Origin: Beroe forskalii
Taxonomy: Eukaryota > Ctenophora > Nuda > Beroida > Beroidae
Length of the DNA: 64,000 nucleotides
Direction of reading: 5' to 3'
Assembly (NCBI GenBank): GCA_011033025.1
Contig: WFMF01000005.1
Coordinates: forward strand, 868,001-932,000
Of this stretch, positions 1-64,000 are shown piece after piece. A program made the position numbers and the translations under genes. The notes beneath the pieces were generated by a model that worked only from the letters and a program-made list of their open reading frames with translations, was not told where the DNA came from and did no database searches. How positions within the stretch are numbered: the first letter of the stretch is position 1; each line of letters begins with the position of its first letter.

Positions 1-1509
1 ACGGAACTCAGTCATGGATAGAATGGGTGAGTACAGTTTTTCTTTTTAGATTAAAGTTTATATTTAATGTAGTTTTATTATTTTTGTTAATTCTTGGGAT
101 CTTGCCGTACAATTCTTCGTATGGAATAACTGGTATCCCCTTCACCGCATCGTCAAATGGTAAGTCGTCATGATGACCTGTGGCAGCAATCAGCAGAAAA
201 TGTTCTACCTAGGCGGTCGGCAGAAAATATTTGAACTTGATGGTCGGTAAGTCGGTTCCTCTGCCTCGTCTTTCACTTAAAGACTGGCCTATATGATTGG
301 CCTATACATCAATTTGGAAATGGAGATAAAATAGTGCTTTGATGGCATCAATTGTCAACCACAAGGAAATGTCTCCAAGATCCTGAACCTATAGAACTAA
401 CTCATGCTGTAGTGTCCGTTTGGTTATGTGCCTAGCGCAGCGAACTCAGTGAATATCTTTGCTGTACAAGGAACTGGCACAGGCGTTCCGTACAGACCGA
501 ACTAACGTGACAAATGTGAAAATAGCCATGGGTATGAAGTAAGCAACAGACTATATTTACTTCGATTTCATTGGCTCATATCAAAGCTACAGGTGTAAAA
601 CGAATAAGAATATTAAATTCAAACCTGGAACTTCGGACTTTTAGAATGGAACAGCGGAATCAAACGTGGTTATTAAAGTTGTCATGATGCATTTCTAGAA
701 ACGAGTAGGATTCTGCATAATATCAGCAACGTAGGTGTGAAGTATGCCTGGTATGGCACAAATTCTCTCCCATTATCCCTACTAAGTACTTACTACCTAT
801 AGTGGAGTAGTGGACTATTAGCAATATATCCTACTACCTGCTCCTACAACACAGGCTTCACAACATCAGCTACACACGTACTGTTATAAAGTCGTGTCTT
901 TCGTATATACCTGCAGTAGTTGAATCTTTGCCAAGTATTCTACCTCACGTAACACATGTACCTACCTGAATCTCGTTCAGCTGATGAGCACAAAGCTGTT
1001 ATTATATTATTATTACTATCGCCAGCTATTAGAGTGCTGTAATTATCAGATCGTTTAAATGTACCAGAGAATAGGAATATTATTATGCTCATTCTACTGC
1101 TCTCTCTCTATCTCACCATGCTCAAACCAAGTACATTACTCTTGTACTGTACTATTTCTTGAATTTGAAGATACCTATACTCCTATCGTCTATCGTATTG
1201 GAAGTTGACACATCGCTCGAACACTCCTCTGCTTCTGACGTGATCACATTTCTGTGCAATACGAGGTACACCTCTCAAACTTGGTTGAATCTGACATCAG
1301 ATTTTACCGTCTGGTTGGTCCATTCGGTATCAAGAGTAGATCAGCTGCAAAGACGTTCTATGGTGCTATTGAGCTATATGCGCCAATTTCCAATACACGA
1401 ACTTTAGCATACTTTTGTGCTTCGTTTGTGGCTCAGCTTAACACAGAGCTCTGATATTACTCTGAGTCTAATCTATCACATGACACACATATCCCTCCTC
1501 TAGTCTCAG

Positions 1510-1566
1510 GTCACGTGGTTTCTGTGTAGTCACGTGGTTTCTGTGTAGTCACGTGGTTTCTGTGAA
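1510..1566. repeat. Three tandem 19-bp units, each with a CACGTG E-box
   Basis: Three head-to-tail copies of a 19-bp unit reading GTCACGTGGTTTCTGTGTA begin at 1510, 1529 and 1548. Only the last is slightly altered. Each carries the palindromic E-box CACGTG. Regularly spaced E-boxes could bind bHLH-type factors. That role is inference only, and a chance microduplication is equally possible. Confidence 0.6.
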
Positions 1567-2927
1567 GTACTTTGGGTATGTTTCAGCGTCACGTGAATAG
1601 CATATACTTGTATTGTACGTCAATTCATTATGTCCTAGATGCTCAGGTGCATCCGTGCTTTTGTTTTCAGCTAGAAGTATTTTATGCTTGTCTTCACATC
1701 ATTCCATTCTAATGTCTTCGTACTCTTTTTACTAGTTTTACAATTTACGAAGAAACACTGAAATGCCAAGCGTAGTTAGCAATCAGGGGCGTGGCTAGAT
1801 TTTTGAAGGGAGGCGGCAACCCATGTTATGTTACAATTCTCCACTGATTATTCGGAACTTACTAAGGTAGAAGTGGTAGTTCTTAGTATGAAATAACGTC
1901 ATTGTTTAAAAATGATGACGTAATTGTTGGAGTATTGTCTGAGAAGAAACACTTTTAGAAGCTGATTAGGAAGTTTAGGTCATAAATCAAGATATATCAG
2001 GCTATATATTAGGCATAGGCTGCAGTGGGGTCATTTGTTATCAGTGATACGTACTTCTGTGAACAGTTTTCAGTTCTTACACCATCGACCATGGTACATT
2101 ATGAATCCATGCTTAACTCAAGTTCAAATAATGAATCGTTAAGTTTGCTTTATAGTTCATTGTATTACCTCATAACCCCCGATTGCTTAGAATTAAACAA
2201 TTATCGCCAAGTTCTCGTAACAACTAACAAAATACCTTGAAATGCACAACAATACAATAGAATACAGCTTACGCACACAACCCACTTAAAGTTGCGCCCA
2301 TTGTGATTTTCACTAAACATTGTATACACACGAATGTACACAAATACACAATGTATACATTGTACACTACATACACAGCATGTACACATTATTACACACT
2401 CCTACCATAGTAGTAGTACCATCATGCTGGCTGCACTGACAATGCACTTCGTAGTGAGCCGGTAGTCTTGTGATCCTGTACAGTCTCCTGTAGTACGTCT
2501 TGTGACCTCCCTCCTCCTAGCGTCATCTTATTATTATGTGAGCAGTTGTTAGTTGAATACAACACTATCATGAGCTTGTGGGTGCTGGCTGCTGTTTATA
2601 TAATAACACTGTTTCGTGATGCTTTGTGTGTGAATAGACCTGCGTGACGTAGTTGTACGTATAAGTCTTAACGAGCACCACTTAATTGCCTGCTTCGTAT
2701 ATTGGTTGCGTGTCAGCAAAACAGCAATTTCCATTTCATTTCACGCCTCATTACACATCTTGTGGCTGTGTAGTGTGTGTGTCCTAAAATAGCCTCGCTG
2801 ATTAATGCAGCTCACAGCAGTTTGCAGTGTGCGTGTATTTTGTATCGCTCTTATCTCACTTCCCATGACTAAAAATACCACTCAGATAACATTACATACG
2901 CGTGTGTGTATTGAGATGGGGTGTTGT

Positions 2928-2963
2928 GAGGGTCACGTAATGTATATCCGTCACGTGACCCTC
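2928..2963. promoter_or_regulatory. Inverted repeat with GTCACGTGAC palindrome
   Basis: GAGGGTCACGT (2928-2938) and ACGTGACCCTC (2953-2963) form an 11-bp perfect inverted repeat with a 14-base spacer. The right arm includes GTCACGTGAC (2950-2959), the core known in vertebrates as the CLEAR/TFEB-USF type E-box. It lies about 450 bp upstream of the proposed PISD start codon, so a promoter element is plausible, but nothing in the sequence proves function. Confidence 0.35.
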
Positions 2964-3414
2964 TGAGACTGCGTCATATGTCATGCGAGTCAGAAGACAT
3001 TTCACCTTTTCTCTTTTACACGCCTACCCCTCATCTCCTGACAGACGCGTGCTTTGGTTTCCTCCTCGTCTTATTCTTTATTACCACTAACCAGTGTTGT
3101 TAGTGACACCTCACAAAATAGTATTTAACGATTATAACTAATGTTTCTCACTAAAAAGCGTACTTATTTTCATCTGCCATCATTTGTGTCTGTGTAGTGT
3201 CTCTCTGCCTTTTGCCTGTGCGTCACTGTTGCAATATTAGGTACTATTATTTCGGTTTCATGATAGGTGGGTCTTTAAATACAGAGTTTGAATTCCGACG
3301 TAATCTGAGAGTAATTTCTGCATTTCGCTGACTCAGTATGTATTTTGTATCTCTAATCTCTAATGTTTGCCGTATTTGACATTGTCAACCATATTTCATT
3401 CTTCGTTACTGATC

Positions 3415-6400
3415 ATGGAATCCGTAGCAAGGTTTCAAGATGGGTAAGGTTGCTCAAGTTCGGTATCGGATCAGGGACTTCAAGTTCAAGTTGAAAAGCA
3501 AAATCAGGAACAAGTCGAGCAAAGGTGCCAAATTATTTACTATAGAGGAACCAAGTAGCTTTGGAAAAAATGAAATGCGTCAAATATAATCAACTTTAGT
3601 CTCAGCAGAAATTATGATATACGAAAGTGCGACATTTGACCCCCCGACACTTGACCCCCCGACATTACATCCCCCGACACTACATCCCCCGACATTACAT
3701 CACCCGACACTTGACCCCCTGTAGTTACTATAAATGTGATAAACATGATTTGGATATTGCAATAATGTTATAATGTATAGTATAAATGTATATCACACAA
3801 AATTTTCACACAAAATATCGGATAAAAACACATGTAGTTGAAAGCAATTCCAGTCAGGAAGGTGTCAGCAGAAGGTCTGGAGTAGTTCCGTAGGAGATTC
3901 TGGATCCTGTCGTTCCTCCTTCTCTCCAGGGCAGATGACTTGAACACGTCTCCTCTGGTTACCCGGAACATCTTGGCTCTGGAGAGGTTCTGCTGCGTCT
4001 GAAGTGTCTTGAGGAGGGTCCAGATGGATGGGTGGTGGCCGGACAGCAGGGAGTTGAAGGAGTGGTGAAAGGACTCCAGGGCGTTGGTGGTGCGGGCAGA
4101 TCCAGCCGAAGCTCTGTCACGGACGTTCCACATGTGGAGAGGGAAGGTGGGGGGGAGTCGTCGTACTCCAGCTGGAGGTGAAGGGGGAGCAGGTTGGAGA
4201 GTAGGCATGGCAGGAGGGGTTGAAGAAGGAGCTGTTGGAGAAGATGAGGGCGCAGGCTGAAGGGGAGGAGGAGGATGAGCTGTTCCATCGAGGAGGGCTT
4301 GGTTTGCTTGATGGAGATGCTGGAAAGTTCTCTGGAAGCTGGAACTGGTAGTGGAAGTCATGGTGAACGATACTTTTTGGCTATCAAACCTTCCATATAT
4401 ACATTTACTGCTCGTGCATTAGCATGCACTTAACAATCGGTGTCTTATCCGGCACTCGTTGCTGATAGGGTTCATGTTGCTTGACACTACATCTCAGCTT
4501 AGTCGATGGTGCGGCACCTGAACCCCCGTTTCCAAGCACACTTGCATGGGAGTTTACTGTGCCTATAGAGGGGATGTGATGTCGGGGGGGTCAAATGTCG
4601 CACTTAGACACCTTAGTTAAGCCGCAGATCAGTGCGTTTGATCTATGTTTATTCATCGGGGGATGTAATGTCGGGGGGTCAAATGTCGCAGCAATCGTCG
4701 AACTGCGACGTTTGACCCCCCGCTTTTCTTTATAGATTTACTGTACTTTAGTAGGGGGTGAAGTGTCGGGGGATGTAGTGTCGGGGGATGTAATGTCGGG
4801 GGATGTAATGTCGGGGGGTCAAGTGTCCCTTTACCTGATATACGTAATATGAAACAGTTTCGAAATATTCAAATTATGCAGTAATGATTACATCAAACAC
4901 ATTCAAACACGTTTTATTTTTCAGTTTTCAGAGCTCAGCGACATTGCTTGTCTCAGCACAAGAAATCTGCTAACTTTGGTAAGTGTTAATTTTCATGTCT
5001 CATCGTTCATTACACTTCAATTTCAAATCATTACTAGGGGCCGTAACCATCTATAATAATTGATAGCGATAATTTTGATTTCTGTGACTCAAAACTAAGC
5101 CTGTCACTGCTTATTGTACGATAATGGCCCCTGCTGAGAAGTATTATAACTCACCCGTAACTCTCCCATCATAACCCACAGTGATAGCAGCGTGTTACCT
5201 GAGTGTGCTGTCTGCTTTCTCCTACTACAGAAGGACATGGTTCAACATTCCTGCTATTGTAGGCATTCTATTCCTAGCCTTTATACAGGTAATAAACTTT
5301 ATATCATGGTTCTGTTCTTGTTCTTGTGTAGGTATCTGAGAAAGGGCTACATTTAAGTGAAATCATGAAATTACAAGTTTGAGATAACTCTAAACATGCC
5401 ACGTTCTACCATTTCTATATCCATCATCGTAGTGACATTCTTTCAGCCCTCTCCCTCCCCCGATTCATCCCCCCTTCCCTAAATTCTCAATCACCCTCTC
5501 CCTCAAATCATTGACTCTGCACCCCCTCCCAGTTTACTCGGACACGTAAGCGAGAAGAGAAGCGTCTGAAGGCGCTGTCTGCGGACCCTACTAAGGTGGA
5601 AGTAGACGACTACTTGGCGTACATCTACCAGTTCCTACCACTCCGGTGTGGCTCCCGAGTGACTGGCTTCCTCTGTGAGACTCAGTTCCCGCGACCTCTC
5701 CTCAACGCCATTCTCACTGGTTACTGCTGGTTAGTTCCTAGATTTTACTTATCACGTTACTTTTTTTAAAGGTTTTTTAAGGTTTTCTTTTTTGCACGCA
5801 TTATTAGGCGACGTGTTATTTTGTGTTGGAAATTACGTGTCAGTTTGTGTTGGAAATTACGGTTCATTTTCTGAGCTTTTATGAAAGTTTCAAAACCTTT
5901 TCACTTCCTTCTAAATGTTTTTACTTAATTTGGTAGTGGTTCTTTATAGCTGATTTCTTTGCCTTCTACTCAAGTCGAAGGTTTGGAATTCCAATTAATT
6001 TTCCATACTATGGTAAGATGACTGTTGACAACAGATTACAACATGTATTTCCATCTCACGACCACACCCAACTAACAGGCTATTCGGAGTGAACCTAGAG
6101 GAGGCACTGGACGAATCATTCGAGGCTTACAAGACAATTGCTGAGTTCTTCCAGAGGGAACTGAAACCTACAGCGCGTCTCATAGAACCACATTCTCCTT
6201 TGGTGAGTGTTGGACAACTAGTTCTTGTTTTGGGAGATAGTAATTTTCTATCACGCCAAATGATTCCATTAACAGGCGTCAATAGTTCCCTTATAGCACT
6301 ATAACTCGTACTTGATTTGACGGTAAAATCTCGAGTAAAAAAACAAAGAATTCTGTTAAAAAGCCTGCTGAAGTCCATAGAAACTGCGAAAAACCACAAT

Positions 6401-9400
6401 GAAATCACTAATAAATCTCATTATTACAGTGATTATTGATTAAACATGAGAAACATTGATTTTAAGAAAAATTAGATAATTAGATCAACGATAAAATTTA
6501 GGATTCAGTAAAAGAGAAACTTTCAGTAAAAGAGAAAATTTATTTTTTGTTCATAATCAGATGTCTCAATCATTGGAAAGAGTACAAACGTCTTCACTAA
6601 ATTTGCAAACTTTAAATGATACGCATTCAAAATCAGAAGCTACGAATATCGTTTGACTGTCGTATTCATGTCACCAGCACGTTATGGTTCTAACTGTTTA
6701 TTTGTCCGTCGGTTATCAACGGCACTTCACATTCCTGTTCTTCACTCGTGTTCGATCGTCTGAAGACTCTCCTCACCTTCTCCACCAAGCTACTCACATC
6801 ACGTGACAAGTTGTGGCTCCTGAGAATCAGTATCACGGGGCAGAAGGCGGCGTTAGTTAGAGGCATAACCGTGCTGGCCACTGCTAGAATCCAGAAGTTA
6901 ACACTGATTAAGTGGAAGACTTCGATCATCGTGACGACAGCGGAGACACAGTTACAGAGGCAGAAGAGGAGAGATACTAGGGTGATGGTAAGGGTCATAG
7001 CACGCCTGTCCCTGTCCTCATCTTCCTGTCTTAGGAGGAGAATCACTGGGACCACCATGGAAATCATGACCAGGACGACTGGTACGAGGTAGGATATCAA
7101 GGCGAAGGTAGCAGTGGAGATCTCGTAAACCTTACGGAGGTTCCAGGAGGAGGCCAGAGTGTAGAGGAAGCTGCCGACAAAGGGGCGTTCTATGACAGCA
7201 AACAGCACTGTATGGTCGGGATAAGAGGGGTGTACGTCCAGCATTCCCTTCACATCGATAGCAAGGAGTGCCAGCCAAATGGCCTGGTGGAGGCAGATGG
7301 CAACAACAGCTACCGTAGCCTTGATGGAAGGTATCTTCACTATGACGATGTAGGTTCGTAGAGTGCTGAGTAGCAGGTTGTAGAAGATAGAGCAGGTGTT
7401 CCAGAAGATTCCCAGAGCGAAGAAAACCACCGTTCCGTTGAACACCGCCTCCCCCTCGTAGTAATCGTCGAGTTGGTCCGCTCTGATCAGGGTCCCAATC
7501 AGAGCCAAGTTTCCGAGTGCAGTCAGGGTATCGGCCACTGCGATGCAGAGGAAAAGAAGGGGAATGAGTCTACGGGGTTGTCGCCAGTAGAACCTTATTA
7601 CGAAGGTGTTCAGGACTATACTTTGGATGCAAAGAAAGATAATGAGTGGGGACAGTTTTACTAGTATTTCTGCTATGATGGGTCTGTTAGAGTCGTTTAG
7701 TGGGGCTGCGTTGACCAGTGGTAGCATGGTTTTTGTAATACAAGCAAAATGTGAAACACAAGTAACGTGAGGGGTAAGAATAACGGCACCGCTTGTATCA
7801 TGTTACTCAAGATCTGAATTCAAATAACATTATTTGACTCATGTTTCTTCAGAAACTCTGCTTGTTCCCTTCAGCTTTGAATGATTTGTACCGTACTCGT
7901 TAATGTGAAAAGATAATACTACCCTAGTTTAGATTAATCATAGAAGGAACCAAAGAAACCGCATCGACACGGCTCATCTTCGCATAACTTATCAGTTATC
8001 ATTGCTAAGACACATCCAGCTATCTCATGTCTATCACGCCTGGTGCTCCCTCTAACACATGCCTATCACGCCTGGTGCTCCCACTAACTCATTTCTATCA
8101 CGCCAGGTGCTCCCACTAACTCATGTCTATCACGCCAGGTGCTCCCACTAACACATGTCTATCACGCCTGGTGCTCCCACTAACTCATGTCTATCACGCC
8201 AGGTGCTCCCACTAACGCATTTCTATCACGCCAGGTGCTCCCTCTAACACATGCCTATCACGCCTGGTGCTCCCACTAACTCATTTCTATCACGCCAGGT
8301 GCTCCCACTAACTCATGTCTATCACGCCAGGTGCTCCCACTAACTCATGTCTATCACGCCTGGTGCTCCCACTAACTCATGTCTATCACGCCAGGTGCTC
8401 CCACTAACACATGTCTATCACGCCTGGTACTCCCACTAACACATGTCTATCACGCCTGGTGCTCCGACTAACACATGTCTATCACGCCTGGTGCTCCCAC
8501 TAACACATGTCTATCACGCCTGGTGCTCCCACTAACTCGTGTATATCACGCCGGGTGCTCCCACCAACACATGTCTATCACGCCTGGTGCTCCCACTAAC
8601 TCATGTCTATCACGCCTGGTGCTCCCACTAACACATGTCTATCACGCCTGGTGCTCCCACTAACACGTGTCTATTACGCCAGGTGCTCCCACTAACTCGT
8701 TTCTATCACGCCAGGTGCTCCCACTAACACATGTCTATCACGCCTGGTGCTCCCACTAACTCGTGTATATCACGCCGGGTGCTCCCACCAACACATGTCT
8801 ATCACGCCTGGTGCTCCCACTAACTCATGTCTATCACGCCTGGTGCTCCCACTAACACATGTCTATCACGCCTGGTGCTCCCACTAACTCATGTCTATCA
8901 CGCCAGGTGCTCCCACTAACACATGTCTATCACGCCTGGTACTCCCACTAACACATGTCTATCACGCCTGGTGCTCCGACTAACACATGTCTATCACGCC
9001 TGGTGCTCCCACTAACACATGTCTATCACGCCTGGTGCTCCCACTAACTCGTGTATATCACGTGCTCCCACCAACACATGTCTATCACGCCTGGTGCTCC
9101 CTCTAACTCATGTCTATCACGCCTGGTGCTCCCACTAACACATGTCTATCACGCCTGGTGCTCCCACTAACACGTGTCTATCACGCCAGGTGCTCCCACT
9201 AACTCGTTTCTATCACGCCAGGTGCTCCCACTAACTCATGTCTATCACGCCTGGTGCTCCCACTAACTCGTGTCTATCACGCCTGGTGATCCCACTAACT
9301 CGTGTCTATCACGCCAGGTGATCCCCTGTGACGGCAGAGTGCTCCACTACGGGCGGTGTGTGGACGGTGTTGTGGAACAAGTGAAAGGAGTCAGGTACCC

Positions 9401-12400
9401 GGTCGAGAGATTCCTGGGATCCTTTCCCAAACTGAAAGGTATGTGTTGCAGTGCATTTCATGTGTTGCGGTGAAGATTGTACATATTGCAGTTATCGACT
9501 TGTAAAACTCAAAAATTATTCTAATAGCGCCGATTAAAAATTCTGTCTGTATTCACAAAACCAATAATTTGATTAGGTCATCCTTTGCTGTAAAAGCCCG
9601 TGATATGAGAAAAAGTGTCCCTGTGGCAGTCGCAACTGACGTAACTTCACCTCGGACTTATCTAAATTGCAAAATGAAACGTTATGTTAATGCAACAAGA
9701 TTACCATTTTTTAGTACACATAGCTCATCACAATAATTTTCAAACAACGTAATCCAAACTAATTAATGAAAATACTTCCCGCATATTTTGAACCTTTGAA
9801 CTTCTAGTTCCTCTTAATTAAAGTTAACTTCTGCAGCTTGTCTTCTTAGTGTATTCAGTCATTCTTTTCTCTGAAAAATCCGCTGTTTCGTAGTTCAGCC
9901 AACAATCATAGTCACCCCGGCAGGAAAAGGCTTTGCAGTCGATATCTTCAAGGCATGTATTAATAGCACCCTCTTTCGTATAAGCGACATCTCCAACGAC
10001 TGTTTCTTCCCACTCGCATTTCTTACAAACTGGAACTTCGCAGAGCTCCCATCTGGGGGATGTTCCCTCACTGTTATAACACCACAGGGAACTATATCCA
10101 TCAGGGTTTCTACAGTAATTGTGATGTCCAAGTCCTTTTCCAACATAGTCCTCAGGGATGTAACTGTGTTCGTTGGGCGTTTGACTCGTCCATTTCTGAC
10201 ATGGATTTCCGGAGACAGTTTGATTCACAGTTCCCCGGTATTCTCCACCAGTGGTATCTTCTGGCTCACGGCATTCCTTTCCGAGGGTGTGATCCCAATA
10301 TTTGGAAGGCTCATCCCCGGCGTCGGTATGCTCCTTGCAAGCCAAAGTATAGACAGTATATTCCTTTTCGAATGCAGTACCATTTGAACTCAGCTTAAGC
10401 CAGCAACTCCTGTGCGTATCACAGAAGATACCCTCACAAGTGTCACTAATTTCACATTGTTTCATAGCATCTTCCTTGTTAAAGATGTGTGTACCTTGGA
10501 CTTTTTCAACCCACTCACATGTCATATTTGGCGAACTTTCATCTGTAAGCCTTTCAACTAGAGTAACACTATCAGCAGATGCAACTTCTGCATTGGAACA
10601 GTTGTTCTCCTTAGCATACACTCCAAATCTGAGGGTTTGTTCATCTTCAGGTGACAGGTTCAGCCAACAGAATTCGTCTCCATCGCATGTGACTCCTGCA
10701 CAGTTAGCATTAGTTTCACATTCTACGAAAGCATCAGCTTTATCCATCCCTTGGACACCCTCAGTGATGTTCCATTTGCAGTCCCTACAAAGTGGAACCT
10801 CGCAGATCTCCCATCGAGGGGAGGTCCCCTCACTGTTATAGCACCACAGTGAGCTGTATCCATCAGCGTTTCTGCAGTAATTGTGATTCCCGAGCCCTTT
10901 TCCCACATACTCCTCAGGAGTATAACTGTGCTCGTTGGGCGTTTGACTCGTCCATTTCTGACAAAGAAACCCAGATTTGGAGCGGTTGACGGAACCTCTA
11001 TAGGAAGTGCCTGTTGTGTCATCTGGGTCTCTGCACTCTTTCCCAACCTCGTTATCATAGAATGGAGCAAAGCCTTCATCACCCTTGGAGACCAAAGGAA
11101 AGTGAGCACTACTTGCAAGAGCACAAGTGCTCAACCCGTGGCCTCTCTTCATTTTGATGTACCCACCATCACCCCACCATTTCCCCCAGCTGTTACGAAC
11201 ATTCCAGTACTGTTCTCCATCCAAGATGCCATACCCCACCACATCTACTGCATGGTTCACTGAGGAGCAACCCTCTTCGTAATATACTCCAGCACCATAA
11301 GAGTAAAACGAGTTCGTGACACCAATGGCACAACTCATGACACCATATTTTGGGTTTGCAACAGCTCTCTTCAAGCCCTCATCCCCTCCCGATATGTAGG
11401 TGTAACCAATCAGTCGATATTCTCCCATGCCAGTCTGAGCGACTGTTTTGCAGGGACCGTCTACTCCGTGGTAAGCATCATAGTCTTCTGTGCGGGCTAT
11501 CATGTTGTCATTGGCCATGGTCCAGCTGTAAGCCTGGGTTGGCCAGCCTCCAGCACAACCATTCCCCCCTTCCTGTGACTCTGTCACGCAGTCCAGGTAA
11601 TGTTGCTCTGAAAGCGATACAACTTCATCCCTGTCCTTGTTGATCTGATACTCAAGAGGGGCTACTGCTCCGAATATCCAGCAACTCCCACACCCCCCTT
11701 GGTTCTTGACAGGAGGCAGCTTGTGGCTCCAATCCACTTCATCTCTTTCTTCTGGTGGGTCTTCCACTTCAGCCCGTTTCTCAAGGCCTAATGCGTCATC
11801 CTCGACATGGGAGGTATTGGTATTTGCCCCCAGATATGCTCGTCTTTCTGCTGGTGTCATCATAGAGAACTCATTCAAAACGGCAACCCATTTGGTGTTC
11901 GGATCGTCGTTGTGTTTCTTTACCATTTCGGCGAACCTTGAAAATTCGTCAAAATGTTGTTTCTTTTCGGATGATCCCCATTTGTCAGCGTTCTTTACTA
12001 CTCCCATAACTTCCAGTTCCGCTAGCTTTTCCTTGAATATAGCCTGTAGCTCCTTGGGTGTGTAACACAGCTGTTCTGTTGTAACGAGGAGTGTTAACAG
12101 AACCAACAAACTCGGTGGTGTCATCCTGTTTGAGCTGATATGTGAGTGATTTGGCTACGAAAAGTCATCTTCAGTGTTCAATTTGCATTAAAGAATAAAA
12201 TGTAAAAAAATAAAAAATACCAGTTGACTATTAACGTGAAATTAATACGTTGTGATTTTTTTCTGTTCGAGTAAAGGCAAGTTGAAGCAATAATGAAGAA
12301 TGTCAGGGATAACTAGGAATGAGCCGCATGATTACTTGATAAGGCGTATCAAATTATCAATACACAACGGTATCGAAAACGGGTGAACAGGTAAATTAGT

Positions 12401-14507
12401 TGAACAGGTAAATTAGCGGTTTATTAGTTGGTTTATTGATAAGTTGATAAAAGCTGACTAAGGACTAAAAGACGATGTCAAAAGGCACCGCATTGGTAAG
12501 TTATCTTACCAATTGTTTACAATAAAACTCACGAAACATCTGTTTCATGCTCAGTGGAAGGGCAGTGCTCCTGTGATCAATTGTCTACTGTCTAGTTACT
12601 ATTGTCTTGTAGTATATTGTCTTCTATTAGAAATTTCCGGCAGTCGGGATAATAGAAATATGTAACAATTTCTTTCTTGTTTCCAGGGTTCAATGACTTG
12701 TTAAGTTATTGTCTAAGGCAATTGTCGTGCTTTCAAAAAGACTTATATCTATTCTTGTTGTTTTGACGCTAGTGCTCTTGTTTTGTCCATCGGAAGCAAT
12801 TTTCTTTTTGTCCTGGTTAACGTCTCCTGGGTAACTAGCAGTCATTCTTATCATAACACATAGGAATGGTGTTCGATACCATGAGGTCTATGCTTTCATA
12901 TCCTTCTCTCATGGGGCTCAAAAGCAAAATATCATATTTTAATGAACCCTCATCAGACACTAACAAACTTGTTAGACTACTTTTCCCTAAATGAACAACT
13001 GCCACAACTTCACTTTGAAGTATCATTGTACCTTTGTAATAACTTTGAGGTGAAGTTACGACGGTCGCGTTCTTTCTCAAATCACGGGTTTTGTAGTAGA
13101 GAATCGTCTACCGCCACTGAGGCTTGCCAGCCCCTTGATAATATAAAGTTGTAACCCTGAATCAACTCATATAAGTTAATCAATACTAAAAACCCTCAGA
13201 CCCCGAAGCAAACGATCTGTTTTACTGCGTGGTGTACCTAGCTCCGGGGGACTACCATCTCTTCCACAGCCCCTGCTCATGGACTGTTGACAAAGTCATT
13301 CACTTCCCTGGTAGGTTGAATATGTGTCAAATAGTGCTGACACTTGCACACATCAAGTTGTTAGATCTAAATACTGTACTTCTTTAGATTCAAAAGCGTA
13401 AAATTGTTGGACATACAATAAAAAATGAATTTGGGACTCCTCAGGAAGGGGCAAAGAATCATGAATTTGTTCCTAGATTTCCCTAATCCACCACCATTTT
13501 CCCAGGGACGCTGATGTCAGTGAACCCGTCCGTGTGTAAGTTGGTGCGTAACGTGCTGATCCTGAACGAGCGAGTGCTCCTGTCAGGGGAGTGGGAGCAC
13601 GGTTACTTCTCCTACACTGCAGTGGGTGCTACTAACGTCGGCTCTATCAAGATAAACTTCCTCCAGGTATGGAATGGGGTGCCCTACAATTGGGCTGGGG
13701 ATCTCATGGATGGTTAAACCAGATCCTCGTCGATTCCATCACCTTTCCTATCACCCTGAAAAATTCCGGGGTTTCGGCTGCTATTGTGGTAGTTATTTGG
13801 GCATGCTTCCAAACTACCTCTCTGTTTTTATTTATAGAATTGATTGAAAAAAGAGTCAGGGTTTAACTGAACCCCCTCCCAGGACAAGATCAAGACAAAC
13901 CAGGGGTTCCTCACCTTCGAGAAAGACACTGAGATAGAGGTCCTGCCCAAGCAGCACATGGACAGGGGCGAAATGGTGGGCGGCTTCAACTTTGGCTCAA
14001 CCATAGTCCTCATGTTCGAGGCTCCTCGATCTTTCCAGTTCAACTTCGCAGGTAAATTTACAATTCAGAGACAGGTCCAATTAGTGGTATGTGGCGCTTT
14101 TTGTTGATCAGTGATCAGCATTGAGATCTGAGCAGCATTTGTGAAGTTTAGAACTTTAGATTTTAACGAGCTTTCTCTTTTTGGGATGATCTTTCCTTGC
14201 TTCGTCATCGTTTTTTTAAATTTTTTCTAACCTTACCCATTCTCCAGCTGAGGAGACGGTTCGTCTGGGCCGGCCCCTGGGTCACATCACCACGTCCTCC
14301 TCCACGTCCACTGACGACATCCCCCTCACCGAATTCACCTCCCTCCTCCGAGGTCAGCCCTTCCTCCACCCTCCCCAACAGCAGGAATCATCCCTAGGGG
14401 AGGAGGAATCAGAGTTCACTTCAGACACAGACACTGAGTCTTCCAGCGAGGACTGCGAGTGGAGCGAATCATCAGGGTTCGTGGAGGGAAGTGGGGGTAC
14501 GAGTTGA
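3415..14507 (+). CDS. PISD: Phosphatidylserine decarboxylase, ten-exon model
   Basis: PISD makes phosphatidylethanolamine from phosphatidylserine, usually at the mitochondrial inner membrane. Exons by eye: 3415-3443 (least certain), 4932-4978, 5182-5288, 5533-5729, 6079-6202, 9318-9438, 13200-13310, 13506-13666, 13883-14051, 14248-14507. All phases agree and give about 441 residues (human about 409). A hydrophobic segment near residues 40-58 could be the membrane anchor. Family hallmarks follow in order: [18 protein letters not shown] (catalytic Asp about 173), [13 protein letters not shown] (His about 228 and 231), [11 protein letters not shown], and [14 protein letters not shown]. The FGST Ser (about 338) is where the proenzyme self-cleaves to form the pyruvoyl cofactor; the family norm is LGST. 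After the catalytic core there is an extra tail of about 70 residues rich in Ser, Asp and Glu. Introns 5 and 6 each hold an antisense intronless gene, and intron 1 holds a MULE. Identity is firm; exons 1 and 2 are tentative. Confidence 0.9.
3623..4835. mobile_element. MULE (Mutator-like) derivative, copy 1
   Basis: A 1.2-kb element bounded by TIRs built from short GACATTTGACCCCCCGACA-like words. It is flanked by a perfect 8-bp target duplication, TGATATAC, at 3615-3622 and 4836-4843. An 8-bp duplication and an internal remnant resembling the C-terminal end of MULE transposase both support Mutator-like origin; hAT elements also make 8-bp duplications. The subterminal regions are tandem arrays of the 15-17-bp word CATCCCCCGACATTA. 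It lies in intron 1 of the PISD model. A second copy is at 44166-45112. Confidence 0.75.
3768..4361 (-). pseudogene. MULE transposase C-terminal remnant with proline-rich front
   Basis: A 197-codon open frame inside MULE copy 1. Residues about 68-175 resemble the end of MULE transposases, with [13 protein letters not shown], a [13 protein letters not shown] block and [12 protein letters not shown]. These correspond to the family pattern of an NN-E-WH segment followed by HP-IW. The catalytic DDE part is absent. Residues about 25-67 are low-complexity proline, serine and alanine, where copy 2 instead has normal transposase-like sequence (YFERTWIG), so the front here is replaced or degraded. It cannot encode a working transposase. 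The open frame may be partly maintained by base composition. Confidence 0.6.
6539..6544 (-). terminator. AATAAA polyadenylation signal for the nested receptor
   Basis: TTTATT on the plus strand reads AATAAA on the minus strand, about 150 bases past the stop of the 7TM receptor gene. Position and orientation suit its mRNA 3' end. The hexamer alone is weak evidence in this AT-rich intron. Confidence 0.35.
6690..7727 (-). CDS. Divergent rhodopsin-type 7TM receptor, intronless
   Basis: One 345-codon open frame with seven hydrophobic segments at roughly residues 22-47, 56-81, 99-130, 137-158, 206-232, 246-270 and 278-302. Class-A-like marks are visible: Asn40 in TM1, Asp66 in TM2 (VADTL), an LRT triplet near 123-125 where DRY is usual, and an Asn in TM7 ([10 protein letters not shown]) near the NPxxY position. 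The extracellular N terminus is short, with one N-glycosylation sequon (NDS); another (NGT) lies before TM3. The cytoplasmic tail is about 40 residues. The ligand cannot be guessed. The gene is single-exon and lies antisense within PISD intron 5, as expected for a retrocopy or a lineage-expanded receptor family. The start chosen is the only Met before TM1. A plasma-membrane receptor is likely; the subfamily is unknown. Confidence 0.85.
   Translation of the reverse strand: MLPLVNAAPLNDSNRPIIAEILVKLSPLIIFLCIQSIVLNTFVIRFYWRQPRRLIPLLFLCIAVADTLTALGNLALIGTLIRADQLDDYYEGEAVFNGTVVFFALGIFWNTCSIFYNLLLSTLRTYIVIVKIPSIKATVAVVAICLHQAIWLALLAIDVKGMLDVHPSYPDHTVLFAVIERPFVGSFLYTLASSWNLRKVYEISTATFALISYLVPVVLVMISMVVPVILLLRQEDEDRDRRAMTLTITLVSLLFCLCNCVSAVVTMIEVFHLISVNFWILAVASTVMPLTNAAFCPVILILRSHNLSRDVSSLVEKVRRVFRRSNTSEEQECEVPLITDGQINS
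8019..9317 (+). repeat. 32-bp minisatellite, about 41 units, ending at a splice acceptor
   Basis: Units read approximately CACTAACTCATGTCTATCAC followed by GCCAGGTGCTCC, repeated head to tail with one short unit near 9060. The array runs to the acceptor AG at 9316-9317 of PISD exon 6. The last unit continues into the exon as GTGATCCC, matching the GGTGATCCC and GGTGCTCCC of earlier units. Each unit therefore contains a branch-point-like CTAAC, an AG (or variant) at suitable distance, and the first exon bases. Roughly a dozen units keep CCAG; most carry CCTGG or CCGGG, which removes the AG. Short open frames within it are accidental. Confidence 0.9.
9824..12124 (-). CDS. Secreted papain-family cysteine protease with kringle and PAN-like modules
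   Basis: A 766-codon intronless gene, antisense in PISD intron 6. Layout: signal peptide (1 to about 19); I29-type inhibitory propeptide (about 25-100); papain-like C1 domain (about 128-345); kringle (364-446); PAN-like Cys module (449-509); second such module (536-596); kringle (618-700); third module (703-764). Catalytic residues are present: Gln142, Cys148 in [10 protein letters not shown], His291 in [11 protein letters not shown] and Asn311 in RNSWGKWWG. The two kringles are near-identical in their cores ([30 protein letters not shown]), indicating a recent internal duplication. The propeptide suggests a secreted zymogen, with the C-terminal modules tethering it to a surface or matrix protein. 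Papain proteases normally end at the catalytic domain, so the C-terminal extension is the odd part. The initiating Met opens directly into the signal peptide. Confidence 0.88.
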   Translation of the reverse strand: MTPPSLLVLLTLLVTTEQLCYTPKELQAIFKEKLAELEVMGVVKNADKWGSSEKKQHFDEFSRFAEMVKKHNDDPNTKWVAVLNEFSMMTPAERRAYLGANTNTSHVEDDALGLEKRAEVEDPPEERDEVDWSHKLPPVKNQGGCGSCWIFGAVAPLEYQINKDRDEVVSLSEQHYLDCVTESQEGGNGCAGGWPTQAYSWTMANDNMIARTEDYDAYHGVDGPCKTVAQTGMGEYRLIGYTYISGGDEGLKRAVANPKYGVMSCAIGVTNSFYSYGAGVYYEEGCSSVNHAVDVVGYGILDGEQYWNVRNSWGKWWGDGGYIKMKRGHGLSTCALASSAHFPLVSKGDEGFAPFYDNEVGKECRDPDDTTGTSYRGSVNRSKSGFLCQKWTSQTPNEHSYTPEEYVGKGLGNHNYCRNADGYSSLWCYNSEGTSPRWEICEVPLCRDCKWNITEGVQGMDKADAFVECETNANCAGVTCDGDEFCWLNLSPEDEQTLRFGVYAKENNCSNAEVASADSVTLVERLTDESSPNMTCEWVEKVQGTHIFNKEDAMKQCEISDTCEGIFCDTHRSCWLKLSSNGTAFEKEYTVYTLACKEHTDAGDEPSKYWDHTLGKECREPEDTTGGEYRGTVNQTVSGNPCQKWTSQTPNEHSYIPEDYVGKGLGHHNYCRNPDGYSSLWCYNSEGTSPRWELCEVPVCKKCEWEETVVGDVAYTKEGAINTCLEDIDCKAFSCRGDYDCWLNYETADFSEKRMTEYTKKTSCRS

Positions 14508-14967
14508 GCAGCGGGAGACTGGGAGTATGAGTATCGTACATCCCAGATCTTGATAAACGTTGCAGAGTTGGACTGTGTGTCGTGTGGGTGCCACACTCGA
14601 CACCTTGTTTGCAGAGACTGATAGTTTATAGTGGTCCAAGAAACAGAGAAGGTTGGAAGAGCTGATACGTGTATAAACTGTGACGTATCTCAAGGAGACA
14701 AAGACTGGTTTTATGGTTCGCAGACCATTTTTATTCCTCTAAGGGATCGCTGAAGAAACAGTTATGGGGTGGGTGGTATTAACTAAAAATAGAATAATTT
14801 TAATCAATGACAAACATGTTATCATAGAATTATTCTTTTAAAATGACATCAAGGATTTTTAATTTTTATATTTATTGATCCAGGATAAATCATTTCATCA
14901 TATATGATACTCTTTGATAGAATTTGACTGTATTTGATTTCCCTTACACCTAATTAATACGTTCTTT

Positions 14968-14973
14968 AATAAA
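14968..14973 (+). terminator. AATAAA polyadenylation signal of PISD
   Basis: AATAAA lies about 460 bases after the PISD stop and is followed within 30 bases by a GT-rich stretch (TTTGCGTGGTGTCTG), the usual arrangement for an animal mRNA 3' end. Confidence 0.55.
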
Positions 14974-16100
14974 GTTTGCGTGGTGTCTGAGAATGTTCTT
15001 GTACGTGCACGTCAGTTTTACGTGCGTCATCTGATACTGATACACATGCGTAAACGATGCTCAGAATTCTCATTCTCGCAGTCGCGACACCTGTATATTG
15101 CTTTTAATGTAAATGGTTTTAATTTGACGCAGTAATTTATTATTATCAATGTATCATTGAGAGGAACGCGGAATATACCTTCGGGGGACTCTGCAGTAAT
15201 TCGCTCGTAAATCCGTATGGCTAGTGATTTCAAATTCACCAATCAGAAGCCTTTTGGAAATGATGATTATAATTGCATATGATTATATTTATTGAACTTG
15301 AAGTGGATTGAATGGATTTCGATTTCAACTCACCTTTTAATTCTTGATTAATATTATGAAAAGCATAACTGATACTGATAGGATTTTGATACTGATACAG
15401 TAAAGAAGCTGCATTCTGCAACTGCAGTTGAACTTGAATTGTGAACATGAACATGACACCCGATGAAATGTCAAATATTAACCAAGAAATTTAATTGTAT
15501 CAATTACAATAGATGAATTGAATTTTATTAAGTGAATGCCTAAATTGAAATGTGTCCAGTGTCTAAAAAAATCTCGATAATTTTATTATTTTATATTTTG
15601 CAAATTTTTTCATGTGTTGATTTTGAAAAAGCTGTGTTTAAATGCTCAAGAAATAAGATTTACCCATATGTGTGCAGACCGCTCGATTGAAAACGACGCA
15701 CGAAATTGTGTGCTTTTGACGGAATTAATATAGAAAGTTGAAGCGCGGCGCGCAGAGGAAATCCGCACGTCTTTATGAATATGATTATCGAGGCCTCTGT
15801 CTATGGAGCGGTCCGCAAACATGCGTTTCAATTTCGCCGAATCTATCAGTGGGACTGGGACCGTGGTTGCTAAACGTGTGGATACTTTAACTAATTACAT
15901 TAGTAATTTAAGGGAATGCTGGAATTGTCGTACAATGTATGACCCGCTGACGCCAGCCGCTGAGAATCAGCGCGGCGCTGATTTGTGATTCTCGAGAGGG
16001 TGTCAACGTCAGACAATACTGGAATAGATTTTAAGATTTCCAGCGCGTGTTGGTGCACTGTGCAGACTGCACTTTCAGGAGTTTTTAAACCGAGTTTTAT
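14974..16100. other. AT-rich intergenic stretch
   Basis: No gene recognised; only short random open frames. Near 15660-15840 there is a poor inverted similarity around a GAGCGGTC(C/T)GCA word, which may be the edge of the GC-rich dispersed repeat that follows. Confidence 0.5.
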
Positions 16101-16760
16101 ATCTTCATTCGACGGACGTTGCCCCGTCTATTTCTTCTGACTGGATGGCTATCAAGTTTGCTAAACACGTATATCCCTGTGTGGCTCGCGCGGCGCGCTT
16201 CCCCAGCACAGGGGAACTGGAAGCGTGTCCCGTGTGTGTCCCGTAGGGAAGCGCGCGGCGCGTACACACACCTATGCGGGCTTAGGAACTATCTAGTGCA
16301 GAGGTTGCAAACTAGTGACGTCTTGTCAGACGTTGTCTGACGCGCCCGCCGAAGGCGTAGGGGTCAGACATCGGGTCAGTCTCCCATATAAACGGGAGCC
16401 TTCATTATCTATGACAATGACGTCACTCAGAAAAATATAATTAAGCGCATCTGGCGCTTTAAGCAGTAAGGTTAGAGTTCTGGTTAGGGTCAGGATTTGT
16501 TAGGTTTAGGATAAGGATTAAGGTTAGGGTTTTGGTTAGGACAATGGTTAGGTTTAGGATGCAGAAAAATTGACGTTTAGATCTGTGACGTCACTCAGAG
16601 CCGTTTATATGGGAGACATACCAGACATCGTTTGCCACATGCTATGTGTCCCTGTTTGTTCGCGCGCGCGCGCGCGCGCCTTTTCTTCGAAAAGTCACAA
16701 ACAGGGCCACACAACTTTGGTATTCCCGCCAAAAACTCGGGGCGCATTTTTTACGCCCCG
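16100..16760. repeat. GC-rich dispersed repeat, copy A
   Basis: A GC-rich block with many GGCGCGC words inside AT-rich DNA. About 40 bases from 16108 (CGACGGACGTTGCCCCGTCT and what follows) recur on the opposite strand near 41870-41910. An internal inverted pair around CGCGGCGCGCTTCCC and GGGAAGCGCGCGGCGCG lies at about 16190-16265. Related blocks are at 26480-27070 and 41780-42130. No coding capacity is recognised; probably a non-autonomous element or its remains. Confidence 0.55.
16379..16617. mobile_element. Small inverted-repeat element with telomere-like interior
   Basis: A 17-bp perfect inverted repeat, GTCTCCCATATAAACGG (16379-16395) and its complement (16601-16617), encloses about 205 bases. 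The interior (about 16468-16560) is a degenerate run of GGTTAGGG-like words. TGACGTCACTCAG occurs near both ends in the same orientation. It looks like a MITE nested in the GC-rich repeat; no target duplication was seen. Confidence 0.55.
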
Positions 16761-17112
16761 ATTAAGTGATTAAAACCATGTTCGGAAATAATTGCCTGCG
16801 ACGCGCACATCTCAGCAGAATTCTATGAAATTTACGCCGCGCATTCTCAATGGATACACTCAAGCTTCATATAACTTTGCAAATATTGGACATGCCGGAA
16901 CATGCCTAAGGCATGAGGCTTCTCAGAGGAAAATGGTGAGTCGTTGTATATTCGTATATTATATTGTGCTTGTCGCTTGCATTGTAATTTTTGTCGATGA
17001 CCGTAACCCCGTTGTCAATCAGTTAATGATTATCTAATTCGCTGAATAAATGTAATAAGATGATCTAATTGATGCCACTGTACTAATTGATGTCCTGCCG
17101 GCAAAGATGCTT

Positions 17113-17880
17113 ACTCTGATGGCCCGATGCCGGGATAATACTCACTCACTCTGACCCCGGGATAATACTCACTCTGATGCCGGGAAAGTACTCACTCTGA
17201 TGCCGGGATAATACTCACTCTGATGCCGGGATAATACTCACTCTGATGCTGGGATAATACTCACTCTGATGCCGGGATAATACTCACTCTGATGCCGGGA
17301 TAATACTCACTCTGATGCCGGGATAGTACTCACTCTGATGCCGGGATAGTACTCACTCTGATGCCGGGAAAGTACTCACTCTGATGCCTGGATAATACTC
17401 ACTCTGATGCCGGGATAATACTCACTCTGATGCCGGGATAATACTCACTCTGATGCCGGGATAGTACTCACTCTGATGCCGGGATAGTACTCACTCTGAT
17501 GCCGGGAAAGAACTCACTCTGATGCCGGGATAGTACTCACTCTGATGCCGGGAAAGGACTCACTCTGATGCCGGGATAATACTCACTCTGATGCCGGGAT
17601 AGTACTCACTCTGATGCCTGGATAATACTCACTCTGATGCCGGGATAGTACTCACTCTGATGCCGGGATAGTACTCACTCTGATGCCGGGAAAGTACTCA
17701 CTCTGATGCCGGGATAATACTCACTCTGATGCCGGGATAATACTCACTCTGATGCCGGGATAGTACTCACTCTGATGCCGGGATAGTACTCACTCTGATG
17801 CCGGGATAGTACTGATCACTCTGATGCCGGGATAGTACTCACTCTGATGCCAGGATAGTACTCACTCTGATGCCGGGATA
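17113..17880. repeat. 23-bp minisatellite, about 33 units
   Basis: Head-to-tail copies of ACTCACTCTGATGCCGGGAT plus AAT or AGT, with few substitutions. The array is interrupted at 17881-20634 by an inserted foldback element, and part of a unit (ACTCACTCTGATGC) resumes directly after it. The array is therefore older than that insertion. Confidence 0.92.
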
Positions 17881-17883
17881 GTA

Positions 17884-20631
17884 AGGGGTCATTCATAATA
17901 ACTAAGTATTTCTCAAGTAATTACTAGCGAATAATTACTTAAGATTTTCTGGTACTCAAATTTGCTATTCATAAAACTTGAGTAATTATCGCCATGTTTG
18001 GACTCAGACTCGTACTAAACTCAGCTCGAGTATTTCTCCAACCTAAGAAAAAGCTCAGTGAAATTGAAAAATACTCGCGAGAAAATACTCAAAGCCGAGC
18101 TTCGAAGCAGCTTTCTAACTGGCTAGAGTTCCCTGTTGCCTGTTTCACCGAGTGGAATAAATAAGATAACTGATTGAAACGATTGAATTTACTTATCTAT
18201 CACGAATTACAATGTCGTTAAAGCTAAAATGTGACATCATCATCGTGTCGAGGTCAATCCAACGAATAAATTCAACAGCAAATGATCAAAATATGTATTG
18301 ACAGTCTTAATAACGGTCCGAATAGCACTGATAGAGCAAATACGCATTCCTTCAACGATTGGGTGGTTGGTATGCGGGACTCAAATATCAATGAAATTTC
18401 TAGTTTGATAGTGTACCGAGAACAAAAACAATTTCAGATCACACAACTGCCATTACCCAGCTGATACTTGTATACGGTTATATTCATCGATCTTGAATTG
18501 TGCGCTCAATTTGATACACAAAAGCAATGTCACTAGTAAATGAAACAAATTAGAATAAAACAGAGCAATACGCCGTATTCATAGCGGTTCAAGTCTGCGT
18601 TATCTTTATTTCGATCCTCCAATCAGAAATCGGGCATAGATCCGTTTGCCACAAGTTTGTCCAGGCGCCAGTCTAATGCAGGTCTAGCGCCGGTTTAATG
18701 CAGGTCTAACGCCAGTCTAGTGCAGGTCTAATGCAGGTTTGGCGCCGGTTTTGTGCAGGTTTAGCGCCGGTTTAGCGCGGGGCCAGCGCCAGTGTAATGC
18801 AGGACCTGTGCCACTCTAATGCAGGTCTAGCGCCGGTTTGGTGCAGGTCCAGCGCCGGTTGAGCGCGGGTACAGCGCTGGTGCAATGCAGGTCTAGCGCC
18901 GGTTTAATGCAGGTCTTGTGCCAGTCTAGTGCCACTCTAATGCAGGTCTAGCGCCGGTTTGGTGCAGGTCCAGCGCTGGTTTAGCGCTGGTCCAATGCAC
19001 CTCGGATGCTATCTCAATATTACTTATGCATTTTATACAGATTTGGCGCCGATTAAATTATGCAGGTTTGACGTCTTTTCATGCATGTTTGGCGCTGTTT
19101 AAATGCAGGTGCAACGCCATTCCAATGCAGGTTAGTTACCACCGTTAGCCATGGTAACGTCCGTTAGGGACTACCGGTAACCATGGTAACGTCCGTTAGC
19201 TCCCATCGGTAACCATAGTAACATACGTTACTACGTTAGTGACCAGTGACCACCGTTTACCATGATAACCCACGTTAGTTACCATCGGTAACCATGGTAA
19301 CCCACCTAAGTTACGACCGGTAACCATGGTAACGTACGTTAGCTACCATCGGTAACCATGGTAACCAACGTTAACCATGGTAACGTACGTTAGTAACCAC
19401 CGGTAACCATGGTAACGTACGTTAGTAACCACCGGTAACCATGGTAACGTTCGTCAGTTACCACAGATGACAGATAACCATGGTAATGTACGTAAGTTAC
19501 CATCGGTAACCATGGTAACGTATGTTAGTTACCACCGGTAACAATGATTAAGTACGTTAGTTACCACCGGTAACTAGAATTGAACATGCTAAACCTGCAT
19601 GAAACTGGCGCCAAACCCGCATTGGAATGGCGTTGCACCTGCATTAACACAGCGCCAAACATTCATGAAAAGACGTCAAACCTGCATAATTTAATCGGCG
19701 CCAAATCTGTATGAAATACATAAGTAATATTGAGATAGCATCCGAGGTGCATTAGACTGGCGCTGACCCCGCGCTAAACCAGCGCTAAACCTGCACAAAA
19801 CCGGCGCCAAACCTGCATTAGACCTGCACTAGACTGGCGTTAGACCTGCATTAAACCGGCGCTAGACCTGCATTAGACTGGCGCCTGGACAAAGTGGCAA
19901 ACGGATCTATGCCCCAGAAATCAACTCTAAAACAAAATAAACATTGTAACACGGATGGAGTAATCAACCGCGTCTGAGTGGCGCCACTTATGTACCGTGA
20001 TTGAAACGAACGTGATAGAAACGAAGATAACCTACGGTTGTTTCAATTATCTCATTCTCTGCTATTGGTTCAGCGCAGTCACGTGACGCGCGCACGTGAC
20101 CTACAAAGACCAATCGCTGAAGCGCACAAATCTATGATCGAATGTTATATACGGTGGAATATAGGAGTGGAGATAAGGAGTTTGTATACGAAGACTGACC
20201 CGTGGTCAGTAATAATACGATCAAAAGTTATTCTACGGCGAGTGCAATAACAAGGGTGAAAGGAAAATTGTTATCCCATTTGTAATTGTCGAAGTCATCG
20301 ACAAAATGACTGTTTTTGCATGGCCAACCCTGTCAAAATACACACGAGTATTTATTCTGAGAAAATGAAAACGATACTAACTCTCGGAGTACTTGTTTTG
20401 AGCATTTACTAAGTTTATGAATACCAATTTGAGTACTAGTATTTAGGGGCGAGTAAATACTAGTTTATGAATACCGATTTGAGCATGAGTTTAAATTTTG
20501 AGGATTTACTCGCGACGAAATACTCAGGCTAGTAATTACTAAGTATTATGAATAGCAAACGTCTACTAGTACTTAGAATTGTAAGAAAATCTCACAATTT
20601 GAGTATGAGTTTTGGTTTATGAATGACCCCT
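17884..20631. mobile_element. 2.75-kb foldback element inserted in the minisatellite
   Basis: The ends are AGGGGTCATTCATAA and its complement, flanked by a 3-bp target duplication GTA (17881-17883 and 20632-20634). Inside the ends are scattered copies of words like TATTCATAAACTAGTATTTACTC. A second, inner pair of inverted arms spans about 18634-19132 and 19590-19915. It starts with GATCCGTTTGCCAC and is made of GCAGGTCTAGCGCCGGTTTA-type tandem words. The centre is a palindromic minisatellite. No open frame of note is present, so it must depend on another element for movement. A 3-bp duplication is compatible with PIF/Harbinger-type superfamilies, but assignment is not secure. Confidence 0.8.
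19133..19589. repeat. Palindromic minisatellite at the foldback centre
   Basis: About a dozen irregular units of 30-36 bp built from GGTAACCATGGTAACGTACG and TTAGTTACCACC. GGTAACCATGGTAACC-type words are near-perfect palindromes, so each unit can fold on itself as well as on its neighbours. The array sits precisely between the inner inverted arms of the foldback element. Confidence 0.8.
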
Positions 20632-20659
20632 GTACTCACTCTGATGCAGGCCAGATCTA

Positions 20660-21275
20660 GAGCTCGTCTTTTCCATGAGCTGACTGGTGGATAAGGTTGG
20701 TACATATAGTGATTTGTTAGGTATTCGATCATGATTCAGTTTTTGAGTTTTCTGAACGCCAAAAGTACAAATATGATACCGACTCTTACCTTATTGGCCT
20801 TTATTTAGCCGGCCTTTTTAACCGGCCCTTTTTTAACCGGCCCTATGGACAAAAATCGAACCATTTTTGAACCATTATAACCATTGGACAAAAATTTTTC
20901 AAGCAGTTGCCAAACTAAAAAATTTTTGCTCAAAAAGAGCCACGAAAATCAATTTATACTCAGCAAATTGCATAAAAAACCTAAATCCCGGTCTGTTATC
21001 ACGATTTAGGTCATTACATGTGTTATTATATAATGACGGTAAAATGAATTTAACAGTACATAAGCCAAGTAATAAAAGTTTCATTTGGCCTAAATTATCT
21101 GGCCTTTAATTTAATCGGCCCCATTTCAACCGGCCATTTTTTAACCGGCCCTTTGGACAAAAATCTCAAAGTCGTTTTAGTCCTTAAGGGCCGGTTAAAT
21201 AAGGGCCAATAAGGTATACTCTTATACTTATACTCTCTACGATTTTACAGGTCACATGGTTTTCTACTCCGAGTA
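20660..21275 (+). repeat. Local duplicate 1 (partner near 25812-26015)
   Basis: The segment containing TTGTTAGGTATTCGATCATG, GAACGCCAAAAGTACAAATA, GATACCGACTCT and later CTACGATTTTACAGGTCAC recurs at about 25812-26015 with moderate divergence. In this copy a TA-flanked MITE (20789-21214) separates the two halves; in the partner a short unrelated stretch lies there instead. The conserved TTTTACAG followed by GTCAC may be a splice acceptor of a duplicated exon, but no gene could be built. Confidence 0.6.
20789..21214. mobile_element. CCTTATTGG MITE, copy 1
   Basis: A 426-bp element with terminal inverted repeats CCTTATTGGCC...GGCCAATAAGG and subterminal TTAACCGGCC words, flanked by TA on both sides (20787-20788 and 21215-21216). 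TA duplication and short TIRs suit a Tc1/mariner-type non-autonomous element. Copies 2 and 3 are at 24372-24680 and 32281-32711. Confidence 0.85.
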
Positions 21276-21391
21276 TGCCATTGACGTACCACTGCACCCT
21301 TTTCACGCCCCATTGCTGCATGATGCTGACACTGAAACAAACTGAAACTGAGGACCTGAAGGAAAGGTTGGTGTGTTACCAACTAATTATT

Positions 21392-22719
21392 GGGGGGATG
21401 CCACTGTCCCAATTGTCCCTAACTCAAAAAAGTGGATTGGGACAGGGACATTTGGGACAAATGAGACATTTGGGACAATTGGGACAGAGAAAATGGAACA
21501 ATTGGGACTCAAAAAGTGACTTGCAACTGGTAAAAATGGGACAATTTGGACAAATGGGACAATTGGGACACATGAAACAGAAAAAATGGGTCTCGAAAAA
21601 TGAATTGGGACAAGGAAAAATGTGACATTTGGGACATTTGGTACAAATGTGACATTTTGGACAAATGTGACATTTGGGAGGAATATGACATTATGGAGTG
21701 AGATTAATGGGACTCAAATGGTTGTATTTGTGAGCAGCATTTTAGCATTATTTTCCTCTCAACATATGATATTATGAGAAAGATGGCAGTTCAAATGCAA
21801 CAACACTCAACAGCTGCTTCAATGTTAAAATATCAGTTGAACTGACCTATAACATACTTACTTACCTAGTATAGTGGAATAGTAGTATGGTTTAGGTAAA
21901 TTGAGCAGCCATTTCAGACCTCCCGTCCGCAAACGTCCGCATTTCAGAAACCCCACCTATCACGGACGTCCGCATTTTTCTTGATTTTGGGTCATCATTT
22001 TCATGCCCGTTTTCTCAAATATGGTGACAAATAAACTTATTCTCACTTAATGTCGAAAATATTAGTCAAGATTCTAAAATCGAATATTTCAGTGAAACCA
22101 GTCAAATCGACCAAATTTCATAAATGCGGACGTCCGCATTTGGCCAAACACCTCCCTACGTCCTCAAACGTCCGCATTGGCCAGACTCCCTTGCGGACGT
22201 CCTTTATGGATGGCCCCATAGGCCAGTATCACACCTGTATCACGCCAGCTCCACGCCAGTATTGCACCAGTATCAGGCCTACCCCACGCCAGTATCACGC
22301 TATAGTAGCATGCCAGTATCACACTAGTATCACGCTATAGTAGCATGCCAGTATCACACTAGTATCACGCTATAGTAGCATGCCAGTAGCACGCCAGTAT
22401 CAGATCATATACTGGTGTCCTGGCTTTTAAGTAAGTTTTCATTGGCGCATTACTGGCGTGATACTGAAGTGCTACTGGCACAATACTGGCACGTGCTACT
22501 GGGCCTAAACAGATCGCTCAATTTACCATGGTTTAGTAGCATAGATATAAATTCCTGACAGAAATAGTCAGAAATCATTTTAATGATAAAACAGAGACAA
22601 ATTTGAAAATTACTTATTTTTTCCCACGCTTTTATTTGTCCCAAATGTCTCAAATGACATTCCCTAACTCAAAAAAAATAAATTGGGACAGGGACATTTA
22701 GGACAGTGACATTCCCCCC
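21392..22719. mobile_element. 1.33-kb TIR element with 6-bp target duplication
   Basis: The ends are GGGGGGATGCCACTGTCCC and GGGACAGTGACATTCCCCCC, with ATTATT on each side (21386-21391 and 22720-22725). The subterminal parts are tandem GGGACAATTTGGGACA-like words (about 21420-21690), shorter on the right. Inside lie a GGGGCCATCC-family element and a run of CCAGTATCACGC words (about 22195-22510). No transposase was recognised, and the superfamily is left open. Confidence 0.7.
21904..22217 (-). mobile_element. GGGGCCATCC-family MITE nested in the previous element
   Basis: Read on the minus strand it begins GGGGCCATCCATAAAGGACG and continues with repeated GCGGACGTCCGCA palindromes. It is similar to the element starting at 42161. 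Its far end is diverged (TGAAATGGCTGCTC instead of a clean inverted copy), so the boundary near 21904 is approximate. Confidence 0.65.
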
Positions 22720-22859
22720 ATTATTCAATGATATAGTCTTTGACTTGAAATCAAGAGCGACTAAGTAGTCGGCCAATACTTATTGTTGCAACTTTAATCC
22801 AGCTATGACAGGTTTACCTTTTCAGTGCTCTTCGAGTCTGTACTTTGAACTTCGCTTAA

Positions 22860-22964
22860 ATGCTCCGTGAAGTTGCAACTCTCAAACGAGAATACCGACT
22901 ACAGTTAAAGAAGGATCAAGATAATATGGACATCATGGGATTAATAGCATCGTTCAGTTACAAG
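22860..22964 (+). CDS. Possible isolated coding exon, 35 codons
   Basis: An ATG opens 35 codons ending at a good donor (TACAAG then GTAAAT), preceded by an acceptor-like TTTTCAG at 22819-22825. The peptide is charged and helical in appearance (LREVATLKREYRLQLKKDQD). No partner exon in a matching phase was found downstream, and the family is not recognised. This may be the first coding exon of an unknown gene or chance. Confidence 0.2.
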
Positions 22965-23002
22965 GTAAATTATTAAATTAAACATTCAATGCCGGTTAGC
23001 TT

Positions 23003-23065
23003 GAAGCTGAACAGTTGATGCAAGATCGAACTGTTCAGCTTCACCTCTATCGGTCTTGCATCAAC
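23003..23065. other. Two interlocking inverted repeats
   Basis: GAAGCTGAACAGTT (23003-23016) pairs perfectly with AACTGTTCAGCTTC (23029-23042). The loop strand GTTGATGCAAGATCG (23014-23028) pairs, with one mismatch, with CGGTCTTGCATCAAC (23051-23065). As RNA this could form an H-type pseudoknot or two exclusive hairpins. It lies just after the possible exon at 22860-22964. No known RNA family was recognised. Confidence 0.55.
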
Positions 23066-23819
23066 TCTCCCACCGAGTCGTCTTCTACAATAATTATCAG
23101 TTTTCAGCCATGAATAAAGGATGGATTATGATTGCAATTTGCCAATTTTCGTAAGAAGTAGTTATTAGGAAATGGTACAACTACATAACACGATATACCA
23201 TACTCAGTTATCACAGTAGACTTGGGACCATAGCTTCATATATTTTTGTCAGTCACCTTGAAGCCATCTCCTGAAATCTGAATCTTGAAAATCCCCTTTT
23301 TGCCACTTATTAACCCCAGAATTTCAAAAAATGGCCATCCCCTAATTTTCCTGAACATTGTCGACTGACTTAATGTTCAAACCCAAGGATTTGATGACGG
23401 GAAAATATCTCGGGCAGCTACTTGTAACGTTCAAAAATTAAATTTCAAAAATTAACAGTGTAGTGTCGTGTACAACACGCATTTATTTATAACGTGTTAC
23501 AGTTCGGTCTCAAAAAGACGGGGGCAGTTATTTAACACCCTCCCCTCCCCGTTAGAAGAAATGTGAAAATTTTGAAAATAATCAAATGAAACATCATATC
23601 TTTTGTTAGAATTATACAATTATCAAGCAAAAATCTGAAGCTTCGAGAAAGGTTTTCCCAGAATCACAATATTTTTGTCAGATTTATGTTAATGATGACT
23701 TTTATCAGCAAACGATATAGTCCAGAGTACGTTCTCACAGCTTTCTTATTTCGAACCATTCGAATCAAATTCACCCCCCCCCCTCTTATTTGAAAGCCCC
23801 CTTTTTCTACAACATTTTT

Positions 23820-24357
23820 GGGTCACAAGAGTTGTGAATCTTGTCCAATGGATCCATCATGTCCAATAGACGTCCATTGGACATGTTCCAACGGACAGCC
23901 ATTTAACATGATGTCCATCGGTAGGTAAAAATGTCCAATGCAGGTGTTCAATGGATCCATTGGATCCATTTTTGATGTTCAATGGATCCATTGCGTCCAA
24001 TGGATCCATTGCGTCCATTGAACACCATTTGACATGCCCAATTGGATCCATTGGATCAATTGCAAATTGTGTCCATTGTGTCCAATGGACAAAATGGATC
24101 CATTGGAACAAAAATGCCAGACTGATGTCCATCCACCAAACCATGTTTGGTGATTGTGTCCATCGGATCCATTGGATCCATTGAACGTGTCCATTGAACA
24201 TCAAAAATGGAGCCATTGAACACCATTGGACAATTTTACTGATGGACATCATGGTCAATGGATGTAAATTGGATGTACAATGGATTCACAATGGATGTCC
24301 ATTGGACTTGATGGATCCAATGGACCCTTCGGACAAAATTCACAACTCTTGTGACCC
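23820..24357. mobile_element. MITE with GGATCC-rich interior
   Basis: TIRs of about 27 bp, GGGTCACAAGAGTTGTGAAT and continuing to TTGTCC, at 23820-23846 and about 24331-24357, with a single difference. The interior is a dense array of ATGGATCCATTG-type palindromic words in both orientations. The overlapping open frames here, rich in Met, Asp and Trp, are artefacts of the repeat. A copy of the CCTTATTGG MITE begins just beyond the right end. Confidence 0.7.
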
Positions 24358-24371
24358 TTTTACCACATACC

Positions 24372-24680
24372 AGTGGTTGCCAGACCAAGGATTTTTTGCT
24401 CTGAAATGACCACTAAAACCACTTTATACTTAATAAATTGCATCAAAAGACCCCAATTGCGGTCTAATATTATGATTTAGGTCATGATCGTACATTATGA
24501 AATGACGTTCCAGTGAATTTTACTCTACATAAGCCAAGTCATTAAAGTTTCATTTGACCTAAATTAACTGGATTTTGATTTGACCGGACCCACTTTAACC
24601 GGCCTTTTTTAACCGGCCCTTTGGACAAAAATCTCAAAGTCGTTTTTGTCCTTCAGGGCCGGTTAAATAAAGGCCAAAAA
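24372..24680 (+). mobile_element. CCTTATTGG MITE, copy 2, 5'-truncated
   Basis: Matches the right three quarters of copies 1 and 3 (from GTTGCCAGACCAAGGATTTT to GGCCGGTTAAATAAAGGCCA) but lacks the left terminus, and the right terminus is diverged after GGCCA. Confidence 0.75.
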
Positions 24681-26480
24681 TGTGTAGATCAAGAAATGGC
24701 AGAATAATGCACTTCGGCACAAAAAGCGGTTTTTGACCAATATCTCCGTTTCTGGAATTTAAAAATGTTAGCTACTCCAGCTCTCCAGCCCGTAGTATTC
24801 TGAAAGTTTGACCCAGATTTCTTACATTTGAAAAACATGAGCGGAGTTATAGGCTTCATTGTAATGAGTACGCAAGCATTTTGCTTATTGCCAGCCATAT
24901 AAGGTAATGTGTGCTTGTTGTGTACAGGAGTACAGGGTGTGTCTTGTGTAAACCTACCTACTATAAGTAAATATAATCTTTAGTACTTAAAAGCGGCTCA
25001 TACTCATCGCAGAGATGATGATGGAACCTGAGAAGTGGTACCCCATTTTTTACATTTCTAATCCAATGTCTTATCTATAAAAGTGTATGGGTATACTACA
25101 AACATAAGACCTGTCATGAGAAACCTGTTTAAAACCGTCGTTAACCGAGGTCAAAAAGTCAAAAAACCATCCTGAGCATATCTTCAGAGCATAGCATAAA
25201 ACCAGCGCGGAGTAGCTGCCATCCAATTTTATTGACGAGGAACCGATTCTCTGCCGCCCCTTTGTTAAGTTTTGCCTGTAAATATTATTGAAATGGGACA
25301 GAACTGCAACAACACCTTATTACTAGTAAATTTGGGACAAAGAGTTATAGAGAGTTTTGTTGTGAGCAATTAGCAGTGCAGCGCATTTATTAAATCTAGC
25401 TTTATGTAAGAGTGTATTAGTGTATTCTATGCTTTATGTATACTTTGTGTACCTATACTACTGTGAGAATTGATTAGAAGACCTGGTGAATAAGGGATTC
25501 ATGGTGATGCATTTCCGTGTGTGTTTTTCTGCACAATTATACCAATATTAATATACACTCTGTTGTGCATTTATACGCCTCTTGATGTAATTATGTTTCT
25601 AATTATTTCATTCCTCAGGCACACCCAAGTTTGTGACACAGCTGCTGCGTTTCTTCGGGAAGGTTATAATGGTGAGCCGGAGCAGATTCCGATCAGAGTC
25701 CCTGCCCATCTGCCTTCCAAAGACCGGGATGATTCGGGTGTCAGAACCCTGCTGGCTATGTCAACGCACTGTCTCACTCGTCTTCGCCAATATCACAGTG
25801 CAGTCAACTGTCAAGTCATGAGTTGACTGGGGAATGAGCACCATGGTGATAAGGTAGGTACATTTGATTTGTTAGGTATTTGATCATAATTCAGTTTTTG
25901 AGTTTTTGAACGCCAAAAGTACAAATATGATACCGACTCTCAGCAGCAAATGAAATTAGATCTCTTCGCCCTATACTCTACGATTTTACAGGTCACCTGG
26001 TTTTCTCGAATTTATTCCAATCCCATGCATAACGCTCCCTCCTTATAAATTGTGACCAGCAAATTATTTACAGGAGAAAGGACTGTAGCGGTACATACAA
26101 CTACAAGCATCATGGTGGTTGATCCCTCTCGACTTATCGCATTGTCACCCTGCAGCCTTCTGGCAATGTCAACAGACATCATTGCGATCTACTTGCGTCT
26201 TGCCGGCATAAACCCAATATCAAGATGCTTAATATAGTGGGTTCGATCTCTTGCCGTTAGATGCCACTCACCACTGTGCTGCTCATGCTCACTCATGATG
26301 CCAAGCTCCTGATCCCGATAACATTAACTGGATGATCCGGGTGTCTGAACCCTTCTGGCTATCAGCTGTGTCAACGCACTGTCTCACTGTTCGTCAGATT
26401 GCCCAAAGTGCAGCTTTTTTAAGCACTCGTTTTTATATTTTTGTTTAAAAAATTGCGTTTTTTCATTATCAAAAACATCT
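24681..26480. other. No clear gene; duplicated fragments
   Basis: Apart from the partner of the 20.7-kb duplicate (about 25812-26015), GATGATTCGGGTGTCAGAAC and the following 60 bases near 25730-25795 recur near 26325-26395. A possible exon lies after TCATTCCTCAG at 25619 and is open for about 60 codons in two frames, but no family is recognised and no neighbouring exon fits. Confidence 0.4.
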
Positions 26481-27070
26481 CTGTCATCATTTGTGAATGC
26501 GCGGGCCGCGCGCGATAATTACTCGCATGTGACTAGCTTGTGACTAATTATCGCGCACGTGACAAAGTTGGTTGATCACGTGATACTTACCAAGTTGCTA
26601 GGACCTATTTTGCGTGTTCTCTGAACACGCGCGCTTGCGCGCGCAAAATAGGTCCTACAACGTAGGACAAGACATCGTCTGACAAGTGACTAGATGGATT
26701 TCACCCATCCCTAGCGCGCAACACTCGGAAATTTGGAGGGTCGTGTCCGGTCCCCGCGGAGAAAAATGGCGCGCGGCGGAGGGTAGGGTAAAATCCTACT
26801 AACAAGTGACGTCGCGCGAGGGTAGGGTAACATCCTACGAGCAATGGTTAGGGCATTGTCAGACGATATCTGACCCGGTTCGCGGCGCGTTGCTCGGAAG
26901 AGTCTATCAACGATTGGCAAGTGCAAGTTAGGGTTTCCGGTTCCCCTAACCAGGGGTTCCCCTAACCAGGGGTTCCCCTAACCAGGGGTGGAGCAAGGCT
27001 GAAGGCGCGGCGCGCGCGCGTAAAACTAGGGATCTGGTTAGAGCAAAAGTTAGGGGAATGTTAGTCAACA
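26480..27070. repeat. GC-rich dispersed repeat, copy B
   Basis: Shares CGCGCGAGGGTAGGGTAACA and the following TCCTACGA with the opposite strand of copy C (about 41797-41826). It contains a 16-bp perfect inverted repeat TAGGACCTATTTTGCG with its complement at about 26600-26656, and three tandem units of GGTTCCCCTAACCAG near 26938-26988. No coding capacity is seen. Confidence 0.5.
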
Positions 27071-27267
27071 TCGGAATAGCACATAGCACTGAATAGACAA
27101 TAAAACTGGGATATTGCATAGAAGAATTAATAATTCATTAATTTTAGTTTTTAATGATGGGGTCTTCTTCAGCTTCATTCAATGCTATAAGCAATCAAGT
27201 TAAATAAATTTGCCAAACGTTGTCTACGTCATGCTTTGATCTTTAATCATAGCCTTGAGATTGGCTG

Positions 27268-27555
27268 TTACCAATTCTGATGCTCTGTATTCAGCCTGTG
27301 AGGTGTCAACTGGTTGCAAAGTCCTAGTCCTCCTAAGCGTACTGGCAGAGTGAATAAGCTTCTCTTTGTGTCTGAAACCTCCCATCCAACAATTGAAGGG
27401 ATTAGTTTGTGTCTGATCACATGTTCCAATGGAGCAAAAAGATGTGACATCTTTGGCACAGCACGTTGAAGATAAGTCAACCTATGGCACAGTGCCTTAG
27501 TGTAGGCGGCATATGCTGCCTGAGGATCATCCAATGTTAGACAGAGCTTCCACAT
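27268..27555 (-). pseudogene. Fragment of a retroelement reverse-transcriptase C-terminal region
   Basis: A 95-codon remnant with the pattern AAYAAYTKALCHRLTYL, then HLFAPLEHVIR, then LPVRLGGLGL. This resembles the region after the RT fingers/palm in a widespread invertebrate retroelement group. The RT active site and all upstream parts are missing, so it is a broken fossil fragment. The exact family was not determined. Confidence 0.5.
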
Positions 27556-27879
27556 CTTTAACCCAGTTTGTCACTCACATACCTTTCCCTGAATTCCTCA
27601 ATGTAAATACTTGAAAGTTTTGAAAAATGTTGGTCAAAAATGTTCCTTTTGAGTTAGTTTTCTGAAAATTTTGTCAAAAATACCAGGGATTTGTGGAAAA
27701 AATTTCAAAAATTGTGCCAAAAATTGGATATTTTGCTTATGTAATCAACCACCAAAATAGGCTCCCCATAATCAAACATAATCATTTGAAAACACCCCCC
27801 CCCCTGGCCCTTAGATGATTGCATGATATGTGAATTATCCCTGAATATATTTCAAGGGTTACTACTAGCCAGACCTTCA

Positions 27880-28180
27880 GATCAAGAAACAGATTGTCTT
27901 TAAAATAGCACTCTTGTCATACAAAGCACTCAATGGCCATGCACCAATTTATATCCAAGACATGTTTTGCTACTCATATCAAGGTTATAGGCCAAAACTA
28001 CTGACTCCAGCAATGAACACTACTCATGGTCAAAGGAGCCTTTCATTCATTGGTCCAAAGATCCTCAATAACCTTCCTTCCTACATCACAACTGCTGAAA
28101 GCACAGAGTCATTCAAAAAACTTTTGAAAACATTCCTTTTCAGTCTCACCATCTCTGAAACTATGAAACTAACAAAGTGA
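27880..28180 (+). pseudogene. 5'-truncated LINE, extreme C terminus
   Basis: About 95 codons with the typical end of CR1/Rex/Jockey-type LINE ORF2 proteins: VFKIALLSYKALNGHAP, IYIQDM, then GPKILNNLPSYI and FKKLLKTFLF before the stop. Everything upstream (endonuclease and RT core) is absent, as usual for truncated LINE insertions. The 3' end beyond the stop is AT-rich and has no clear poly(A) tail. Confidence 0.7.
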
Positions 28181-28455
28181 TTTTGAGAAACTCTCAGGAA
28201 CACATTTTTGGTGCCTCACTGAATATTTTCAGATTTTTGATAGGAATAGTAGAGATCAGCTATCTTATATTAGCTTTTGCTTTCTCATTGTCTATTTTTT
28301 TCATGTGTAAGCACTTTTTAAGTTAATAACACCTTTTGGTATATTATTTTCGGCTTCAATTGGTTTTACACTGCTGAGTATAAGATCTTTCTTAATAGTG
28401 GTGTATTTAAATTTCAATTATTATTATTAACCACCCCAAATTTGAGAATCTAGGT

Positions 28456-28914
28456 ATGAATAGAACACAGTTGAGTGACAGTCTCCTGAAGAGCTTTGGT
28501 TCTAGAGCTTATCATGCTATTCATCAGTTGGATCGTCTACGCCCTTCACAGCAGTTTGAGATGGTTTTCAGGGTAAGCAGTGATCTTGATCAGTTGGTGA
28601 AAGATGCTAGAGGATATGATCCAGTCACTCAGCTCAGTTTACTGAGTCGGATTGCTGGAGTGTATTCCCACTCAGTTGAAGAAACAGGGGAAGTATTTAA
28701 AGGACTTTCAGGTCCAGGAGGTTTTCAGTCTGACCTGTGTGAGGAGATGCTTGAAGCTCTTAAAGCAATAAATGTGTCCAATATTTCAGCTGAACAACTT
28801 AAGAATGCCAAAAGCCAATTGGAGAGAGTACATTCAAGACTTACACCTTATTGTATTGATGAATTTGAGGAAGTGATTGATTCAATTGATAACACATTGA
28901 ATAATCTTGCGTAG
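28456..28914 (+). CDS. Unrecognised 152-residue protein
   Basis: A single open frame from ATG to TAG, predicted mostly helical, moderately acidic at its end (DEFEEVIDSIDNTLNN) and without signal peptide or membrane segment. Two of its three Cys lie in one helix-like region and near its end (SDLCEEML, TPYCIDEF). An acceptor-like TTTGAGAATCTAG precedes the ATG by two bases, so it may be the last exon of a longer gene. It lies between the LINE tail and ACIN1 on the same strand. The base composition is less AT-rich than its surroundings, which favours real coding sequence. No family is recognised and no function is proposed. Confidence 0.45.
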   Translation: MNRTQLSDSLLKSFGSRAYHAIHQLDRLRPSQQFEMVFRVSSDLDQLVKDARGYDPVTQLSLLSRIAGVYSHSVEETGEVFKGLSGPGGFQSDLCEEMLEALKAINVSNISAEQLKNAKSQLERVHSRLTPYCIDEFEEVIDSIDNTLNNLA

Positions 28915-29792
28915 TACATCATGATTCATGGAACTTGTATTCTGATGGTGGTCCAGGGAGTATTGTTTTAGAAGAATTTGTTTGCCATAATTGATTTGTG
29001 GTGAACCTTCTTTATAGAATTTCTTTTGGTAAGGATTTTTACATAATTTATTTTTAAAGGTAAGGTTTTACATTAATTCCTTGAGATGGTTATGGTTTTT
29101 ACATTATTTCTTCTTTATTTACAGTATTTATAATAATTTACTTAAAACTAATTGGATTTTAATTTTTATGCTTAGAAATCTATGCAAATTTATCTGTATG
29201 AAGTGTCCTGATAGTTCCATTTTTTGTTTGCTATACTATGGAGCATTTTCGGTAGCATCAAATATTTCATACTATCATTGAAGGTGTTTCTTTGAACAAC
29301 TGAGAAGATCTTGTTTTTAATTATTTTGTTTATGTTCTTGACATTATCCATTTATTGTTTGGTAAAATTTATTTAAATTGCAATCTAAGGTTGCTGTTTG
29401 GGTGACTCTTTTAACAGTTTTAACAGTTTTCATAATTGACTTGATGTCTGCCCTCAGCACATGGAATTTGCATCTTATTATACGGGAAGAAAGGATATTT
29501 TTAGAATGTGTGCTGTAAAAAATTGATATTATTATTATTATTATGTTTGTTGTTAAGTTATATATGTTTTGATGTTACTCATCTAGCAGTTTCATTGCAG
29601 GAGATCAGGCAATATATAGAATTTAGATGTATCATATTCTCATTTGAGTCTTTCTGGGAATGAATTTCATTTTTAAATTTCGTTCCAGATTTCAGCCCGA
29701 AATACCATAATTTGATTTTCACTTAAGCTTAGCAAAGTCCAATCATTTTTGTCATTTTTGTTATCTAAAGATTCTTCAAATTTGAGGTTACA

Positions 29793-32700
29793 ATGGACGA
29801 AACTCTTGATTTTGAGGAAAGCTTGAATAGTGAGTACAAAGTAATGCTTTCATAAACTTTTCAATATAAATCCACGCCTTTTAGTAAAGCTATCAATTCA
29901 ATAACCTATTACCTAACTGCATAAAGTTCATTTTTTACAATGCACATGAATTTTGATGTGCTAAAGCCGGGAAAACCTAAATTCCTTTCATATATTTATT
30001 ATTTGCATAATATAGTAATGATTATTTTTAGAGCTCTTTGTATATAGTTGTTAAACCATTATAATACACTAGCAAATCCAGCGACCTCCGGTCGGGTGCT
30101 CTATTGGGTTGCAAGTGATGTTAAACCGGACAGACTGGGTCCTGCTAGAAAGCAGTACCTGAGACCTTATCCCATATCCAAAAAGCCGCGAACCGGCAAA
30201 CCTGGTTCGGAGGAAATTTTGAGCCGGATTTCATTTTTGAGAAAACGGAGGAAATTCTCGGCGGAAAGCTAGTAAAGAAAATTTGATTTTCTGTACTGTG
30301 TTTTACCCGAATTGTATTCGAATGAATTAAATAAATGAAATTTCATATCATTGCTGTAAACTAACAGTTTTCAGTGTCAGTGATAAGAATTAGGATGTAG
30401 GTATAAACTGTCTCAAAAAGATATTCAATGTGGAATGTGCAAAAACGTGCCTGCATGCACACAATCTGAATCGGCATTTTCAGAGGCATCATCCATGTGA
30501 GCACCTTCCCAGGGAGAACAAATTAGATTGATTCAGATGCGAAAAACCTTGAAAATTTTTTCCTTGGACAGGCTGTTATTTGATGTCACTAAATTGGTCA
30601 GGAATAGTTTCAGAAACAGTTTCAGATGTAAGACTTTCAAAATTTTTTGCATACGGCGGGATACAGTTCATAATCCAATTTTAACTAAAATTGCATTACC
30701 AAATTCATATTTAATAAAACTTAAAAATTTTCGCCTGTTATGATCAAATTATAATGCTGGAATGATCCTAGACAGACTCAGAGGTAAAACAGGTTCCAAA
30801 TTTTGCCTGCGGCGGGGCTGTTAAACAAATTATGTTTCTGAATATTGATCCTAGACAACAATAGAGGTAGACAGGTTCCAAATTTTCACCTCCTGGCGGG
30901 CTAAACAAACAAATTATGTTGCTGAATATTGATCCTTGACAGTCTTAGAGGTAAAACCTTCCAAATTTTAGCCTGCGGCGGGCTGTTGTCATCAAATTAT
31001 GTTATTTAATTGGCCCAAGCCATAGCGTGAGTCTCAGACATGTAAAACTTTCGAAAATTTCGCCTGCGTCGAATGACAGTGTCAGTAGGGATTCGAAATT
31101 GAAAAGTCTACATGCAATTGACTGAGTGTCCATATTTTGCAAGTTTATCAAAATAATTGCTTTTGCTTGATAATAATGATCATTTAAGAAGCCAATTTTG
31201 AGGCCTGTTTGCCTCGCTGGCAAAATGGAGTCAATTTCAAAAGCGAAGCAAGTGGACAGCGAAATAGGCAAAAGTTTTGTGAGTGAAGGGCTGGGTGGTT
31301 CTGGTTCGGAGGAAATTTTTTATTTTTTGGATATGGGGACCTTATTTCAAAACATTCATATCATACTGTGAATTTTCTGATGAGACAGTGCTTTACAATC
31401 CATATAGTCTAGTTAACCGGTGTCAATTTCACGTCTTCTGATACATTACGGAGTGGTGTCAGACCGGACAGACGCCAGACAAACATAATTGCTAGATAAA
31501 TATATATGATGAAGAATTATATATAGTAAGGTAATACAGACTAAGTTAAAAGTTTGAAGCATAAAGCCCAATTTGAATCTATGATTATTTCAGAGACAAG
31601 CAATAGTAAGCTGGATACATCACAAGGTTTGTGAATATGAATCTTTAATTGTGCTCTGTCATTATCATCACTATTCAGCCAGAAAATATTCAGTTCTATG
31701 ACCAAATTTTGTGTAATATTTAAATCTAGAGGATTCTCTAGTATAATAGTGGTATGTAGGTTAACAGACCACTAGCAGGATGTTCTACCACAACTTCTAG
31801 CTAAACCGTTATTTAGTTATTTTGCAGTGGAAATGAACATTGAACCTGAATCTATTCTGTTACTTCGCACCATTTTATTCATTAAATTTAAGTCAAAAAG
31901 TCATTAATTTGTGTATGGAATGTTAATTGTTGTCAAAAGGATGTGTTTTTTCAGGGTCAGACGAGGAACCAGAAGAACAGGTTTATTTTTGATTTGTTTT
32001 TTGGTAATAAAAAACAATCTGCAAAATTCTACTTTACGCAAAATCAAAAATTGTATGATTGGAAATGTATCATTGAGTTGCAAATTGGGCCTATTATAAG
32101 TTTTTAAATAAAGAAAGATTCCCTGTTAAAAGCACATTCGGATTATACAATTCTAACAATACTGCAGGTCTGTCATTTCACTAGTGAAAGAGATAATAAA
32201 CATGTACCTAACCTCAGGTGGACAATTCCTCCAACATGAACGAAGGTGAGTCAATTTCCTTAATCTTCACGTAGTTCCTACCTTATTGGCCCTTATTAGC
32301 CGGCCTTTTTTTTAACCGGCCTTTTTTTTAACCGGCCCTATGGACAAAAAATGAATCATTTTTGAACCATTTTAACCGGCCCCTTGGACAAAAATTTTTC
32401 TGGAAGTTGCCAGATCAAGGATTTTTGCTCTGAAATGACCGATAAAACCCTTTTTTACTTGATAAATTGCATCAAAAGACCCAAATCCCGGCCTGATATT
32501 ATGATTTAGGTCGTTATCGTGTTATATGTAATGACTTTCCAGTGAATTTTGCACTATAAGCCAATTCATAAAAGTTTCATTTGACCTAAATTAACTGGCC
32601 TTTAATTTGACCGGCCCCACTTTAACCGGCCTTTTTTTTAACCGGCCCTTTGGACAAAAATTTCAAAGTCGTTTTTGTCCTTAAGGGCCGGTTAAATAAA

Positions 32701-35700
32701 GGCCAATAAGGTATTTATATTAGTAGTTGTTCTTTACGTGGCTCCTCAATTGATCAAAATCAGTTTGTCCAGTTTTAATTAAGATCCCACGTGTTTTCCG
32801 TATATCATTACAATCTTACACTAAAAAAGGTCAACTAATTTTACCTATGATGCATGATACTTGTGCCTTGATGAGCATTGATTGTGGCCGTATAAACTCG
32901 AAACCATTTTTGACTAAAAAGCGCGTGTTCCACTAGGCGATCAAGAAAGTGGTGATGGAAGTGAGAGTGGTGACAGAAGCGAAAGTGACTCAGAGGAAAG
33001 TCAAGGTGGAGAAGAACATGCCAGTGAGGATGAAGAGAAAAAGGTAAACTTTAATACTTGTACAATGTACATAATATGATCGATTATTTTCTGCCTCGAA
33101 GGCCGAAGCCCTTACCACTTGGTGATTGTGAAAATTGTCGAAAACGCATCTTTTATTACTTAATATATTAACACCCATTTCATACCAGTCACCGTTATAC
33201 GTTAACATATCTTTCATCATGTAACCTACCAGTTCGCTACCAAAAAGCCGCATAATACGTTAGTATATCAGCTGCCTCTGAGTCACTTGATGTTGTTAAA
33301 TATAGGAAGGTGACAAAGAACACGGCAGTGAACCTGACAGTGATCCCAAAGAGGAGGGAGAAGAAGAGGAGATGGAGGTTTCGGAGGGTGCTGCCTCACA
33401 GGACCCACCTCAGGAAACAGACCCACATGCTGAGACAGACCCTCAGGAAGCAGATCTTCAGACTGAGACAGGTCCAGATGATGAGGCAAACCCCGGAGAG
33501 GATCCACCTGTTGAAGACGACACAATCGAACTCACTTCCAATCAGTTTGAGAACGATCTGCTTGGCGCTGCTGAGAAACCCAAAGAAGAAGCTGAAGGTG
33601 TGTATTGAGTGGAGTGGACAGGTGATGTGTTGTGACAGTATTTTTTTAGTTAATCCTGTCTCATACTCACTGCGTATGATAGTTACTATGATATGGTGAT
33701 TTCGCAGATCATGATTATGGCGATTTATTGGTGATGAGCCCTACAAATCATATCAATATCAAGATTTTTAGGTACTGACTGAATCCAACTTTCAGAACCA
33801 AAGGAAGAAACCGTTACAGAAGATGTGTCTAAACCTGCTGCCCCAAAGAAACCTGCTGCGCCTGTTAGTATATGATTTATATTCTGCTTAATTAATGTTG
33901 GTTATAAATTGTCAGGGTTGTTAGTTTAGAGTCTCACTGTTAGTTTATAGTCACATTGTTTGGTCACTTTTAGGAACATTATTGAGATTTTGATTTGTGC
34001 CACTTGTGACAATTTCCGTTTTGTTTATTGCAACTATCGACAACATGCTCTTGTTTCAGCCCCCGAAGATCCACAACCGTGATTACAAGACGTCCGAAAC
34101 AGAACCTGAGAAACCTAAAATCCAGTGGGAGTGTAAACTTGTCCGAAACCTCATATCAACGGCGCTGCTGAAGGATTGTTGTCTGGCACCTGAATTTGAG
34201 TCGATATTTCCTTGTCCATTATGGTTGTCATTAACATGATTTGAATTACCGAAATGACTGAAGCTTGGTGGGGTTGCTACTTGTAAAAGAAATGCCAACT
34301 CTATGGCGTTTGAAATAAAATCTTCATATGTGCCCAATTTCATACTATGTTACTAGCGAATTTTGTCATCCTAGACATGAAAAGGACCCCAATTCTCTAA
34401 TTTTCCAGCATTCAATAAGTTTGTTCGCCGCGCGCGCGCATTGTAGAATTTAGTGACTCGTGGGAATCGCACTTTTTGCTAAGAAATTTTGGAGTGCCGC
34501 AAATTCTTCTATTTACTCTCCACAACTGAAGGATTTGATCGACGTAAAGTTGACCAAGGAGGAAGAAAACTCTGACACCAACTTGGCAAGAAGCAGAAGA
34601 TCACGACATGACATGCGGACGACATCCAGTGAAACCAAGAAGAGGACCGTTAAGAAAGATGAGGAGGATCTAGATTTCGAGCCAGAGTCAGACCACGAAG
34701 TCGAAATGAGTGCAGATATAACGGACGATACGAGAGGTATAATTTTACCACACTGAAGTGTGACGTTCTCGAATATGTGTGAGAGCCATGTGACCATTTT
34801 CAGAGCAAGAGATTTATGGCAGTTTTATCCTCCTTTTAACCATTCTTGACATGTTCCCACTTTTAACCATTCTTGACATGTTCCCACATAATTATTTTCT
34901 GAATTATCAAGTACGTAATTTAACCATTTGATGCTATCCTCCTACTCCAGATAGTGGTGGAAGAGAACCGACCGCCTTCCCAGACCCGCCCCTTGAGCCA
35001 CCTCCCCGTTCCAGAAAAGAAGAAAACAGAGCGCTCCTCATCACCAACCTCATCAGACCTTTCACAGTTCTACAGCTCAAGGTAGTAGGGCCTCTTATAT
35101 CAATGTTGCTTTTTAAATCTTTCGGAGTGTTTCTCAGTCATGACCCAATTTAATAGGCATGATTACTTTCTTTAAATCAATTTTGAGGTCCCTGGAATCA
35201 GTAATATTCACAATTTCAGACGATGCTGTCTCACTGCGGTAAAGTGAAGAGTATCTGGATCAGTACCATTAAATCGAGATGCTATGTCGTGGTGAGACAC
35301 GTTCTTACGTGTACAAGATTTTGTTTTGGTTCACAGCAGTCTGAGCTAAGAAGTGAAAAAATCACTAGTCAAATGCCAACTAATAAATCGAACATTCCAT
35401 TGATAAATTCTGTTCACTGATTACTTCTCGCACCTAGTTCTCTACCCTCGAAGAAGCTGCTCGAGCCCGGGAATCACTGCACGGTGCTGTGTGGCCCTCC
35501 ACCAGTCCCAAGAGACTCGTTGTGGACTACGCAGAGGACGAGAGGGTGAGTGTTTCAAATATAGCTAATATGGCTTTAGATAGCATTCCGAGATCGTGGT
35601 GGGATTTAGCTGTCTTACAATTATCATCATACTCTGACTTGTACCGGGTGTTCCAAACAGGGTTAACAAAATGATACTTCGTAACTTCGGTAGTGCTTGG

Positions 35701-37913
35701 AGTTTCTTGAAATTAGATTTTGTGATGTCAATTGCATTTTTGGAACACCAGGTATTTAAATGATTTGTTTGCTTCTGAAAGTGAAGCTTTGGCTGCATCT
35801 TATTTTATGCACTATTTTTTGGCTGGTTCTATGAAAACTAAACCCATACCTCTTAAACCTGTAGAATTTCTGACTTTGTGTCACTTGGCGTACTAAAGAT
35901 TCTGCTGTCAATGTAGATGAAGCTCCCTGCTAGATCACTCCCCCGCCTCTAACCGTCACCTCCATCTCCTATCGCCAACCTCGGGAACCTGCTGCACTTC
36001 TGTACCGTGTGCATTGAGAAGAGGAACTGTAATTCTCACTACATGTTTTACGAGTTCCAGATGATAGGAGAGGCATAACCTGCTCAACCTGCTCTCAAGA
36101 CGTGCAGTGCGGTGTTCAAATGCCTCTCAAACTTTGCGGAGGCTGTTTCAGAAAGTATCCACTACAAAATAATTCCGTACGGACGAATGATAACTTCAGA
36201 AAATGCTGACGCGGGACAATCAAATCAACAATTAAATTCAACAATCAAATACCCGATGCTGGACCATTGATTTGGTAGAAGGAACTTTTTTAATTTGGCT
36301 TCCACTTCCAATGGTATATCATCTGGACATTGCTGACGCTGGAGATGTCAGTAAATGCTGCGAACAATGTCAATTTGAATCAGATCCCTGCTTATAGATG
36401 GATTCTCATATTGGATTACACCATTGTGTGTACTGGACATTTTGTTGAACATACGGCGTTTCGTATTGCGCGAGGAACTATTTACGGACTACGGACAATG
36501 AAAAGGGACATTCCATTTTCCATGATAGTATTTCGTCGAGTTTTCAGAATTATTCAGATTGCATTTCGTTTGATGATGGCTATTCAACATTCCTATCGGC
36601 GATCATTGGAGGCAAGGCACGGGGATCGGCGAAGGATGAATGAATACCTTCGAATGAGATGATAGAGACATTGAACTGGTTTCGATCCGCATCGCAGAAG
36701 AACGTCTTATTGTCACAAGTCATATCTGTAGCTTTAACATGGGTATGGTATAGTTAGGTGAACTAACAAATTAATATCTCAATTCATGATTCTAAATTAC
36801 TGTTAGATTGTCGGTAACTGTAAGAAATACTGAAAGAATTCTAAATTACCGTTAGATTATAGGTGTGTACGCTTCCGTTAAGAAATAGTAGAAATTCCAC
36901 TCACTACTTGTCATATATTTCATTCCAATTTCCTTCATTCATGTATCCACTGTCAAAATATTGTTTTGTAGCCACTACGACATAAGAAATAAGTTTAAGG
37001 CTATCCGAAATTTGTTGTTACACCTTAATGTTTGGAAAATTTAACCAGAACTGGCCTTATAGATTTGTCACTTGTTTTCCCACCATCTAATGTCCCATCT
37101 TTTTGAATTGTGATGTTCCCACTCCACAAAGATTCTATTCACACATCCATCACATCGGTCAATTTGGTAAGATAAACTGACCTGTTCCTCCCAATCCCGG
37201 CTACCCGATCCCTCCTATCAGATGTACAGTGAAACTGACGGGGAGCTAATTGGAGACAGCATTGACATACAGGTCATAGAGGAGCAGAAGCGGAAGAAAC
37301 CCAAGAAGGAAAAAGGTGGGTCGAATAAGAAGGGTGTTTTTGGGTTTATTTTGGTTTTATGGGCTGCTGAAGAGTATGAACATTTGTAGTTCAATATCTT
37401 AATTGTTAACTACCTAATAAACAATATTCTGCCAATCTCAGAACAAAAAGAAGAGAAAGGCACGATGCTGGACGACCTTTTCAAGAAAACGGTGGCTGTA
37501 CCTAGTATCTATTGGCTACCACTCACAGAAAAACAGGTACCAGGAATATCAAGATAAGATTTTATTTCCCAAGCTGATCATATGAAAATTTTCGCTGACT
37601 GTGATCAATGTTCGCTCCTGCTACGATTATGTTCTGATACGACTTTAGCTCAATGCTCTTTCAGGCGAAGGCCCGTGCAGATGAGAGAAGCAAGGCCAAG
37701 CCGAGGTACTTCATTCCTGAGCCAGAGCTAGAGTCGGAGTTCGTCAAACCTCGGGCCATTCCCCGGTGGAGGACACCTGAGCGAGCGCCGGTCGCTGGGC
37801 GCGCCGCCAAGTCTCCCGGAGGAGGCGGCGGACGCACCGCTAAATCACCCGCCAGAGGAAGGTCGCCGCCCCGACGATCTCCCGGGCGGAGGGGCGAGCG
37901 GAGACGCAGATAA
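29793..37913 (+). CDS. ACIN1: Acinus: RRM and RSB-motif splicing/apoptosis factor
   Basis: Acinus is part of the ASAP complex (with RNPS1 and SAP18) associated with the exon junction complex. Exons by eye: 29793-29829, 31594-31626, 31955-31980, 32218-32245, 32937-33043, 33306-33597, 33796-33863, 34060 to about 34132, about 34484-34736, 34951-35081, 35220-35291, 35438-35545, 37222-37315, 37442-37536, 37665-37913. The total is about 550 residues, far shorter than human Acinus. The N-terminal part is strongly acidic (DEEPEEQ, SEDEEKK). A conserved Acinus segment follows (KFWSAANSSIYSPQLKDLI). The RRM has ALLITNLIRPFT, KSRCYVV and LHGAVWP. The RSB motif, which binds RNPS1-SAP18, reads MLDDLFKKT...IYWLPLTEKQ. 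The C terminus is a basic Ser-Pro-Arg tail. No SAP domain is seen. The junction 34132/34484 is out of phase, so a small exon or another donor is missing from the model. Confidence 0.85.
30752..31010 (+). repeat. About three units of an 85-90-bp tandem repeat in ACIN1 intron 1
   Basis: Three diverged units sharing GATCCTAGACAG, AGGTAAAAC, TTCCAAATTTT and GCCTGCGGCGGGCTGTT, with a weaker unit before and one after. Non-coding. Confidence 0.55.
32281..32711. mobile_element. CCTTATTGG MITE, copy 3, in ACIN1 intron 4
   Basis: 431 bp, full-length, with the same TIRs as copy 1 and TA on each side (32279-32280 and 32712-32713). It begins 35 bases after the exon 4 donor, so it nearly abuts the splice site yet leaves it intact. 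Confidence 0.88.
36330..36662 (+). other. 110-codon open frame in ACIN1 intron 12, unrecognised
   Basis: An ATG-to-stop frame rich in Ile, Arg and Met, with a basic C-terminal half (RRSLEARHGDRRRMNEYLRMR region). It resembles no family known to me and lies within the large intron between the RRM and RSB exons. It could be a chance frame, an alternative exon or a decayed insertion. No splice sites or polyadenylation signal single it out. Confidence 0.15.
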
Positions 37914-38508
37914 TAGTGAAGTGACTTTAGTGGACTTGAGAGTGAAACTGTCAGCCGGACTTGTAATTTATTTTGTTATTCTCATAAGCACCGTGTTACT
38001 TCAGTTATTTGTAGTAAGAAGTTTCCTTTATCGTTACAATTATTTTATGCTTTACTTAATTTTGCGCCAGATTGGAGAGTTACATTCAAATGTGTTCCTT
38101 ACGAATCAGTGCAGAAAATGATGCAGATTTGTTACGTTGCTCTGGAATCGTAACTTTTTCGCAGAAGCTAATTGATTTTCATCGGTACAGAGTCAAAAAT
38201 ACACAGAAGTATAAGTTAGCCCTCATTGCTTCGGCTGTGCTACGTAGTTCTGTGAAAATCTAACCTCACGATATGTGCCTTGTACCCAGTCAAGTGACAG
38301 CACCGAACTATAAGCAACATACCAAACCTGCTTCAAGTTTTACCCAGTTTTATAATAAGTGATAAGAAATGTTCAAATTTAATTAAATGACGCAGTTTTT
38401 CCAAAGTATGGCAGTATTAACATGACGCCTGCTGTTCGCTTTTCAGTTAGAGAAATATGTTTGATAAAGTATTGATAACGGAATATGGAACTGGATAGAT
38501 GAAATTCT

Positions 38509-38514
38509 AATAAA
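38509..38514 (+). terminator. AATAAA polyadenylation signal of ACIN1
   Basis: AATAAA about 600 bases after the ACIN1 stop, followed by a TTCTTCTTCTCTTG stretch. It is the first well-placed hexamer found downstream of that stop. Confidence 0.45.
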
Positions 38515-39197
38515 GGCGATGAATTTCTTCTTCTCTTGACAAGATATTATCATGACGCTTCATATCAATTTTGGATTTGATCAAAACAGCTGGCACGCAC
38601 AATGCTACTTTACTGAAATAGTGCCATCTTTCGATGCCATAATCACCCTAAATTGTGCCAAATTGTGCCATTTTTGTCTCTGGGCTTTTGTACTTATACG
38701 GAAACTTTTTTATTGCTGAAATTGTGCCATTTTTCCTATAATATTCCTATTATCTTTTTGATTTGATATTTTTGCCACAAATTATCTCGGCGGTACAATT
38801 TTTGTTTTTGATTTGGTACACGTTTTTGTAACTGGATTTTGGTAATGATATTTGACCGAAATAGTGGACATTTTCCATTGACCATTATTGATCCATTTGA
38901 AAAATATTAATGTTAAGATTGGTCAGAAGGGGGCCAATTTTTGAGCTTGAAGCCCTCTTAAACCCCTAAGAATGATCGACAATAGGGGGTTAAATTTTGA
39001 GGCGTTTCCCGTCCCAGTTCAAGCATGTGGGAAATGTATTTAACTTGTAATGTTTGAGCACTTTCTCCGACTAAGATTGCAGTGTCGGGATGGTGAATAT
39101 CAAATATGACTACTGTTTCATTGTTCATTAATTATAATCTTATTATCATGAAAAATGTTTTTATTTTGAGTTAACATTATAATGGCTGCAATCACAA

Positions 39198-41722
39198 GGG
39201 GCCATCCAGAAATGAGCTCATCAATTTTGAAAATGATGAGGTAGTAGTTAGTACGTATGTTGGTTTGCAAAATGATGAGTTCATCACTTAGAGGCGAAAT
39301 TTTGACATCAACCACTCGTTCTACTTCTAAAATCGGACCATACCGGTACACTGAATGTAGCACACGACCATAATATTCAATTGTGAATGAGTAAGTCAGA
39401 CGATCTAACTTAAATTGCAGTAGTAACGTCACTTCAGCCTTTTAGTTTTATATTGAACGAGAAAACCCGTTGGGTTTTCTGTTAAATTGGACGTATAGTC
39501 AGTTAGGCGTACAATAAATTGAACGAAGTCATTGATGCAATTTTTGTTACTGGGGGTAGGGGTGCAACGTAACGAAATTACGAAATATTTACATAGGATT
39601 TGAAGATAAATGAAAAATATTGCAGATTTTGCGATCGTAAATTAACGTCGAGGACATATAACAGTTAATAAGAAGAACTCAAGAACAATGACCGTTTTCT
39701 AATCCAAACTTCAGATTCGGAGAAACGATGGGCAGCAAATTTGAATCCAAGCTCATTTAAATCAAAATTGTCCGCATTTTCATCTGTTTAGAACCCACTT
39801 CTCACTTGAGTAAATATGAATTACTCCTTCTGTCGAATCCTCATAGCCAACCATCGAAACTACCGTACAAATATCTTGATATGAAGGAATTATTGCTGAT
39901 TTTCAAAATGGATCAAAATTTTCAACTCTTACCTCTTCTCCTACAATAGTGATTAGAGTTGATATGCTTCTGTCGTAAATTTTTACCAAACTCGAAAATT
40001 CCATTGAGAACGTTAATTATGACTTTAAACAGTTAAAACGTTTCCAAAATACACAGCAACGAAATGGCAGATGCTTCGTTAAAATGCATGCAGTTTAGCG
40101 CGCGCAATCACCAATCACCATAGCAACGCGCGCAACTGGTGAATTTAACCTAGAACGCGATCTTGTTTTAGGGTGAATTTTCGGACTTTCGAAGTTATTT
40201 ACGAAAAATCTAAAACCTAAATCCTATTTTTGGCCATGCTATCTTTTTAAGTTTATCCATTTTCTACCGCCTTGCAAAAATTGCGGCTTTTAGCTTCATT
40301 TGTGTCAGTTATTCAAGAACAAACGTAGAAGTGCCTCTTTCCTTTATATTAAAGACGAGAAAACCCGTTGGGTTTTATTTTTCATTGGACGTATATTCAG
40401 TTGGACGTAGAATAAATTGAACGAAGTCATTAATGCAATTTTTTGTTACTGGGGTTAGGGGTGCGACGTAACGAAATTACGAAATATTTACATAGGATTT
40501 GAATATGAATCAAAATATATTGCAGATTTTGCGATTTAATGTCAATTGTCAAGGACACATAACAGTAAATAAGAAGAACTCAAGAACAATGGTTTTATAA
40601 TCCAAAGTTCTGATTCGGAGAAAAGATGGGCAACAAATTTGAATCCAATCTCATTGAAACCAAAATTGTACGCATTTTCATCTGTTTTAACCCACTCTAA
40701 CTTTAATTGGACGTATAGTCAGTTGGACGAACAATAAATTGAACGAAGTCATTGATGCAATTTTTGTTACTGGGGGTAGGGGTGCAACGTAACGAAATTA
40801 CGAAATATTTACATAGGATTTGAATATAAATGAAAAATATTGCAGATTTTGCGATCGTAAATTTAGTCGAGGACACAACATTAAATATGAAGAACTCAAG
40901 AACAATGACCGTTTTCTAATCCAAAGTTCAGATTCGGAGAAAAGATGGACAACAAATTTGAATCCAAGCTCACTGAAATCAAAATTGTCCGCATTTTCAT
41001 CTGTTTAGAACTCGCTTTTCACTGAGTAAATATGAATTACTCCTTCTGTCGAGTCCTCATAGCCAACCATCGAAACTACAAATATCTTGATATGAAAGAA
41101 TTATCGCTGATTTTCACAATGGAACAAATTGTTCAACTCTTACCTTTTCTCCTACAATAGTGGAGTTGATATGCTTCTGTCGTAAATTTTTACCAAACTC
41201 GAAAATTCCATTGAGAACGTAAATTATGACTTTAAACAGTTAAAACGTTTCCAAATGACACAGCAACGAAATGGCAGATGCTTCGTTAAAATGCACGTGC
41301 AGTTTTGCGCGCGCAATCACCAATCACCATAGCAACGCGCGCAACTGGTGAATTTTACCTAGAACGCGATCTTCTTTTTAGGGTGGATTTTTCGGACTTT
41401 CGACGTAAATTACGAAAAATCTAAAGCCTAAATCCTATTTTTGGCCATGCTATCTTTTAAGTTTAGCCATTTTCTACTGCCTTGCAAAAAATCGCGGCTT
41501 TTTAGCTCCATTTGTGTCAGTTATTCAAGAACAAACGTAGAAGTGCCTCTTTCCTTTATATTAAAGATGAGTGGCGTAACATAAATCTTGAAATGATGAG
41601 ATGAGGTTGAGATATGTATGTATGTAGCTTGACCAAATGGTGAGGTACTGATGAGGTAGTATGTATGTATGTATGTTCAAAAAAGATCATTTTTTATGAG
41701 CTCAGCATTGCTGGATGGCCCC
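39198..41722. mobile_element. 2.5-kb GGGGCCATCC TIR element with internal long repeats
   Basis: The ends are GGGGCCATCCAGAAATGAGC and a complement ending GCTGGATGGCCCC, flanked by a 3-bp duplication CAA (39195-39197 and 41723-41725). Just inside each end are related ATGATGAGGTAGTA/GTATGT stretches. Between them lie the long direct repeats described separately. There is no transposase. TIR and 3-bp duplication are compatible with Harbinger-like non-autonomous elements. Confidence 0.75.
39458..41567 (+). repeat. Two long and one short copy of a ~0.88-kb direct repeat
   Basis: Copies at about 39458-40351, 40355-40690 (partial) and 40696-41567. Each begins near ATTGGACGTATA; the first two are preceded by a GAGAAAACCCGTTGGGTTTT palindrome. 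The long copies share GGGGTGCAACGTAACGAAAT, GCAATCACCAATCACCATAG and end at GAAGTGCCTCTTTCCTTTAT. Identity is high by eye (above 90%). Non-coding; this looks like partial tandem duplication within the surrounding TIR element. Confidence 0.8.
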
Positions 41723-41779
41723 CAATACCAAATGCAACTAAAAATGATTTTACTGGGCTAGTGGCTTCCTTCCTAAAGT

Positions 41780-42130
41780 AAGCCCGCATAATATCGTAGG
41801 ATGTTACCCTACCCTCGCGCGCGGCGCAACGTTCCACATTTGGACGTCACTTTGCAACCTCGCCATCCAGTCAGAAGAAATAGACGGGGCAACGTCCGTC
41901 GAGCATAATAAAGGTGTGACTGTGTGTACTCGCGCGGCGCTTCCCTACGGGCTTCCGGACCGATTATTTGGGAAAATGAAATAATCCAGCATTTGTCGAC
42001 CTTCGGATGCGCGGCGTATTACACCGCGCCTGGGTGCTTTTTTGCAGCGCGCAAAGTACTTTCAATGCAAAGGGCATTGAAAAAAGCACTCAAGCGCGGC
42101 TTAATGCAAATACACCGCGCTTCAAAAGGT
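41780..42130 (-). repeat. GC-rich dispersed repeat, copy C
   Basis: Shares on the opposite strand the 40-base block seen in copy A at 16108 and the GAGGGTAGGGTAACATCCTA block of copy B, linking the three copies into one family. It is rich in GGCGCGC words. The 78-codon frame across it is accidental. Confidence 0.55.
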
Positions 42131-42160
42131 CAATTTCAAGACACCATGATACCACTGTAA

Positions 42161-42370
42161 GGGGCCATCCATAAAGGACGTCCGCAATGAGGGGGGAGGG
42201 GGAGTCTGGCCAATGTGGACGTTTGCGGACGCAGGGGGAGGGGGGTTTTTGGCCAAATGCGGACGTCCGCAATTCATGGAAATTTTGGGCGATTTGACAG
42301 CTATTTCACTAGAAAATCATGAAATTTTTGGGCCAAAAATGATGACTCAAAAGATTTTGGTAGAATATTG
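42161..42370 (+). mobile_element. GGGGCCATCC-family MITE, second example
   Basis: Begins GGGGCCATCCATAAAGGACG after TAA, contains GCGGACGTCCGCA palindromes and GGGCCAAAAATGATGACTCA, and is homologous to the inverted copy at 21904-22217. The right end is not clear and is placed approximately. Confidence 0.55.
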
Positions 42371-42977
42371 AGAAAAATAATTATAAAATGCTGGGTCTGA
42401 GTTTGTATTAATTATAGAATATGGGGATTCAAAATAACGAATTAACACATTACAAGCCTTCATCAGTTGTCCGCTGCGTTCCAAATATTTAAACAAAGCT
42501 CCTAAATGATGTACACTTTATAAATATAACTCTCATCATAACCTCATCGGACATCACAGACCTTAAGGACTATACGCATAATGTTCCACTTCCAGCGAAT
42601 ACCGATCTTCTTGATGATCAATTTCAATGATGGAAAGGGAAAAAGGACGAATATTCAACTTGAACTTCTTTAATACCACATGGAATTTTCTCTTTGTCTC
42701 TATCCTGACAGAGACTCAATACTCCATCCAAACGTTTATATCAGTATCATACTCATAAGATCGCATGTCGTGAGGTCATTGGTCAATGGTCGTGTATCCC
42801 CGTGAAAGTACAGCGTGTAGTTGTGTATGCACTTCATTGCCCAGATTTTTGACGGTTGCACGTTGTTCTCCAGGCAATTCTGGTCCAGAATCACCTTGGT
42901 ACCACTTTTGTATCGCTAGACACATGTCTGTAGGGCCACGCCCATGCCACGCCCTTAAGCGCGTATAGGGAAATTCA

Positions 42978-43570
42978 TATCTCAGCTTCAGAAGGTCGTA
43001 GAGACTCCGTTTTGGGCTCAAACGAAGCGCAATGACCACTTTTTTTATGCAATTTTTAGTGCGAATAGGCCTAAAAATGCCCAGGAAAAAAGTTATGGAC
43101 CAAAAACTGGTTTTTCAGTGTATCGCAAGGAAGTTACAGATGTTTATTTTGTATCTTGGTCTAGGAAGGTCCTAGAGACTTCGTTTTGGGCTCAAAAGAA
43201 TCGCAATGACCATGTTTTTATGCAATTTTGAGTGTGAATATGCGTCAAAATGCCCAGGAAAAAAGTTATGGACCAAAACCGGGTTTTTCAACTTGTATCG
43301 CAAGCAAATTACACATGTTTATATTCATATCTCAGCCTAAGAAGATCACAGAGATTCCATTTTGGGCTATAAAACGAAGCACAATGGCCATGTTTATGTT
43401 TGACTTTCAATAAACATTAGGCCAAAAATGAACTTAAAAAATGTTATGAAGTTATGAGCCAAAAACTGATATTTGGGCACCTGCACGACACTGTAGAGGG
43501 CATTTTTGCATCTTGACCCAGGAAGGTTGTACTTAGAGACTTATAAGTCAGCTCAAAACCGCAATGGCCA
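42978..43570 (-). repeat. ~175-bp tandem repeat in both foldback arms
   Basis: Units start near 42978, 43152, 43328 and 43507. They share TATCTCAG, TTTTGGGCTCAAA, GCAATGACCA, TGCCCAGGAAAAAAGTTATG and TATCGCAAG. The opposite arm (about 45840-46620) has matching units in reverse orientation. The unit length is near one nucleosome repeat, as for many satellites. Confidence 0.75.
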
Positions 43571-44165
43571 TGTTTATAGTTAATTTTATATTAGGGACTT
43601 GAAATAAAAGTATAGCCCAAAGTGCACAAAACTAGGTCTTGGGACATAAGCAACTCATATGCATTGGCTTTTTTGCCCAAAAAGGTGTACTGTACTCTGC
43701 ACAACCCACATGTGTACAATTCTCTTTTGCTTGAAAATATATTCACTTTATGGAGACAATTGAATTCTATACTTCTATTATGTCTTGTATGAAAACCATA
43801 TTTAGTCATAAATTCATGGTTGTGGGCAAGAAGAGGACGGTCAAAGGGTGAGGAGTCAAGGATGATCAGCCGAACAGGACATCCCCGACCAGCTTCTTTA
43901 CACTTTCAGAAGGAGAGGTCTCCATGCTGCTTCTCCATGCAATTTATCAGAAGTCAAGCCAGATGATGTTGGTACCTTTTCTCTTGCCTGTGGTGTACTC
44001 AAGGGTAGTGAACCAGGCAGGAGAAGAGGGGTTGGTAGCGGTGTTGTAGCGGTGTTGTAGCGATGGTAGCAGATGTTAAAGAGGGGTTAGAAGGTGTGGG
44101 TTGTGGGAGCAGGGCCTAAGGGAGGTGCTGCAACAGTGGAACAAGATGAGGAGGGGAAGGAGGAA

Positions 44166-45112
44166 GAAAGTGCGACATTTGACCCCCCGACATCCGACCC
44201 CCCGTAGTTACTAAAAATGTGATAGACAGGATTTGGATATGTAGTTGTGAGCAATTCCAGTCAGGAAGGTGTCAGCAGAAGGTCTGGAGTAGTTCCGGAG
44301 GAGGTTCTGGATCCTGTCGTTCCTCCTTCTCTCCAGGACAGATGACTTGAACACGTCTTCTCCGGTAACACGGAACACCTTGGCTCTGGAGAGGTTCTGC
44401 TGCGTCTGGAGTGTCTTGAGGAGGGTCCAGATGGAGGGGTGGTGGCAGGACAGCAGGGAGTTGAAGGAGTGATGAAAGGACTCCAGGGCGTTGGTTGTGC
44501 GGGCAGATCCAGCCAAAGCTCTGTTCCGCATGTGGAGAGGGAAGGTCGGGGGGAGTCGGCGTCCTCCAGCTGGAAGTCCGATCCAGGTCCTCTCGAAGTA
44601 GGCCAGAAGAGGGAGCTCATTTGCCAGGAAGGTGATGGAGAGGGACTCGAAGATAGTCACAGCATTCGCAACAGGAACTGCTGGTACTCCCTCATCAGGC
44701 CATGCTCCTTATCCTGGACACCCAGCCGCTTGCACGAGTGGAAGAAGCAACCTTCTGCTCCAATCCCAGGAAACACTTCCAGAACAGCTCAGTTGCTGGT
44801 GCGACACATGAACCCCGTTCCCAAGCACAGTTGCATGGGAGGTTACTGTGCCTATAGAGGGGATGTGATGTCGGGGGTCAAATGTCGCACTTAGACACCT
44901 TGGCCAAGCCGCGGATCAGTGCGTTTGATCTATGTTTATTTATCGGGGGATGTAATATCGGGGGGTCAAATGTCGCAGCAATCGTCTAACTGCGACGTTT
45001 GACCCCCCCCCCCGCTTTCCTCTATAGATTTACAGTACTGAAGTAGGGGGTGTAGTGTCGGGGGATGTAGTGTCGGGGGATGTAATGTCGGGGGGTCAAG
45101 TGTCCCTTTACC
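44166..45112. mobile_element. MULE derivative, copy 2
   Basis: 947 bp with the same GACATTTGACCCCCCGACA-type ends as copy 1, flanked by AGGAGGAA at 44158-44165 and 45113-45120. The 8-bp duplication agrees with copy 1. It is inserted within the loop of the 4-kb foldback element, so it is younger than that element's assembly. Confidence 0.78.
44211..44660 (-). pseudogene. MULE transposase C-terminal remnant, copy 2
   Basis: A 149-codon frame closely related to the copy 1 remnant but with normal upstream sequence (LANELPLLAYFERTWIG, then [13 protein letters not shown]), as in the region between the catalytic core and C terminus of MULE transposases. The catalytic core is absent. It continues with [16 protein letters not shown] and [12 protein letters not shown]. 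Confidence 0.6.
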
Positions 45113-47741
45113 AGGAGGAAAAGGGAGAAGTCTCCTAGTATGTTATCTGTCTGAAAGGACCCAGTGAGGTGCTGGAATGTTGTTTGTTGAGTATACATGT
45201 TGAAAATAGTGAACTTTGCTTCCGAGAACCATTTGACATGCTACTGTGTGGGACCAATGTTAGAGACGCAATACTGCAGTTTGGCGAGTCATACCAATTA
45301 CCATTATCACTCCCCGAAGGTGGTGTGATGTTGTGTGGGACCAATATGATATAAGGGTGACAGGGGACAACACAATATGACCTGCTACAGTAATCACTGA
45401 TAAGGCATGCTTGTATGTTCCAGCACCTCCCTCAGACGTAGACCCTGTTCCAAATCCTCCTTCCCATCCCCTCTAACTCCTTCTGCTGATCTATATGCTC
45501 TCCTATACTCCTGTGAAAAAGCTTTCCGGGGATGTTCTGCTTGGCTGACACTCCATGACCCCTCACCCTGTGGTCCCCTTCTTGCCCAAAGCCATGAATT
45601 TTTGTACTGTACTTACTATGTGCATTCATGACAAACATTTTTGAGCAAAATTGCCAATTATATATGAGTTGCTTGTGGCCAAGAACCAAGTTTTTGGCTA
45701 ACCTATAACTTGGGCATTTTACGCTCCATTTTTATTTCAAGTTTAATATACTCTACTATAAAAGTATAAATATGGCCACAGGGGTGTAGCCAGATTTCTA
45801 AAAAGGGGGCGCCGAGTTACCTTCAAAACCTGCATTGCGGTTCTTTCAAATAGCTGACTTATAAGTCTCTAAGTACGACCTTCCTGGGCAAAGATACAAA
45901 AATGCCCTCCGGCCTCCACAGTGTCTTACAGTTGCCCAAAAATCAATTTTTGGCTCATAACCTTTTTCTGAGCATTTTAGGCCTTATCTTTATTACCTAG
46001 TCGAATATGAACATAGCCATTGCAATTCTTTTGAGTCCAAAAATGAGTCTCTACGATCTTCCTTGGCAGATATATGAATATAAACAATAAACATGTGTAA
46101 TTTGCTTGCGATACCAGTTGAAAAACTAGTTTTTGCTCCATAACATTTTTCTGGGCATTTTGAGGCAAAGTCGCACTAAAAATTGCATGAAAATGTAGCC
46201 ATTGCGATTCGTTTGAGCCCAAAATGGAATCTCTGTGATCTTCTTGGGCTGAGATATGAATATAAACATGTGTAATTTGCTTGCGATACAAGTTGAAAAA
46301 CCCGGTTTTGGTCCATAACTTTTTTCTTGGGCATTTTGACGCATATTCACACTCAAAATTGCATAAAAACATGGTCATTGCGATTCTTTTGAGCCCAAAA
46401 CGAAGTCTCTAGGACCTTCCTAGATCAAGATACAAAATAAACATCTGTAACTTCCTTGCGATACACTGAAAAACCAGTTTTTGGTCCATAACTTTTTTCC
46501 TGGGCATTTTTAGGCCTATTCACACTAAAAATTGCATAAAAACGTGGTCATTGCGCTTCGTTTGAGCCCAAAACGGAGTCTCTACGACCTTCTGAAGCTG
46601 AGATATGAATTTCCCCATACGCGCTTAAGGGCGTGGCATGGGCGTGGCCCTACAGACATGTGTCTAGCGATACAAAAGTGGTACCAAGGTGATTCTGGAC
46701 CAGAATTGCCTGGAGAACAACGTGCAACCGTCAAAAAATCTGGGCAATGAAGTGCATACACAACTACACGCTGCTACTAGAGTACTTCGCGTTGTAATCA
46801 AAATATCAGCTTCACAATATAATATATATGAATTAGAATGGCCCGATGAGCAATAAGAAATTTTTGATTGATACAATATCTTATTCTTAAGTGGTGGGAA
46901 CTAAGAAGTGCCAAATGGGATATACTTTTTACAATTCTCATATTCGTACTTTTCACATTCCTTCATAAATCCATTTACTTATAGTTTATTTCATATTACT
47001 ACAAGAATCAGGCACCCAATACCTTCAACCTCATCATTTTCACCAGCAAGAGATCGATCACGTATTACCCGATATTCGATTCTTCGGCATTTTAAAACAT
47101 CTCAATCCGTTATACTACAGCAGTGGTATTTGCTACAATATGTGGGGTTATCAAACTAGAATAAGAAAAACCCTCTCTCTCTCTCTTGAGCTGAGTAACA
47201 AATGTGTGATTGATCTCTGACTTAACATACACCATACAAATAGCTGACAAATGCCATAGCAACTTAGTACAAGAACAACTACAAGGTCTGAAACCCATCC
47301 GCCATAAAGATAAATTACGAAAAATTTTGGATTTTGATAAATCAAAATCGAGTTTGCAAAATTTCAAATTAAGAGAATTTTCGTTTTCCAGTCGACAACT
47401 TTTGGATGGACGTTGGATGAGTCAATATAAACATTGCCGAAACATATCCCAGACCCGATAAAAGTCAAAATCGTAATTCTAAGAAAGCATTTTCAGGATG
47501 CGAACAAACATTTCAAAACCTCTTACTTCTATGACAAATGACTGCCAAGTGCCATTTCAAGGAATTTATAGAGAAATAAGTATTCATCTTGAGTGTTATT
47601 TTATTTAAAATATGCCATCAGCCGAAAACTGGATTACAGAAAATGTCAACAACGAAAATTTGTTTGCTATTTTATCGGATCTGATCTATAATGATCTCAA
47701 TTCTGTACATTTCACTAAAGGGCTTAAAGGAATTCACCCTG

Positions 47742-47919
47742 ACCCATGTGTGCACATGGATCGATCGAAAGATCTGTCGAAAGAATGCGCAAATTCCAAA
47801 AAAAGATCTAATGAAAAGTAAATTACACCATTGCGTGCAGTGCTGTAATTTGCTTTTCTTTAAAACTCGCGCATTCTTTCAAAAGATCTTTCGATCGATT
47901 TACGTGCACACATATGGGT
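47742..47919. repeat. ~58-bp imperfect inverted repeat
   Basis: The arms at 47742-47800 and 47860-47919 share TGTGTGCAC, ATCGATCGAAAGATCT and GAAAGAATGCGC in opposite orientation, with a spacer of about 60 bases. It could form a long hairpin if transcribed. No terminal duplication was seen. Confidence 0.65.
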
Positions 47920-48729
47920 TATTAGTTGTACTTGTATATAATGTAAGTGTAATTCAAACTGTAAGGGATTATCGATCCAAGAAACCCGTACAAGGAGTAT
48001 CTAAATTATTACGGATCAATTAGTTCGGTACTTCCATGTAATGGCATAAATCCTATATTATCCAGCAAGTCCAAAATGAGAGAATTATGATATAAAACAT
48101 TGAACTGTAATAGTTCGGTATAGTAATTCTGTGCCATAATATACACACGTACTTAAAATGCAACGGAAGTATTACTTATCATATGATTAAATTTAGTATG
48201 CTAATTGGCTTAAAAGTTAATCCTAACTCAATCATATATATAGTGTATTTTCAGTCTTCGCCCGGATAAATTCTTAATTCTTATTAGTATTTAAATTGGA
48301 ATTCATCAAATTCTGATAGCGATAAAATTGACTTCAATTCTAAATACGATCAAACTCTAAAATTATAATCCAAATTAACTTGTACAGCAAACCCTAGATG
48401 AGATCTTTCGTAAGAATGCTTTTTAAATTGCAGTCATCAAATCAAGAAAAAGCACAATCCTTTGACACAAAAATTGAACATTTTTCCTGAAATATTGCAT
48501 AAAGACCTTCTAGAGACTGCCGTTCGAATAATTTCGAATTTGACTTAGATAAGCATATTTAATTCTAAATAAAGTACCAATTTTGATAGTAGACTTCTCC
48601 CGGTTATTTTCCAATGATATAATAGGATTTGAAATTTATAGCCGCAATGTGGTAATTTAAATGGTAAACCGCAAACCAAAGAGACTGAAACTTAAAGATC
48701 TGTAACATAATCAATGTAAGTAAAAGCTA

Positions 48730-48735
48730 TTTATT
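48730..48735 (-). terminator. AATAAA polyadenylation signal, E2F 3' end
   Basis: TTTATT on the plus strand gives AATAAA on the minus strand about 350 bases past the E2F stop. Other AT-rich hexamers nearby could also serve. Confidence 0.35.
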
Positions 48736-49080
48736 TTAGTTAGCATAGAAACACCAATCATTATGCAAACTAGGTAAAAAACAAAGGAAAATCCATAAAA
48801 ATCAACTTTTGATCGGCTTAAAATCCTAAAACTTTAGACAAGAAAATAAATATATCATTATAGTATGCATATTTGACATCAAATACAATACATATTAATT
48901 AACTAAAAATTGGGGAGCACTCAAACATTGCTGGCAGAATGAAAATAACATTGACGATGGGGGTACAGTGATGTGACAAGATGACAGACTCAACAGTAAT
49001 TTAGTCTGCTCATCAGAACACGATTATTAGGCCAAATCGTCTCATGATGAAGTTCACATTTCGCCACATCACCAGATTAA

Positions 49081-52000
49081 CTAAAAGAGTTCGGAGTGAG
49101 GAATGTCGAATAGGTCGAGGAGCCCCTCTTCGTGGCCCATGGAGAAGTAGTAATCGTGGTCCATGGGAGTGGGTGAGATGGGGAACAGAGCCCGAAGATC
49201 TGAAAATTAATAACAATGGTCAATATGGGCGAATATTCAGAGAAGTGAATTATTGAATACATCACACCATCACAGCTGGTATTAATTGATCTTCTCCCAA
49301 AAAAGTACTGGGTCAGTAACGAGTGCATCAGTGCTTCCTATAATTGATGATAATAACTTATCAAAGGCCCGTTGTTATCGTATTGCTGGCCACTGGGAAT
49401 TGTATGACACTGCTGAAAGTTGTACACTCTTCCTAAATCAGTGTCATACGATTCCCAGCACCATGATAATGACGGACGTGTACTAAATGATCGACAATTA
49501 CGGAAACCATTAGTAACGGATACAGTTACTACTGGTAACGGATTATATCACCAAATAGTATCTGAAAGTTGGCGAGCTGCCAGATACACACTACAAGCAC
49601 ACAGGTACCGCTAACTAATGCCATTATTATCCCTAATTATCAGTCAGATTGTTGGATTTCAAATGGCTAACTTCTTCGTGCTATCACATTACACGTTCAT
49701 AATGAATTATTAAACCCTAGCATTACAGCCCGATGACTCAGGAACAAAGAATGAGCGCACCAAAATTTAAGACTCATCCGTTTTCAGTGCAATGATTGGA
49801 GGAAACTGTTGCATTTTGCTACACTGATTTCATACATTCAGAGAGTAGGGATAGTACCGAAAATACTCGGTAATATTCGTTTTAATCGATGCATTCTGTG
49901 AGACAGGGAAATAGTTTTAGGAAATTGAACTTCGAATTCTGATATAACGAACCTGAATTGTCTTTCCGGGGCTCTCCCACATAGGCCTCGTGCTCTGAAA
50001 CGTATTGTAGTTAGATTCGGTATTGAGACCGGGGGATAATTGCCATGCGACATCTAATTAGAATATTACTGGGTTGCCTCAAGGTTGTAGGAAGTTGCTC
50101 TGAACCGAGCAGAGTTCAGGCTAAATACCGATAAAGTGCAGACAATAGAAAGGTACTCTGCACCACTCAAAATGATAGAATGATGGAGAAAATCCTGTAT
50201 TTGAGGGGCATCAACGTGACTACTTGAAGTTCACATTGAATTAATTTATGTGTAGTGTTCGCTGTAGTATGAATTATTAATCTTATCAAACTACATTAAG
50301 TACATTAATTATATCTCGTATACACTGTACATGTTGGACGCTCTGTATACGAAGAATGGAGTGTCATGCAAAGACGGATGTACTTGCATCGTTAAATGTT
50401 AACATTCAATTCGTGTGTGGAATTCATAGAATGCGGCATATGAAGTATAAAACCTGGCATTGGGCCAGTTGAAAGTGCATTAATCAAATACTCAAATTGT
50501 GGGATAAATAGACTCAGATCGTAAGATGGAAGCATTCATCGCAGTGACGAATGATCGATTTCAATTTATTTTTGATTGATTGGCAAAATTGCGGAATTTC
50601 ATTGGAAATATTCAAAAAATGCTTTCGGCCGACTGACAGTACACGATTATAAGTCATGAAAACGTCTTCGCGCGCTACGTAAACGACCATTAGCGCGCGA
50701 TATTCAAAACATTACCAGGTCGATAGCAACCAGCAGGGCCAGCAAATAGTACTCAGAAGATCAAATTTGAGGTGTATTCGGGTATTTCTCAAAGGCCGTT
50801 GAAAGTTAAACCTCGAAAAACGAACCATCAAAATCGGCATGCTCAAATTTTACGTAATTCCGTGAACCGCCAAAATGTCAAATTTGCGCGCACAACATGC
50901 GCGCAAATTATATATTTTCGGATATTTGAAATTTGTTGGTGGTGACAGATAGGAAAATGGTTGAGTTCTTACATTTTGTTGTTATTGACTGGGATGGCCA
51001 TAATATCATCACAATTCATTCAATCATTGGTATATAGCATGTGAAAAGGAATTGAAAAGTTTCTATAAAAGTATAAACAACTGCTCATTCGACTTTGATA
51101 CAAAATATCAAAATGTCATTCAAGAAATAAATTCAAGCTGTGTAAAGGGTTCATTATAATATTTGATGTCAAGTGGATAATATTGACTGTACAATAGACT
51201 GAAATCATAAACAATTTTTTTAAGAACCGCTACATAAAAACAAGACTTACCGTTGTAAGGTTTGATTTTGGTACTTTCCACCGTCTCCTTGGGGGGATCT
51301 TGGTTTGAAACTTCACATCGCTTCCGTTTCCTAGTATCTTCCTTAATGATGGCAGTAGTCTGCAAGTACACATATATATGATAATATTACTCATTAGTAG
51401 CTGCACAAAATGTACACATCCGTCATTACACATTGTACATTACAGCTCTGCTTTGTACACCCACACACACACACAAACACACACACACACACACACTCAT
51501 TATACACATTAACTGTCCGTAATTGCCCGGAAGATTTGCATTTCCGACCAATTATAATAGCGTCGTAAAGTGTCAAAGTGAAAAGGAGAATGATATCGTT
51601 CAAAACAATGTCTTGAACGCAACATTTTTCTTCTTTTGAGCACATATAATAGTTACTGTTAAATGTTCGTCTGCCTTTAAAACACTTGAAGTCTGTTTTT
51701 TGAAAAGAACATTCGAGATTGTTATATCATTCAAACATTGAGTCGTAGTTTAATAAAGTATTCTATACATCGGTGAAATGATCAAAATGTTCATTATTAA
51801 AATTTGCATAATATTTATAACATAAATAAGTATTCACGCCTTGTGCGTTATGCGACCAGTATGCAGGTCCATATTCCCTCAAACACTCATACACACCCAT
51901 ACGAACAGACACACCTACGATCAGACATACACATACGAACAGACACGAACATACACACATACGAACTGAAATACACCCAAACACTGCGCACACTCAAAGA

Positions 52001-53659
52001 CACAACCATAAAATGGCATGTCAGTTCTCTCTCAGCAAATGTAACACTACACCTGACGTTACGTTGAAAATATTCAACAGCAGCATGCGGTCCAAGCCTA
52101 CACACAGTTGCAGAACACACAAGGCTGACGCCTGCGAACACAGGCAAACCAGAAAATCATCGAAACTAGATAAAAATGCAAAATACCCTTCGTGAGAGGT
52201 TATTAAGGACGCAAGAAAATACAGGGATTGATACATCAAAGCAGCAATGCAGACATTCATAGACACAGACACTAACACACAAGTATCCGATACACACACT
52301 TGTACACTTGTAGATGCACACACATACACCAATGTGTCGCATAGGTACACATAGCAGTAGGTATAACTTGAAGTTACATCTTTTGTGTGTAATACAATTA
52401 TTGATTATAACAATGTAAAGGTGTTCATAGAAACCTCACACACACTCAATGGCAAATGTACACTCCTGTAACTTCTATCAGGTTTGTTTACAAACAGTGC
52501 ACTAAACCACTGTGACATACAAGATCAGCGATAATTATAATTAGAAACCTTGAGAAAAAGCCCGGAGCACGTTGATTAGTTATAAATTAATTCCAGAAAA
52601 ATGACTCCTTGTCTTGAATTTGCTCTGTTTGGACGTTGTAAGTTTTCTCTCCTACTTCTTAACGTATCACATAAGCTCACAGATATTTATAGCCTGGTAT
52701 AGCCCGGCTGCTGGCACAGGTGTAAGATTAAGGACAAGAACTACTAACATACGACTGTAAGGAACTAATAACACTGCATGCACACTGCACACAGTTAGAA
52801 CATGTTGGAATGTATCTTACAGTCAACTTTGCAAATTATACCAAATAGTGATATATTCGGTACACCCATTTTTAACAAAATTGTTAAAACTCCGAAAATA
52901 AAAATGCTTTTTCTGAGTTACCTGATCTTGCTCGCCGCCACATATCTTGTCGTAAGGCGGCTGCGGGGAGGTGCTTTGGGGGGCGGTGGTGGCACAGGCG
53001 CCGGCTGAGAAACTCTGTTTTCGCTGGGGTAGTCGTTATAGAAACGTCTGGGAGACAGCCTAGCGGAGGGCTTGTGTCCGTTGATGATGTTAGGATCGAG
53101 ATCTTGGAAGACGAAGCTGGTGTGAGACACGGGAGAGGAAGGGATGTACGTCTTGTTACGCTTACTGTTAGGCGGGGGGTTGGGGGCGGGAGGGGGCTTG
53201 TTTTTAGACCGGGTAGCAGCCCCCGCTACACTCGTTACCGGGGGCGGTGCCCCGCTCTGAGTCCGGACATCCAACAAACTGTGATTTGCCGTCACTGGCG
53301 TGGCTCGTGACCGGGCCTCCTTGGTCTTGTTCTTGTTGAGGAAGGTGTTGGTGCGGGTAGCTTGGTAGTTGAGTGCACCGTGCAGAATGCTGGGCCGGAA
53401 TGGGGTTTCTGCTGGGGTGGAGGTGGGAGGGGGCTTCTCAGCACCATTAGTAGCAGGAGCAGGAGGAGGAGGGGGAGGGGGAGGGGTGGGTTTAGAGGGG
53501 GTTTGTGAGCTGGGGAAGGGGAGGGGGTGTTTAGAGAGGGGTTCAGAAGAAGGGAAAGGCTGAGGAGGAGGGGGCTTGTCCGTGGGACATCGTGTCTTGG
53601 TGTTGAGTTGGTGGGGGACTCCCGTCTGATTGAGGACCCACACGTCTATTGGCGAGGTG
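49081..53659 (-). CDS. E2F: E2F transcription factor, 3' part
   Basis: Three exons on the minus strand. 53659-52922 begins TSPIDVWVLNQ, matching the end of the E2F marked box (compare GPIEVLLVN in E2F4/5). It continues as a long linker rich in proline and serine with polyproline runs. 51359-51251 encodes a charged stretch (KEDTRKRKRCEVSNQ). 49199-49081 ends the protein with LFPISPTPMDHDYYF, SMGHEEG and LLDLFDI before TAG. This is the pocket-protein (Rb/p107/p130) binding and transactivation motif, closest to E2F4/5. The last two exons join in phase; the first does not join the second in phase, so a small exon is missing. The DNA-binding, coiled-coil and most marked-box exons were not found and may lie past 64000. 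E2F acts with DP in the nucleus to control cell-cycle genes. Confidence 0.75.
49393..49458. other. 20-bp-stem hairpin
   Basis: CTGGGAATTGTATGACACTG (49393-49412) and CAGTGTCATACGATTCCCAG (49439-49458) pair along 20 bases with one G-U type pair and a 26-base loop. The size is like a short foldback or small-RNA precursor, but nothing else marks it as one. Confidence 0.45.
51440..52350. repeat. CA/TG-rich region in the E2F intron
   Basis: An (AC)n run near 51458-51497 and further ACACATACGAACAGACAC-like imperfect repeats at about 51880-52000 and 52250-52330. The Cys/Val-rich and Thr/His-rich open frames here are by-products of the repeat. Confidence 0.6.
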
Positions 53660-54317
53660 CTGAGAGAAATAGGGTGTTATTGGAGTGGTAAGGGGAGAAG
53701 GGTGTGGTACCTAACATCCTATCATAGTTATAGGACTGTGAAAATTGTATATTGTACAAATACCTTACTCAATCAATTAGTTATTAGCTATAATTGAAAA
53801 TCCAAATGATCAATTTGATCATGATCGTCAAAAGAGCACTTGAATGAATACACTACACATACACATACACTCGATAGCCTTTTCGTTCTCTAGAAAATCT
53901 TTAAATCATAAAACACATGAAATGCGATAAATAATTTACTAGTAGTAATTAAAAGATAAAAGGCAAATTATAAAAACAATCATGCACAATGAAGTACTAG
54001 ATGTATGTACAGGCTGGCTCAGCTCAGGAAACTGTGTAAATTATCAAGTAGAATTTAACTATTGAACACTTTCAGTGTTCACATAAGATTATTCATGCAG
54101 CACGAATATTTCAACGCCATTAAGATAACGATGTTATTGTTTCTTATCAAAACTGACGGCAATCAAATTTAATCTATAAATGACTCGTTGAGGTAAAAAG
54201 AAATAACAGCTATTAGAGAATAATTTCTTGTTATTTGAAATGATAACAAGATAAAATATTTCAAATTGAAATGAATGTTGGTATCTAGATTCCAAAAGTT
54301 AGAGAAAGTTTGACACA

Positions 54318-55073
54318 TTGGGTGGTATGCATAACTAGGGAATCTCTTATTTAAGAGAAACCCTAAACTTATAAGGCAAAGTCCTTATGCATAAGGCATT
54401 TTCCTTATCCATAAGGGCTTTGCTTTAGGCCTAAGGCAATTGCTTTATGTATAAGGGAAACAGTGCGAATTCATATTTCATTAATCAAATTACATCTGTA
54501 AGAGTTGATAGGGGTATGTTATGAGTTGACTGGGGTGTGTTATGAGTTGATAGGAGTGTGTTATGAGTTGATAGGGGTGTGTTATGAGTTGATAGGGGTA
54601 TGTTATGAGTTGACTGGGGTGTGTTATGAGTTGATAGGGGTGTGTTATGAGTTGATAGGGGTGTGTTATGAGTTGATAGGGGTATGTTATGAGTTGACTG
54701 GGGTATGTTATGAGTTGATAGGGGTGTGTTATGAGTTGACTGGGGTGTGTTATGAGTTGATAGGGGTATGTTATGAGTTGACTGGGGTGTGTTATGAGTT
54801 GACTGGGGTGTGTTATGAGTTGATAGGGGTATGTTATGAGTTGATAGGGGTGTTATGAGTTGATAGGGGTATGTTATGAGTTGACTGGGGTGTGTTATGA
54901 GTTGATAGGAGTGTGTTATGAGTTGATAGGGGTGTGTTATGAGTTGATAGGGGTATGTTATGAGTTGACTGGGGTATGTTATGTATAAGGCCTTATGTAT
55001 AAGGCATTTTCCTTAAGCATAAAGCAAAACCCTTATAACCATAAGAGATTCCCTAGTTATGCATACCACCCAA
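54318..55073. mobile_element. MITE (TTGGGTGGTATGC ends) carrying a minisatellite
   Basis: 756 bp with TIRs TTGGGTGGTATGCATAACTA and continuing to GGGAATCTCTTAT, mirrored at the right end. It is flanked by TGACACA on both sides (54311-54317 and 55074-55080; the shared next base T would make 8 bp). Subterminal CCTTATGCATAAGGC palindromes sit on both sides of the central 21-bp array. An 8-bp duplication suggests hAT-like mobilisation, unproven. Confidence 0.85.
54502..54982 (+). repeat. 21-bp minisatellite, about 23 units, inside the MITE
   Basis: Units alternate between GAGTTGATAGGGGTATGTTAT and GAGTTGACTGGGGTGTGTTAT. Because 21 is divisible by three, an open frame of seven-residue repeats (GVCYELI, GVCYELT) runs through most of the array; this is expected by arithmetic and not evidence for a protein. 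Confidence 0.92.
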
Positions 55074-56034
55074 TGACACATACCTATCCATATGACAGTG
55101 CCAATATTTCTTTCCTTCTTTCTGAAAAGAATAACATGGTTACATTTTTGAAGGTAAATCTCATTTCAATTGGTGTAAAGACATAACATAAGGGGTTATT
55201 CCTTTATTCATAAAAATTGATACATAAGTCAACAAAAACAAAGAATTTTAGAGTTGCATAATTTTCCCAAACCTGAAGCTCAACTTTTCGACTCAACAGA
55301 CATTGTTACTTTGTCAGTCGTATGTTTGTATTAAATCTTGGGTGAGCATGAGTTTTAGTATTAGTTAAGCTAATTACTCAAGAGGAACAAATCATACACA
55401 AATTATTACTTAAATTCCCGGCTTTATGGAAATCAAAGGCAAATAAATGCTCAGAACTTCCGAGCATATTCCTCCATTCATTTGAATTTGATATATTCAT
55501 GATGCCGGGAATTTACAAAGTAATACCTGATATAAAGGTCCGTACACATGGTACAAAGTACAAACCATGATCCGCACACACATGGTACAAACCATGATTT
55601 ACCAGTTCTACGGAGAATTATTAGCCGTGGCTGGAATATCCAACGCACAGTGTGTACGTGAATGTAATGAACCTAATAGATAGTATTGTTTTACACTTAA
55701 CACGATGCACTATTTTAACACGCTACACATTATACATAATATCAATGGCATTACACACACTCACACACACTTCATTGACTCAACTCCAGTACACTCACTT
55801 GCCTTTGTTTCTCCCATATAACACAGTCGAAAGGTTCATGCCATGTACAGTGTATAGTTATGCAAATACAATATGATTATTAAATAAATTAATATATTTT
55901 ATTCGAGAATACTATTATACTTTACTAACTACAACCTTACTGCAGTTATTAACTGTTCTATAGGATAGCGTGTTGTCACGTACACACGGCAAGCCAGGCG
56001 TAAGTAACGGCAATTGAGAGGGAGGGTATAACGC

Positions 56035-56105
56035 CGTCAGCATCATGAATTAGAACCATTAATTGGTGACGTCAGCATCATGATTTAGAACGATTAATTG
56101 GTGAC
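56035..56105 (+). repeat. Two 35-bp tandem units with GACGTCA
   Basis: Two copies of GTCAGCATCATGAATTAGAA followed by CCATTAATTGGTGAC in direct order, differing at a few positions; the junction creates GTGACGTCAGC. Confidence 0.7.
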
Positions 56106-56873
56106 GTGAAATCTTCTCTTTTCCGAGCTCCGGTTATACATTCAGCGTGTGTGTGTCTGTGTGTCTGTACGTATGTACAGCTGAGACCTTCATTCGAACA
56201 CTCATCCGTCAGTGATATCAGGCACTGTATTTTCATAAAAGCATAAAGCAGCGTACACGTATAATGATAACTACAATCAATGATAATGGGGGGCTGAGAA
56301 TTGTTTGACATGCCGTATTTGAGCACAGGAAAGTCTCAAATTGTATTATGAATACAAGGCACAGGCCACTTTGGGCCGTTTGACTAAACTTCGCTTATTT
56401 GTGTCGGTTGTGGAAGTGTAGGGGAGCCAGGGTGATGTTATCGCCTATCATGCGACAACCGGCACAATTCAAATGGGCAAAGTTTAGCATTGCAACATCA
56501 TGATGGTAATACACAATTAAAAAGTTGTCTTAGAACAGTATATGGTGTAGCGTTTGGTGAATTTGCCCGCAAGTGCCTTCATATTACCATATATGGTGTT
56601 CAAATATTCAAAGCATACCTAGCTCTCATCTTCCCGTATCTTGGTTATTATCTTTTTGAAGCACTTTAATCAACTCATACAGTTTCACACATGTTCAAAT
56701 GTTTCTGGTAGCAGCTAATTAGTTGAACCAAATTTCGAAACTTTTCTCCGTGCTGTGCCAAATTCAATAAAGTTTGAATTTAGTGTTCTCGTGAGCGCGA
56801 AACAGCCCAAATAAAATTGAAAAACGCCCATAATATTGTACATCCACACATCAGAAGCTACCTCTCCACTAAT

Positions 56874-56968
56874 AAACGCTCAGAATAAATAGGCGGTCGC
56901 AATGACATCATTTACATAGTACGCACTGCCAAATTGCTGAAAATGACCGCCTATTCTTCGCGCGCGGA
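56874..56968 (+). mobile_element. Short palindromic element, copy 1
   Basis: About 95 bp bounded by AATAGGCGGTC and GACCGCCTATT, with TGCCAAATTGCTGAAAATGA inside and GCGCGCG next to the right end. Copy 2 lies at 59546-59642 in opposite orientation. Probably a tiny MITE. Confidence 0.6.
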
Positions 56969-57103
56969 GTAAAATGTGTGTCAAGCAAGAGTTAACTACC
57001 CTCTCCCCCACACACTGCTACTAAAGGGCATCACCAATACTCTGAGGGGAAGCAGTGTTCAGTGTAGCTCGCACAAGAAACACGGGGTTTAGAGTAACGT
57101 TAT

Positions 57104-57272
57104 TCTCAAAGTTTAGTGTAGTGAATTGATAACGTCATTCTTAAGGTTTAGTGAGTGAGTTGATGACGCCTTTATCAAGGTTTAGTGAGAGAGTTGATGA
57201 CGTTATTACCAAGGTTTAGTGAGTGAGTTGATTATGTCATTATCAAGGTTCAGTGTAGTGAGTTGATGACGT
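57104..57272 (+). repeat. Five ~37-bp tandem units
   Basis: Units read approximately AAGGTTTAGTGAGTGAGTTG followed by ATGACGTCATTATC, diverged by several substitutions; most keep a TGACG-type CRE half site. Non-coding. Confidence 0.7.
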
Positions 57273-59545
57273 GAGACCGTCATGACACTCACGGGTGACA
57301 AGAATCATTATATCAGGTACGCAGCTAACTGTATTTGTCATCTTGTGAGCAGCACAGAGCAAGGTGAACCTTGGTATAGAAATAAAAGAAATAAAAGAAA
57401 TTAAAGTCACATCAAATTATATAGGGCAAATTAAAGATGCTTTTAATCTTGGAGTTACTTGACCCTATACCATCTCGGGTATTTATAAGGTGAAGGTATT
57501 AAAACCCTTTACTTAATCTACGGTATTGAGGTATTGAGGTTAATGTATTTAATCCTTTCGAAAATGCGGTATTGAGTATGCAAACTACAAAGTAATCAGA
57601 AAACTTTGTTAGTTCTGCGGTGTAGAGGTGAAAATACAATTTTCAAAGCTCTCTCAACTGTACACTGTAGACAATTCTAGTGTACACTGAAACATCTAGT
57701 TAGAGTCCCACTGCATTACCATGATAAACCCTCGCACTAGATTAAGAGTGTATCAGATTTGTGTACAAAACAAGTCTACCTAACACACTGAGCTTACCTT
57801 TGTTAGAATTTGACACTCATTTGTCTTTCTCCGTTGCAATGTAGTACCATACATCTGTATCTTAAATATATAAGTGTGATACAGGATACACATACAGACA
57901 ACAATATGTGCCTGTTTATACAAGGTGTTCGAAGACACAAAAAGAGAAGGGTTTCAGGTAATGACGTCACTCTCAACCACCTATTATATGATCTAGAAAA
58001 GTACGAGGTTGTGTGTGTACTGGACGCAGTAAAGTAAGCATATGGTCAGGACATTTCACGTTGGTTTGTGGTACATAGCTACTATATTAACATTCAGGAG
58101 AATACAGAATAAGTCGAACAGAAGAAATTCTGAAATTAAAAACTTACCAAAGTACAAATCTGAAGCTTTTGCGAAGTTGTATATTTAATATTCACTGTTA
58201 TAATACACCAATCATATGAATGCCTGCAAACTCTAGCTCTGTTCGTGTTAAAGTATTCTGGAAGGTATCTATTACAACTTAGTATAAGTACCTACACCAA
58301 TAGTCGCTATTTATTGGGCCCATTACCAATGGGCAGTCCGTATGTGATTCAAGAACACCAGCCCCCCACCTGAGGTCATCCCAGGTTTTCACTATAACCA
58401 TGGCCCATGATAATGTGTTACAACTGAAAAGCGAACCCTACCGTGCTTACTGCTATTCTACAGAACTGTAGAAAATAATTTTCCGGCTTTTATGCTTTTA
58501 AAGGATACAAAACGAAATTAATGAAGCGTCCGAAACTCCGAAAGGGCAATTTCACTGTTCTCAGTGATAAGTTACATTTCACCTCAACCATCGTAATCTA
58601 AAAGCATCCCTTGACTCCAAGCTTTAGAAAGATGAATGGTGAATCTCCCTTCTAACCAGCCATGATTTAGTTGAGTGTACTACTTCCAACATAGTGTGGA
58701 GCTTTTAGTGGCGTTGTAACATTATATCGCCATTATGCTGCAAATCACACCTTATTAAAAGGTTGCGAACGCCTGAACTCACACATTAAGCTATCAAGAT
58801 GAAGTCTGGCGCAGAGCCAGGGAATTGAGCTCGGTGCAGAAATTCATCGAATTAGAATGTTCCTTATGTCCACAGTCTGGGGCTAATGAAATGAATTTTT
58901 CAGGGCTCACCGCTCAGGCCTTCATTGATCACAATCATTTGTGATCTCCAAAATTCGGCATCTCTGATTTTATGTCTGATGCCTCAAGGTACCTACTATG
59001 GATTGATTGACCTCTAGCCAGCTGACAATCTTTATCAAGAGTGCCCACACATTTAATAAGAATCTGACGTTTTCCATCAATAAAGAGTAGAAGTAAAAAG
59101 TCCATTAATACCTCAGTACATTAAAAATATTAATGTTTTTAATGAGCAATTATTTCTCCCTAATATTCATGCTCATTAAGTTGCATTCTACAATTTCCCC
59201 CTAAAAGGTGTTCCTGTTGGCTGATTTTATAAATGCTTAAATGGTTCAGTTTTGAGTTTTCTGGGTGGAGGAAGTTGCGCAAAGTAAGATTTCCAAATGG
59301 GCGAACTGCACATAATTAGCTATAAACGTGGATAATGAGAAATATTACTAGAGTTTTAGAGAGGTAAGGTGTTTTCAGTTTTTCATTGGGCTAATAATTA
59401 ACTCATTAAACATCAGCTTTACGTTGATCGAGTAAAAGTAACCAGAAAAAGGCAACAACCTTGCCCTTATAAAGGCTGGACTCACAGACCACACACATCG
59501 ACCACCTACTCCGCCAGACAAACACATTGACCATATTCTAAACCC

Positions 59546-59642
59546 CGCGTGCGCGAAAAATAGGCGGTTATTTTCAACAATTTGGCAGCGCGCACAATAT
59601 AAATGACGTCATTTTGACCGCCTATTTATCCTGAGCGCATAT
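59546..59642 (-). mobile_element. Short palindromic element, copy 2
   Basis: Matches copy 1 at 56874 when read on the minus strand, from GCGCTCAGGATAAATAGGCG to AACCGCCTATTTTTCGCGC. The internal CAAATTGTTGAAAAT and flanking GC-rich edges are shared. Confidence 0.6.
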
Positions 59643-59989
59643 TATGCGCAGTGCTCACAAATGACAAACACAAACATACACATTTACATACACACAAACA
59701 TACGCCCAAATAACACGATATTACATGATCACATAGGTACCTACCAACCTATATACACGGCCGTGTTGTTTTCGCGCGTGCTGTATACGTATAACCATCA
59801 CTGATGGAGTTACGAAACCAGAGATGGAGTTATATATAGTAAGGGCTGTATTTGATATATCTGAACATGGGTGTGAAATAAATCTTAATCTAGGTTTGAG
59901 GAATGGATCCGATAGCATATAGGTCAAATATATACCCAAAAAAAAGTTTCAAAAATTTTCGATGCGGAAACCCATTTTTTGGCCACGCC

Positions 59990-60960
59990 CATTTTGGGCA
60001 GTGGCCAAAAAATGAATCAACGATATCTCAGCTCCTTTTCATGGAAAAGTTATAAATGACCACTCTAACCGACGTAGAATTGTCGGTTTTGGTAGGATAG
60101 AACATGGTTTCAAGGTTCTATCTCAACCCGTTCCCGAGATAATCCCAAATTTGGCCATTTTGGCTGTCCGTCAGGCCCAATTTGGGCATATGGGCAGCTC
60201 ATGAGATGGAGAACATCATAACCATGTAACTCGACTGGAAATGATCGGTTTATGAGGGTAGAGCATGGTTTCAAGGCTCTATCTCAACTCGCTCCCGAGA
60301 TAATCCCCAATTTGGCCATTTTGGCTGTCCATGAAGCCCAATTCGGGCGCTTGGACAACTAATGATATGGAGACCGTCAGAACCATGTAACCCAACCGAA
60401 AATGATCGGTTTATGAGGGTAGAGCATGTTTTTAAGGCTCTATTTCAACCCGTTCCCGAGATAATCTCCAATATGGCCATTTTGGCTGTCCATGAGGCCC
60501 ATTTTGGGCATTTGGAGAGCTTATGAGATGGAGACCATCGGAACCATGTAACTTCACTGGAAATGGTCGTTTTATGAGGGTGGAGCATGTTTTAAGGCTC
60601 TATCTCAACCCGTTTTCGAGATAATCCCCAATATGGCCATTTTGGCTGTCCATGAGGCCCAGTTTGGGCATTTGGACAGTTAATCATTAATGAGATGGAG
60701 AAAATCAGAGCCATGTAACTCGACCGGAAATGATCGGTTTATGAGGGTAGAGCATGTTTTAAGGCTTAATCTCAATCTGTTCCCGAGATAATCCCCAATT
60801 TGGCCATTTTGGCTGTCCATGAGGCCCATCCTGGGCATTTGGACAGCTTATGGGATGGATACCATCGGAACCAGGTAACCCGACGGGAAATGATCGGTTT
60901 ATGAGGGTAGAGCATGTTTTTAAGGCTCTATCTCAACCCGTTCCCGAGATAATTCCTAAA
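59990..60960 (+). repeat. ~161-bp tandem repeat, six units
   Basis: CCCGAGATAATCCCCAATTT starts lie near 60133, 60295, 60456, 60616, 60783 and 60944, so units are about 160-167 bp. Each contains GGCCATTTTGGCTGTCCATG, GGAAATGATCGGTTTATGAG and AAGGCTCTATCTCAACCCG. The last units are repeated at the window's right edge. Confidence 0.85.
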
Positions 60961-60969
60961 TTTTAGATA

Positions 60970-62057
60970 TTGGGGACCTATGGCTCAATTGGTGCACTCA
61001 GCTGAGGTACTCAATGTAATGACTAGCTTAGTCACAAAAGATAATCGGTATGTGGTATAGAACTGTAGAAGATTCTAGATGAAGCGTTGTGCCTGTCATT
61101 CAGGCATGATGGAGTCAGTGAAACTGGACTCCTCCAGAACCTACTTTTGACGGACAGTCTACGCTGTAAAAGGTATGGTTCTTGAGAGCATAGGTTTCTC
61201 CCAAGTCTAACTTTAGGCAAGGACCTCCAGAGACTGATATGAAACCAATTGTACGAACTTTAGAAATGGGAATTTCATCATCATGATAAGCCTAGGGAAT
61301 ATTCAACAAAATTGAGATACTACATTTTCGTTAAAGAATGATACCTTTTCGAAATAGCCTTTTGTTGCACGAAGGAATTTTGAATAGTCATTAGCATAGT
61401 TCGTTTCATTGATGCCAGATAATTGCTTGTATATTAATTCACCAACCATCTCATAATCAAGGATACTGTTAAGTTTTATTCCAGAATGTAATTCCGATGG
61501 AACAGAAATCCAGGAAGCTTGCCGATTCTTGATCTTCGCAAAACTGATTTATTGATAGTGTTTCAAGGGATTCGCCAATAGATGCACTCAATTGCACTAA
61601 GTCCTTGTTAATGGCAACCTGGTTACCTGTTATCTTCTTAATTTCATAATATAAAACTGGTTATGAGGATATAACTTAACTATTCAAACTCTTTGTACGA
61701 ATCTATGACTGACGTCTTTCTATACTACTATGACACGTGTCTATAATTTGTTACAAAAGCTGATTCGGCTATATTGAGATAACAATGCGCCGAAAATGTT
61801 GGGATAATCTGAAATAGAGAAACTCATTGTATACTCACCTCAATAACACCTGTTAAAACTTCAGAGTTCATCGGATCACGAGTCTTGGAGCCACCATTCA
61901 AGCATTAACCACAGTGCACAGTGCAGGAGAGACATATCCCTCAGAGAACTTGGGATCTAGAATCTTCTACACCACATACCGATTATCTTTTGTGACTAAG
62001 CTAGTCATTACATTGAGTACCTCAGCTGAGTGCACCAATTGAGCCATAGGTCCCCAA
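60970..62057. mobile_element. 1.09-kb TIR element
   Basis: TTGGGGACCTATGGCTCAAT and the next 66 bases are perfectly inverted at 61972-62057; a further ~25 bases match after a short length difference. Between about 61150 and 61670 the minus strand has stretches open enough to suggest degraded coding sequence of an unknown protein; I recognise no family and it does not look whole. No target duplication was identified. A copy of its left end recurs at about 63804 within the duplicated segment. Confidence 0.75.
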
Positions 62058-62284
62058 CTGGCGTTATTAAAAAGTGAGACTGTTGTTAGTGATATTGATA
62101 ACACTACGTCTGAAAATTTTCAATGATACGTAATAGTGGTGCCGATTGGTTTCAGAGTTCATTCAGGTTGATATCATTGATTTGTCAGTGTTAGACTGAT
62201 GCCATTAATCCGTCACAACGGTATTAGTAATACTATACAACGGACTAGGTCAGAGATGCGTCCAGAAGGTACCAATCATGCATC

Positions 62285-63080
62285 AGACTGGTGTCAGTGA
62301 TACGGCAGACTGGTGTCAGTGATACGGCAGACTGGTATCAGTGATACGGCAGACTGGTGTCAGTGATACGGCAGACTGGTGTCAGTGATACGGCAGACTG
62401 GTGTCAGTGATACGGCAGACTGGTGTCAGTGATACGGCAGACTGGTGTTAGTGATACGGCAGACTGGTGTCAGTGATACGGCAGACTGGTGTCAGTGATA
62501 CGGCAGACTGGATTCAGTGATACGGCAGACTGGTGTCAGTGATACGGCAGACTGGTGTCAGTGATACGGCAGACTGGTGTCAGTGATACGGCAGACTGGT
62601 GTCAGTGATACGGCAGACTGGTGTCAGTGATACGGCAGAATGGTGTCAGTGATACGGCAGACTGGTGTCAGTGATACGGCAGACTGGTGTCAGTGATACG
62701 GCAGACTGGTGTCATCGATACGGCAGACTGGTGTCAGTGATACGGCAGACTGGTGTCAGTGATACGGCAGACTGGTGTCAGTGATACGGCAGACTGGTGT
62801 CAGTGATACGGCAGACTGGTGTCAGTGATACGGCAGACTAGTGTCAGCAATACGGCAGATTGGTGTCAGTGGTACGGCAGGCTGGTGTCAGTGATACGGC
62901 AGACTGGTGTCAGTGATGCGGCAGATTGGTGTCAGTGATACGGCAGACTGGTGTCAGTGATACGGCAGACTGGTGTCAGTGATACGGCAGACTGGTGTCA
63001 GTGATACGGCAGACTCGTGTCAGTGATACGGCAGACAGGTGTCAGTGATACGGCAGACTGGTGTCAGTGATAAGGCAGAC
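62285..63080 (+). repeat. 22-bp minisatellite, about 36 units
   Basis: Head-to-tail AGACTGGTGTCAGTGATACG plus GC, highly homogeneous in the middle and decaying at both edges, with recognisable degenerate units to about 63330. Confidence 0.92.
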
Positions 63081-63523
63081 TTGTTTCAGTCATCTAGCAG
63101 ATTGTTAGTGTCAGTAATACGTCTGGCCAGTTTCAATGATAAATATCTGACTTGTGTCTGTGACACGACAGAATAGTGTCACTGGTGCCAGATTTGTGTC
63201 GGTATCCGTTATCCACTAAAAAAGTGTCAGTGATACATCAGGATAGTCTCAACTATACAGCAAATAGGTGTCTGTGGTATGTCGGACTGGTGGTGATTGG
63301 TCAGAAAGGTGGCAGTGATCCTTCAGACTTGTGAAAGTTGAAACCAGTCCAAAAGTGAGAGTTTTTAATGAAATTTTCAATTTTACTAGCATTTTTCAAC
63401 GCAAGCTTTTTTGTTATTTTATCTAGATAAAAATAATTTTTATCTAGATAAACCGATAATTTATTTTGACGAATTATCGGAGATAATTATCGGTTTCGAT
63501 TATCGGACTGGAAAGCCTAAGTT

Positions 63524-64000
63524 AATGAGATGGAGAAAATCAGAGCCATGTAACTCGACCGGAAATGATCGGTTTATGAGGGTAGAGCATGTTTTAAGGC
63601 TTAATCTCAATCTGTTCCCGAGATAATCCCCAATTTGTCATTTTGGCTGTCCATGAGGCCCATCCTGGGCATTTGGACAGCTTATGGGATGGATACCATC
63701 GGAACCAGGTAACCCGACGGGAAATGATCGGTTTATGAGGGTAGAGCATGTTTTTAAGGCTCTATCTCAACCCGTTCCCGAGATAATTCCTAAATTTTAG
63801 ATATTGGGGACCTATGGCTCAATTGGTGCACTCAGCTGAGGTACTCAATGTAATGACTAGCTTAGTCACAAAAAGATAATCGGTATGTGGTATAGAACTG
63901 TAGAAGATTCTAGATGAAGCGTTGTGCCTGTCATTCAGGCATGATGGAATCAGTGAAACTGGACTCCTCCAGAACATACTTTGACGGACAGTCTACGCTG
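63524..64000 (+). repeat. Second copy of 60689-61165, running off the window
   Basis: From GTTAATGAGATGGAGAAAAT onward the sequence repeats 60689-61165 at an offset of 2834-2835 bp with only a few differences (for example one extra A near 63870). It includes the last ~161-bp units and the left end of the TIR element. The copy is cut by the window end. Confidence 0.9.

Follow-up and report, generated by a model that had tools for sequence, protein, structure and literature searches.

The window analysed here, a stretch of 64,000 nt of the Beroe forskalii contig WFMF01000005.1 within which all positions are given, carries on the + strand the PISD gene, one of whose introns ends in a minisatellite. 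The exon located 5' of this intron (6079..6202) terminates in phase 0 at CCTTTG|GTGAGTG, and the frame is open across the join and aligns to ctenophore PISD; the intron itself spans 6203..9317 and is followed by an exon of 121 nt (9318..9438, donor AAAG|GTATGTG) that contains the Asp of the VIPCDGR motif, and then by the remaining exons at 13200-13310, 13506-13666, 13883-14051 (with the FGST motif), and 14248-14504. The original prediction had extended the feature to 9450, but the Asp exon stops at 9438 and 9439-9450 belongs to the next intron. Joining of the exons through the last acceptor of the array gives an open frame of 399 residues, whose closest match is the protein of Bolinopsis (77%), with 126 residues preceding the junction and the Asp at position 131. 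An antisense ORF is also present in the middle of the array-bearing intron.

The minisatellite (8020..9326, + strand) consists of 41 units, each composed of 23 nt resembling the 3' end of the intron (CTAAC ... CCAG/CCTG), 8 nt similar to the start of the exon (mostly GTGCTCCC), and 1 additional nt; 40/41 units are 32 bp long and unit 33 is 27 bp, while Tandem Repeats Finder reports 40.8 copies with 91% matches and a score of 2096. As had been claimed, each unit presents a branch-point-like motif followed by the AG position, the motif being CTAAC in 37/41 units, CCAAC in 3/41, and CTATC in 1/41. At the AG position, the 40 upstream units have AG in 12 cases, TG in 25, and GG in 2, with one deletion, so that the "roughly a dozen" CCAG units of the original prediction are exactly 12 and most of the upstream units do lack AG. 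The 12 decoy acceptors are units 3, 4, 6, 7, 9, 10, 12, 21, 22, 28, 37, and 38 (8105..9221), and AGGT is found in 13/41 units, namely all those with CCAG, including the authentic one. The expected match of the exon start in every unit was found mostly in the form of near-copies (6-7 of 8 bases): the exact GTGATCCC occurs upstream in unit 40 alone (9263..9294), whose AG position is TG, and the other 38 upstream units of 32 bp carry GTGCTCCC (34 units, 7/8 bases), GTACTCCC (2 units, 6/8 bases), or GTGCTCCG (2 units, 6/8 bases).

The authentic 3' splice site (9295..9317) lies in unit 41, in which the branch-point-like CTAAC at 9295 lies about 20 nt before the AG at 9316-9317. Only this one among the 13 CCAG acceptors keeps the L|VIPCDGR frame, in agreement with the assignment of the last AG to the Asp exon. 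In contrast, all 12 decoys lead to 14 foreign residues followed by TAA as the 15th codon, and the predicted truncation of PISD by decoy use thus holds for every CCAG unit. Eight of the decoys (units 4, 6, 10, 12, 22, 28, 37, and 38) differ from the true site in a single one of the 23 intron bases.

The finding of the array elsewhere had been proposed as a sign of an assembly artefact; a search of the 216-Mb assembly with a 31-base unit pattern, allowing up to 3 mismatches, gave 40 places at the PISD locus, 5 on a second contig (C207), and none in the rest of the assembly, with 0 hits in the control. In the C207 copy, a haplotig or a paralog, the array likewise abuts the PISD exon, with units 26-41 in unchanged order beside it, and the PISD introns of this copy are mostly 5-13% diverged from those of the PISD locus. 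In the four exons after the array exon, 10 synonymous and 2 other differences were counted (dS 0.067, dN 0.004; 224 codons taken in, 6 left out for indels). Several small indels are found in units 26-41, including one of 5 bp at unit 33, and because indels affect both the array and 2/5 of the PISD exons, C207 is a noisy witness. The idea that the array results from misassembly, or that a dispersed satellite came to lie next to the exon by insertion, could draw on these indels and on the fact that the C207 copy runs, within the array, into sequence with no long match to the PISD locus, but it is extremely improbable, as two contigs with introns this diverged both link array and exon, the unit was found, at up to 3 mismatches, only in these two places, and it contains exon bases.

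The array is a "mirage", a minisatellite of tandemly copied intron-exon boundary of the kind known from amphioxus (as described in PMC3087553): its tandem units straddle an intron-exon boundary of their own gene and the AG signal is present in part of them (12/40 upstream). The proposal that it grew from the splice junction is supported by the composition of the unit, in which the 23 last intron bases are joined to 8 exon-like bases, by its restriction to PISD and C207, and by the V-I-P residues encoded at the exon start, which are also found in Bolinopsis PISD. Taken as a whole, the data are best read as a neutral mirage that probably grew in situ at the PISD 3' splice site and is tolerated since the exon-proximal copy serves.

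In this process, a 32-bp segment comprising the last 23 intron and the first 8 exon bases would have been duplicated in tandem and in place, possibly by slippage or unequal exchange, and the units then spread further through block duplications, every new copy bringing an extra branch-point-like motif and, in some units, an extra AG. All the added copies would remain intronic because splicing continues to use the copy that abuts the exon body; the preference of the spliceosome for this exon-proximal AG is most likely, judging from the reading frame, and may be due to the fact that it defines the 121-nt exon jointly with the donor behind it. The array would be tolerated because the exon-proximal copy is the one used, occasional decoy products being presumably removed by nonsense-mediated decay, and would have no required function. 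However, with 8/12 decoys one base away from the true site, tolerance leaves unexplained why they would be ignored.

Similar arrays are found in the same genome. Of the 115 tandem arrays present in a 264-kb portion of one contig, which includes the window, at least 8 were recognized as having units that span a splice junction (9 with L025, a donor array with 45 decoy donor positions); at least 7 of these are distinct from PISD, and both donor and acceptor sides are represented. The largest numbers of decoys kept in a single intron are 42 donors with GT and 18 acceptors with AG. The chance expectation for all junction arrays, obtained with a rough exon detector based on codon usage, for which 10 long ORFs and the PISD CDS served as training set, is 5.9, 4.3, or 3.2 at three exon-score thresholds, with Poisson P values for at least 8 arrays of 0.24, 0.07, and 0.016, respectively; an enrichment of arrays at junctions (8 vs. 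3.2-5.9 expected, P 0.016-0.24) is therefore not firm. In another of these arrays, L034, the later donors would insert in-frame repeats of 7 residues. A further array of the window (17144-17883), whose unit has GTGAGT on the minus strand, was rejected as a junction array, with no exon at its ends and no coding-scored flank. A second copy of the array-bearing stretch, looked for in the assembly at three other mirage loci for a comparison of haplotype lengths, was not found.

A different role for the decoys would be that of a putative regulatory device, in which the choice of an upstream AG yields unproductive PISD mRNA at a level tuned by the composition of the array. The 12 near-identical acceptors, all of them truncating, are compatible with this idea, as is human IFI6, said to be a case of usable minisatellite splice sites; nevertheless, it appears unlikely, considering that arrays of this type are carried by unrelated genes, not clearly more often than expected by chance, and that amphioxus mirages are reported (PMC3087553) as non-interfering.

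It had also been suggested that decoys may be selected against, AG having disappeared from units in which it provoked mis-splicing. The predicted under-representation of CCAG is present to the extent that AG is kept in 12/40 upstream units, below the 0.77 at which the remaining adjacent base pairs within the unit are retained on average, but 5/28 of these pairs are retained even less. Two distinct replacements of AG, T and G, point in the direction of selection, as does the pair of units 10/26, at the edge of the longest block match (units 10-23 vs. 26-39), whose sole difference is the loss of AG (AG vs. TG). On the other hand, AG states mostly travelled with their blocks: they are equal in 12/14 pairs of this match, the pair 17/33 differing in that a site already GG was removed by a 5-bp deletion, and in 14/15 pairs of three shorter block matches, where the exception is the same deletion. 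Since blocks were copied along with their AG state, the 28 AG-less upstream units do not represent 28 events and few changes suffice. Moreover, six other mirages of the genome keep the decoy AG/GT in 40/41 cases (18/18, 2/2, 4/5, 4/4, 7/7, and 5/5 per array) and L025 keeps GT in 42/45 decoys; selection against decoy acceptors is thus unsupported, and we regard it as decidedly unlikely.

The CCAG|GT units could instead be putative dual-specific sites mediating stepwise removal of the intron through zero-length exons, which would make decoy use invisible in the mRNA. Although all 13 CCAG units are AGGT, the sequence on the GT side, GTGCTC, makes a poor donor, departing from the usual donor consensus GTRAGT at each of the positions +4 to +6, and AG is absent from 28/41 units; a precedent exists in the AGGT dual-specific sites of human UBC and their tandem array (PMC10809524), yet this role is very improbable for the PISD units.

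The recurrence of junction arrays in the 264 kb matters more than the single PISD case. With at least 8/115 arrays at junctions, mirages look common in the genome, and if the 264 kb are representative, about 6,500 would be expected in 216 Mb; that they occur by thousands in ctenophore genomes, with many decoys retained and the spliceosome regularly choosing the exon-proximal copy, is a proposition we hold to be evenly balanced. If so, many native genes must tell one splice site from near-identical neighbours, and ordinary RNA-seq would suffice to test whether exon definition follows a proximity rule; such arrays would constitute a natural experiment on the choice that exon definition makes between numerous equivalent sites, as well as a standing supply of new introns and repeat isoforms, and are relevant to intron birth from duplicated AG/GT. 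Repeated splice junctions in ctenophores were not met among the titles listed by literature searches on ctenophore minisatellites and on ctenophore or Mnemiopsis tandem repeats with introns or splicing.

Mirages are described in PMC3087553 and PMC3902484 for a few amphioxus genes, which are Adh3 (units of 10-72 bp), the globins BflGb6 and BflGb9, TnC, and PGBD5; they lie on the donor or acceptor side, AG/GT is kept by many but not all copies, and splicing is reported as undisturbed. These minisatellite-like tandem copies of intron-exon boundaries resemble the PISD array, whose host is a ctenophore instead of a cephalochordate and which differs in its CTAAC-like motif in each unit, in the absence of AG from 28/40 upstream units, and in its 41 units, compared with 6 and 3 in the two haplotypes described for BflGb6. 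Length instability is also reported for amphioxus mirages, and somatic instability for that of Adh3. Human IFI6 (6-16, G1P3), in which minisatellite splice sites reportedly can serve in splicing, shares with PISD a minisatellite having a splice site as its unit; however, it is a donor minisatellite, reported as used, whereas the PISD array is an acceptor one, and it is nearer to L025. Finally, human UBC has tandem AGGT dual-specific sites at the unit borders, comparable to the AGGT of 13/41 PISD units, but, according to PMC10809524, its units code for ubiquitin and vary in number among isoforms, while those of PISD are intronic and stop-bearing.

The PISD exons on the forward strand of the window (5231-5288, 5533-5729, 6079-6202, 9318-9438, 13200-13310, 13506-13666, 13883-14051, and 14248-14504), which corresponds to C580:868001-932000 in an assembly of 216 Mb and 1134 contigs, form one open frame of 399 residues with a stop at its end, in a model without the gene's 5' end. 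The top protein match is Bolinopsis microptera PISD (77% identity, 82% of the query covered), followed, among the best 120 of 3957 matches, by four proteins at 60-67% and then mostly by named species at 34-47%, which makes a ctenophore the most likely source. The Asp of DGR, which we take to be the catalytic residue of PISD, aligns with the Asp of a solved PSD enzyme, and an FGST motif is located at the place of the human motif, presumably LGST. The intron 6203-9317 hosts an antisense, intronless ORF of 347 residues (6690-7733, minus strand), resembling by eye a seven-helix membrane protein and having no Pfam family at E 0.001 (best E 0.14); the next intron contains an intronless papain-family protease with kringle domains (9827-12145, minus strand; Peptidase_C1, E 9e-51; Kringle, E 2e-38), and dispersed repeats with dozens of matches across many contigs occupy 16363-17100.

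The 3' end of the intron 6203-9317 consists of a minisatellite adjoining the exon 9318-9438, reported by Tandem Repeats Finder (TRF) at 8026-9325 (period 32, 40.8 copies, 91% matches) and, when cut on a shared motif, composed of 41 units (8020-9326) of 32 bp each except unit 33 (27 bp); it lies ~290 bp upstream of the likely start of the antisense ORF 6690-7733. The units are characterized by CTAAC or a variant, 18 further intron bases with CCAG or a variant at their end, 8 bases resembling the exon start, and 1 base; unit 41 is the authentic junction, with CTAACTCGTGTCTATCACGCCAG on the intron side and GTGATCCCC on the exon side. The exon-start match first noted for every unit holds in the form of near-copies throughout the 32-bp units and fails as an exact one, since GTGATCCC is present in units 40 and 41 only and the remaining 32-bp units carry GTGCTCCC (34), GTACTCCC (2), or GTGCTCCG (2). 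At the AG position the 40 upstream units show AG (12), TG (25), GG (2), or a deletion (1), in agreement with the dozen or so upstream CCAG units first counted, and the decoys (upstream copies of the splice site) with AG closest to the authentic site are 3, 4, and 13 units away. Among the 13 CCAG acceptors only that of unit 41 keeps the frame across the junction with a counterpart in Bolinopsis; all 12 upstream ones, if used, would give 14 foreign residues and then TAA, which bears out the truncation foreseen for decoy use.

The presence of exon-like bases in the unit, whose codons are V-I-P in Bolinopsis too, argues that the exon was most likely the source of the array sequence rather than the reverse, in line with the proposed growth from the splice junction. 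Slippage or unequal exchange at this splice junction probably expanded the minisatellite, and each added copy would stay intronic because the exon-proximal site would go on defining the exon; the near-identical upstream sites may be bypassed through exon definition across the 121-nt exon, and wrongly spliced products would be removed by decay. Units have also been duplicated in blocks: units 10-23 recur as 26-39, matching at 31 or more of 32 bases (the 27-bp unit being allowed), and five-unit blocks recur at lags of 6, 7, and 9.

Minisatellites of tandemly copied intron-exon boundaries, called mirages, also occur elsewhere in the genome. In a sample of 264 kb (the window plus twenty 10-kb pieces taken from C580 at regular steps), 115 non-overlapping tandem arrays (period of at least 9, at least 2.8 copies) cover 16% of the bases; a flank scores as coding in 35, of which 25 were inspected (20 array ends, four more, and PISD), several of the 10 left out being G-rich flanks in the stretch L035. 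Eight of the inspected arrays, including PISD, have units spanning a splice junction, read by eye outside PISD from the frame and AG/GT. Acceptor mirages are located at L027:449-1342 (unit of 45 bp), by a bHLH-PAS-like exon (PAS_11, E 8.6e-10, when analysed jointly with the exon before it), at L034:3498-3622 (44 bp), and at L037:8586-8825, where both sides carry degenerate copies and no Pfam match passes the cut-off. Donor mirages are located at L034:3758-3887 (21 bp), at the opposite end of the same exon as the L034 acceptor array, at L031:4454-4731 (47 bp; Mib_herc2, E 2.4e-8), at L035:1555-2238 (102 bp, 8 donor copies), by an exon with no Pfam family and 22 residues matching HERC2 (E 2.6e-4), and at L036:9107-9305 (36 bp), by an exon without Pfam family. 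The L034 exon between both mirages matches the Mind bomb SH3 repeat at a level (E 5.7e-4) short of Pfam's cut-off; from translation, later donors in L034:3498-3887 would add in-frame MSEMEKV-type repeats. By eye, the copy fitting the coding exon in these other mirages is the one adjoining the exon body. A ninth array with donor-like units (L025:8826-9699, minus strand) starts at GT and shares little exon sequence, beside an exon with no Pfam family; 41 decoy GTGAGG donors follow the likely authentic donor of this coding-like exon. Arrays just inside introns without a junction in the unit are also found, one of them next to a dynein exon in L032 (DHC_N2, E 3.3e-33); at L032:4720-4900 a short exon end and donor are apparently copied, with CAATTAACCTCCC repeats in between.

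The number of junction-spanning arrays expected from the junctions per kb contributed by exon-like segments (1.32, 0.97, and 0.71 at codon-score thresholds of 9, 12, and 15) multiplied by the summed periods is 5.9, 4.3, and 3.2, respectively, versus 8 observed, or 9 with L025 (P for at least 8: 0.24, 0.07, and 0.016). Arrays born at random would nearly account for the count.

The original suggestion of selection against units with decoy acceptors is not supported. In its favour, CCAG is under-represented with respect to the mean, AG retention being 0.30 versus 0.77 for the unit's other base pairs, with 5 of these 28 pairs retained even less. Since units were copied as blocks mostly together with their AG state, the counts reflect a small number of events: between units 10-23 and 26-39, the longest match, the AG position is alike in 12 of 14 pairs, with differences in pair 10/26, at its edge (AG versus TG), and in pair 17/33, where a 5-bp deletion took out a site that was already GG, and in three shorter block matches it is alike in 14 of 15 pairs, the exception being the same deletion. 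Other mirages, L037 excluded, retain their decoys: AG in 18/18 in L027 (units cut to 30-60 bp; TRF 19.8 copies), acceptor 2/2 and donor 4/5 in L034, 4/4 in L036, and GT in 42/45 decoy positions in L025, 8 matches reading GCGGGA inside the unit being left out. Retention is 7/7 in L035 and 5/5 in L031, with cutting patterns that contain splice-site bases and could miss changed copies; recutting L035 with an off-donor pattern gave the same 8 copies, and cutting L031 yielded 6, in line with its TRF count of 5.6. Decoys are as a rule kept in this genome, and these counts make the loss of AG in PISD an exception.

An origin from a dispersed repeat is very unlikely, because the 31-base unit pattern (up to 3 mismatches) occurs at 40 places in PISD and 5 in a second copy on contig C207, with no match outside them in the 216-Mb assembly, so that the array is local. 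The C207 copy (~125-133 kb, minus strand; stretches L009 and L010) aligns to window 8793-16010 at 90% and comprises units 26-41 in unchanged order, with AG states agreeing where readable, GCAG in unit 41, and indels both among these units and in two of its five PISD exons. Over the four exons behind the array exon, with 6 codons omitted because of indels, 10 synonymous differences stand against 2 non-synonymous ones (dS 0.067, dN 0.004); the values for the nested protease gene are dS 0.24 and dN 0.024. Divergence is 5-13% in PISD introns and 2% downstream of the gene. The flanks on C207 (9.3 kb to the left and ~1 kb to the right of the copied stretch) match the window in nothing but short repeats, and the assembly contains no further copy of window 6000-8030. 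The C207 copy may be either a residual haplotig with a misjoin or a partial segmental duplication; under both, the array-exon join predates the split between window and C207.

The available parts of the Hormiphora genome account (PMC8527503) describe a highly heterozygous genome with 13% tandem repeats and with genes nested in introns, all in keeping with the present genome, and contain no mention of repeated splice junctions. Mirages were first named in amphioxus, where they are described on both junction sides, with 6 versus 3 units in two haplotypes, and RT-PCR data on Adh3 and globin indicate that regular splicing is undisturbed (PMC3087553); PGBD5 was added as a further case, with Adh and TnC cited, in another account (PMC3902484). 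The PISD array belongs with the amphioxus mirages, but in a distant phylum: as AG/GT is reported there in many, not all, units (PMC3087553), AG is likewise kept in 12 of the 40 upstream PISD units.
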